Below are positions 1 to 33,570 of a DNA stretch of 33,570 nucleotides, one piece after another. The notes under the pieces were generated by a model. That model was not told where the DNA came from. It did not search any database and was given only the letters and a program-made list of their open reading frames with translations. This DNA is from an uncultured Nitrospira sp. (GTDB lineage Bacteria > Nitrospirota > Nitrospiria > Nitrospirales > Nitrospiraceae), in contig CABVRW010000036.1 of NCBI GenBank assembly GCA_902500785.1, positions 2,967 through 36,536 on the forward strand, read 5' to 3'. Positions within the stretch are counted from its first letter, which is position 1; each line of letters begins with the position of its first letter. The position numbers and the translations under genes were made by a program.

Positions 1-51
1 TCGTTGGCACCAGACGGTCGCAGGCCGTGAGCAACCATGAGGAGGCATCGC

Positions 52-348
52 ATGGATTCTCCTGAGAAAGTGGCAAACATCCGCCAGTGGATCGATCCGC
101 AGGAACGGATTACGGTGGATTTTGAGGATGAGCGGGATCTGAACGCCGAGGTGATCGAATGCGACAGTCAAACCGTCACCATGCTCCTGGAAACCGCCTT
201 CCCCCACTATAAACAACAGCTGACGCTTCCTCTCAGCATGATTTCGGTCGGTGAGGACAAAGGGCGATATACCAGAAATCCGGATAAACCTGTCACGTAT
301 GGCCGACTCCGGCTGACCGTGCACGAGCCCCGTCCCCAGGCCGTATAG
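52..348 (+). CDS. Conserved-looking small protein of unknown function (98 aa)
   Basis: I do not recognise this family. The protein is short, soluble and mildly acidic, with no signal peptide, membrane segment or cysteine motif. The pattern of alternating charged and hydrophobic stretches in the second half suggests a small beta-rich fold, which is inference only. The start at 52 is preferred over the in-frame ATG at 37 because AGGAGG at 40-45 lies six bases before it; the ATG at 37 has no such site and would overlap it. A CBS-domain gene begins 34 bases downstream on the same strand, so the two are probably co-transcribed. The promoter would lie outside the window. Confidence 0.7.
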   Translation: MDSPEKVANIRQWIDPQERITVDFEDERDLNAEVIECDSQTVTMLLETAFPHYKQQLTLPLSMISVGEDKGRYTRNPDKPVTYGRLRLTVHEPRPQAV

Positions 349-382
349 CGCAGCCACCGGAGGGTGGGAAAGGGAGTGTGCA

Positions 383-874
383 GTGAAACACAATGGACCT
401 CGGACAATGGCGGAGGCCAGGGCAATGCGAGCGCGCTCCAGTGTCTATCTGGAGTCCACAACCGATGAGCAACTGGGGCTCCTGCCGGGAGAGGCGCGCA
501 ATGTGAAACATGCGATGAGTTCGGCCGTGACCGTGGCCTCGCCCCAGACCAGCCTCAAAGAAGCCGCTTCCCTGATGACCGCACTCAACGTGCCGGTGAT
601 CGTGGTGTATGACGGCACTCGACTCGTGGGGATGATCACGGATCGAGACATGGGTCTGAACCAGCAGGTGCGTCAAGCGCCCGAGGAGGCCGCCATCGAC
701 GGATTGATGCGAAAGCATGTGCCTTGCTGTGCGGAAAATGATCTGCTGGCAGATGCCCTCTCCGTCATGCACGCCTCAGAGATAGACTGGCTGCCGGTGC
801 TTGATGGCCGCGAGCGGTTGGTCGGAGTTCTTTCGGCGTATGTGTCTCCCGCGAGAAAGACCGGACATCGGTGA
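383..874 (+). CDS. CBS-domain pair protein
   Basis: A 163-aa cytoplasmic protein built from two CBS repeats, roughly residues 38-95 and 100-160. The first carries VPVIVVYDGTRLVGMITDRD, the typical end of a CBS motif, and the second ends WLPVLDGRERLVGVLS. Stand-alone CBS pairs usually bind adenine nucleotides and act as energy or stress sensors; the ligand and partner cannot be read here. The start is GTG at 383, preceded by AAGGGAG at 371-377. An internal ATG at codon 10 lacks a better site. The N-terminal 35 residues are basic and not part of the CBS fold. It lies in the same orientation just after the 98-aa gene, likely as one transcript. Confidence 0.85.
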   Translation: MKHNGPRTMAEARAMRARSSVYLESTTDEQLGLLPGEARNVKHAMSSAVTVASPQTSLKEAASLMTALNVPVIVVYDGTRLVGMITDRDMGLNQQVRQAPEEAAIDGLMRKHVPCCAENDLLADALSVMHASEIDWLPVLDGRERLVGVLSAYVSPARKTGHR

Positions 875-895
875 TGAGGGGAGTAAGGTCTCCTC

Positions 896-942
896 TCAAG
901 GGGTTTGCCTAGTACGTGTCCTCGCCCTCTCTCTTCTATTCT
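896..942 (+). promoter_or_regulatory. CTAGG-box promoter upstream of the ferritin-glgX unit
   Basis: The dyad at 896-913 reads TCAAGGG-GTTT-GCCTAGT. The proximal half matches the shared box well and the distal half is degenerate (4 of 7 positions pair). A -10-like TATTCT lies at 937-942, 23 bases downstream. Transcription would start near 950, ahead of the small ORF at 985 and the ferritin-like gene at 1222. The geometry is the same as in the stronger copies elsewhere in the window. Confidence 0.55.
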
Positions 943-984
943 TCACATGACACTACACATCACGAACTCAGAGGAGGAGCGTGT

Positions 985-1173
985 ATGACGTCTGATATGT
1001 CTGGGCAACCAATAGGGGTATTCTTCTTCCTCGCCCTGTGTACGCTCGCGGATGCTACCCGACTGAAAGGCTTTACGCAGCCAGCCATAGACGGCGATCC
1101 GCATGTCGAACCCGCTTCTGAGTTGGGCGTGGAGTGTGCGTGGCCTCACTTACGCACGGATCTCGCGCCTTGA
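985..1173 (+). CDS. Possible small protein (62 aa), first ORF on the ferritin transcript
   Basis: No family is recognised. The ORF starts with ATG at 985 behind a near-perfect ribosome binding site, GAGGAGG at 971-977. It has a short hydrophobic stretch (IGVFFFLALCTLA, about residues 10-22), which could be a membrane anchor or poor signal peptide. The rest looks low in conserved character. It lies about 35 bases after the predicted start site of the CTAGG-box promoter at 896-942 and 48 bases before the ferritin-like gene. It could be a real small protein, a leader ORF, or only a stretch of leader RNA. The 875-1221 interval otherwise holds just the promoter. Confidence 0.4.
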   Translation: MTSDMSGQPIGVFFFLALCTLADATRLKGFTQPAIDGDPHVEPASELGVECAWPHLRTDLAP

Positions 1174-1221
1174 CGACGGTATCCGAATAAACCTCATTCA
1201 GAACCCTCGAAAGGAGTCGCT

Positions 1222-1764
1222 ATGAAAACGATGAAGCCCCAGGGATCGGTCAGCAAGGACGTGCAGGCCATCAGAGAGCGCGCCCGCCAGCACATTGAAG
1301 AGGGGGCGTTGACCTCGGACTACAAGCCTGACCCCGAGACGGTCATCAAGTTGTTGAATGAAGCGCTGGCAACCGAAATCGTCTGCGTGTTACGGTATAA
1401 GCGGCATTACTTCATGGCGCAAGGCATGAACGCGGAGAGTGTGAAGGCCGAATTTCTGGCCCATGCGGCCGAAGAGCAGGCTCATGCGGATGAATTGGCG
1501 GAACGTATCGTCCAACTGGGCGGAGAGCCGAATCTGTCCCCGAATGGCTTGTCCGATCGAAGCCATTCCGAGTACATTGAGGGCGACAACTTGGCGGACA
1601 TGATCAAAGAGGATCTCGTGGCGGAGCGGATCGCGATCGAGAGCTATCGGGATATGATCGCCTTTGTCGGCAGCGATGATCCGACGACGCGTCGACTGCT
1701 GGAGAATATTTTGATGAAGGAAGAAGAGCACGCCGAAGATTTGGTGAGTCTCCTAAAGTCATAA
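1222..1764 (+). CDS. Bacterioferritin/ferritin-like di-iron protein
   Basis: A 180-aa four-helix ferritin-like protein. Di-iron ligands of the bacterioferritin type are visible in order: E52 (LATE), E85 and H88 (AAEEQAHAD), E135 ([10 protein letters not shown]), E167 and H170 (KEEEHAEDL). These would oxidise Fe(II), and the protein may store iron or protect DNA from Fenton chemistry. The N-terminal 40 residues are an extra extension compared with ordinary bacterioferritin (about 155-160 aa). No obvious haem-ligand Met can be assigned, so this may belong to the DPS-like/Bfr-like branch. The start has GAAAGGAG ending eight bases upstream. glgX follows after 41 bases, and the CTAGG-box promoter at 896-942 probably drives both. 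Confidence 0.88.
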
Positions 1765-1785
1765 GCGACAGTCAAAGGAGTTTCG

Positions 1786-1809
1786 ATGACAAGCAGGCAC
1801 AACGCATGA
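1786..1809 (+). promoter_or_regulatory. Seven-codon leader ORF coupled to glgX
   Basis: AAAGGAG at 1774-1780 is well placed for an ATG at 1786 that encodes MTSRHNA and then stops. Its TGA (1807-1809) overlaps the glgX ATG (1806-1808) as ATGA. The glgX ATG has no Shine-Dalgarno site at the right distance. This suggests glgX is translated by reinitiation after the leader peptide. Alternatively the ribosome binding site simply acts at long range. Confidence 0.5.
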
Positions 1810-3953
1810 AGCTGTGGCCGGGCCGGCCCTATCCGCTGGGGGCGACGTGGGATGGAGAGGGTGTCAATTTCGCTCTGTTTTCTGAAAATGCCACGTCGGT
1901 GGAACTATGCTTGTTTGATGGACCGGATGCTCGGAAGGAATCCCATCGGATTCGGATGGAGGAACGGACCAATCAGACCTGGCACGTCTACCTGCCGGAG
2001 GGCCGCCCCGGCCTCCATTATGGCTACCGCGTGGACGGGCCGTATGACCCTGCCGCCGGCCATCGGTTCAATGCCGCCAAGCTGCTGATCGACCCCTACG
2101 CCAAATCCATTGCAGATACGATCCGTTTGTCGGATAGCATGTTCGGCTATCGCCTCGGTGATCCGGACGGCGATCTGGTGCGAGACGACCGGGACAATGC
2201 TGCCGAGACTCCGAAATGTGTGGTGGTCGACCAGGCATTCAGTTGGGGCGGTGATCGGTTATTGGGCACCCCCTGGTCCCAGACAGTGATTTACGAGGTC
2301 CATGTCAAGGGATTCACCGCCCGGAACCCTGATGTCCCTGATCATCTGCGCGGAACCTATGCCGGTCTTGCGACCCCTGCCGTCATCGAGTATCTGCAGG
2401 GATTGGGAGTCACAGCCGTTGAACTGCTGCCCGTGCACCATGCCGTGCAAGATAAACATTTGACGGACCAGGGTCTGACCAACTATTGGGGCTATAACAC
2501 AATCGGTTTCTTTGCCCCTGACATGCGATATGCCCTCTCGCCGATTCGCGGACGGCATGTACGGGAATTCAAGACGATGGTGAAGACGCTGCACAGCGCC
2601 GGCATCGAAGTCATTTTGGACGTGGTATACAACCACACGGCCGAAGGCAATCATCTTGGCCCGACATTGTCTTTTCGGGGCATCGACAACGCCGCCTATT
2701 ATCGACTCATGGCCGATGACCCTCGGTATTACATGGATTATACCGGCTGTGGAAACAGTTTGAACGTTCGGCACCCGCGGACGTTGCAATTGATCATGGA
2801 TAGTCTGCGCTATTGGGTGCAGGACATGCACGTCGACGGATTCCGGTTTGACCTTGCCTCCACGCTCGCGCGCGAGTTGCACGATGTCGATCGACTCAGC
2901 GCCTTCTTCGATATCATTCATCAAGATCCGATGTTGTCGCAGGTGAAACTGATCGCCGAGCCCTGGGATTTGGGCGAAGGCGGGTATCAGGTCGGCAATT
3001 TTCCTGTCGGGTGGGCGGAGTGGAACGGCAAGTATCGTGATGCGATTCGCCGCTACTGGAAGGGTGACGGCGGGCAAGTGGCCGAACTCGCCTACCGCTT
3101 GTCGGGGAGCAGCGATCTGTACGAAATGAGCGGACGCCGCCCCTTTGCCAGCATCAATTTCATCACCGCGCACGATGGGTTCAGCTTGAACGACCTGGTG
3201 TCCTACGGCGAGAAGCACAATGAGGCTAACGGCGAAAACAATCAGGACGGGCACAATGACAATTTAAGTTGGAACTGTGGCGTCGAAGGACCGACCGACG
3301 ATCAGTCGGTCAACGATCTCCGGATGAGGCAGAAACGAAACATGCTCGCCACGCTGCTGCTCTCGCAGGGCGTGCCGATGTTGTGCGGCGGGGATGAAAT
3401 CAGCCGTACCCAGCAGGGAAATAACAATGCGTACTGCCAGGACAATGAAATCAGTTGGCACAATTGGAATTTGTCCAAAGCCGATCGATCGTTGCATAAC
3501 TTCGTCAGGCAGCTGATCGCGCTGAGGCAGGCGCATCCTGTGTTCCGCAGACGCCGCTTCTTTCAAGGCCGTCAGATCCACGGCGGCGAGATCAAAGACA
3601 TTGTCTGGCTGCATTCGGACGGCAAAGAAATGGATGAGGCGGATTGGGGCCAAGGGCACTTGCGCGCCATCGGCTTGGTGTTGGCCGGCGACGCGATCGA
3701 AGAAAAAGACGCTCGCGGCAATCCCATTGTCGATGACACATTTTTGTTGCTGCTCAATGCCCATCATGAGGGGATTCAGTTTGTCATGCCGCAGCATGAT
3801 GAGAATACCCTCTGGCACCTGATTCTTGATACCGCGATCATTCAGCCTCAGTATTTGCACCTCTCCTTCAAAGGCGGCGAGGAGTATGAAGTGCATGCCC
3901 GTTCGCTCGTGATATTTCGTCGAGAATCCGTCGCCGGCCTCTATCTCCAGTAA
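1806..3953 (+). CDS. glgX: Glycogen debranching enzyme GlgX
   Basis: A 715-aa GH13 enzyme that hydrolyses alpha-1,6 branches of limit-dextrin glycogen in the cytoplasm. The N-terminal CBM48-like domain (about residues 5-100, [21 protein letters not shown]) is followed by the catalytic barrel. Key residues are visible: D272 in [10 protein letters not shown], the nucleophile D349 in GFRFDLAS, the acid/base E385 in AEPWD and D457 in [12 protein letters not shown]. The GlgX-specific [14 protein letters not shown] stretch follows. Length fits the family. It follows the ferritin-like gene by 41 bases and starts at an ATGA overlap with a seven-codon leader. No glgA, glgB or glgP is nearby, so here it sits among stress genes and may release glucose from glycogen under starvation or stress (inference). 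Confidence 0.95.
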
Positions 3954-3962
3954 GACGATCGG

Positions 3963-3979
3963 CCGCGCATGCTGCGCGG
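3963..3979 (+). terminator. Short hairpin after glgX
   Basis: CCGCGCA-TGC-TGCGCGG forms a perfect 7-bp stem with a 3-base loop, ten bases after the glgX stop. No T-tract follows, so it may be a weak terminator or a 3-prime RNA stabiliser. Confidence 0.4.
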
Positions 3980-4072
3980 ACGATTCGCTCCCCCTGACTC
4001 ATTACTCCTTCTGATCCTCCGTACCTATGTCGCCGCACTCCACGCGATTGGTCAGGGTGTATTCCCTGATGA

Positions 4073-4118
4073 ACTAGGGATATGTCCAGTCCCTCCCAGG
4101 CGACACCGGCTGTACACC
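4073..4118 (+). promoter_or_regulatory. CTAGG-box promoter of the CsbD gene group
   Basis: The dyad at 4073-4090 is ACTAGGG-ATAT-GTCCAGT, with a full distal half and a partly matching proximal half. A weak -10-like TACACC lies at 4113-4118, 22 bases downstream. The predicted start near 4125 would give a short leader to the ORF at 4153. The interval 3954-4152 holds only this and the hairpin after glgX. Confidence 0.6.
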
Positions 4119-4152
4119 TATAGCTACGCTGGTACATGCCAAGGAGGCTGAC

Positions 4153-4389
4153 ATGAAACCTCAGAAGGCTACAGGAATCAAAAAACAGGTGGTCATCACT
4201 CTCAGGAATGAAGACGCGGGCCAAGAGGTCAAGCTCATTCGTAAAGGACGATTGGGATTGGCTTTTCCGACACAGTTCGGTCGCGCTGTGAAGCCGCGAG
4301 GGCAGCAGCTCCGAGGCCTACCGGTCGCTCCCAAATGGGAACCACGGACGTCGGTCTCCCCGTCACAACCACAAGGAGGATTGTCATGA
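4153..4389 (+). CDS. Possible small basic protein (78 aa) overlapping csbD-like gene
   Basis: No family is recognised. It has a very good ribosome binding site (AAGGAGG at 4141-4147, six bases before ATG) and lies first behind the CTAGG-box promoter. Its TGA overlaps the ATG of the CsbD gene at 4386 as ATGA. The composition is basic at the N-terminus (about residues 5-35) and proline-rich at the C-terminus, with no signal peptide. It may be a real small protein or a translated leader that couples to csbD, although csbD also has its own AAGGAGGA. Codon use was not measured. Confidence 0.4.
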   Translation: MKPQKATGIKKQVVITLRNEDAGQEVKLIRKGRLGLAFPTQFGRAVKPRGQQLRGLPVAPKWEPRTSVSPSQPQGGLS

Positions 4390-4625
4390 ATGCGGACCAG
4401 TTCAAAGGTAAGTGGGTGCAGTTCAAGGGTGAAGTAAAACAAAAGTGGGGAAAACTCACGGACGACGACCTTACACAGGCCGAAGGAAATTACGACAAGT
4501 TTATCGGAAAGGTGCAGGAGCGGTACGGGGACAGTAAAGAAGAAGTCGTGCGGTGGGTCGACGACTGGTATGCGCAGCAGGGGAAGCCAGGCGCCAAGTC
4601 TGGAGAAGCGCCTCGCCCACGCTGA
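4386..4625 (+). CDS. CsbD family stress protein
   Basis: A 79-aa cytoplasmic CsbD-like protein. The family signature is complete: an N-terminal QFKGKW then QFKGEVKQKWGKLTDDDL, followed by EGNYDKFIGKVQERYGDSKEEV in the second half. CsbD proteins are small, highly charged, abundant general-stress proteins (SigB-dependent in Bacillus subtilis) whose molecular function is not known. The start at 4386 is fixed by AAGGAGGA at 4373-4380. A second CsbD gene with a signal sequence lies at 5020, giving a cytoplasmic and an exported pair. Confidence 0.92.
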   Translation: MNADQFKGKWVQFKGEVKQKWGKLTDDDLTQAEGNYDKFIGKVQERYGDSKEEVVRWVDDWYAQQGKPGAKSGEAPRPR

Positions 4626-4684
4626 GCCCGCATGACCATGCATCTGTCATCACTGTTTCTTAGATAGTTCAGGAGGCCCGGGAG

Positions 4685-4963
4685 ATGAAAAAAGTACTGG
4701 CACTCGGATTGTTGTCCGTCATGGTTTCGAGCCCTGCATGGGCCTTGTTTGAGACCAATAAACAGCTGGTGGAAACCGCCCAAATCACGCTCGAGGAGGC
4801 GGTTCATCGCGCTCTGAAATCCGTTCCGGGAAAGGCTGTCGAAGTCGAGATCGGGAAAGAAGACGGCCGGACGGTCTATGAAGTGGAGATCGTCGATTCA
4901 AACAAGAAGACCCAAAAAGTTTATGTGGATGCGCAGAGCGGTCAGACGAAGATGGATAAATAA
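4685..4963 (+). CDS. PepSY-domain secreted protein
   Basis: A 92-aa protein with a clear signal peptide (residues 1-20, ending SSPAWA) and a single PepSY domain. The domain runs from ITLEEAVHRALKSVPGKAVEVEIGKE to YEVEIVDSNKKTQKVYVDAQSG, the typical helix then two-strand pattern with a terminal D-x-xSG. Small periplasmic PepSY proteins are thought to inhibit or modulate peptidases or to bind other envelope proteins; the partner is unknown. The start has AGGAGG at 4671-4676. It lies between the two CsbD genes on the same strand and is probably co-expressed with them. Confidence 0.87.
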   Translation: MKKVLALGLLSVMVSSPAWALFETNKQLVETAQITLEEAVHRALKSVPGKAVEVEIGKEDGRTVYEVEIVDSNKKTQKVYVDAQSGQTKMDK

Positions 4964-4970
4964 ACTGGTG

Positions 4971-5000
4971 CGCGTGCGGGCGATTCGGCGTCCGCACGCG
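4971..5000 (+). terminator. Hairpin between the PepSY and exported CsbD genes
   Basis: CGCGTGCGG at 4971-4979 pairs perfectly with CCGCACGCG at 4992-5000 across a 12-base loop, followed by TTT. It starts eight bases after the PepSY stop. It may be an intrinsic terminator, perhaps leaky because the next gene starts 20 bases later, or an RNA-stability hairpin. Confidence 0.5.
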
Positions 5001-5019
5001 TTTCGGAGGGGGGTGGTAC

Positions 5020-5394
5020 ATGAAGCGTACAGTAGGCCTCTTGTCGGCGGTAGTTGTGACGGGAGCGGTGATGTGCGGCGGAATCAGCCTGGCGGCCGTC
5101 CCATTCAGTCCATTTTTCCAAGAGCAGCAGAGCCTCAAAGGTCAGCGACAAGACGCTACGGCGAGGGTCGTGGTGAATCAGGATCAACTAGAGGGGCTAT
5201 GGAAGCAATTCAAGGGAGAGCTGAAGGAGAAGTGGGCCCAGTTTACCGAAGACGACCTGCTGACGATCGAAGGACGCGTGGATAAGTTGGAAGGCAAGAT
5301 TCAGGAGCGATATGGCGATCGGCGTGAAGAGGTCAAAGAATGGGTGGACCAATGGTTTGATCGCCATTCTCGTCCGGAGGGATCGCAATCGTAA
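5020..5394 (+). CDS. Exported CsbD-like protein
   Basis: A 124-aa protein with an N-terminal signal peptide or anchor (about residues 1-27, TVGLLSAVVVTGAVMCGGISLAA as hydrophobic core) followed by a CsbD domain at about 52-115. The domain contains QLEGLWKQFKGELKEKW and EGKIQERYGDRREEVKEWVDQW. The domain is close to that of the cytoplasmic CsbD protein at 4386, so the two are probably paralogues by duplication with gain of an export signal. CsbD proteins are normally cytoplasmic, so a periplasmic form is unusual. The start is set by CGGAGGGGGG at 5003-5012. An outer-membrane protein gene follows after 34 bases. Confidence 0.88.
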   Translation: MKRTVGLLSAVVVTGAVMCGGISLAAVPFSPFFQEQQSLKGQRQDATARVVVNQDQLEGLWKQFKGELKEKWAQFTEDDLLTIEGRVDKLEGKIQERYGDRREEVKEWVDQWFDRHSRPEGSQS

Positions 5395-5428
5395 AAGGCG
5401 CAGGCACTAACAAAAAGGAGTCAATGCA

Positions 5429-6025
5429 ATGAAACGATGGGCCTCGACTATGTGGATGTTGACGGTGGGCTCGGTCATAGGTGTGTCAGTGCTCGCCGTA
5501 CCCTCTCTTTCGCGAGGGGAGGACCAGGGATTATTCCAGCAAGTGGATATCGGGTTGGTGTCTATCGGCGGTAGGGCAACTTACGTCGATCCGAAGGACG
5601 GCACCAGCCGCTGGTTCGGAGGTGGTCAAGTACGGCTGCACCCCTCTCGATACTTCGCCTTTGAGGGTTCCGCCGATTATCGTCGCAACGATATCGGAGA
5701 TACCCGCGTGCACAGTTACCCGGTCATGGTATCGGCATTGATCTATCCGCTGGGAACCACGAGGCTGGCTCCGTTTCTGCTTGGGGGCGGCGGATGGTAC
5801 TACACGACGGTGAAAGGTCCGGGCGGTTTCGACGATACGCAGAACCGGTTCGGCGCGCATGCGGGCGGCGGGCTGCAATTCTTCTTCAATAAGCACGTCT
5901 CAATCGATGGTACGTATCGCTACATCTGGTTGGAAAAAATTGAATCGAAAGACCAGAATATCATCGATAAAAAGTTCCGGGATAACGGTCACATGATTAC
6001 GGCCGGCATCAACTTCCATTTCTAA
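5429..6025 (+). CDS. Outer-membrane beta-barrel protein (OmpA/opacity-like barrel)
   Basis: A 198-aa protein with a signal peptide (residues 1-30, ending near PSLSRGE) and then repeated amphipathic strands rich in aromatic and Gly residues. Examples are VDIGLVSIGGRATYV, YFAFEGSADYR and GAHAGGGLQFFFNKHVSIDGTYRY. It ends in AGINFHF, with a terminal Phe as in Bam-assembled barrels. The pattern fits the 8-stranded outer-membrane beta-barrel domain family. No OmpA-type peptidoglycan-binding domain is present. AAAAAGGAG sits 9 bases before the start. Role unknown; by context it may adjust the envelope under stress. Confidence 0.85.
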   Translation: MKRWASTMWMLTVGSVIGVSVLAVPSLSRGEDQGLFQQVDIGLVSIGGRATYVDPKDGTSRWFGGGQVRLHPSRYFAFEGSADYRRNDIGDTRVHSYPVMVSALIYPLGTTRLAPFLLGGGGWYYTTVKGPGGFDDTQNRFGAHAGGGLQFFFNKHVSIDGTYRYIWLEKIESKDQNIIDKKFRDNGHMITAGINFHF

Positions 6026-6104
6026 GAGGCCGGACGAGCGTGGCGGATGGAGGCAGCCACGGTGGACGAGGGCACAAGATGGCGGAGACAGGAATGCTGG
6101 ACTA

Positions 6105-7181
6105 ATGGCTGCTGCAGTGCGGATCGTCATCCTATGGTGTCTCCTTCTGTCCGGACACATAAGCGCAGCCGCTGAGGGCTCTGATGAATATATTGCCGGA
6201 TATGCGGCTGCGCTGGTGGAATATGAGTTCGACCTTCCAGGAACTGAAATTCAGGTCGATCGAGGGATTGTCACGGTCTATGTCAAGCAGTTGGGCGCGG
6301 AAGATCCTGCGAAGATTGCGGAGGCGGTAAAAAAAATTCCCGGAGTAGTCGATGCTCGCGTGCGAGAGCGAGACCCGGAACAGTCCAGAGTGGTTCCCTC
6401 ATCACGCTCCACGACTCCTGAGCCGGAGTCGAAGTTTTTGCCACGAGGACTGCTCTTCGACCCGTTGCATGCTGATCCCCGATGGCCCCACTTCAGCGCG
6501 TCTTATCATTGGTTGTCGTCGGGACGTCAGTTCGCGAGCTCCTTCGGTGAATCCTTTGCCTTTTATCGGGATGCCGCTCCGTTCCATGGGCAGTGGGAGT
6601 TCGGCATGCAAGCAAGCGTATTTGGGGTCTTCGACACGCAGCGAAGTTCGATTGATCTCATCAATGCCGATTACACAGTCGGACTATTGACGAGTTACCG
6701 GGCCGACAAATTTTCCGGTTTTATCCGTATCCATCACCAAAGTTCGCATTTGGGAGATGAGTTTCTATTGAGCAACCCCCAGGTGACCCGGGTCAACTTG
6801 AGCTTTGAAGAAGTCGATTTGAAGCTGTCTTATGACCTGACGACCTGGCTCAGAATTTATGGAGGGGTGGGTACGCTGATCCGCGTGGATCCCAGCGGAC
6901 TCGGCCGTCATACGAGCCAGGGTGGCGGAGAATTCAAAAGTCCCTGGACTCTGTTGGGAGGCAAGATTCGTCCGGTTGCCTATGCCGACTTTCAGGCCAA
7001 TGCTCGAACCAACTGGCGGGTGGGACAATCGATGAGGGCCGGATTTCAATTTGAAAACGCGACGATCGGAGATCGGAGACTTCAGGTTCTCGCGGAATAT
7101 TTTTCGGGTCCGTCACCCAATGGGCAGCTGTACACCCAGACGGTCGAATGGATCGGGATGGGGGCTCATCTTTGGTTCTGA
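6105..7181 (+). CDS. BON domain fused to DUF1207-like outer-membrane protein
   Basis: A 358-aa exported protein. A signal peptide (about 1-22, ending ISAAAE) is followed by one BON-like domain at about 28-90 (GYAAALVEYEFDLPGTEIQVDRGIVTVYV to IPGVVDARVRE). A Ser/Pro-rich linker leads to a long C-terminal region starting FLPRGLLFDPLHADPRWPHFSASYHW. That start, with the LF-PL-ADPR signature and regular beta-strand pattern ending in HLWF, fits the DUF1207 family of outer-membrane barrels. BON domains bind phospholipid or envelope partners. The fusion is unusual. No strong ribosome binding site is seen at 6105 (weak GGAGACAGGAATG upstream at 6078-6090), so the start is less sure. Confidence 0.78.
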   Translation: MAAAVRIVILWCLLLSGHISAAAEGSDEYIAGYAAALVEYEFDLPGTEIQVDRGIVTVYVKQLGAEDPAKIAEAVKKIPGVVDARVRERDPEQSRVVPSSRSTTPEPESKFLPRGLLFDPLHADPRWPHFSASYHWLSSGRQFASSFGESFAFYRDAAPFHGQWEFGMQASVFGVFDTQRSSIDLINADYTVGLLTSYRADKFSGFIRIHHQSSHLGDEFLLSNPQVTRVNLSFEEVDLKLSYDLTTWLRIYGGVGTLIRVDPSGLGRHTSQGGGEFKSPWTLLGGKIRPVAYADFQANARTNWRVGQSMRAGFQFENATIGDRRLQVLAEYFSGPSPNGQLYTQTVEWIGMGAHLWF

Positions 7182-7261
7182 GGGCCTAATGACCTGCCTT
7201 CGCTCTCATGGATGAGAGGTGGGTGGATTTCTGGAGACTGGTCGGGCTCTGGCCGTTGGGT

Positions 7262-7306
7262 ACTCCGACTGGAGTCGTGCGCTGTGGTTGGTCGAACGGG
7301 TCAAAT
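7262..7306 (+). promoter_or_regulatory. Putative promoter with a different dyad, upstream of the metallothionein-like gene
   Basis: ACTCC-GACT-GGAGT at 7262-7275 is a perfect 5+4+5 dyad. A -10-like TCAAAT lies at 7301-7306. Extending the dyad to 18 bases (7260-7277) leaves 23 bases to the -10, the same geometry as the CTAGG boxes, but the half-site sequence differs. It may be a metal-responsive operator; this is inference. Nothing else is seen in 7182-7347. Confidence 0.35.
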
Positions 7307-7347
7307 CATGACAAGAGACGGCGCCGCCGTCTGGAAGGAGGGGAGTG

Positions 7348-7512
7348 ATGCCGGATTCAATGAGAGGACACAAGCCATGCGCACATCCAAGTTGTGGATG
7401 CGCGGCTGAACCAGGCAAGGAATTCTGTTCCGATGCCTGCCGGAATGCGAAAGCGCCGACCGGTCAATGCGCCTGCGCCCACGGCGGATGTGCGACAAAG
7501 AAGAAAGATTAG
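7348..7512 (+). CDS. Bacterial metallothionein-like protein (54 aa)
   Basis: A small Cys/His-rich protein with the layout of cyanobacterial SmtA-type metallothioneins: CAHPSCGC, then GKEFCSDACRNAK, then CACAHGGC. Cysteines are at residues 11, 16, 18, 27, 31, 41, 43 and 48, with His at 13 and 45. Such proteins bind Zn(II), Cd(II) or Cu(I) in a thiolate cluster and buffer or detoxify metals. The start is supported by GGAAGGAGGGG at 7333-7343. A DUF1328 membrane protein gene follows 69 bases later. No metal-sensor gene (ArsR/SmtB type) is adjacent. The ORF is short enough to be missed by length-filtered gene callers. Confidence 0.87.
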   Translation: MPDSMRGHKPCAHPSCGCAAEPGKEFCSDACRNAKAPTGQCACAHGGCATKKKD

Positions 7513-7581
7513 CGAAGCGGTCGGCCAAGTAGGCTGTCACGCTGTGCCACTGGTTTTCACTATTTCAGAAGAGGTGCCATC

Positions 7582-7749
7582 ATGCTGAGCTGGGCTGTAA
7601 CCTTCTTAGTCATCGGGCTGATCGCGGGTGTGCTGGGAGTCAGCGGCGTAGCGGGGACTGCCACCCATATCGCCTATGTGCTCTTCGTCGTCTTTTTGAT
7701 CCTGGCCGTCATCGGAATGGTGATGGGCAAGCGTCCACCTGCGGTGTAA
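7582..7749 (+). CDS. DUF1328 (YtjA-like) small membrane protein
   Basis: A 55-aa protein with two membrane helices (about residues 3-22 and 29-48): MLSWAVTFLVIGLIAGVLG, then a short GVAGTATHIA turn and VLFVVFLILAVIGMVMG. This matches the DUF1328 family of small inner-membrane proteins often found beside CsbD-like and other stress genes. Function is unknown. AGAGG at 7569-7573 serves as ribosome binding site. It ends 12 bases before the convergent stop of the sensor kinase at 7762, with no obvious terminator between. Confidence 0.88.
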   Translation: MLSWAVTFLVIGLIAGVLGVSGVAGTATHIAYVLFVVFLILAVIGMVMGKRPPAV

Positions 7750-7761
7750 TGAGAGCGACCA

Positions 7762-10700
7762 CTATCGTCTTGTGCGTACGGTGCTCACAATAGCTTCGTA
7801 GAGCTGGCCGGCGGCGCGTTCTTTAGTCACGAAGACCGCCGCCCCCGCGCCGATCATCGCCTCTTCGATGTGGAGTTCGTTTTGGACCGACAATCCGATC
7901 ACGATGACATCGGGGTGTAGGGCGACGATGCGGCGGGTGGCTTCTACCCCGTCGATCTTCGGCATATTGACGTCCATCACCACGATGTCAGGTTTTAAGG
8001 CGGTTGTGATGGCAATCGCGGATTCGCCGTCACCCGCTTCGCCGATGACCTCCAGGTCCTGATAACTGTCCAGCACACTTCGTAGCCCTTGTCGAACCAT
8101 CTCATGGTCGTCGACGAGCAGCACGCGCAAACATTGCGATGGGGCGATGGGAGAGGCCGTGAGACGTGTGGCCCGCGCTGCGTTGGCTCCCTGTTCGGAC
8201 TGGGAGGGCGCGGCTATCGGGGCCGTGAGTATGATGGTCGTGCCGCTGTCTTCCGAGGACCGCAGAGTGAGATGCCCACCGAGCGCCTCTACTCGCTCTT
8301 GAACATTGAACAGGCCAAATCGGCCTGGGATTGTCCGGTCGGTCTCCATTATGGTCGTCGGATTGAATCCGCATCCCCGATCCGTGACGGTGATAGTCAC
8401 GAGAGATTCTTCGGGACAGGCAAGGACAATGGACGCCTCATTGGTCCGGGCATGTTTGACGACGTTGAACAATAACTCTCGAACGCTCTGGTATAAGATC
8501 ACGGCGCTGTCTTCAGCCATGTGAAGCTGATCGACCTCGCAATGGACTGTGACGGTCAGCGCATGGGTCTTCATCTGGTCGGCCAGCCATTTGAGCGCGG
8601 CCGGCAGGCCGAATTGGTATAGGACCTGCGGGCTCAGTTCTGCGACGAGGAAACGCGTATAATCGAGGGATTGCAAGAGAGCGTTATCCGCCTCGTTCAG
8701 GAGCTGATGGGTTTTCGGGTCTTGAATGTGCGGGTTGGCTTGGCCTAATTTCATACGCGCGACCACCAATAACTGAGCCAGGTAGTCGTGAAGTTCCGTC
8801 GCCAGCCGCCGCCGCTCTTGCTGCTCTGTCGCGCTCAAGTCGGAGGCCAAGGCGCGCAGGCGTTCCTGCGAACGTACCAGAGCCTGCGTCCGCTCTTGTA
8901 CCCGCTCTTCTAACTCCACCGTCCATTTCTGCAGCTGTTCTTCGGCATGTTTTCGATCGGTAATGTCGATGGCCGAGCCGAGGTATCCGCGGAAAGATCC
9001 ATTTTCCGTCAGGAGCGGGACCCCTCGATCCAGAATCCACCCATAGGTTCCGTCCTCACGACGTAGGCGGTATTCCAGTTCAAACGACTCGTGTTGGGAG
9101 AAGTGTGCCGTGTAGACTTTAAAGTAGTACGCCCTATCGTCAGGATGGATGCCGGCGGTCCATCCTTGTCCCAGTTCGTCTTCGAGGGCACGACCCGTAT
9201 ATTGAAGCCACGATCGATTCAGCCAGGTCCAGCCCCGGTCGGGTCCGGCCATCCATACGAGCACCGGAGTGGCGTCAGCCAGCATGCGGAAATGGGCTTC
9301 GCTCTCTCGCAGTCCTGCTTCGGCCCGTTTGCGTTCGGTGATGTCGCGAACGATGGCGTGCCAGCGTCGGTCCGGCTGAAGTTTGGCGCTGATTTCGACG
9401 GTCAGTGTCGCCCCGTCCTTTCTGCGCAGTTGCCATTCGGCGGAGTGGCGATGTCCGTCGAGCAATTCGGCTTTGATGTCCTTCAGACGTCTATAGTCAT
9501 GCGGGTCGAGGAGGTCGGTCACACTCATGCTGAGGAGTTCTTCGCGGGAATATCCCAACATGTGACAGGCGCGAGTATTCACATCCAGGTAATGTCCCGC
9601 CATATCCGCCATGACGATGCCGTCGGAAGCCTGCTCGAAGAGATGTCGAAACCGCTCTTCGCTTTCTCTCAGTGCCTGCTCGGTCCGCTTCCGGTCCGTC
9701 ATATCGGTGATGAGGACATAGAATCCTTCGACCCGTCCCTCTGCCGTCCGTTCCGGGACATAGGTCGACAAGAGCGTTTCTTCGCCGGCTTGCCTCAGGC
9801 TGGTGGTTTCGAATGTAATTTGTTCGCCTTCCAGCACCCGGCGGATGAATTCCTGCACTTGGGAATAGTTCTGTTGCAGGAGCTCCTCGACCGATCCTCC
9901 GATGATCCGTTCCCGAGGGAGTCCAAAATGCCGTTCATACCCTGCGTTGACAAAACGATACCGTTCGTTTCGGTCCACATAGGCGATCAGCACCGGTAAG
10001 GCATCGGTGATGACACGCAACTGCTCTTCGCTCTGTCGAAGGGCGGTTTCCGAGCGTTTACGATCGGAAATATCAAACATGACGCCGGTGATTTGCCGCG
10101 GCCGCCCGGTCGAATCGGGGAGCACTTGCCCGGTCACCGCGATCCAGTCCTCGTCCTCAGGCGTATTGCGGAGGATGCGGCACTCCAGGTCGTAGGCGGT
10201 CCTGTGTTGAACGGCGTCGTCGATGGTTTGGCGCACCCGTTGTCGATCATCGTGGTGAATCAGATCTTGAAAGGCGTCGAAGGTGCTCCCGAAGCTCATG
10301 GGGGGCAGACCGAAGATGGCTTCCAGTTCAGGAGAGAAGGCCAACGTCTGGCTATCGAGGTCGTGGTGAAAGGTTCCCATGCGTCCGGCTCTCAAGGCCA
10401 GACGGTGTCGGGCTTCACGCTGTTGGAGAATCTGCATGATGTGCTTCTTTTGGCCGTCGGCGTGGTTCAAGCTGCCCGCCAGGGTCCAGATGAACGCCAG
10501 CATGATCAACAGGACCGAGGCCACGGCCAGCGCGACGCCGAAATTGAAATCGTAGTGGCCTGATCGCTGAGCCGTGATGCGAATCCATCCGGCGAGAATC
10601 GGCAGTGTGACGGCAAATGGCAGGAGACGCCGCAACATCAATCCGCCGAGCTTCTCACTTGTCAGTGTGGCCATCAAGCCTCTGGTGGGACGCGCGGAGA

Positions 10701-11316
10701 GGATACCCAGCCCCAAGACAAACAGGAGGAAGGCGCTGTAGAGGGAGATAGCGGAGAACGTGCCTACTTTATAGAGTGTCCGGACACCGTATAAATAGCC
10801 GACCAGCGCGATACCGCCGATCGTTCCTCCCACCAAGGCGGCATACTGGTCGAAGGAGTGCCTGGCCTGACCGGCGATCTTGTTCGTATCCAGCCATAGG
10901 AGCGCCAGCCCCAACAGCAGGATGGCGAAGGCTGTGGCGGGAGCCATGCGTCCGGGATGCGGATCGATCGACAGGTCCGGGTGTGAGACGAGCCACTCGT
11001 CCATTGCAAGGTCGATGGAAAGCAGGTGTTCCGACAGGGGCAGGATAGCCAGAAGGCAGGCAAGCATCGCTGCGCCCTGCGCGGCATGCCGCTTCGCCGT
11101 CGTGACGGTAGCCTCATCCGCTTGCAACCAGAGAGAGACCCCGCAGAAGAAAACCGCCAACAGTGTTGTGGGTCTCAGCGTACGGAAAGAGGAATGCAGG
11201 TCGTGGAGGAGCGAAGGATCATAGGCCAGGCAGAGGAGTGTGATAACTGGAAATACGATTGCCAATCCGGCGGTCGACAACACCAGACGCTGCAATGTGA
11301 GTAGCATCGAGGTCAT
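7762..11316 (-). CDS. Membrane PAS sensor histidine kinase with C-terminal receiver, no HTH (1184 aa)
   Basis: The N-terminal 285 residues hold several membrane helices. About four PAS domains follow (about 305-425, 430-550, 555-670, 680-800), each closing with D-x-(T/S)-(D/E)-RK. A coiled linker leads to a HisKA_3 dimerisation domain with phospho-acceptor H843 (RRRLATELHDYLAQ) and a HATPase with TDRGCGFN. The C-terminus (1063-1184) is a NarL-type receiver (LLVDDHEMVRQGL, D1115 in VMDVNMPKIDG). It stops exactly where a NarL/LuxR response regulator would continue into its helix-turn-helix. The output is therefore phosphotransfer or a phosphate sink rather than direct DNA binding. The start lacks a good ribosome binding site. 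It has a strong CTAGG-box promoter at 11471-11516. Confidence 0.9.
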   Translation of the reverse strand: MTSMLLTLQRLVLSTAGLAIVFPVITLLCLAYDPSLLHDLHSSFRTLRPTTLLAVFFCGVSLWLQADEATVTTAKRHAAQGAAMLACLLAILPLSEHLLSIDLAMDEWLVSHPDLSIDPHPGRMAPATAFAILLLGLALLWLDTNKIAGQARHSFDQYAALVGGTIGGIALVGYLYGVRTLYKVGTFSAISLYSAFLLFVLGLGILSARPTRGLMATLTSEKLGGLMLRRLLPFAVTLPILAGWIRITAQRSGHYDFNFGVALAVASVLLIMLAFIWTLAGSLNHADGQKKHIMQILQQREARHRLALRAGRMGTFHHDLDSQTLAFSPELEAIFGLPPMSFGSTFDAFQDLIHHDDRQRVRQTIDDAVQHRTAYDLECRILRNTPEDEDWIAVTGQVLPDSTGRPRQITGVMFDISDRKRSETALRQSEEQLRVITDALPVLIAYVDRNERYRFVNAGYERHFGLPRERIIGGSVEELLQQNYSQVQEFIRRVLEGEQITFETTSLRQAGEETLLSTYVPERTAEGRVEGFYVLITDMTDRKRTEQALRESEERFRHLFEQASDGIVMADMAGHYLDVNTRACHMLGYSREELLSMSVTDLLDPHDYRRLKDIKAELLDGHRHSAEWQLRRKDGATLTVEISAKLQPDRRWHAIVRDITERKRAEAGLRESEAHFRMLADATPVLVWMAGPDRGWTWLNRSWLQYTGRALEDELGQGWTAGIHPDDRAYYFKVYTAHFSQHESFELEYRLRREDGTYGWILDRGVPLLTENGSFRGYLGSAIDITDRKHAEEQLQKWTVELEERVQERTQALVRSQERLRALASDLSATEQQERRRLATELHDYLAQLLVVARMKLGQANPHIQDPKTHQLLNEADNALLQSLDYTRFLVAELSPQVLYQFGLPAALKWLADQMKTHALTVTVHCEVDQLHMAEDSAVILYQSVRELLFNVVKHARTNEASIVLACPEESLVTITVTDRGCGFNPTTIMETDRTIPGRFGLFNVQERVEALGGHLTLRSSEDSGTTIILTAPIAAPSQSEQGANAARATRLTASPIAPSQCLRVLLVDDHEMVRQGLRSVLDSYQDLEVIGEAGDGESAIAITTALKPDIVVMDVNMPKIDGVEATRRIVALHPDVIVIGLSVQNELHIEEAMIGAGAAVFVTKERAAGQLYEAIVSTVRTRR

Positions 11317-11470
11317 GCGAGATACACAACTCTCCGGGTGAGGGTATCAAATCCTGCGGTGAAGATCCTTCATCATACCAAGGCGAACGGAACACGAACG
11401 ACACCGGCGTCCACACGAGCGTCAACTAAGGGGGAACGGCGCAGCAGGGGATAGGGTAAAGATTAGCGAG

Positions 11471-11516
11471 ATCATACCGCCTTCGAAAATGATTGAGCAC
11501 TGGGGGATCCCCTAGT
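11471..11516 (-). promoter_or_regulatory. CTAGG-box promoter of the 1184-aa kinase
   Basis: Read on the minus strand, the dyad at 11516-11499 is ACTAGGG-GATC-CCCCAGT (one mismatch between arms). A good -10 TATGAT lies at 11476-11471, 22 bases downstream. Predicted start near 11464 leaves a leader of about 148 bases. The site lies after the stop of nothing on this strand except the upstream kinase gene ending at 11542. Confidence 0.72.
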
Positions 11517-11541
11517 GTGTTCGGATCCAGTCGCCGACAGG

Positions 11542-13518
11542 TCATGGGGAGGTCACGGGGCAATGCCGAAGAATGGTTTCGTAGAGTTGGCTGGCCGCAG
11601 ACTCTTTCGGTAGGAACGCCACGGCCCCCGCTTCCGTCATGGCGAGACGCACTTGGGGATCGTTCCTCACGGAGATCCCGATCACGACGAGAGACGGAAA
11701 TTCGTTGGACAAGATACGGGTCGCTTCAATACCGTCGACGAGCGGGAGGTTGACGTCCATGATCACCACGTCGGGACGAAGCGAACGGACCATGTCGACG
11801 GCGGCGCGACCGTCGGCTTCTTCGCCGACGACGATCAGATCCGCATAACCATCCAGGATGCTGCGAAGTCCCTGACGGACCATGGCGTGATCGTCGACTA
11901 ACACGATTCGAATCCTGCGCTCAGGGTCTGTGGTCATGGCAACCGGCGTATGGGAGGATACTGCGAATGGAGTCGAGGGAGAAGCCAAGGCGCTATGGGA
12001 AAGGGGCAGACGGAGAATCGCCACTGTGCCGGCGCCGGGCGCGGCCGAGAGTTCGCATGAACCTCCCAATGTTTCCATCCGTTCCCGGATGCTGAGCAGG
12101 CCGAATTTTTCTTGGGCATCTCCGAAGTTGGTCAGTTCCGTCACGTCGAACCCGCGACCCTCGTCCTCCACACAGATCCACAGTTCCCGTTCCTCTTCGA
12201 CGGTGACGGTGATGGTGGCTCGGTCGGTGTGGGCATGTTTGACGACGTTGAACAGCAACTCGCGGACCGATTGAAACAACAGGATGGCCTGGTCGTCTGG
12301 CAAGGCGAACGACGTGGGACCCGTATTGACCGTGACCGAGAGTGAGTGCTGCTTCATCTGTTCTCCCAGCCAGACGAGCGACTTCGAGAGACCGAACTGG
12401 TACAGGATGTGCGGGCTCAATTCGGCGACGAGCGAACGGGTGTAGGTCAGGGCCTGATCCAGCATCGCATCCACCTTCGAGAGGGCGGCCGATGCCGCCG
12501 GATCTTGCACTCTAGGAATGGCCTGCGACAGCCTGAGCCGGCTGGCCACGACGAGTTGCGCAAGATAATCGTGTAATTCCACGGCGAGCCGCCGGCGCTC
12601 ACGCTGTTCGGTCAGAGTCAATTCCGACGCCAGCGCGCGCAGGCGTTCCTGCGACAACATCAGTTCCCCAGTGCGTTCGATGATGCGACGTTCTAACTCG
12701 GCGGTGGAGTCCTGCAGGCTGCGTTCGGCGTGCTTGCGTTCGGTCAGATCCATCAACATATCCACCCCGCCGACCAATTCTCCGGAGGCGTTGCAAAGCG
12801 GTGTCGGATGGGCCGCGACCGGTATCCGAGTTCCGTCCGGGCGTTCGAGAATGGTCTCAAGACCGCGTATCGGACGATTGAGTCTCAGGGACTGGGCCAG
12901 CGGGCAAGCGTCAAGCGGCATGGGGCGGCCGTCCGGCCAGTACAACCGCCAGGAGCCGCACCATCGGGCGGTGCCGAGCGTGGGTCTGCATCCCCAGAGA
13001 TCCACGGCAGCCTGGTTGTAACGCGTGATCCGTCCCTCGGCATCGGTCATGTAGACGGCGACAGGAAGGGCTTCGACCAGATTGGACAACTCACGTTCTG
13101 CCTGTTTCCGTTCCGAAATCTCGCGGGCAATTGTTGATGCCCCCACGATTCGACCCGTTCGATCCTTGATCGGCGACACCGATAGAGAGATGTCTACCAT
13201 CGTGCCGTTTTTGCGCTGCCGCACGGTTTCGTAGTGATCGATCCGTTGTCCTAGGCGGAGACGCTCTAGAATTCTTGGTTCCTCATCGAATCGATCCTCG
13301 GGAATCAGTCGATGCACCTTCTGCCCGATCATCTCCTGCGCCGTATATCCGAAGAGGCGTTGCGCACCTTTATTCCAACTGGTGATCACACCATCGAGAT
13401 CTTTGGAGATGATGGCGTCATCGGAGGAATCTACGATCGAGGCTAGACGCGCCAACATGAAATCGGTCTGATTGGTCATTTCAAATGGAGTGGTTTTGTG
13501 GCTGTCCGGAGCGTACAT
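11542..13518 (-). CDS. Soluble PAS sensor histidine kinase with C-terminal receiver, no HTH (658 aa)
   Basis: A cytoplasmic kinase with no membrane helix. Two PAS domains are visible, about 25-145 (IVDSSDDAIISKDLDGVITS) and 150-275 (EALPVAVYMTDAEGRITRYN). A HisKA_3 domain follows with H316 in LAVELHDYLAQ, then a HATPase with EDEGRGFD. A NarL-type receiver occupies 536-658 (phospho-acceptor D588 in IMDVNLPLVDG). As in its two paralogues in this window, the protein ends right after the receiver without an HTH. GAGG lies seven bases before the ATG at 13518. It is divergent from the Hsp20-like gene and has its own CTAGG-box promoter with a consensus TATAAT. Confidence 0.9.
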   Translation of the reverse strand: MYAPDSHKTTPFEMTNQTDFMLARLASIVDSSDDAIISKDLDGVITSWNKGAQRLFGYTAQEMIGQKVHRLIPEDRFDEEPRILERLRLGQRIDHYETVRQRKNGTMVDISLSVSPIKDRTGRIVGASTIAREISERKQAERELSNLVEALPVAVYMTDAEGRITRYNQAAVDLWGCRPTLGTARWCGSWRLYWPDGRPMPLDACPLAQSLRLNRPIRGLETILERPDGTRIPVAAHPTPLCNASGELVGGVDMLMDLTERKHAERSLQDSTAELERRIIERTGELMLSQERLRALASELTLTEQRERRRLAVELHDYLAQLVVASRLRLSQAIPRVQDPAASAALSKVDAMLDQALTYTRSLVAELSPHILYQFGLSKSLVWLGEQMKQHSLSVTVNTGPTSFALPDDQAILLFQSVRELLFNVVKHAHTDRATITVTVEEERELWICVEDEGRGFDVTELTNFGDAQEKFGLLSIRERMETLGGSCELSAAPGAGTVAILRLPLSHSALASPSTPFAVSSHTPVAMTTDPERRIRIVLVDDHAMVRQGLRSILDGYADLIVVGEEADGRAAVDMVRSLRPDVVIMDVNLPLVDGIEATRILSNEFPSLVVIGISVRNDPQVRLAMTEAGAVAFLPKESAASQLYETILRHCPVTSP

Positions 13519-13579
13519 GTAGGCCTCATTTCACGCGCACAGGGCTACCGCCTACCCTATTTTCCTGGGCCAAAATCAC

Positions 13580-13626
13580 ATTATAAGATGTCGGAGCGAT
13601 TCCGACTACCTAGGCAAAACGCTAGC
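13580..13626 (-). promoter_or_regulatory. CTAGG-box promoter of the 658-aa kinase
   Basis: On the minus strand the dyad at 13626-13609 reads GCTAGCG-TTTT-GCCTAGG, and a perfect TATAAT lies at 13585-13580, 23 bases downstream. Predicted start near 13573, giving a 55-base leader. The companion box for the divergent gene is only 16 bases away. Confidence 0.6.
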
Positions 13627-13642
13627 GTAATCCTAGAGGGAT

Positions 13643-13687
13643 GCCGGGGGAAATCCTAGTGGCCGCCCGTAAGGACCTCTATATACT
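13643..13687 (+). promoter_or_regulatory. CTAGG-box promoter of the Hsp20-like gene
   Basis: The dyad at 13643-13660 is GCCGGGG-GAAA-TCCTAGT, with a full proximal half and a degenerate distal half. A -10 TATACT lies at 13682-13687, 21 bases downstream. The predicted start near 13695 excludes the GTG at 13690 as start codon and supports the ATG at 13714. Confidence 0.58.
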
Positions 13688-13713
13688 ATGTGCTATCGAT
13701 CGAGGGAAGACAA

Positions 13714-14127
13714 ATGGAAACCCCATATGGAGCAAGCATGAAGAAAGCACTCGGTCCCTCCATGGATGAGATTGGATCCACCAGCCTTGACCAAGCGGAA
13801 GATCGGACGTCGGAGTCCTGTCCCACGCTCGGTTCCAACGGCCTGGTTCAGCAAGGCCCCTTGATCGAGGTATCAGAGTCAGACGGTGTCTTGAACGTCC
13901 ATGCGGATTTCCGCTCGATACCGGGACTGTCCAGTGTCGAGCATATCGCTGTCGAATTTGCTCAGCAGGGGTTGATCCTCACCTGCGACGCGGTGCAGCG
14001 CTATGTGCCGCTGCCGACGGATGCCCAAATCGAACATGCCAGGGTGACGATCGCCGGAGGCATCGTGCGGATATCCGTCCCGACTGCGGATTGGGGGCAC
14101 CGTTGGCGGTCCATCGTCATGTGGTGA
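13714..14127 (+). CDS. Hsp20/alpha-crystallin-like small heat shock protein, divergent
   Basis: A 137-aa protein whose second half resembles an alpha-crystallin domain. It has PLIEVSESDGVLNVHADF, then IAVEFAQQGLILTCDA, then HARVTIAGGIVRISVP, the last matching the A-x-x-x-(N/G)-G-(V/I)-L strand. The usual C-terminal I-x-I tail and the long L57 loop are short or missing, so it is an atypical, short member. Small heat shock proteins hold unfolding proteins without ATP. The start at 13714 has GAGGGA at 13702-13707 and fits the predicted transcription start; a longer GTG start at 13690 would lie before it. It converges with the kinase gene ending at 14136. Confidence 0.72.
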   Translation: METPYGASMKKALGPSMDEIGSTSLDQAEDRTSESCPTLGSNGLVQQGPLIEVSESDGVLNVHADFRSIPGLSSVEHIAVEFAQQGLILTCDAVQRYVPLPTDAQIEHARVTIAGGIVRISVPTADWGHRWRSIVMW

Positions 14128-14148
14128 GGATCGACTCAGCGCCTCACC
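14123..14148. terminator. Possible bidirectional hairpin between convergent genes
   Basis: GGTGAGG (14123-14129) pairs with CCTCACC (14142-14148) over a 12-base loop, spanning the stops of the Hsp20-like gene and the kinase on the opposite strand. No T-tract is present on either side. Confidence 0.35.
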
Positions 14149-16211
14149 CCGTCGTCTGCCAGCGCCTGGCGGATCGCGGCGTACAATTCATCCACGGCGG
14201 CTTCTTTCGAAATCAACGTAGTCGCGCCGGCCCGCAGCATGGCTTGCCGTGTTTCGGCCGTATTGTGCACCGATAGTCCGATGACGGTCACCTCAGGGTG
14301 GTTAGCCTTAATGTCGGCCGTCGCATCGATCCCGTTGACCCCCGGCATATTGATATCCATGACCACGACCGCAGGGCGCAGCCGTTCGACCAATTCAAGT
14401 GCCTCTCGGCCGTTTGACGCGTCACCCACCACGGCCACATCCTCATATTGCTCCAGCATACTTCGCAACCCCTGGCGGACCATGGCATGGTCATCGACCA
14501 GTAGGATGCCGATCGTGGATGAGGACTGGTGGGGAGGGCGCTTGATTTGGATAAGATCGCTCCGCGAAGGGGTCGTCTCGGAACCCGTCTGTGCCGGACT
14601 ATCGTCGGCCTCGGATCCCGGCCGCCCGCTCCAATTGGGAGTCGTGAGTATGGCGCGGGTTCCGCGTCCCAAGACGGACTCGATGACCAGTTGTCCACCC
14701 ATCGCAGCCATGCGTTCCTGAATGCTGAACAGGCCGAAACGGGTGGGGGCGGTCCCGCAGCGATGGTATGACGCTGGGACAAATCCGCAGCCGTCATCGG
14801 AGACCACGACTTCCAATTGGTCGTCGTCCTTAACGGTCAACGTGATGCATGCCTCCGTGGCCTTGGCATGTTTGAGCACGTTAAACAGCAGCTCGCGCAC
14901 GGATTGAAACAAGAGAACTGCCTGGTCCTCGGGAAGCGCCAGTGGAGCGGGCCCCTGGCGCACGGTGACCGCGAGCCCATGCCGTTGCATCTGCGCGGCC
15001 AGCCAGTTCAGTGCTTGGAGCAGGCCGAATTCCTTGAGCGTGGGAGGCGTCAACTCTGCGACCAGAGAGCGGGTGTAATCGAGAGATTGGGTCAGGGTTT
15101 GGTCGGCGTCCTTCAAGAGCTCTGAGACCCGGTCTCCTGTGACCAGCGGAATGGCCTGCTGCAATTTCATCCGTACCACCACCAGCAGTTGCGCCAGATA
15201 GTCGTGAAGGTCTGCGGCCAATCGTTTGCGCTCGCGTTGTTCGGTCAGGTTCAATTCCGTCGTCAGCGCGCGGAGATGGTCTTGCGATTGCAGTAACTCC
15301 TCGGTTTTTTGGCTCACGGCCTGTTCGAGGTCCACGCTCCAACGTTGCAGCCGTTGTTCTGCGTCCTTACGTTCGGTGACGTCGAAGCTCGCGCCGATAT
15401 ACCCGAGCAAGCCTCCGTCCGAGGAAAGGGTCGGCATGCCGACGGAATGAATCCACCGATACGAGCCGTCATGTCGCCGACAACGGAAGGAGGCTTCGAA
15501 TCGGGTTCGAAGGGAGGTCGCCTGCAGATAGGTATCGGCGGCATGATGGCGATCGTCAGGATGGACATGGCGAGCCCAGTCGAGTATGTCGATTTGGTCG
15601 AGCGCGTCGATACCCAAGAAATCCAGGCAGGCGTGATTGACGAACTCGCAGCCATTCGGCCCATGCATCCAGATGATCACCGGCGCGCTGTCGGACAACG
15701 TCCTGAAGCGCATTTCGCTTTCGCGTAGGCGCTGATTCGCCTCATCACGTTCCCGCAGCAGGCGCGCTTTTTCCTCCGCGAGGGTGAGAAATTCATCCCG
15801 CTGCCTGGTCAGGTCTTCTCGCTGCCGGTACAGGTCGAGGAAAATGCCCGTCTTGCTGCGCAGGACCTCCGGCTCAATGGGTTTGTAGAGGAAATCGACC
15901 GCTCCGGCCTGGTACCCACGAAAGCGATGGAGGTTGTCCTTTGGCCCCGCCGTCAGGAAAATAATCGGCACATGCTGGGTACGGCGTGAGCCACGCATCA
16001 GTTCAGCCAGTTCGAACCCGTCCATGATCGGCATCTGCACGTCGATGACGGCCAGCGCGATGTCGTGTTTGAGCAAGAGTTCAAGGGCTTCTCGTGCGGA
16101 GCCGGCCTGCAATATCCGGACGTTGTCGCGCGACAGGATCGCGCTCAACGCCATGAGGTTGGGTTCATGGTCGTCGATCAGGAGGATTGTGGCCGGAGAT
16201 TTCGTCAGCAC
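14136..16211 (-). CDS. Hybrid sensor kinase: receiver-PAS-HisKA_3-HATPase-receiver (691 aa)
   Basis: An N-terminal receiver (ILLIDDHEPNLMALSAIL, acceptor Asp in AVIDVQMPIMDG) is followed by a coiled linker and one PAS domain (LSDSAPVIIWMHGPNG to VTERKDAE). A HisKA_3 domain with H336 (LAADLHDYLAQ), a HATPase (SDDGCGFV) and a C-terminal NarL-type receiver (D619 in VMDINMPGVNG) complete it. There is no HTH and no membrane helix. The GTG start at 16211 is preferred: TATGGAGG precedes it, and it overlaps the cheB stop by seven bases, like the other joints of this operon. An ATG at 16235 (eight residues longer) is the alternative but has no ribosome binding site. It is the last gene of the kinase-cheR-cheB operon. 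Confidence 0.88.
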   Translation of the reverse strand: MLTKSPATILLIDDHEPNLMALSAILSRDNVRILQAGSAREALELLLKHDIALAVIDVQMPIMDGFELAELMRGSRRTQHVPIIFLTAGPKDNLHRFRGYQAGAVDFLYKPIEPEVLRSKTGIFLDLYRQREDLTRQRDEFLTLAEEKARLLRERDEANQRLRESEMRFRTLSDSAPVIIWMHGPNGCEFVNHACLDFLGIDALDQIDILDWARHVHPDDRHHAADTYLQATSLRTRFEASFRCRRHDGSYRWIHSVGMPTLSSDGGLLGYIGASFDVTERKDAEQRLQRWSVDLEQAVSQKTEELLQSQDHLRALTTELNLTEQRERKRLAADLHDYLAQLLVVVRMKLQQAIPLVTGDRVSELLKDADQTLTQSLDYTRSLVAELTPPTLKEFGLLQALNWLAAQMQRHGLAVTVRQGPAPLALPEDQAVLLFQSVRELLFNVLKHAKATEACITLTVKDDDQLEVVVSDDGCGFVPASYHRCGTAPTRFGLFSIQERMAAMGGQLVIESVLGRGTRAILTTPNWSGRPGSEADDSPAQTGSETTPSRSDLIQIKRPPHQSSSTIGILLVDDHAMVRQGLRSMLEQYEDVAVVGDASNGREALELVERLRPAVVVMDINMPGVNGIDATADIKANHPEVTVIGLSVHNTAETRQAMLRAGATTLISKEAAVDELYAAIRQALADDGVRR

Positions 16212-16810
16212 CGCACTCGGCCTCCATAGGTGCATAACAGTTCGGAGAGTGCGGCCAGGCTCATGGGGCGAGCATCGGGGCAGGCTGCCAGGGCTGCTTC
16301 CGGCATCAGGCGTGCATCGGCGGAATCCGGGCTCTGCACCGCCACGAGACCGCCGGCCTCGCTCACGGCGCGAGCTCCCTTGGCGCCGTCTTCATTCGCG
16401 CCACTGAGAATGATCGCCAGCAAGGTCCGGCCATAGGCCTCCGCAGCCGATTCAAAGAGGACGTCGATCGATGGGCGGGAGTAGTTCACGGGTTCCTCAT
16501 TGGACAGGGAGAGGCGGTGATCTCGTTCCACGAGAAGATGGTAGTCAGGCGGGGCGAAGTACATCGTGCCCGGCAGGATGGGTTCCTTATCCTCCGCTTC
16601 CTTGATCCTCACCCGGCACCTGGTCTGTAATAATGCCGGAATGTTGTTGGGCCTATCGGCCGGCACATGCACGGCGACCAGAATCGGCAGTGCACAGTCG
16701 GGCGCCAGCGGAGGGAGCAGTCGCGACAGGGCGGCGATGGCGCCGGCGGACGCGCCGATGACCACGGCGTGAATGTCGCGTAGCACGTTGTCCAGGGGGA
16801 GGACGCTCAC
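16205..16810 (-). CDS. cheB: CheB-type methylesterase domain protein
   Basis: A 201-aa stand-alone CheB catalytic domain without the usual receiver. The serine-hydrolase triad is visible as S21 (VIGASAGAI), H48 (VAVHVPADR) and D141 (ILSGANEDGAKG). It would remove methyl esters from, or deamidate, glutamates of a receptor-like partner. The start is GTG at 16810, which overlaps the cheR stop as GTGA. A longer reading from 16999 would run through cheR coding sequence and is not believed. No CheA, CheW or MCP gene is nearby, so this is probably a signalling pair for a kinase rather than flagellar chemotaxis. Without a receiver, its activation must differ from that of E. coli CheB. Confidence 0.9.
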   Translation of the reverse strand: MSVLPLDNVLRDIHAVVIGASAGAIAALSRLLPPLAPDCALPILVAVHVPADRPNNIPALLQTRCRVRIKEAEDKEPILPGTMYFAPPDYHLLVERDHRLSLSNEEPVNYSRPSIDVLFESAAEAYGRTLLAIILSGANEDGAKGARAVSEAGGLVAVQSPDSADARLMPEAALAACPDARPMSLAALSELLCTYGGRVRC

Positions 16811-17646
16811 ACATCGCCTCGTTTCTGATAGATCCGTTCGCCGGAAAGCACCTGGGCGAACGTCTCGGCGTGGGCGTTGAAGCGCAGGCTTTCCCTGGCG
16901 CCGACACCGAGAAACCCCTTTCGGACGAGTGCCGCCTTGAACAGCCCGACTGCGCGGTCTTGCAGCGGACGGTCGAAATAGATCAGCACGTTGCGGCACG
17001 ACACCAAATGCACCTCGGCGAAGACCGCGTCTGAGACCAGACTATGGTCGGAAAAGACCGTGCGCCGGCGGAGCGTCTTGTCGAGCCTGGCGGCTCCGTA
17101 TGCGGCGGTATAGTAGTCCGACAGCGAACCCTTGCCGCCGGCCAGGTTGTGGTTGCGAGTAAATAGGGCGAGACGCTGGAGATCATAGATCCCGGCCTCC
17201 GCCTTCGCAAGCGCGCCGGCATTGATGTCCGTGGCGTAGAACATGGTCCTGCTCTCCAGCCCTTCCTCACGGAACAGAATGGCGAGGGAGTACAATTCCT
17301 CGCCCGAGCTGCACCCGGCCACCCAGACCTTCAATGAGGGATAGGTCCGGAGGTGTGGAATGACCTGTTCGCGCAAGGCCAGGAAATAGCCGGGGTCGCG
17401 GAACATGTCGCTCACCTGCACCGTGAGGTAGTCCAGGAGCTGCGGGAGCACCGTGGCATCGTAGAGCACGCGCTCTTGCAAGGCGGAGAAGGTGGGGCAG
17501 CCCATCCGTTCCCGTGCCAGCAGGAGTCGTCGTTTGATCGAGGCCCTCGAGTACCCGCGAAAATCGTAGTGATATCGGCGATAGATGGCCTCGAGAAACA
17601 GCTGCAGTTCGATCTCGTCGGCTTTCACCGCCGCGCTGTTGGTCAT
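16807..17646 (-). CDS. cheR: CheR-type protein-glutamate methyltransferase
   Basis: A 279-aa CheR protein. The N-terminal all-alpha domain (residues about 10-75, FLEAIYRRYHYDFRGYSRASIKRRLLLARE) is followed by the SAM-dependent methyltransferase domain. That part shows MFRDPGYF, the SAM motif VWVAGCSSGEELYSLAI and VSCRNVLIYFDRPLQ. It transfers methyl groups from SAM to glutamates. The start at 17646 overlaps the stop of the upstream hybrid kinase as ATGA; a start at 17793 would lie deep in that gene. The pair cheR-cheB between two hybrid kinases mirrors the large CheB-CheR-PAS-kinase fusion proteins of other bacteria, here as separate genes. Confidence 0.92.
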   Translation of the reverse strand: MTNSAAVKADEIELQLFLEAIYRRYHYDFRGYSRASIKRRLLLARERMGCPTFSALQERVLYDATVLPQLLDYLTVQVSDMFRDPGYFLALREQVIPHLRTYPSLKVWVAGCSSGEELYSLAILFREEGLESRTMFYATDINAGALAKAEAGIYDLQRLALFTRNHNLAGGKGSLSDYYTAAYGAARLDKTLRRRTVFSDHSLVSDAVFAEVHLVSCRNVLIYFDRPLQDRAVGLFKAALVRKGFLGVGARESLRFNAHAETFAQVLSGERIYQKRGDV

Positions 17647-20600
17647 CGCGGCATCCATACGCGCACCAGCGACAACAGTTGTTCGACGTCGAGCGGCTTG
17701 GCCATGTAGTCGTTCGCGCCGGCCGCCAGCGCCTGCTCCTGGTCGTGTTTCATCGCCTTCGCCGTCAGGGCGATGATGGGGAGTTTCCGCCATTCGGACC
17801 GCTCACGGATGGCGCGGATAGCGGTGAGGCCGTCCATCTCGGGCATCATGAGATCCATCAAGACCAGGTCGATCAACCGATCGTGGTTGCGCAGCGACTC
17901 CTCGAGGACGGTCAGGGACTCGCGGCCGTTCCGAGCGATCTCGATCTTCGCGCCGTGCGGTTCCAGCACCGCGCTCAAGGCAAAAATATTCCGCACGTCG
18001 TCTTCGACGATCAGAATCCGACGGGCTTCCAGCACCGCGTTCCGGCTGCGGGCCTTCTCCAGCATCCGCTGCTGATCGGGCGGCAGCGCGGTGACAACCT
18101 GGTGCAGGAATAACGTGACCTCGTCGAGCAATCGTTCGGGGGATTTGGCCCCCTTGATAATGATGGACTGCGAATATTTGCGCAGCCGTTGCTCCTCATC
18201 GAGTGAGAGATCTCGGCCCGTGTAGACGATCACGGGTGGGAGCGTGAGATGCTCCTCACGGCTTAACGTCTCGAGTAACGAGAATCCGGAGGCATCGGGC
18301 AACGTGAGGTCGAGGACCATGCAATCGAAGGTTCGCTCGGCGAGTTGGGCGAGACATTCGGCGCCGCTGGCCACGCCGATGGTTTCGACTTCATCCGATC
18401 CAAGCAAGAGCCGCAGGCTGTCTCGTTGGGCGGGATCGTCTTCCACAATGAGAACCCGGCGCGGCTTTTCCGTGAGCCTGGTTTCGACTTCCCGGAAGGC
18501 CTGGACGAGTTGCTCTCGTTTCACCGGTTTGAGCATGTATCCCGCGGCGCCTAATGAGAGGGCCGTCTTCTCATAATCGTGGCCGGAGACGACGTGAACG
18601 GGAATGTGCCTTGTCCTGGCGTCGGCCTTGAGGCGATCAATGACGGAGAGCCCGGAATGGTCCGGTAATCCGAGATCGAGAATGACTGCCCGCGGCAAAT
18701 GGCGTGCCGCGAGGGTCAGGGCATCGGCCGCCGTCGTGCTGATCAGCACCTGGAAATTGAGTTCGTGGGCGAGGTCCGCGAGAACCCTAGCAAAGGATTC
18801 GTCGTCTTCGACGATTAAAATCACTCGTCGGTCCGCCGCCAGTTGTTCCCGGTCATCGGCGATGTGCGTCGTCGGGATGCGTGCCTCGGACGCTGCCGTC
18901 GGCGTGGCGGTGACGTCGCTCGGCTTGATCCGCTCGGGTGGAACTCGCGCGAGCAAGGAAGGTGAAGGGGCGAGAGAATCCCCGGACGAGGAGAGGCGGG
19001 GCAGGAGCACAGTGAAGGTGCTGCCCTGACCGGGGGTGCTTGAGAGACGAATTTCTCCTCCCAGTAACCGGACGAATTCGCGCGAAATGGACAGTCCCAG
19101 GCCGGTCCCGCCGTATTTGCGGCTGGTGGTGCCGTCGGCTTGGCAAAAAGGCTCGAAAATCAGCTCATGCTGATCAAGTGGAATGCCGATGCCGGTGTCT
19201 TGAACCGTGAAACCCATGCGGCCGTCCTCGATCTGAGAGATTTCGAGTGACACCTCCCCCTCCTCGGTGAACTTGATGGCGTTCGACAGAAGGTTTTTCA
19301 GCACCTGCTCCAGTCGTTGCCAATCGGTTTCGAACGATTCGGGAGTGCCGGGACGTGTCCGCAGGATGAGCCGCAACCTCCGCTGCTCCGCGAGCGGTTG
19401 GAACATCGACTGCAAATGATCGATCAGCCGCGAGATCGATTCTTCTGTCGGCGCGAGGTCGATGCGGCCGGACTCCACCTTGGAGAGGTCCAAGACGTCG
19501 TCGATCAGCGTCAGGAGATCATGGCCGGACGACTCGATCGTCGTGAGGGATTTGATCTGTTCGAGCGAGAGATTGCCCTGGGGATTCTCGGCCAGCAGCT
19601 TTGTGAGAATAAGGGTGGAGTTCAACGGGGTCCGCATTTCGTGCGACATGTTGGCTAAAAACTCGGACTTGTAGCGACTGGCTTGTTCCAATTGTCTGGT
19701 TTGCGTTTCGAGCATCGTCGTGGATTTATTCAGGTCTGCTTTCTGCGTTTCGAGAATCTGGGCCTGCTCCTCCAACTGCGAGTTGGTCTGTTCCAGCTCC
19801 GCCTGTTGTTGTTCGAGGCGACTGTGCGATTCCTTGAGCGCTCGGGTCTGTTCTTCGAGTTCTTCGTTGGAGACCCGGAGTTCCTCGCTCTGCACCTGCA
19901 GCTCCTCGGTCTGCCGCTGAGTCTCCTCCAGGAGTTCCTGAAGCCGGGTCCGGTATTGAGCCGATCGGACCGCCACGGCGATCGATTCCGCGACACGATC
20001 GATGAACTCACGATCTGAGTTCGTCACGCGATGGAAGAACCCGAACTCCATGACGGTGGTGACTCGTCCGTCCAGCTTCAGCGGAGCGATCATGAGGTGG
20101 CGCGGAGCGCTCCGCCCAAGACCGGAGCCGATAGTGAAATAGCCGTCCGGGAGGTCATCCACCACGACGAGGCGTCGATGTTGCACCGATTGACCCAGGA
20201 GTCCGTCTCCCGCAACGAACCGCTCCGGCATGGCGGTGCCCTCCGGTACGCCGTAGGTCGCTGTTCGATGAAACCCGCTCCCGTCGTCGATGAAGATGGC
20301 GCCGGCCTGCGCTCCGAGGTATTCGGCGAGACCATGCAACAGGTTTTCGCCCAGCCTGTTCATCGTCTGCTCCCCCGTCATCCGTTCGCTGAGCAGCGTT
20401 TGGCCCACCCGCATCCACTCTTCCTTGCGCGTGGCGAGCCGGCTGCGGATGAAATGCGCGCCGAAGGCCCCCAGCGCCCAAGCCGTCACGATCCCGGCCC
20501 CGCGATTGATCAGGGGCACGAACGGGTCGGGGCCCAAGGGACTGACGAATAAACCTACGACGGTGAGGATCGCCACGGCGACTGCCACGGCGATCGGCAC

Positions 20601-20762
20601 CGCGGGAAACCAGACCAGATAGGCGAGCACCAGCGGAATCAGGTAGAGCACCCACAGGGTGACGCCGAGCGGCGTGAACATGTCGAGAATAAAGACGATG
20701 GGCAGGGAGAGAACGATGGCGCCGGACAGCAACGGATGGGGAGGCTGTTGAAATCGTGTCAT
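17643..20762 (-). CDS. Membrane GAF hybrid histidine kinase with three receivers (1039 aa)
   Basis: Four N-terminal membrane helices (about 12-115) lead to a GAF domain (about 145-280, GAIFIDDGSGFHRTATYGVP) and a long Glu/Gln-rich coiled coil (about 282-355). A classical HisKA domain follows with H374 (FLANMSHEMRTPLN), then a HATPase (VQDTGIGIP, GGTGLGLSI). Three receivers end the protein, beginning VILIVEDDESF, RVLIVEDDPAQ and RILIVEDDVRN. The layout is that of CheR/CheB-linked multi-receiver kinases, and no HPt domain is visible. The ATG has no ribosome binding site of its own and overlaps a 16-codon leader ORF as ATGA. It is first in an operon with cheR, cheB and a second hybrid kinase, behind a perfect CTAGG dyad. 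Confidence 0.92.
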   Translation of the reverse strand: MTRFQQPPHPLLSGAIVLSLPIVFILDMFTPLGVTLWVLYLIPLVLAYLVWFPAVPIAVAVAVAILTVVGLFVSPLGPDPFVPLINRGAGIVTAWALGAFGAHFIRSRLATRKEEWMRVGQTLLSERMTGEQTMNRLGENLLHGLAEYLGAQAGAIFIDDGSGFHRTATYGVPEGTAMPERFVAGDGLLGQSVQHRRLVVVDDLPDGYFTIGSGLGRSAPRHLMIAPLKLDGRVTTVMEFGFFHRVTNSDREFIDRVAESIAVAVRSAQYRTRLQELLEETQRQTEELQVQSEELRVSNEELEEQTRALKESHSRLEQQQAELEQTNSQLEEQAQILETQKADLNKSTTMLETQTRQLEQASRYKSEFLANMSHEMRTPLNSTLILTKLLAENPQGNLSLEQIKSLTTIESSGHDLLTLIDDVLDLSKVESGRIDLAPTEESISRLIDHLQSMFQPLAEQRRLRLILRTRPGTPESFETDWQRLEQVLKNLLSNAIKFTEEGEVSLEISQIEDGRMGFTVQDTGIGIPLDQHELIFEPFCQADGTTSRKYGGTGLGLSISREFVRLLGGEIRLSSTPGQGSTFTVLLPRLSSSGDSLAPSPSLLARVPPERIKPSDVTATPTAASEARIPTTHIADDREQLAADRRVILIVEDDESFARVLADLAHELNFQVLISTTAADALTLAARHLPRAVILDLGLPDHSGLSVIDRLKADARTRHIPVHVVSGHDYEKTALSLGAAGYMLKPVKREQLVQAFREVETRLTEKPRRVLIVEDDPAQRDSLRLLLGSDEVETIGVASGAECLAQLAERTFDCMVLDLTLPDASGFSLLETLSREEHLTLPPVIVYTGRDLSLDEEQRLRKYSQSIIIKGAKSPERLLDEVTLFLHQVVTALPPDQQRMLEKARSRNAVLEARRILIVEDDVRNIFALSAVLEPHGAKIEIARNGRESLTVLEESLRNHDRLIDLVLMDLMMPEMDGLTAIRAIRERSEWRKLPIIALTAKAMKHDQEQALAAGANDYMAKPLDVEQLLSLVRVWMPR

Positions 20763-20809
20763 TGGACTTGTAGGACTTCTTCTCGGACCGAGATGGTGAC
20801 GGAAGTCAT
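20759..20809 (-). promoter_or_regulatory. Sixteen-codon leader ORF coupled to the GAF hybrid kinase
   Basis: ATG at 20809 opens a short ORF (MTSVTISVREEVLQVQ) whose TGA overlaps the kinase ATG as ATGA. AGGGG lies about eight bases before it, while the kinase ATG itself has none. Translation of the kinase is therefore likely to depend on reinitiation. The 285-base interval 20763-21047 also holds the CTAGG-box promoter and a long leader. Confidence 0.45.
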
Positions 20810-20964
20810 GCCGTCGCCCCTGGAATCCTGCTCATCTCGATGTTCGATCGACTTACGAAGGCGCATCCCTACAGAGGGATTCTTCCAGGTGGAGGGACGC
20901 TGCTTTCCGTCGATGAATGCCATCAACCCAAACGGATACCTGTATACACCATGTTTGGCGAGAT

Positions 20965-21010
20965 TTTGTACTGCGATTCCGCCTGCGCCCACACTAGGGA
21001 GACCCCTAGT
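20965..21010 (-). promoter_or_regulatory. CTAGG-box promoter of the kinase-cheR-cheB-kinase operon
   Basis: A perfect dyad, on the minus strand ACTAGGG-GTCT-CCCTAGT (21010-20993), with 7-bp arms. The -10-like TACAAA lies at 20970-20965, 22 bases downstream. Predicted start near 20958, giving a leader of about 196 bases that contains the 16-codon ORF. Confidence 0.75.
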
Positions 21011-21047
21011 CAGCCGCTATGCAACAGGCGAGATTGGGCCGATAAGA

Positions 21048-21422
21048 TTACTGGGGGCGGGAGGGAGGGGGCAGCTCAGGTGCAGCATTGTCCATCACTC
21101 GGACGGCTCGACCTTGATGGTCCAGCTTGAGAGTGACTCTTTGGCCGACGGAGAGGTTGAGAAAGAGCTCGGGTTTGGCGATTTGAAACGCGACATCTTT
21201 GCCGAGATCGGTGGTGACCACGCCTCGCCGCTCTGACATATTTATCATGCTCAGTGTTCCGGATACGGTATCGTGATCCGCAGCCGTCTCGGCATGCACC
21301 GCTGCCAGCCGCTGGATTTGCATCTCCGCCAGACTGCCAAACAGCAAGGCACCCGCGAGCCCCCCCAACAGCATTCCTCGCAGCACCGATTGAGTTCTGC
21401 GACTTTCTCCGGGTTTGTTCAT
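21048..21422 (-). CDS. Membrane-anchored or exported protein of unknown function (124 aa)
   Basis: A basic N-terminus then a hydrophobic Gly/Leu/Ala segment (about residues 17-34, MLLGGLAGALLFGSLA) anchors or exports a small domain. The domain (about 50-110, VSGTLSMINMSERRGVVTTDLGKDVAFQI to VGQRVTLKLDHQGRAVRVM) looks like a small OB-type beta barrel, as in CusF-like or DUF1344-like periplasmic proteins. The CusF copper ligands cannot be assigned. The start at 21422 has AAAGGAGACC upstream; an ATG at 21458 is less likely. It is the third gene behind a Cys-rich copper-storage-like protein, which hints at a metal or envelope role (inference). Confidence 0.7.
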   Translation of the reverse strand: MNKPGESRRTQSVLRGMLLGGLAGALLFGSLAEMQIQRLAAVHAETAADHDTVSGTLSMINMSERRGVVTTDLGKDVAFQIAKPELFLNLSVGQRVTLKLDHQGRAVRVMDNAAPELPPPSRPQ

Positions 21423-21478
21423 GGCGACTGGTCTCCTTTTTTGACACAGCTCATGCAAACCGTGAACATCGATGCGAG

Positions 21479-21676
21479 CTACTTCGGCAGACCCGGCATG
21501 AGCGGCGGCGGCGGAATCGATGGTGGCACCGGTAGAGGCACAGGATCCGTAGGTTTAGGGGGAACCGTAGGCCCTGGACCTGGTTGAGGCACCGGCGCCG
21601 GAACCTCGACGCCTGGCTGGACCGCAGCAGTAAGCACCAGGCCGCTCAGGTAGAAACTGGTCAATAGGAGCTTCAT
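21479..21676 (-). CDS. Small exported proline-rich protein (65 aa)
   Basis: A signal-peptide-like start (MKLLLTSFYLSGLVLTAAV) is followed by a tail of about 45 residues that is roughly half proline, with P-x-P and PPP runs, ending PLMPGLPK. No family is recognised. Such tails may span the periplasm or interact with the cell wall. There is only a G-rich weak ribosome binding site before the ATG at 21676. It lies between the Cys-rich protein gene and the 124-aa gene on the same strand with short gaps (59 and 56 bases), so the three probably form one unit. Confidence 0.6.
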   Translation of the reverse strand: MKLLLTSFYLSGLVLTAAVQPGVEVPAPVPQPGPGPTVPPKPTDPVPLPVPPSIPPPPLMPGLPK

Positions 21677-21735
21677 TGCGAATATCCCCCGTGTTATGTG
21701 TGACCCGTGAGATCCAAGGATCACCGGCGTGCCGC

Positions 21736-22146
21736 TCATTGCGAACTTGCGCCGGAAGCGGGCGGCACTGACTCCATGACCATTTTGTGACAGATCTCCG
21801 CGCATCGCCGGCATTCCTTCGCACAGTCTCCGCACATGGGGTGGTGGGGCGCATGTTCTTCACAGACGCCCGCGCACACTTCGCATAGCTCGGCGCAGAG
21901 CGCGCATATACGTAGAGAAAACGCAGAATTCCGCCCCATCCATTGCGCGGCCAGCAAGCAGATGTCGGCGCAATCACGGCAGAGTCTGATACAGCGCGCC
22001 ATGAGATCCTGCGCAGTCTGATGTGACATGCCGACCATGTCGTCTCCACAGGTATTGCAGATACGGGCACAGGCCAGACAGGCCTCAATACACTGGTCCA
22101 CCTGTTTTCCCATCTGCCGCTGAGGTTGAGCGTGTGTCTGCGCCAT
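21736..22146 (-). CDS. Cys-rich four-helix copper-storage-like protein (DUF326/Csp family)
   Basis: A 136-aa protein with 19 cysteines spaced as CxxxC, CxxC and similar along four predicted helices: CIEACLACARICNTC, CIRLCRDCADIC, CALCAELCEVCAGVC and CGDCAKECRRCAEIC. This fits DUF326/Csp four-helix bundles, in which the thiols line the core and bind many Cu(I) ions. No Tat or Sec signal is present, so it would be the cytosolic (Csp3-like) type. GGAGG lies seven bases before the ATG at 22146. It is first in a three-gene unit and has a CTAGG-box promoter. Together with the metallothionein-like gene at 7348 it suggests thiol-based metal buffering in this region. Confidence 0.9.
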   Translation of the reverse strand: MAQTHAQPQRQMGKQVDQCIEACLACARICNTCGDDMVGMSHQTAQDLMARCIRLCRDCADICLLAAQWMGRNSAFSLRICALCAELCEVCAGVCEEHAPHHPMCGDCAKECRRCAEICHKMVMESVPPASGASSQ

Positions 22147-22201
22147 TACATCACCTCCACAATTATGTTCGAATCAGGGCTTACACTCATCATTCGATCT
22201 G

Positions 22202-22247
22202 ACTGTAGCGCCGGTCGCTGGGATCGCCTACTAGGAATACCTCTTGG
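22202..22247 (-). promoter_or_regulatory. CTAGG-box promoter of the Cys-rich protein gene
   Basis: On the minus strand the site at 22247-22230 reads CCAAGAG-GTAT-TCCTAGT. The proximal half is full and the distal half is poor. A -10-like TACAGT lies at 22207-22202, 22 bases downstream. Confidence 0.55.
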
Positions 22248-22261
22248 CCGTCTTCGCAGGG

Positions 22262-22309
22262 GCTAGGGTCCTCACCAGCTGGTCAAGAAGGCAAAGAATC
22301 AGGTACGGT
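22262..22309 (+). promoter_or_regulatory. Weak CTAGG-box candidate upstream of the phospholipase D gene
   Basis: GCTAGGG-TCCT-CACCAGC at 22262-22279 (5 of 7 arm positions pair) with TACGGT at 22304-22309, 24 bases downstream. The proximal half does not match the best form. A plain -10 candidate GATAAT at 22334-22339 is an alternative, so this call is tentative. Confidence 0.35.
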
Positions 22310-22380
22310 GCTGATCGAGCATGCCAACGTGGCGATAATCTAAAGTTATTGATGAACTAAAAAGGCTCGAAGGGGAGCGC

Positions 22381-24609
22381 ATGACTGGACAGGACGAAAC
22401 CAGCGCAGTGTCGGATCGGGAGCCGGAGCTTCCGGCAGGGGCCACGACCACGGCCTCTTCTCTGCTGTGTCCAGGCCATAATTGCTGGCGCCTTGAATCC
22501 AGTGAAAAAACGTCCTTTCTCATTGACGGGGAGGCCTATTTTCGGGCCTTTCGCGACGTGGCCCTGCAGGCAAAAGAGTCCATTATGATCGTCGGCTGGG
22601 ACCTCGATACCAAAACCGATTTGCTGCGAGGAGGAGCCGCCTCATCGGAGTTTCCCACCAAGTTAGGAGAATTTCTCTCCGCATTGTTGCGGCGGAAAAG
22701 AAAATTGCGGGTCTATGTGCTCAATTGGGACTTTGCGATGATTTACGCCTGGGAACGGGAATGGATGCCGACCGCCGAGCCTGGCTGGGGGCGCCATCGT
22801 CGGCTGTCCTACCGTGTCGACGGCCAGCATCCGATCGGTGCCTCCCACCATCAGAAGATCGTGGTCGTCGACGACGCGATCGCCTTCGTCGGCGGACTGG
22901 ACTTGACGAAATCCAGGTGGGATACGAGGGCCCATTCCTTAGACGATGTTCGGCGGGTGGATGCGGATGGTACTCCCTATGCTCCCTTTCACGATGTCCA
23001 GATGATGGTGTCAGGCGCGGCGGCGGGCGCGTTGGGGGATCTGGCCCGGACCCGCTGGCTGCATGCAACCGGCCGGCGTCTTTCCCGACCGAGCCTTCGA
23101 CCGGTGGGGGAGCTCTGGCCTGGTTCAATCGTTGCCGATACGGAGCACTGCCCCGTGGCGATCATGCGCACGCAACCTAAATATGAAGAACAGGTTGAGG
23201 TTCGAGAGATTCAGCAAGCCTATCTCGACGCTATCAAGAGCGCTCGTGCGTCCATTTATATTGAGTCCCAGTATTTGACGGCTCATACGATCGGGCGTGC
23301 GCTCATGGCTCGCTTGTCCGAGCCGGAAGGCCCTGATGTCGTACTGGTTCTGCGCCATAATTGTGACGGCTGGCTGGAACGTCAAACGATGGGGAGTTTG
23401 CGCGCCCGAGTCTTGAAGGATCTGGAGTTGGCCGACCATTACGGTCGGCTGCGAGTGTATGCGCCGACGGTATCCGGCACCGCGGGAGCGGAAAAAGTCG
23501 ATGTGCACAGCAAAGTGCTCATTGTGGATGACCATTTTCTCTGCCTGGGCTCCGCCAATGTCTCGAATCGTTCCATGGGGTTCGATACGGAGTGTAATCT
23601 CGCGATCGAATCCTTCGGACGCCCGCAGTTGCAAGCCGTCGTTGCCGGACTTCGCAATGACCTCATCGGCGAGCACCTCGGGGTAGAGCCGGAGGTGGTG
23701 AGAGCGGAGCTGGATCGCACCGGTTCGCTGATCGGCGCGATTGAAGCCCTTCGAGGGGGCGATCGTAGCTTGGACGACGGCTGCTTCGACAAGAGCGATG
23801 CGGCTGCTGCGGTGATTCCTGAACAGGTGCTGGTGGATCCGGAACGTCCCATGGCCGTCGAGGAAGTCTTAGGGCTGCCCCATCTTAAAGAGCGAGAAGA
23901 CCTTAGCCGACGCCTGTTCATGGGATTGTCCCTGGTGGCGGCGATCGGTGCTTTGGCTGCGGCATGGCGTTGGACCCCGATGGGTGACGTGATCAATGTG
24001 GAGAGCTTGGTCGAGACCGTACAGTCCCTGGGACGGGGACCGATAGGATTGATTATGTTACTGGGCGGCTATGTCGTGGGTGGGTTTATGGCTATCCCCA
24101 TCACGCTGCTTATCGTCGTGACAGTGATCGCCTGTGGGGCTTGGCTCGGTGCTCCGCTCGCGCTGGCAGGATCGCTCCTGAGCGGCGTCACCCTGTTTAC
24201 CCTCGGACGTGCCTTGGGAAGATACCGAGTGCAACAGTTTGCCGGGAAGCGGGTGGCCCATTTGAGCCGGCGCCTCGCCGAGCGCGGATTCTGGGCCATT
24301 CTCATGGTCAGAATCTTGCCGATCGCCCCGTTTTCTCTCGTCAATCTGGTCGCAGGCTCGACCGCGCTTTCCTTCCGGCATTTCATCATGGGAACCATGC
24401 TCGGTATGGCTCCCGGTATAGTGGTGACAGCCGCCCTGGTCGACGGTCTGGAGGAAGCGGTGCGACAACCGACTCCGATGGCTGTCACCCTGCTCGGATT
24501 GCTGATCGCGAGCGCCTGGGTCGCCGTCTGGTACCTCTCGCGGCGGCTGCTGGCTAAGCGGCCGCTTGCCGCCTCCGTGACCGTGCAAGCGGCGCCGGCT
24601 ACGAGTTAA
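22381..24609 (+). CDS. Phospholipase D/cardiolipin synthase-like protein fused to a VTT membrane domain
   Basis: A 742-aa protein. Two HKD motifs mark the phospholipase D fold: H157/K159/D164 (HHQKIVVVDD) and H376/K378/D383 (HSKVLIVDDHFLCLGSANVSNRS). Together they form one active site that would transfer phosphatidyl groups. A C-terminal region from about 515 has several membrane helices and the VTT/SNARE-associated signature GRALGRYRVQQFAGKRV and RILPIAPFSLVNLVAGSTALSF, as in DedA-like lipid scramblases. The fusion would link phospholipid synthesis or cleavage with movement in the inner membrane. The start has GAAGGGGAG at 22369-22377. A downstream endonuclease/exonuclease/phosphatase gene recalls the E. 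coli clsB-ybhP pair. Confidence 0.9.
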   Translation: MTGQDETSAVSDREPELPAGATTTASSLLCPGHNCWRLESSEKTSFLIDGEAYFRAFRDVALQAKESIMIVGWDLDTKTDLLRGGAASSEFPTKLGEFLSALLRRKRKLRVYVLNWDFAMIYAWEREWMPTAEPGWGRHRRLSYRVDGQHPIGASHHQKIVVVDDAIAFVGGLDLTKSRWDTRAHSLDDVRRVDADGTPYAPFHDVQMMVSGAAAGALGDLARTRWLHATGRRLSRPSLRPVGELWPGSIVADTEHCPVAIMRTQPKYEEQVEVREIQQAYLDAIKSARASIYIESQYLTAHTIGRALMARLSEPEGPDVVLVLRHNCDGWLERQTMGSLRARVLKDLELADHYGRLRVYAPTVSGTAGAEKVDVHSKVLIVDDHFLCLGSANVSNRSMGFDTECNLAIESFGRPQLQAVVAGLRNDLIGEHLGVEPEVVRAELDRTGSLIGAIEALRGGDRSLDDGCFDKSDAAAAVIPEQVLVDPERPMAVEEVLGLPHLKEREDLSRRLFMGLSLVAAIGALAAAWRWTPMGDVINVESLVETVQSLGRGPIGLIMLLGGYVVGGFMAIPITLLIVVTVIACGAWLGAPLALAGSLLSGVTLFTLGRALGRYRVQQFAGKRVAHLSRRLAERGFWAILMVRILPIAPFSLVNLVAGSTALSFRHFIMGTMLGMAPGIVVTAALVDGLEEAVRQPTPMAVTLLGLLIASAWVAVWYLSRRLLAKRPLAASVTVQAAPATS

Positions 24610-24859
24610 TAGGCGGTGGAACAACTCGATTATTGCTCAATATACGATGATCATCTCATGGGTCCTGTTGGTTTCAGATAGCCCTGGTCCGCAGGATGGA
24701 CAAACAGGTCGTCCGTTGAGTCCGTCGTTCGTTGCTCGGTACAGCCCATTTGCGATCCTTGACGGGATACGTTTCACGATTCACGCTGTTCGGACTTCGG
24801 AGACGCCGGCGGCCTTCTTTTCGCATCCTGCACCCACTTTTTGCGAGGGACTCACGCCT

Positions 24860-25561
24860 ATGCGCCTCCAGGTGGCTTCCTACAATATTCATCGCGGATT
24901 TGGACGGGACGGGCGTTATGAGCCGCAGCGCATTCTGCAGGTGCTGCAGGAGTTGGACGCCGACATCATCGCCTTGCAGGAAGTCGATCTATTGAGGCCG
25001 GGGACTCCCCAGATTTTGCCGTGGTTGGCGGCGAGAACGAACTTGACGGCGGTTGCTGGAATGGTGCAGTCGAAACCGGAAGGAGACTATGGCAATGCGT
25101 TGCTGACCCGGTTTCCCATCAAGGAGGTGAGGCGATGGGATCTTTCCGTCGGGACCCACGAGCCTCGAGGTGTGTTAGATCTCGATGTGAATTGGAACGG
25201 TCGATCCATTCGGGTACTCAATACACATTTAGGGTTATGGCCCCGCGAACGTTTCAAACAAGTGCAACGATTGCTTGAACTATTAGATGTGCGGCGACCC
25301 GATCTAACCCTATTAATGGGAGACCTCAATGAGTGGCAAGTCCGGGGGAAGTTGTTACAGGGACTCCGTCGAATGTTCGGTTCCCCCGCTGCTCCAGTCA
25401 CCTTTCCCGCTCGATGGCCCTTATTGGCACTGGACCGAATCTGGGCTGCGCCGGCATCGGCTCTTGTGGCAATTCAAGCCCATAGGACGATCTTGAGCCG
25501 GAACGCTTCCGATCACCTGCCCGTACGCGCGGAGATTGCTCTGGAGGACAGCCTCACCTGA
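24860..25561 (+). CDS. Endonuclease/exonuclease/phosphatase family protein (YbhP-like)
   Basis: A 233-aa protein with the full metal-dependent hydrolase signature: VASYNIHRGFG at the start, ALQEVD with the metal-binding Glu, LNTHLGLW, MGDLNEW and C-terminal RNASDHLPV. Members cut phosphodiesters in nucleic acids or lipids. Beside a phospholipase D gene the substrate may be a phospholipid, as proposed for YbhP-type neighbours (inference). No signal peptide is present from this start. The start at 24860 is chosen because the fold begins at once and GAGGGA lies nine bases upstream; the upstream in-frame ATG at 24647 adds 71 poorly structured residues. Nothing else was seen in 24610-24859. Confidence 0.87.
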   Translation: MRLQVASYNIHRGFGRDGRYEPQRILQVLQELDADIIALQEVDLLRPGTPQILPWLAARTNLTAVAGMVQSKPEGDYGNALLTRFPIKEVRRWDLSVGTHEPRGVLDLDVNWNGRSIRVLNTHLGLWPRERFKQVQRLLELLDVRRPDLTLLMGDLNEWQVRGKLLQGLRRMFGSPAAPVTFPARWPLLALDRIWAAPASALVAIQAHRTILSRNASDHLPVRAEIALEDSLT

Positions 25562-25566
25562 AGAGA

Positions 25567-26037
25567 TCAGGTCTGCGCCATCAAGGGCATCTCGGATGAC
25601 TCAGGAAGTTCAATAGAATACTGGCCACGTCCTAGATACTTCAAACGAAGTTGGCCGATTCGGCTCAGCCGATCCACTTCCGAAAAAACTTGGTTCCACG
25701 TCAGTGTCGGACAGGCCCGTACGAGCATATCCAAATCGCATCGTTGGACCCTTGAGAACACATCCAGAATCATAGTGGCCGCATGACTGTCTCCGTCCGA
25801 GGTGTGGCGAGGTAGATCCGGCCGCGCAATCGATGCGTCGGCATGGGACTGCGTGCTGAATCGCACGGCGCAACGCGGGCAGTAGGTGTGCGTGAGGTGA
25901 TATTCGCCGCTCGACAAATGATGCAGGCTGAGAAAAGTGTCAAGAGGACCCCAGCTTTCTTCCATTCCCTCGGCCTGCACAAATTCTCTCACGCTATTGC
26001 ACGCGCAGCAAATGGGAATGACTATGGCAGTGCTCAT
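25567..26037 (-). CDS. Zinc-ribbon and winged-helix-like protein, possible regulator (156 aa)
   Basis: The N-terminal half has two Cys pairs, C10/C13 (ICCACNSVREF) and C53/C56 (YCPRCAVRF). A W and H-rich stretch between them resembles the IC-x-x-C ... CP-x-C module often attached to bacterial signalling proteins. The C-terminal half (about 90-150, MILDVFSRVQRCDLDMLVRACP, then LTWNQVFSEVDRLSRIGQL, then LKYLGRGQYSIEL) has the helix-helix-strand-turn-strand pattern of a winged helix. This is the only protein in the window that could bind DNA. The start at 26037 has GGAGGGG upstream. Its promoter carries one of the two perfect CTAGG dyads. Function is unproven. Confidence 0.7.
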   Translation of the reverse strand: MSTAIVIPICCACNSVREFVQAEGMEESWGPLDTFLSLHHLSSGEYHLTHTYCPRCAVRFSTQSHADASIARPDLPRHTSDGDSHAATMILDVFSRVQRCDLDMLVRACPTLTWNQVFSEVDRLSRIGQLRLKYLGRGQYSIELPESSEMPLMAQT

Positions 26038-26092
26038 ATGCCCCTCCATGGTAACGGTGTGAACTGCCTTCCAGAGACGAATCGTACGCCCC

Positions 26093-26138
26093 ATATTAGG
26101 AACATTGGCCTAGGCGGAGAACTAGGACAACTCCTAGT
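26093..26138 (-). promoter_or_regulatory. CTAGG-box promoter of the winged-helix-like gene
   Basis: A perfect dyad: on the minus strand ACTAGGA-GTTG-TCCTAGT (26138-26121). The -10 TAATAT lies at 26098-26093, 22 bases downstream. Predicted start near 26086, leader about 49 bases. A further CCTAGG lies at 26110-26115 between the two elements. Confidence 0.75.
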
Positions 26139-26192
26139 TTCGTTCCTCGTAGGTCATAAACGCATCGACAATTCCTCGTCCCGGTGCCCGGT

Positions 26193-26229
26193 CAGACCAC
26201 CCCCGCACGCTGGGTTCGGGGGTGGTCTG
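26193..26229. terminator. Strong hairpin after the cupredoxin-like gene
   Basis: CAGACCACCCCC (26193-26204) pairs perfectly over 12 bp with GGGGGTGGTCTG (26218-26229), with a 13-base loop. It starts 18 bases after the stop of the minus-strand cupredoxin-like gene. No T-tract follows on either strand, so it is a hairpin-type terminator or barrier between that gene and the next promoter. Confidence 0.55.
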
Positions 26230-26247
26230 TGGTCATGGACTGTACGG

Positions 26248-26685
26248 CTATTGAACAGTGATTGAACCGTGGGTATCGGCCAGGCTGGTATGGGTATCGC
26301 CGGAAGGTCGAACCGAATACTTGACCGTACCGATACGACTGAAGCAGAGGCCTGCGGTTTCATTGCTGGCCAAGGTCGTGGAATTGTCCACGCCCATGCC
26401 CATCGCTTTGGAGAACCCGTTTCGGCAGGACACTGTATGTTCGAGCGGCCCATCGATCGTCACGGTGACGGAGTCCTGTCGCTGATTGATCCAGCGGACC
26501 TCGTCGCCCGCGCTGACCGTCAATGCAGTAGGCGCGATCGTCTCGTTGATGACGATGTTCTTGACGATACCCGTCTTGGTGCCTGCCTGGGTTTCTGTGC
26601 GGGTTTTCGTCGCCGTCGGAGAGCTGGAGCAGGCGGCCAACGAAATAAGTGCCATTGCGAGAATCGAATGTAGAACAATCTTCAT
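26248..26685 (-). CDS. Cupredoxin-like lipoprotein lacking a full copper site
   Basis: A 145-aa lipoprotein with lipobox SLAAC (C19). The mature part follows the cupredoxin plan: IVINETIAPTALTVSAGDEVRWINQRQDSVTVTIDGP, a potential ligand His in LEHTVSC, and a final AGLCFSRIGTVKYSVRPSG. In plastocyanin-like proteins the last loop is C-x-x-H-x-x-M, but here no His or Met follows, so a type 1 copper site looks incomplete. Two extra cysteines could form a disulfide. The start at 26685 has GAGGAGG seven bases upstream. It may be under the back-facing side of the dyad at 26831-26848 (TACTGT at 26808-26803). Confidence 0.8.
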   Translation of the reverse strand: MKIVLHSILAMALISLAACSSSPTATKTRTETQAGTKTGIVKNIVINETIAPTALTVSAGDEVRWINQRQDSVTVTIDGPLEHTVSCRNGFSKAMGMGVDNSTTLASNETAGLCFSRIGTVKYSVRPSGDTHTSLADTHGSITVQ

Positions 26686-26830
26686 GGTGTTCCTCCTCGG
26701 TGAAATAAATGTGATACTGGTATTATCCCCAAGCCTGTTATGAGGCGAACTCGAAGCCATGCTTCTCCATCGTAGGTTCGCATGTCATCTCTTTGGTGTC
26801 TCACAGTACCCAGGTCTGGGTTGTCCCCAT

Positions 26831-26876
26831 ACTCGGGAGACCCCCAGTATGCGTGCAGGGCATGCCTGGTTATGGT
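26831..26876 (+). promoter_or_regulatory. CTAGG-box promoter of the DUF6279 gene, possibly bidirectional
   Basis: The dyad at 26831-26848 is ACTCGGG-AGAC-CCCCAGT. TATGGT lies at 26871-26876, 22 bases downstream on the plus strand. On the minus strand TACTGT lies at the same distance (26808-26803), facing the cupredoxin-like gene. The predicted plus-strand start near 26884 rules out upstream start codons for the DUF6279 gene. Confidence 0.65.
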
Positions 26877-26922
26877 TAGTGGTGAAGATAGAGTGTCTTG
26901 CAAGGCGTTTCGACTCCCCCGG

Positions 26923-27810
26923 ATGAACGAGGTTCCTGTGACCAAGGTGACTCCGCACAGAGGGGCGGCTGCTCGAAGCATGGCGCTCTGGCTCGCGGCG
27001 CTGCTGCTCTTGCTCAATGGCTGCGCGCTGACGTTCGGCTATCGGCATGCCGATTGGATGATCCGTTGGCAATTGGATCACTACCTGGATCTCACCTCGA
27101 GTCAACGCCGTGACGTGACCGCGCGATTGAAACCGTTACTCTCCCGGCACCGGGCGGAGGCGCTCCCGCAGTACGAGCAATTTCTGAAAAACCTGCAGGA
27201 GCGAGTGAGCCGGGGATTGACGCAGGAAGACCTGGAGTGGATGTATCGATCCTATGACCGGTTTCGAGCGGACCTCTTCGAGCGTCTCGTGCCGGACAGC
27301 AGCGCGCTGTTGATGAGCGTCAGCGAGAAGCAGGTTCGCTATCTCGAAAAGGTATTTCATAAGGAGGAGGCCAAGGCCGCGCCGAAGTTACAGGAGCCCG
27401 TATCGAAACGTCTTGAAGAGCGCACGAGAAAAATCCTGGCCAAGGCGGAGGATTGGCTCGGTCCTCTGAGTAGCGAACAAATTGCGAGGATTCGTCCCTT
27501 CACGTTTCTTATTCCGGACACCCAACCGGTCTGGGGGGACTATCGCCGGCAACGCCAAGAGGAGTTATTGATGTTGCTGCGCGAGCCTCTACCGGCCGAT
27601 GTCATGAGCCGGAATTTACGACAGATGTTCGTCGATTCCGATCAAACCGCTTCCGCGAAATATCGCGAAATGGTGACAGAATGGCGCGCATCCGTCGGGA
27701 CCTTGGTATTGGAAACCGACCGCATGCTCACGGCGCCCCAGCGGCGCAGGGCGATGGCGTCGATTCAGACGGTCATCGACGACCTGCGCACGCTGATTCG
27801 CGGTTCTTGA
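26923..27810 (+). CDS. DUF6279 family lipoprotein
   Basis: A 295-aa lipoprotein. The hydrophobic signal ends in the lipobox LLNGC (C34), and the next residues ALTFGYRHADWMIRWQLDHYLDLTSSQRRDV are the typical DUF6279 start (Y-x-x-AD, then DL-x-x-x-Q). The rest is alpha-helical and highly charged. Members are envelope proteins of unknown function. The start at 26923 agrees with the promoter at 26831-26876; an earlier in-frame start at 26782 would lie upstream of the transcription start, and GTG at 26938 is also possible. It ends directly against the stop of the 26-aa peptide gene on the other strand. Confidence 0.82.
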   Translation: MNEVPVTKVTPHRGAAARSMALWLAALLLLLNGCALTFGYRHADWMIRWQLDHYLDLTSSQRRDVTARLKPLLSRHRAEALPQYEQFLKNLQERVSRGLTQEDLEWMYRSYDRFRADLFERLVPDSSALLMSVSEKQVRYLEKVFHKEEAKAAPKLQEPVSKRLEERTRKILAKAEDWLGPLSSEQIARIRPFTFLIPDTQPVWGDYRRQRQEELLMLLREPLPADVMSRNLRQMFVDSDQTASAKYREMVTEWRASVGTLVLETDRMLTAPQRRRAMASIQTVIDDLRTLIRGS

Positions 27811-27891
27811 TCAGAACCCAACCACACCAAACAGCCACAGCACGAGAATCAGGCTGACCGGCACGCCAAGCAGCCACAGTAGAATAGGCAT
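27811..27891 (-). CDS. 26-aa hydrophobic membrane peptide
   Basis: A single membrane helix, starting MPILLWLLGVPVSLI and ending WLFGVVGF. The ORF is short but has a strong ribosome binding site (AAAGGAGAG about seven bases before the ATG) and its own CTAGG-box promoter. Its TGA abuts the stop of the DUF6279 gene with no spare base. No family is recognised with certainty. One-helix peptides of this size often act as toxins, regulators of membrane proteins or stress-induced small proteins. The rest of 27892-28166 shows nothing more than the promoter. Confidence 0.65.
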   Translation of the reverse strand: MPILLWLLGVPVSLILVLWLFGVVGF

Positions 27892-28023
27892 CTCGTCTCT
27901 CCTTTCCTGATGACAGATAAGACCCGGAAGGAAAGGGCACCGCACGTTCACGCGATGCCTCTTTCCTTCTCGGTAGAGCGGACATTTCCGATGCATCGAA
28001 GAGAAATGTGCGCTGCCATTCTG

Positions 28024-28069
28024 AGCATGCGCCAGACGGTCGACAGGGTGTACTAGGTGGATCCCTGGG
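28024..28069 (-). promoter_or_regulatory. CTAGG-box promoter of the 26-aa peptide gene
   Basis: On the minus strand the site at 28069-28052 reads CCCAGGG-ATCC-ACCTAGT. The proximal half is good and the distal half has the GGG core. A weak -10-like CATGCT lies at 28029-28024, 22 bases downstream. Leader length to the peptide start is about 125 bases. Confidence 0.5.
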
Positions 28070-28166
28070 AAAGTACCTGTCCGGGTGGGCTTGGCTTGTG
28101 GGTAGGAGAAGGCACACCGAATAACTGTCGATCGCGGGTGTTCATGGATCCTCTCGGCCGTCCCTC

Positions 28167-29899
28167 TCAATCGATCGTTTCATTCCCTCCGGTAGGCACG
28201 GTGTAACGCGCTTCGATCGCGGCGCGAATCACACGCCGGCTTTCGCTGGCCGAAAGTCCTGATTGAGCTTCTATCCCGTGGATCGTCCGTGCCAAGGTTT
28301 CATCCTTGATCACGTCTCTGACCCAGGTGGAGTAATCATGCGCCTGGAGATGATGCATCCAGGTTGCGTCATCCACGCCCTCGCCGAGTTGCATGAAGAG
28401 AAACAGATTTTGAGCGCGAAGATTGAACCGGCCGGAACCACCCGTGAAATAAAAACTCCGGTCCGCAGGCAATTCACCCTCGGCATACTTGCGCCGGTGC
28501 CGACGGCGTTCGATTGTGCTCCGGGCGATTTCTAAGACCACGGGAGGGAGCTGTGCGGCGCGATCCCACATGATCGCTCGGCCTGGTTCAAGTTCGGACA
28601 GGTCCAAGGCCGGTGCGGTTTGCCCAACTGCGGTGCAATAGGTATTGATCGTGTTCCCGGGTGATTTCCCCAGAGCGAATAGGATCGTCACGGTCTCGAG
28701 AATCGAAGATTCTATCTGGTCGGGGTGCACCGTGACGTAGATCATCCCGGCTAACTCTTTCGCGAGGATCAGCGTCCTGGGATTGCCATCAACGGGGAGG
28801 AGATGGTGGGTCTCATCGATGAGCATCCAGTGCGGCCGACCTGTTCTGGCACGAAGTTCCTGGAGCCTCGGAAGGAGGCTGATAAAAAATGAGGGGCGGT
28901 CCTGCAACGGCAACCCGGTAAGATTGACCACGACGTGGTTGTTCGGATTGGCTAAGGCGGTGAGAATCTCAGTGAGGCCGGGCCGGCCTGGGCTGTGCCG
29001 AGGATGGTTGCCTGTGGAAAATTTTCATAATCGCCTTCCGGATCGATGACGCACAATTGATACCCTCGCTCGCCTAACCGCTCCAGAAGTCCGGTGGCCA
29101 GCGTGGATTTCCCGCTGCCCGAGGTGCCGGCCAGCAACAGGTTCTGTCGGGCGGGATGAAGTGTCAGATCATTGCCGTTCTCCCGTTTGCCCAACAGGAT
29201 CTGATGCCTCGACACAGACTGTTCATGGACCCTCAAGTCGTTTTCCACCATATCGTCGATGAGTTCGCTCACGCCGGTTCCGTGATTGCCGCCGGTAGTA
29301 CGATCCGCCGTCTCTTTCAACATCGGCACGGCGTTGGCCACGGCGACGGCATATCCAGAATACGTCAGCATCGCGTGATCGTTTTCTCCGTCGCCGATGG
29401 CCGCGATGTTGTGCGGGGAGAGACCGAGCTGTTTCAAGGCCGCCGCTAAGCCGGTGGCCTTGTTCACACCGGGAGCAAGCACCATGACCGCGCCTTTATT
29501 AAAGATGATGCGCAATTCGAGGCCCAGATCACGAATCACGTCGAGCACGACGGTTTCGTAGGGCACGCGGGTGGCCACGATGGAATGGCCGATGCTGAGA
29601 TGCTGCACTCCACGGCGGCGCAATTCCTCTACGAACGCAGGCAGTGGAGCAGGGGCCAGGAGCGTGATTTTCTTGCTGGCCGGTCGATAGAGGACCGCTC
29701 CGTTCTCCGCGACGACCCGTTCACAGAGAGAGATTTGAGGGAACACGTCCAATAATTCCGGCAGGACTCGGCCCGAGACCACAATTAATTTTCGGCCGGA
29801 TGCCACGAGCCTCTCCATGGCTTCGATCGTGGCGTGGCCGACTGTTCCTGCGGTGGCCAGGGTCCCGTCATAGTCGGCAGCCAACGCTAAATATCGCAT
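28167..29899 (-). pseudogene. HAD-IIB phosphatase fused to HerA-like ATPase, split by a -1 frameshift
   Basis: The first ORF (29899-28952, 315 aa) starts with a HAD-IIB phosphatase: D9 and D11 in AADYDGTLA, NKATGL and the GDGENDHAML motif. It then enters an ATPase domain with Walker A GTSGSGKST. The second ORF (to 28167) continues the same ATPase, with Walker B WMLIDETHHLLP and the remaining C-terminal region, about 254 aa beyond an internal ATG. The frames differ by -1 and overlap without stops from about 29017 to 28955. Adding one base in the GC run at 28975-28988 restores one reading frame of about 577 aa. It may be a sequencing error, a real mutation or a slippage signal. The start is behind a CTAGG box. 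Confidence 0.8.
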
Positions 29900-29978
29900 C
29901 CCGGTTGTTCCTTCTCGGTTGGTCCTTCATAGGAGCTGTTGGTCGATTCACGCAAGCCATGGTGCACAAACTCTCGTC

Positions 29979-30024
29979 ATTACGATCTCGAACAGTTAGG
30001 AAGTCTACTAGGGAGGTTCCGAGC
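29979..30024 (-). promoter_or_regulatory. CTAGG-box promoter of the HAD-ATPase gene
   Basis: On the minus strand the dyad at 30024-30007 is GCTCGGA-ACCT-CCCTAGT with a full proximal half. CGTAAT lies at 29984-29979, 22 bases downstream. On the plus strand, facing the gene at 30077, the same distance holds only CAGAAA, so the main direction is probably minus. Confidence 0.58.
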
Positions 30025-30076
30025 TGGAGACTGTCCTGATCTGTGACAGAAAAAGATGGAGCGGGGGTTAGGGTAG

Positions 30077-31060
30077 ATGACGTATGTCCATCTTGGTCTC
30101 TGGGTCAGACATAGTTGTCTCGTGCTCGCATGTATGACGGCCTGCCTAGGCTGCACGACTCTGCTACCACCAACCCAACAGGGGGCGGCAACCGAATCGA
30201 CGCAACGATGCGTACCAGCCATGACCAAGCGGGCCCGCGCAGCTCCCATGCCGCGGCAACAGGAGCGCGCCGCCTCGTCGGCCTCAGCCTCGTCCCGGTT
30301 CAGTATCGACGCCTTGCGAGTGGCGGACGTGATCGGGGTCCTGCCCGTGATTGAGGAGATCGCCAGACGAAAGGACTCACCAGGGAAGACTGACGTAGAT
30401 ATGTTGATACTCCGTCAGCGCTTGACCGATCAAGTGTTACTGACCCTCTTCGAAGTGGCCTCAGCCACGGCGGAATTAACCTGTGAAAGGGACCGGGCCG
30501 ATCAGGTCGCGGACCGTCTTGACGAATTCGATAACGCACGGGTCAAGCGATTGACCATCGCCTCCATCGTGCTCGGAGGGGTCGCCGGGATCATCTCCGG
30601 CGGCGTGGGGCTGGCGGCCGGTACGAGCGCGGCCGGGAATGCCGCTGACGTGGCCGGCGGGGTGTTCGCCTCCTGGTTTGGAGTCTCGGCGCTCTTCGCC
30701 CACTCCGAAATCGACTTTCGCCATGACCGCAATGCCCTGCGGGAGTTGTGGGAGAATCCCTCGGACTCAACGATCTTTTCTCCGGGCATCTGGCGGTTTT
30801 TGCATCGCTCCCATACGGAAGGGATGAATGCTCCTCGTGAACAGATCGTAAATGCATGGCGGCAGGCCGGCCGTCTGGGCGCCGGCGGGTCAGAGGATGA
30901 AGATCATCGACAGGACCTGTTTTTTGGCCCCGGAGGCCGTTACGGAGCGGCCGAGTTACGCGCGCGTGCCTCCATGCTGGAAACTTTGGAGGCATCGATC
31001 AGAGTGGTGCATGAAGAGTTGGAAGTTCTGCTTCGGGAGATTGTCGACCAGATGGAGTAA
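30077..31060 (+). CDS. Putative lipoprotein of unknown function with a glycine-rich hydrophobic segment (327 aa)
   Basis: No family is recognised. The N-terminus is a signal-like segment rich in Cys (LVLACMTACLGC, residues 15-26); C19 or C26 could be lipidated, but neither lipobox is perfect. A helical region (about 70-155) precedes a hydrophobic Gly/Ala stretch (about 160-205, IASIVLGGVAGIISGGVGLAAG) like a glycine-zipper hairpin that could insert in a membrane. The C-terminal part is charged and helical and ends in a coiled-coil-like AELRARASMLETLEASIRVVHEELEVLL. The start at 30077 has only a G-rich leader. A low-affinity iron permease-like gene follows 35 bases later. Confidence 0.7.
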   Translation: MTYVHLGLWVRHSCLVLACMTACLGCTTLLPPTQQGAATESTQRCVPAMTKRARAAPMPRQQERAASSASASSRFSIDALRVADVIGVLPVIEEIARRKDSPGKTDVDMLILRQRLTDQVLLTLFEVASATAELTCERDRADQVADRLDEFDNARVKRLTIASIVLGGVAGIISGGVGLAAGTSAAGNAADVAGGVFASWFGVSALFAHSEIDFRHDRNALRELWENPSDSTIFSPGIWRFLHRSHTEGMNAPREQIVNAWRQAGRLGAGGSEDEDHRQDLFFGPGGRYGAAELRARASMLETLEASIRVVHEELEVLLREIVDQME

Positions 31061-31095
31061 GGCCCCGAAGCGTCTTAATAAGGAGGGAAGCCACG

Positions 31096-31536
31096 ATGAG
31101 GCGGAGAAGTCTGAAGACACGCGACGCTGGTCTGTTCAGCCGATTAGCGAATGAAGCCTCTCGGGTCTTGGGAAGCGTAGCTGCCTTCGGTGCTGCGCTT
31201 GGTATCGTGATTGTTTGGGGTTTGACTGGTCCCCTGTTTGGGTATAGCGATACGTGGCAATTGGTCATTAATACCGGAACAACGATTGTGACATTTCTGA
31301 TGGTCTTCCTGATTCAGAATACGCAGAACCGGGACAGCGCGGCGATCCAGTTGAAACTGGATGAGTTGATACGGTCCACAAAGGGAGCCCACAATGCCTT
31401 GCTGGATCTCGAGAAGCTCAGTGCGAATGATCTTGAAGACATTCGCACCCTCTATCAAACACTCGCGGAGAAAGCTCGTCACGAAAAAAAAGGGGGGTGG
31501 GGAGATACGGGCACTCCTGACGTGAATCCGGCATGA
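31096..31536 (+). CDS. Low-affinity iron permease-like membrane protein (Fet4 family)
   Basis: A 146-aa protein with two membrane helices (about 22-50, VLGSVAAFGAALGIVIVWGL, and 54-75, INTGTTIVTFLMVFLIQ). The signature QNTQNRDSAAIQLKLDELIR follows, as is typical of bacterial low-affinity iron permease family proteins. The yeast homologue Fet4 carries Fe(II); the short bacterial forms are not proved to transport. AGGAGGGAAG lies upstream of the ATG at 31096. Near the C-terminus a run of eight A followed by six G at 31484-31497 encodes EKKGG and is prone to slippage. Confidence 0.85.
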   Translation: MRRRSLKTRDAGLFSRLANEASRVLGSVAAFGAALGIVIVWGLTGPLFGYSDTWQLVINTGTTIVTFLMVFLIQNTQNRDSAAIQLKLDELIRSTKGAHNALLDLEKLSANDLEDIRTLYQTLAEKARHEKKGGWGDTGTPDVNPA

Positions 31537-31549
31537 ATCTCGTCGCTGA

Positions 31550-33097
31550 TCAGCTAGGCTGTTCCTGCTTCAGCGGCCTCAGATCGCTGGTCGCTGGTCC
31601 ATTGAGGACCTTCCCGAATTTGTCAAAACGAGAGCCATGGCAAGGACAATCCCAAGTTTTTTCGGACTGGTTCCAGGCAACGATGCAGCTGAGATGCGGG
31701 CACACGGCTGAACATTTGTGAAGGGTTCCTTCCGCGTCGCGGTAGGCCGCAATTTTTGTGAGCCCATCCCTCAGCACCGCTCCCTGTTCTTTAGCGATCT
31801 CCCGGTCGCTGTCCACGTCTCCTCCGGTCATCCAATCGGCATACTGCGCGACGACATTGAACGACTCGCGCATAAATGTGCCGGCCGCCCGTACCGGCTG
31901 ACGCGACGGATCGTAGAGCGCCGACCATGCTGATTCGCGCCCCATGATGAGGTCGGTGAGCAGCAGGCCGGCAATCGTGCCGTGCGTCATCCCCATACCG
32001 GAGTCACCCGTCGCAATATAGACATTGTCACGATCTCCGGGATTTCGACCGATGAAGGCCAGGCCGTCCACAGGTTCCATCACTTGCCCGGACCAGCGAC
32101 AGGTCACGCCTTCCATTCTGGGAAAACGCTCCCGCGCCCAAGCTTCCAAGCGGGCATACCGGGCCTCGCCATCGTCGGCCTGTCCGGCCTTGTGATCTTC
32201 GCCCCCAACCAGGAGCATCGCCTCCTCGCGCCCCTGTGTCCCGGACCGGCGCTGGAATCGCACGTAGTGATAGGGATCGAGCGTGTCCCAATATAATGCC
32301 GGTTCGATCGAAGTCAGCGGTATGGCCGCTCCGATGACATAACTGATGTAGGCCGCCTGTTTGGTATGGATCGTCACCAGATTGTTGATCGGCGTGTTGG
32401 TGGCGATGACGACGGCGTCGGCCGTGACCAGACAGCCCTGCTTCGTTTCAAGCTTCGCTTGTGTACCGCTCGTGATGGAGGTGACCTGCGCCTCGCTGAA
32501 GATTCGTCCTCCGCCAGCCTCGAGGATTCGCACGAGGCCGGAGAGATATTTCATGGGATGGAACTGGGCTTGCCGTGGAAATCGCAGGCAAGGTCCCGTC
32601 GGGAAGTGAATGCCGGGAAGCCGATCAAGGCGCTCGACATCGGTGAGTCCGGCGCGCAAGGCGGCGTGCCATTCTTCGTCGATGTCCGACCGTGACTCCT
32701 CGGATGGCGCAAAGAGATAACCATTCACACGCGTGAAGTCACAGTCGATGACTTCGTTTATACAGGTGTGTTCGATCCAATCGATGGCCGCCGTGTGACT
32801 CTGCGCCGCCAGCCGCGAGCCCGATTCTCCATGCAGACGCTCGAGAGCGACATAGCCGTCATCGATCGCATTCGACAGATGCGCCGTCGTGCGTTGGGTC
32901 ATGCCTCGACCGGGCTGCCCATCGTCCAGCACGATAACGGATTTGCCCGCTTTCATCAGGCCGTAGGCCGTTGTCAGCCCGGCGATACCGGCGCCGACGA
33001 TACAAATGTCGGCATGGGCTCCTGTCGTGAGTGGGGACACGACGGGCATGTCGGCCGACATCCAGATCGATACGGTTTCCCCTGAGCCATCGGTCAT
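31550..33097 (-). CDS. FAD-dependent oxidoreductase with C-terminal Rieske domain
   Basis: A 515-aa protein. The N-terminal dinucleotide-binding motif is ICIVGAGIAGLTTAYGL with an acidic end at VIVLDDG, typical of the DAO/glycine-oxidase family. A second FAD motif appears in YIATGDSGMGMTHGTIAG. The C-terminal Rieske domain binds a 2Fe-2S cluster through CPH and CPCH (C-x-H, 15 residues, C-x-x-H) and ends SRFDKFGKVLNGPAT. This fusion is common in soil bacteria, with an unknown substrate, perhaps an amine or amino acid. The start at 33097 (MTDGSG) has AAGGAAAG upstream; GTG at 33103 is too close to it. An Slp-like gene ends 96 bases upstream. Confidence 0.9.
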   Translation of the reverse strand: MTDGSGETVSIWMSADMPVVSPLTTGAHADICIVGAGIAGLTTAYGLMKAGKSVIVLDDGQPGRGMTQRTTAHLSNAIDDGYVALERLHGESGSRLAAQSHTAAIDWIEHTCINEVIDCDFTRVNGYLFAPSEESRSDIDEEWHAALRAGLTDVERLDRLPGIHFPTGPCLRFPRQAQFHPMKYLSGLVRILEAGGGRIFSEAQVTSITSGTQAKLETKQGCLVTADAVVIATNTPINNLVTIHTKQAAYISYVIGAAIPLTSIEPALYWDTLDPYHYVRFQRRSGTQGREEAMLLVGGEDHKAGQADDGEARYARLEAWARERFPRMEGVTCRWSGQVMEPVDGLAFIGRNPGDRDNVYIATGDSGMGMTHGTIAGLLLTDLIMGRESAWSALYDPSRQPVRAAGTFMRESFNVVAQYADWMTGGDVDSDREIAKEQGAVLRDGLTKIAAYRDAEGTLHKCSAVCPHLSCIVAWNQSEKTWDCPCHGSRFDKFGKVLNGPATSDLRPLKQEQPS

Positions 33098-33193
33098 GAT
33101 CACTTTCCTTGTGATTGAAGGGTTGTACGAACGATTCCTCGTCGCCGTCAGCGGCGGAAGCCATTCCGCAGCGCGCCAAGGGGGCTGAAGATC

Positions 33194-33570
33194 TTACTCA
33201 TGGCCTGCCACGCGGTGACTGTCCCAGAACAGGAACGGCCTGGAGCCTGTAAATGGCGATCCGGGGGGGAAGGCTCTCGTGCCCACTTCCCTCTGCCATG
33301 CGGTCATGTCTCTCACCAGCAGGAGGGGATGGACGTCCGAAGGATCTTGTTCAGCGGTCTGGCCTCGCCCTCGGATTTCGCCGATGACCGTCACCAGAGT
33401 ATCTTTCTGGAGGGCGGCGGAATCGTTCATTTCTTGCTTGGTATCAATCGCGCTAAAGCGACCTGTCGAGGGACCGTCGATCGGATGTAAGAATCTGTCC
33501 AAGGGAAGGTGCAGAATTTCAACCTGTGTCCGGCCTGAGGACTGTGTCACCTCAAGGACCTTGCCCCCCC
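33194..33570 (-). CDS. Slp-family outer-membrane lipoprotein, C-terminal part (gene runs off the window)
   Basis: The frame is open to the last base of the window, so only the last 125 residues are seen; the N-terminal lipobox lies outside. The visible part follows the Slp pattern: GGKVLEV, then TQVEILHLPLDRFLHPID, then STGRFSAID and TLVTVIGEIRG. Slp proteins are outer-membrane lipoproteins induced by starvation or stationary phase in E. coli. The GTG at 33550 is internal, not the start. The FAD-Rieske gene lies downstream on the same strand and may be co-transcribed. Confidence 0.8.
   Translation of the reverse strand, partial: GGKVLEVTQSSGRTQVEILHLPLDRFLHPIDGPSTGRFSAIDTKQEMNDSAALQKDTLVTVIGEIRGRGQTAEQDPSDVHPLLLVRDMTAWQREVGTRAFPPGSPFTGSRPFLFWDSHRVAGHE

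Follow-up and report, generated by a model that had tools for sequence, protein, structure and literature searches.

A predicted class II promoter element of a Nitrospira stress/signalling regulon and its probable target, a 156-aa Cys-module and winged-helix protein

The perfect dyad upstream of a 156-aa protein gene in an uncultured Nitrospira sp. belongs to a fixed-spacing promoter element for a stress/signalling regulon of this genus. We consider it probable that the 156-aa protein is a target of this regulon and that a NarL/LuxR-type response regulator recognises the dyad, acting as a class II activator. Under this explanation, HisKA_3-type hybrid kinases of the surrounding island would phosphorylate the response regulator, which would then bind the dyad as a dimer and, standing in the place of the -35 box, recruit RNA polymerase. 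The element was defined from sequence alone. Nitrospira are key nitrite oxidisers, and no comparable element was found in the literature searched. The outcome is a target list and a short list of regulators, from which one wrong candidate (the 156-aa protein as reader of the dyad) has been removed.

The window, meaning the whole 33,570-nt stretch that was analysed (G000:C36:2967-36536), is part of a gene-dense stress/signalling island whose gene order is kept in several Nitrospira genomes. The Pfam content of the island includes hybrid histidine kinases, CheR, a ferritin-like protein, a glycosidase, and PLD/VTT and nuclease-like proteins; putative catalase, Ku/ligase D and trehalose-type genes were also read from the letters. 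The features of the window are collected in Table 1. The open reading frame of the 156-aa protein is real, and its product is as quoted in the earlier note. Translation more probably begins at the ATG at 26037 (or at 26049), since the start codon of the longer reading frame, at 26094, falls within the predicted -10 box. At the 22-nt position of the dyad at 20993-21010 stands TACAAA, one mismatch from TANNNT. The weaker divergent sites face a lipoprotein gene (26248-26760, minus strand) and a DUF6279 gene (plus strand), and a counterpart of the site around their dyad was found in G010, G018 and G020.

Table 1. Coordinates of the protein, its modules and the element sites within the window
Feature	Position	Strand	Basis or remark
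156-aa protein P0001, Cys-pair module plus winged helix, predicted dyad-regulon target	25567..26037	-	ORF, orthologues, AlphaFold2
N-terminal Cys module (C10/C13/C53/C56), residues 1-63	25849..26037	-	Invariant in 22 orthologues
C-terminal winged helix, residues 81-148	25594..25797	-	AlphaFold2 model, VIA-align Z about 10
ACTAGG-N6-CCTAGT, perfect dyad and predicted class II activator site for the 156-aa gene	26121..26138	.	
Predicted -10 box TAATAT, 22 nt downstream of the dyad	26093..26098	-	Composite G000:C36:29059-29104
Second element site (one mismatch), preceding the gene of hybrid histidine kinase 7762-11316	11499..11516	.	
-10-like TATGAT accompanying dyad site 11499-11516	11471-11476		
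The window's other perfect dyad, preceding the gene of hybrid histidine kinase 17643-20762	20993..21010	.	
Divergent pair of weaker composite sites (two mismatches each) around dyad 26831-26848	26803..26876	.	

The dyad of the 156-aa gene reads ACTAGGACAACTCCTAGT, with two perfect 7-bp arms (8-bp arms if it is taken as 26120-26139); some 83 bp lie between it and the ATG. The earlier note had pointed to this perfect dyad in the promoter; it is real, occurs above chance and is conserved among orthologues. In 355 kb of island sequence the exact form ACTAGG-N6-CCTAGT is present in 16 copies, while none of the other spacers between 0 and 15 gave an exact match, and none gave more than 1 match with one mismatch. 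Allowing one mismatch at the native spacing raised the island count to 31, whereas none of 180 permuted half-sites exceeded 7. A dyad with 0-1 mismatch is found upstream of 16/22 orthologues, and in the aligned orthologue promoters it stands out by its conservation, in most cases 80-105 nt ahead of the start codon. Across the Nitrospira sp. genome as a whole, neither one-mismatch dyads (15 vs 20) nor composite sites at three mismatches (64 vs 115) were above the control; loose matches are thus not enriched genome-wide, and only strict matches carry weight. Two exact dyads were also seen elsewhere. The first (G000:C55:23472-23489, L009) lies near short peptide repeats (MGPRHFYRG) pointing to an array of CRISPR-like repeats, and is probably a chance match. 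The second belongs to another genus (G075, L049), where it stands 119 bp upstream of a match to a stand-alone winged-helix gene.

Thirteen target-gene families were selected by a dyad with no more than one mismatch that has a gene downstream of it, and in 9 of the 13 a TANNNT hexamer follows 22 nt after the dyad, a result reached in 0 of 1000 shuffles. When dyad and -10 were combined into one composite (up to one mismatch), 171 matches were found in the 29 genus genomes, compared to 12 for the reversed control, and all 29 genomes contained the element. Taking TANNNT as the -10 box would put the dyad centre near -43, with the dyad spanning the -35 position; relative to the predicted -10 boxes, a CT-N12-AG dyad is fixed over the -35 region. 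LuxR-type boxes have the consensus CT-N12-AG. For comparison, the lux box is centred at -42.5 (PMC3376562). The Nitrospira element resembles lux-type boxes and LuxR/NarL class II promoters in its CT-N12-AG dyad, in a centre near -43 that replaces the -35 box, and in the presence of GerE-domain regulators nearby. It differs from lux-type boxes in its 18-bp core (ACTAGG-N6-CCTAGT), in that it is likely phosphorelay-driven, and in that its position is taken from predicted -10 boxes. By analogy, the dyad is predicted to be a class II activator box of the LuxR kind, and since it stands in for the -35 box, its regulator would recruit RNA polymerase in the class II manner.

Two regulators with Response_reg and GerE domains are encoded immediately to the left of the window (G000:C36:979-2326): RR-A (1670-2326) and RR-B (979-1665). 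The RR-A gene has its own degenerate but conserved dyad upstream. Orthologues of RR-A and RR-B (83% identity or more) are present in 20 of the 29 genomes, and these 20 hold 63 of the 66 exact dyads. Because both the regulators and the dyads sit in the island, this co-occurrence supports readership by RR-A or RR-B but was rejected as proof, being confounded by shared linkage. RR-2, the NarL-type regulator of a second locus described below (C51:16098-16727), is a candidate reader on an equal footing with RR-A and RR-B. The earlier note had named a NarL/LuxR-type response regulator encoded elsewhere as its alternative, and the promoter layout and the neighbouring regulator genes favour that alternative; the readers of the dyad are likely to be response regulators of this class. 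Many activators use class II positions, and a dimeric regulator from outside the NarL/LuxR class might be proposed instead. We regard such a reader as improbable given the CT-N12-AG form of the dyad, its position, and the NarL-type regulator genes that adjoin it at two kinds of locus.

The earlier note had proposed that the 156-aa protein uses its winged helix to bind the dyad and so regulates its own gene as a transcription factor. The structural part of the case for this proposal is supported. Whole-protein AlphaFold2 modelling with 22 orthologues (mean pLDDT 71) gave a clear C-terminal winged helix, as the earlier note had expected, with predicted elements in the order H1-H2-H3-S-S (H83-96, H102-108, H114-126, E131-136 and E139-143); in VIA-align this domain matches Zalpha, Zur and other winged helices with Z about 10 over 62-65 residues. 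Among the window proteins that were scanned, Pfam gave no HTH domain in any other, which agrees with the claim that this is the sole protein of the window with a plausible DNA-binding fold. The predicted H-H-H-strand-strand fold is shared with the DNA-binding proteins Zur, MarR and Zalpha. Unlike these, the 156-aa protein has a slightly acidic winged-helix segment (7 R, 1 K, 6 D, 4 E), which argues against autoregulation, has a winged helix that is dispensable for the regulon, and has no significant family in Pfam, NCBIfam, PHROGs, PADLOC or PDB sequence searches. A literature search for the motif string CKKIRD was without match.

The distribution of the protein does not follow that of the element. 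Only 11 of the 29 genus genomes encode the full-length orthologue (Cys module plus winged helix), compared with the genus-wide occurrence of the element. Eight island genomes (G003, G004, G015, G018, G019, G022, G025 and G027) have an orthologue without the winged helix, and all eight keep exact dyads; in G018, G019 and G022 a dyad is kept in the promoter of the short gene itself. The N-half-only gene of G018 and G027 occupies the equivalent island position, and the N-half tree requires at least two changes between full-length and short forms. In another island genome, G002, the orthologue gene runs off the contig end. In six genomes without the island (G005, G006, G017, G023, G026 and G028) the element is retained at a second locus, flanked by genes for a NarL-type regulator and a Cys-module protein. 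As the element stays where the winged helix is absent, the winged helix is not needed for keeping the element. Genomes with the dyad regulon but without this protein are what the earlier note had named as a refutation, and such genomes, or ones whose orthologue has no winged helix, were found. The claim that the 156-aa protein reads the dyad is thus not supported, and the expected co-occurrence of its DNA-binding domain with the dyad fails. Some observations nevertheless run against a pure target role. Composite sites are more numerous in full-length genomes (mean 9.7 vs 5.0 in N-half-only genomes, p 0.002, a statistic that, like the genome counts, ignores kinship), five N-half-only orthologues have no promoter dyad within three mismatches, and stand-alone winged-helix paralogues might supply the function in trans in genomes that lack the fused domain. 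Weighing the predicted winged helix, the conserved dyad in the protein's own promoter and the higher number of composite sites in full-length genomes against the eight genomes that keep the regulon without the winged helix, we consider autoregulation by the 156-aa protein very improbable. The winged helix of the protein may recognise DNA or a partner protein, but would not in general recognise this dyad.

The second locus is genus-wide and has the order kinase, NarL-type regulator, CCTAGG-N6-CCTAGT with a -10 at 22 nt, small Cys-module gene and outer-membrane-type gene. Examples are G000:C51:16098-17100 (L144), L135-L138, L145-L147, L192, L193, L202, L205 and L211.

The N-terminal half of the 156-aa protein, which the earlier note had described as a Cys-pair, zinc-ribbon-like half, contains two conserved Cys pairs, and all four residues (C10, C13, C53 and C56) are unchanged in the 22 orthologues. 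Modelled alone, this half is predicted confidently (mean pLDDT 82). Structure searches with it returned weak rows only (Nmd3 and PerR, Z 3.1 or less), and its fold is for this reason left unassigned. The module may bind zinc. In sensor proteins the same module has the pattern ICxxC...HxxCPxC. The four Cys, a W and the CP-x-C pattern are shared with CBS-module-REC proteins (E-values: 1e-15 and 4e-8), and a weaker likeness (E-values: 8e-5 to 4e-3) extends to membrane proteins ending in LPICSFCKKIRD..THGFCPEC, which have a shorter form of the module. In contrast to these sensor proteins, the Cys module of Nitrospira is free-standing or fused to a winged helix. The fusions of a CBS domain, the Cys module and a receiver domain are from order-level relatives (L155:1618-2649 and L156:969-2006).

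Since the Cys-module family accompanies two-component genes, the 156-aa protein is probably a signalling accessory. A refinement of the target explanation, compatible with it, is that the protein is both target and modulator: the Cys module would sense zinc or redox state and feed back on the response regulator or kinase. This refinement is plausible but stays short of an even chance. It draws on the Cys module adjoining NarL-type regulators at the second locus under the same element, on the relatives in which the module is fused between CBS and receiver domains, and on winged-helix and Cys-module genes that are also adjacent as separate genes; all of this is association. Somewhat more speculatively, the Cys-module family, whether free or fused to a winged helix, might repeatedly accompany the NarL-type two-component systems of Nitrospira; these systems would control its expression and receive feedback from it, which would make the family a new class of accessory regulators. 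The adjacent separate genes were seen at L148, L149 and L130, where a stand-alone winged-helix gene beside a stand-alone Cys-module gene resembles a split version of the window protein.
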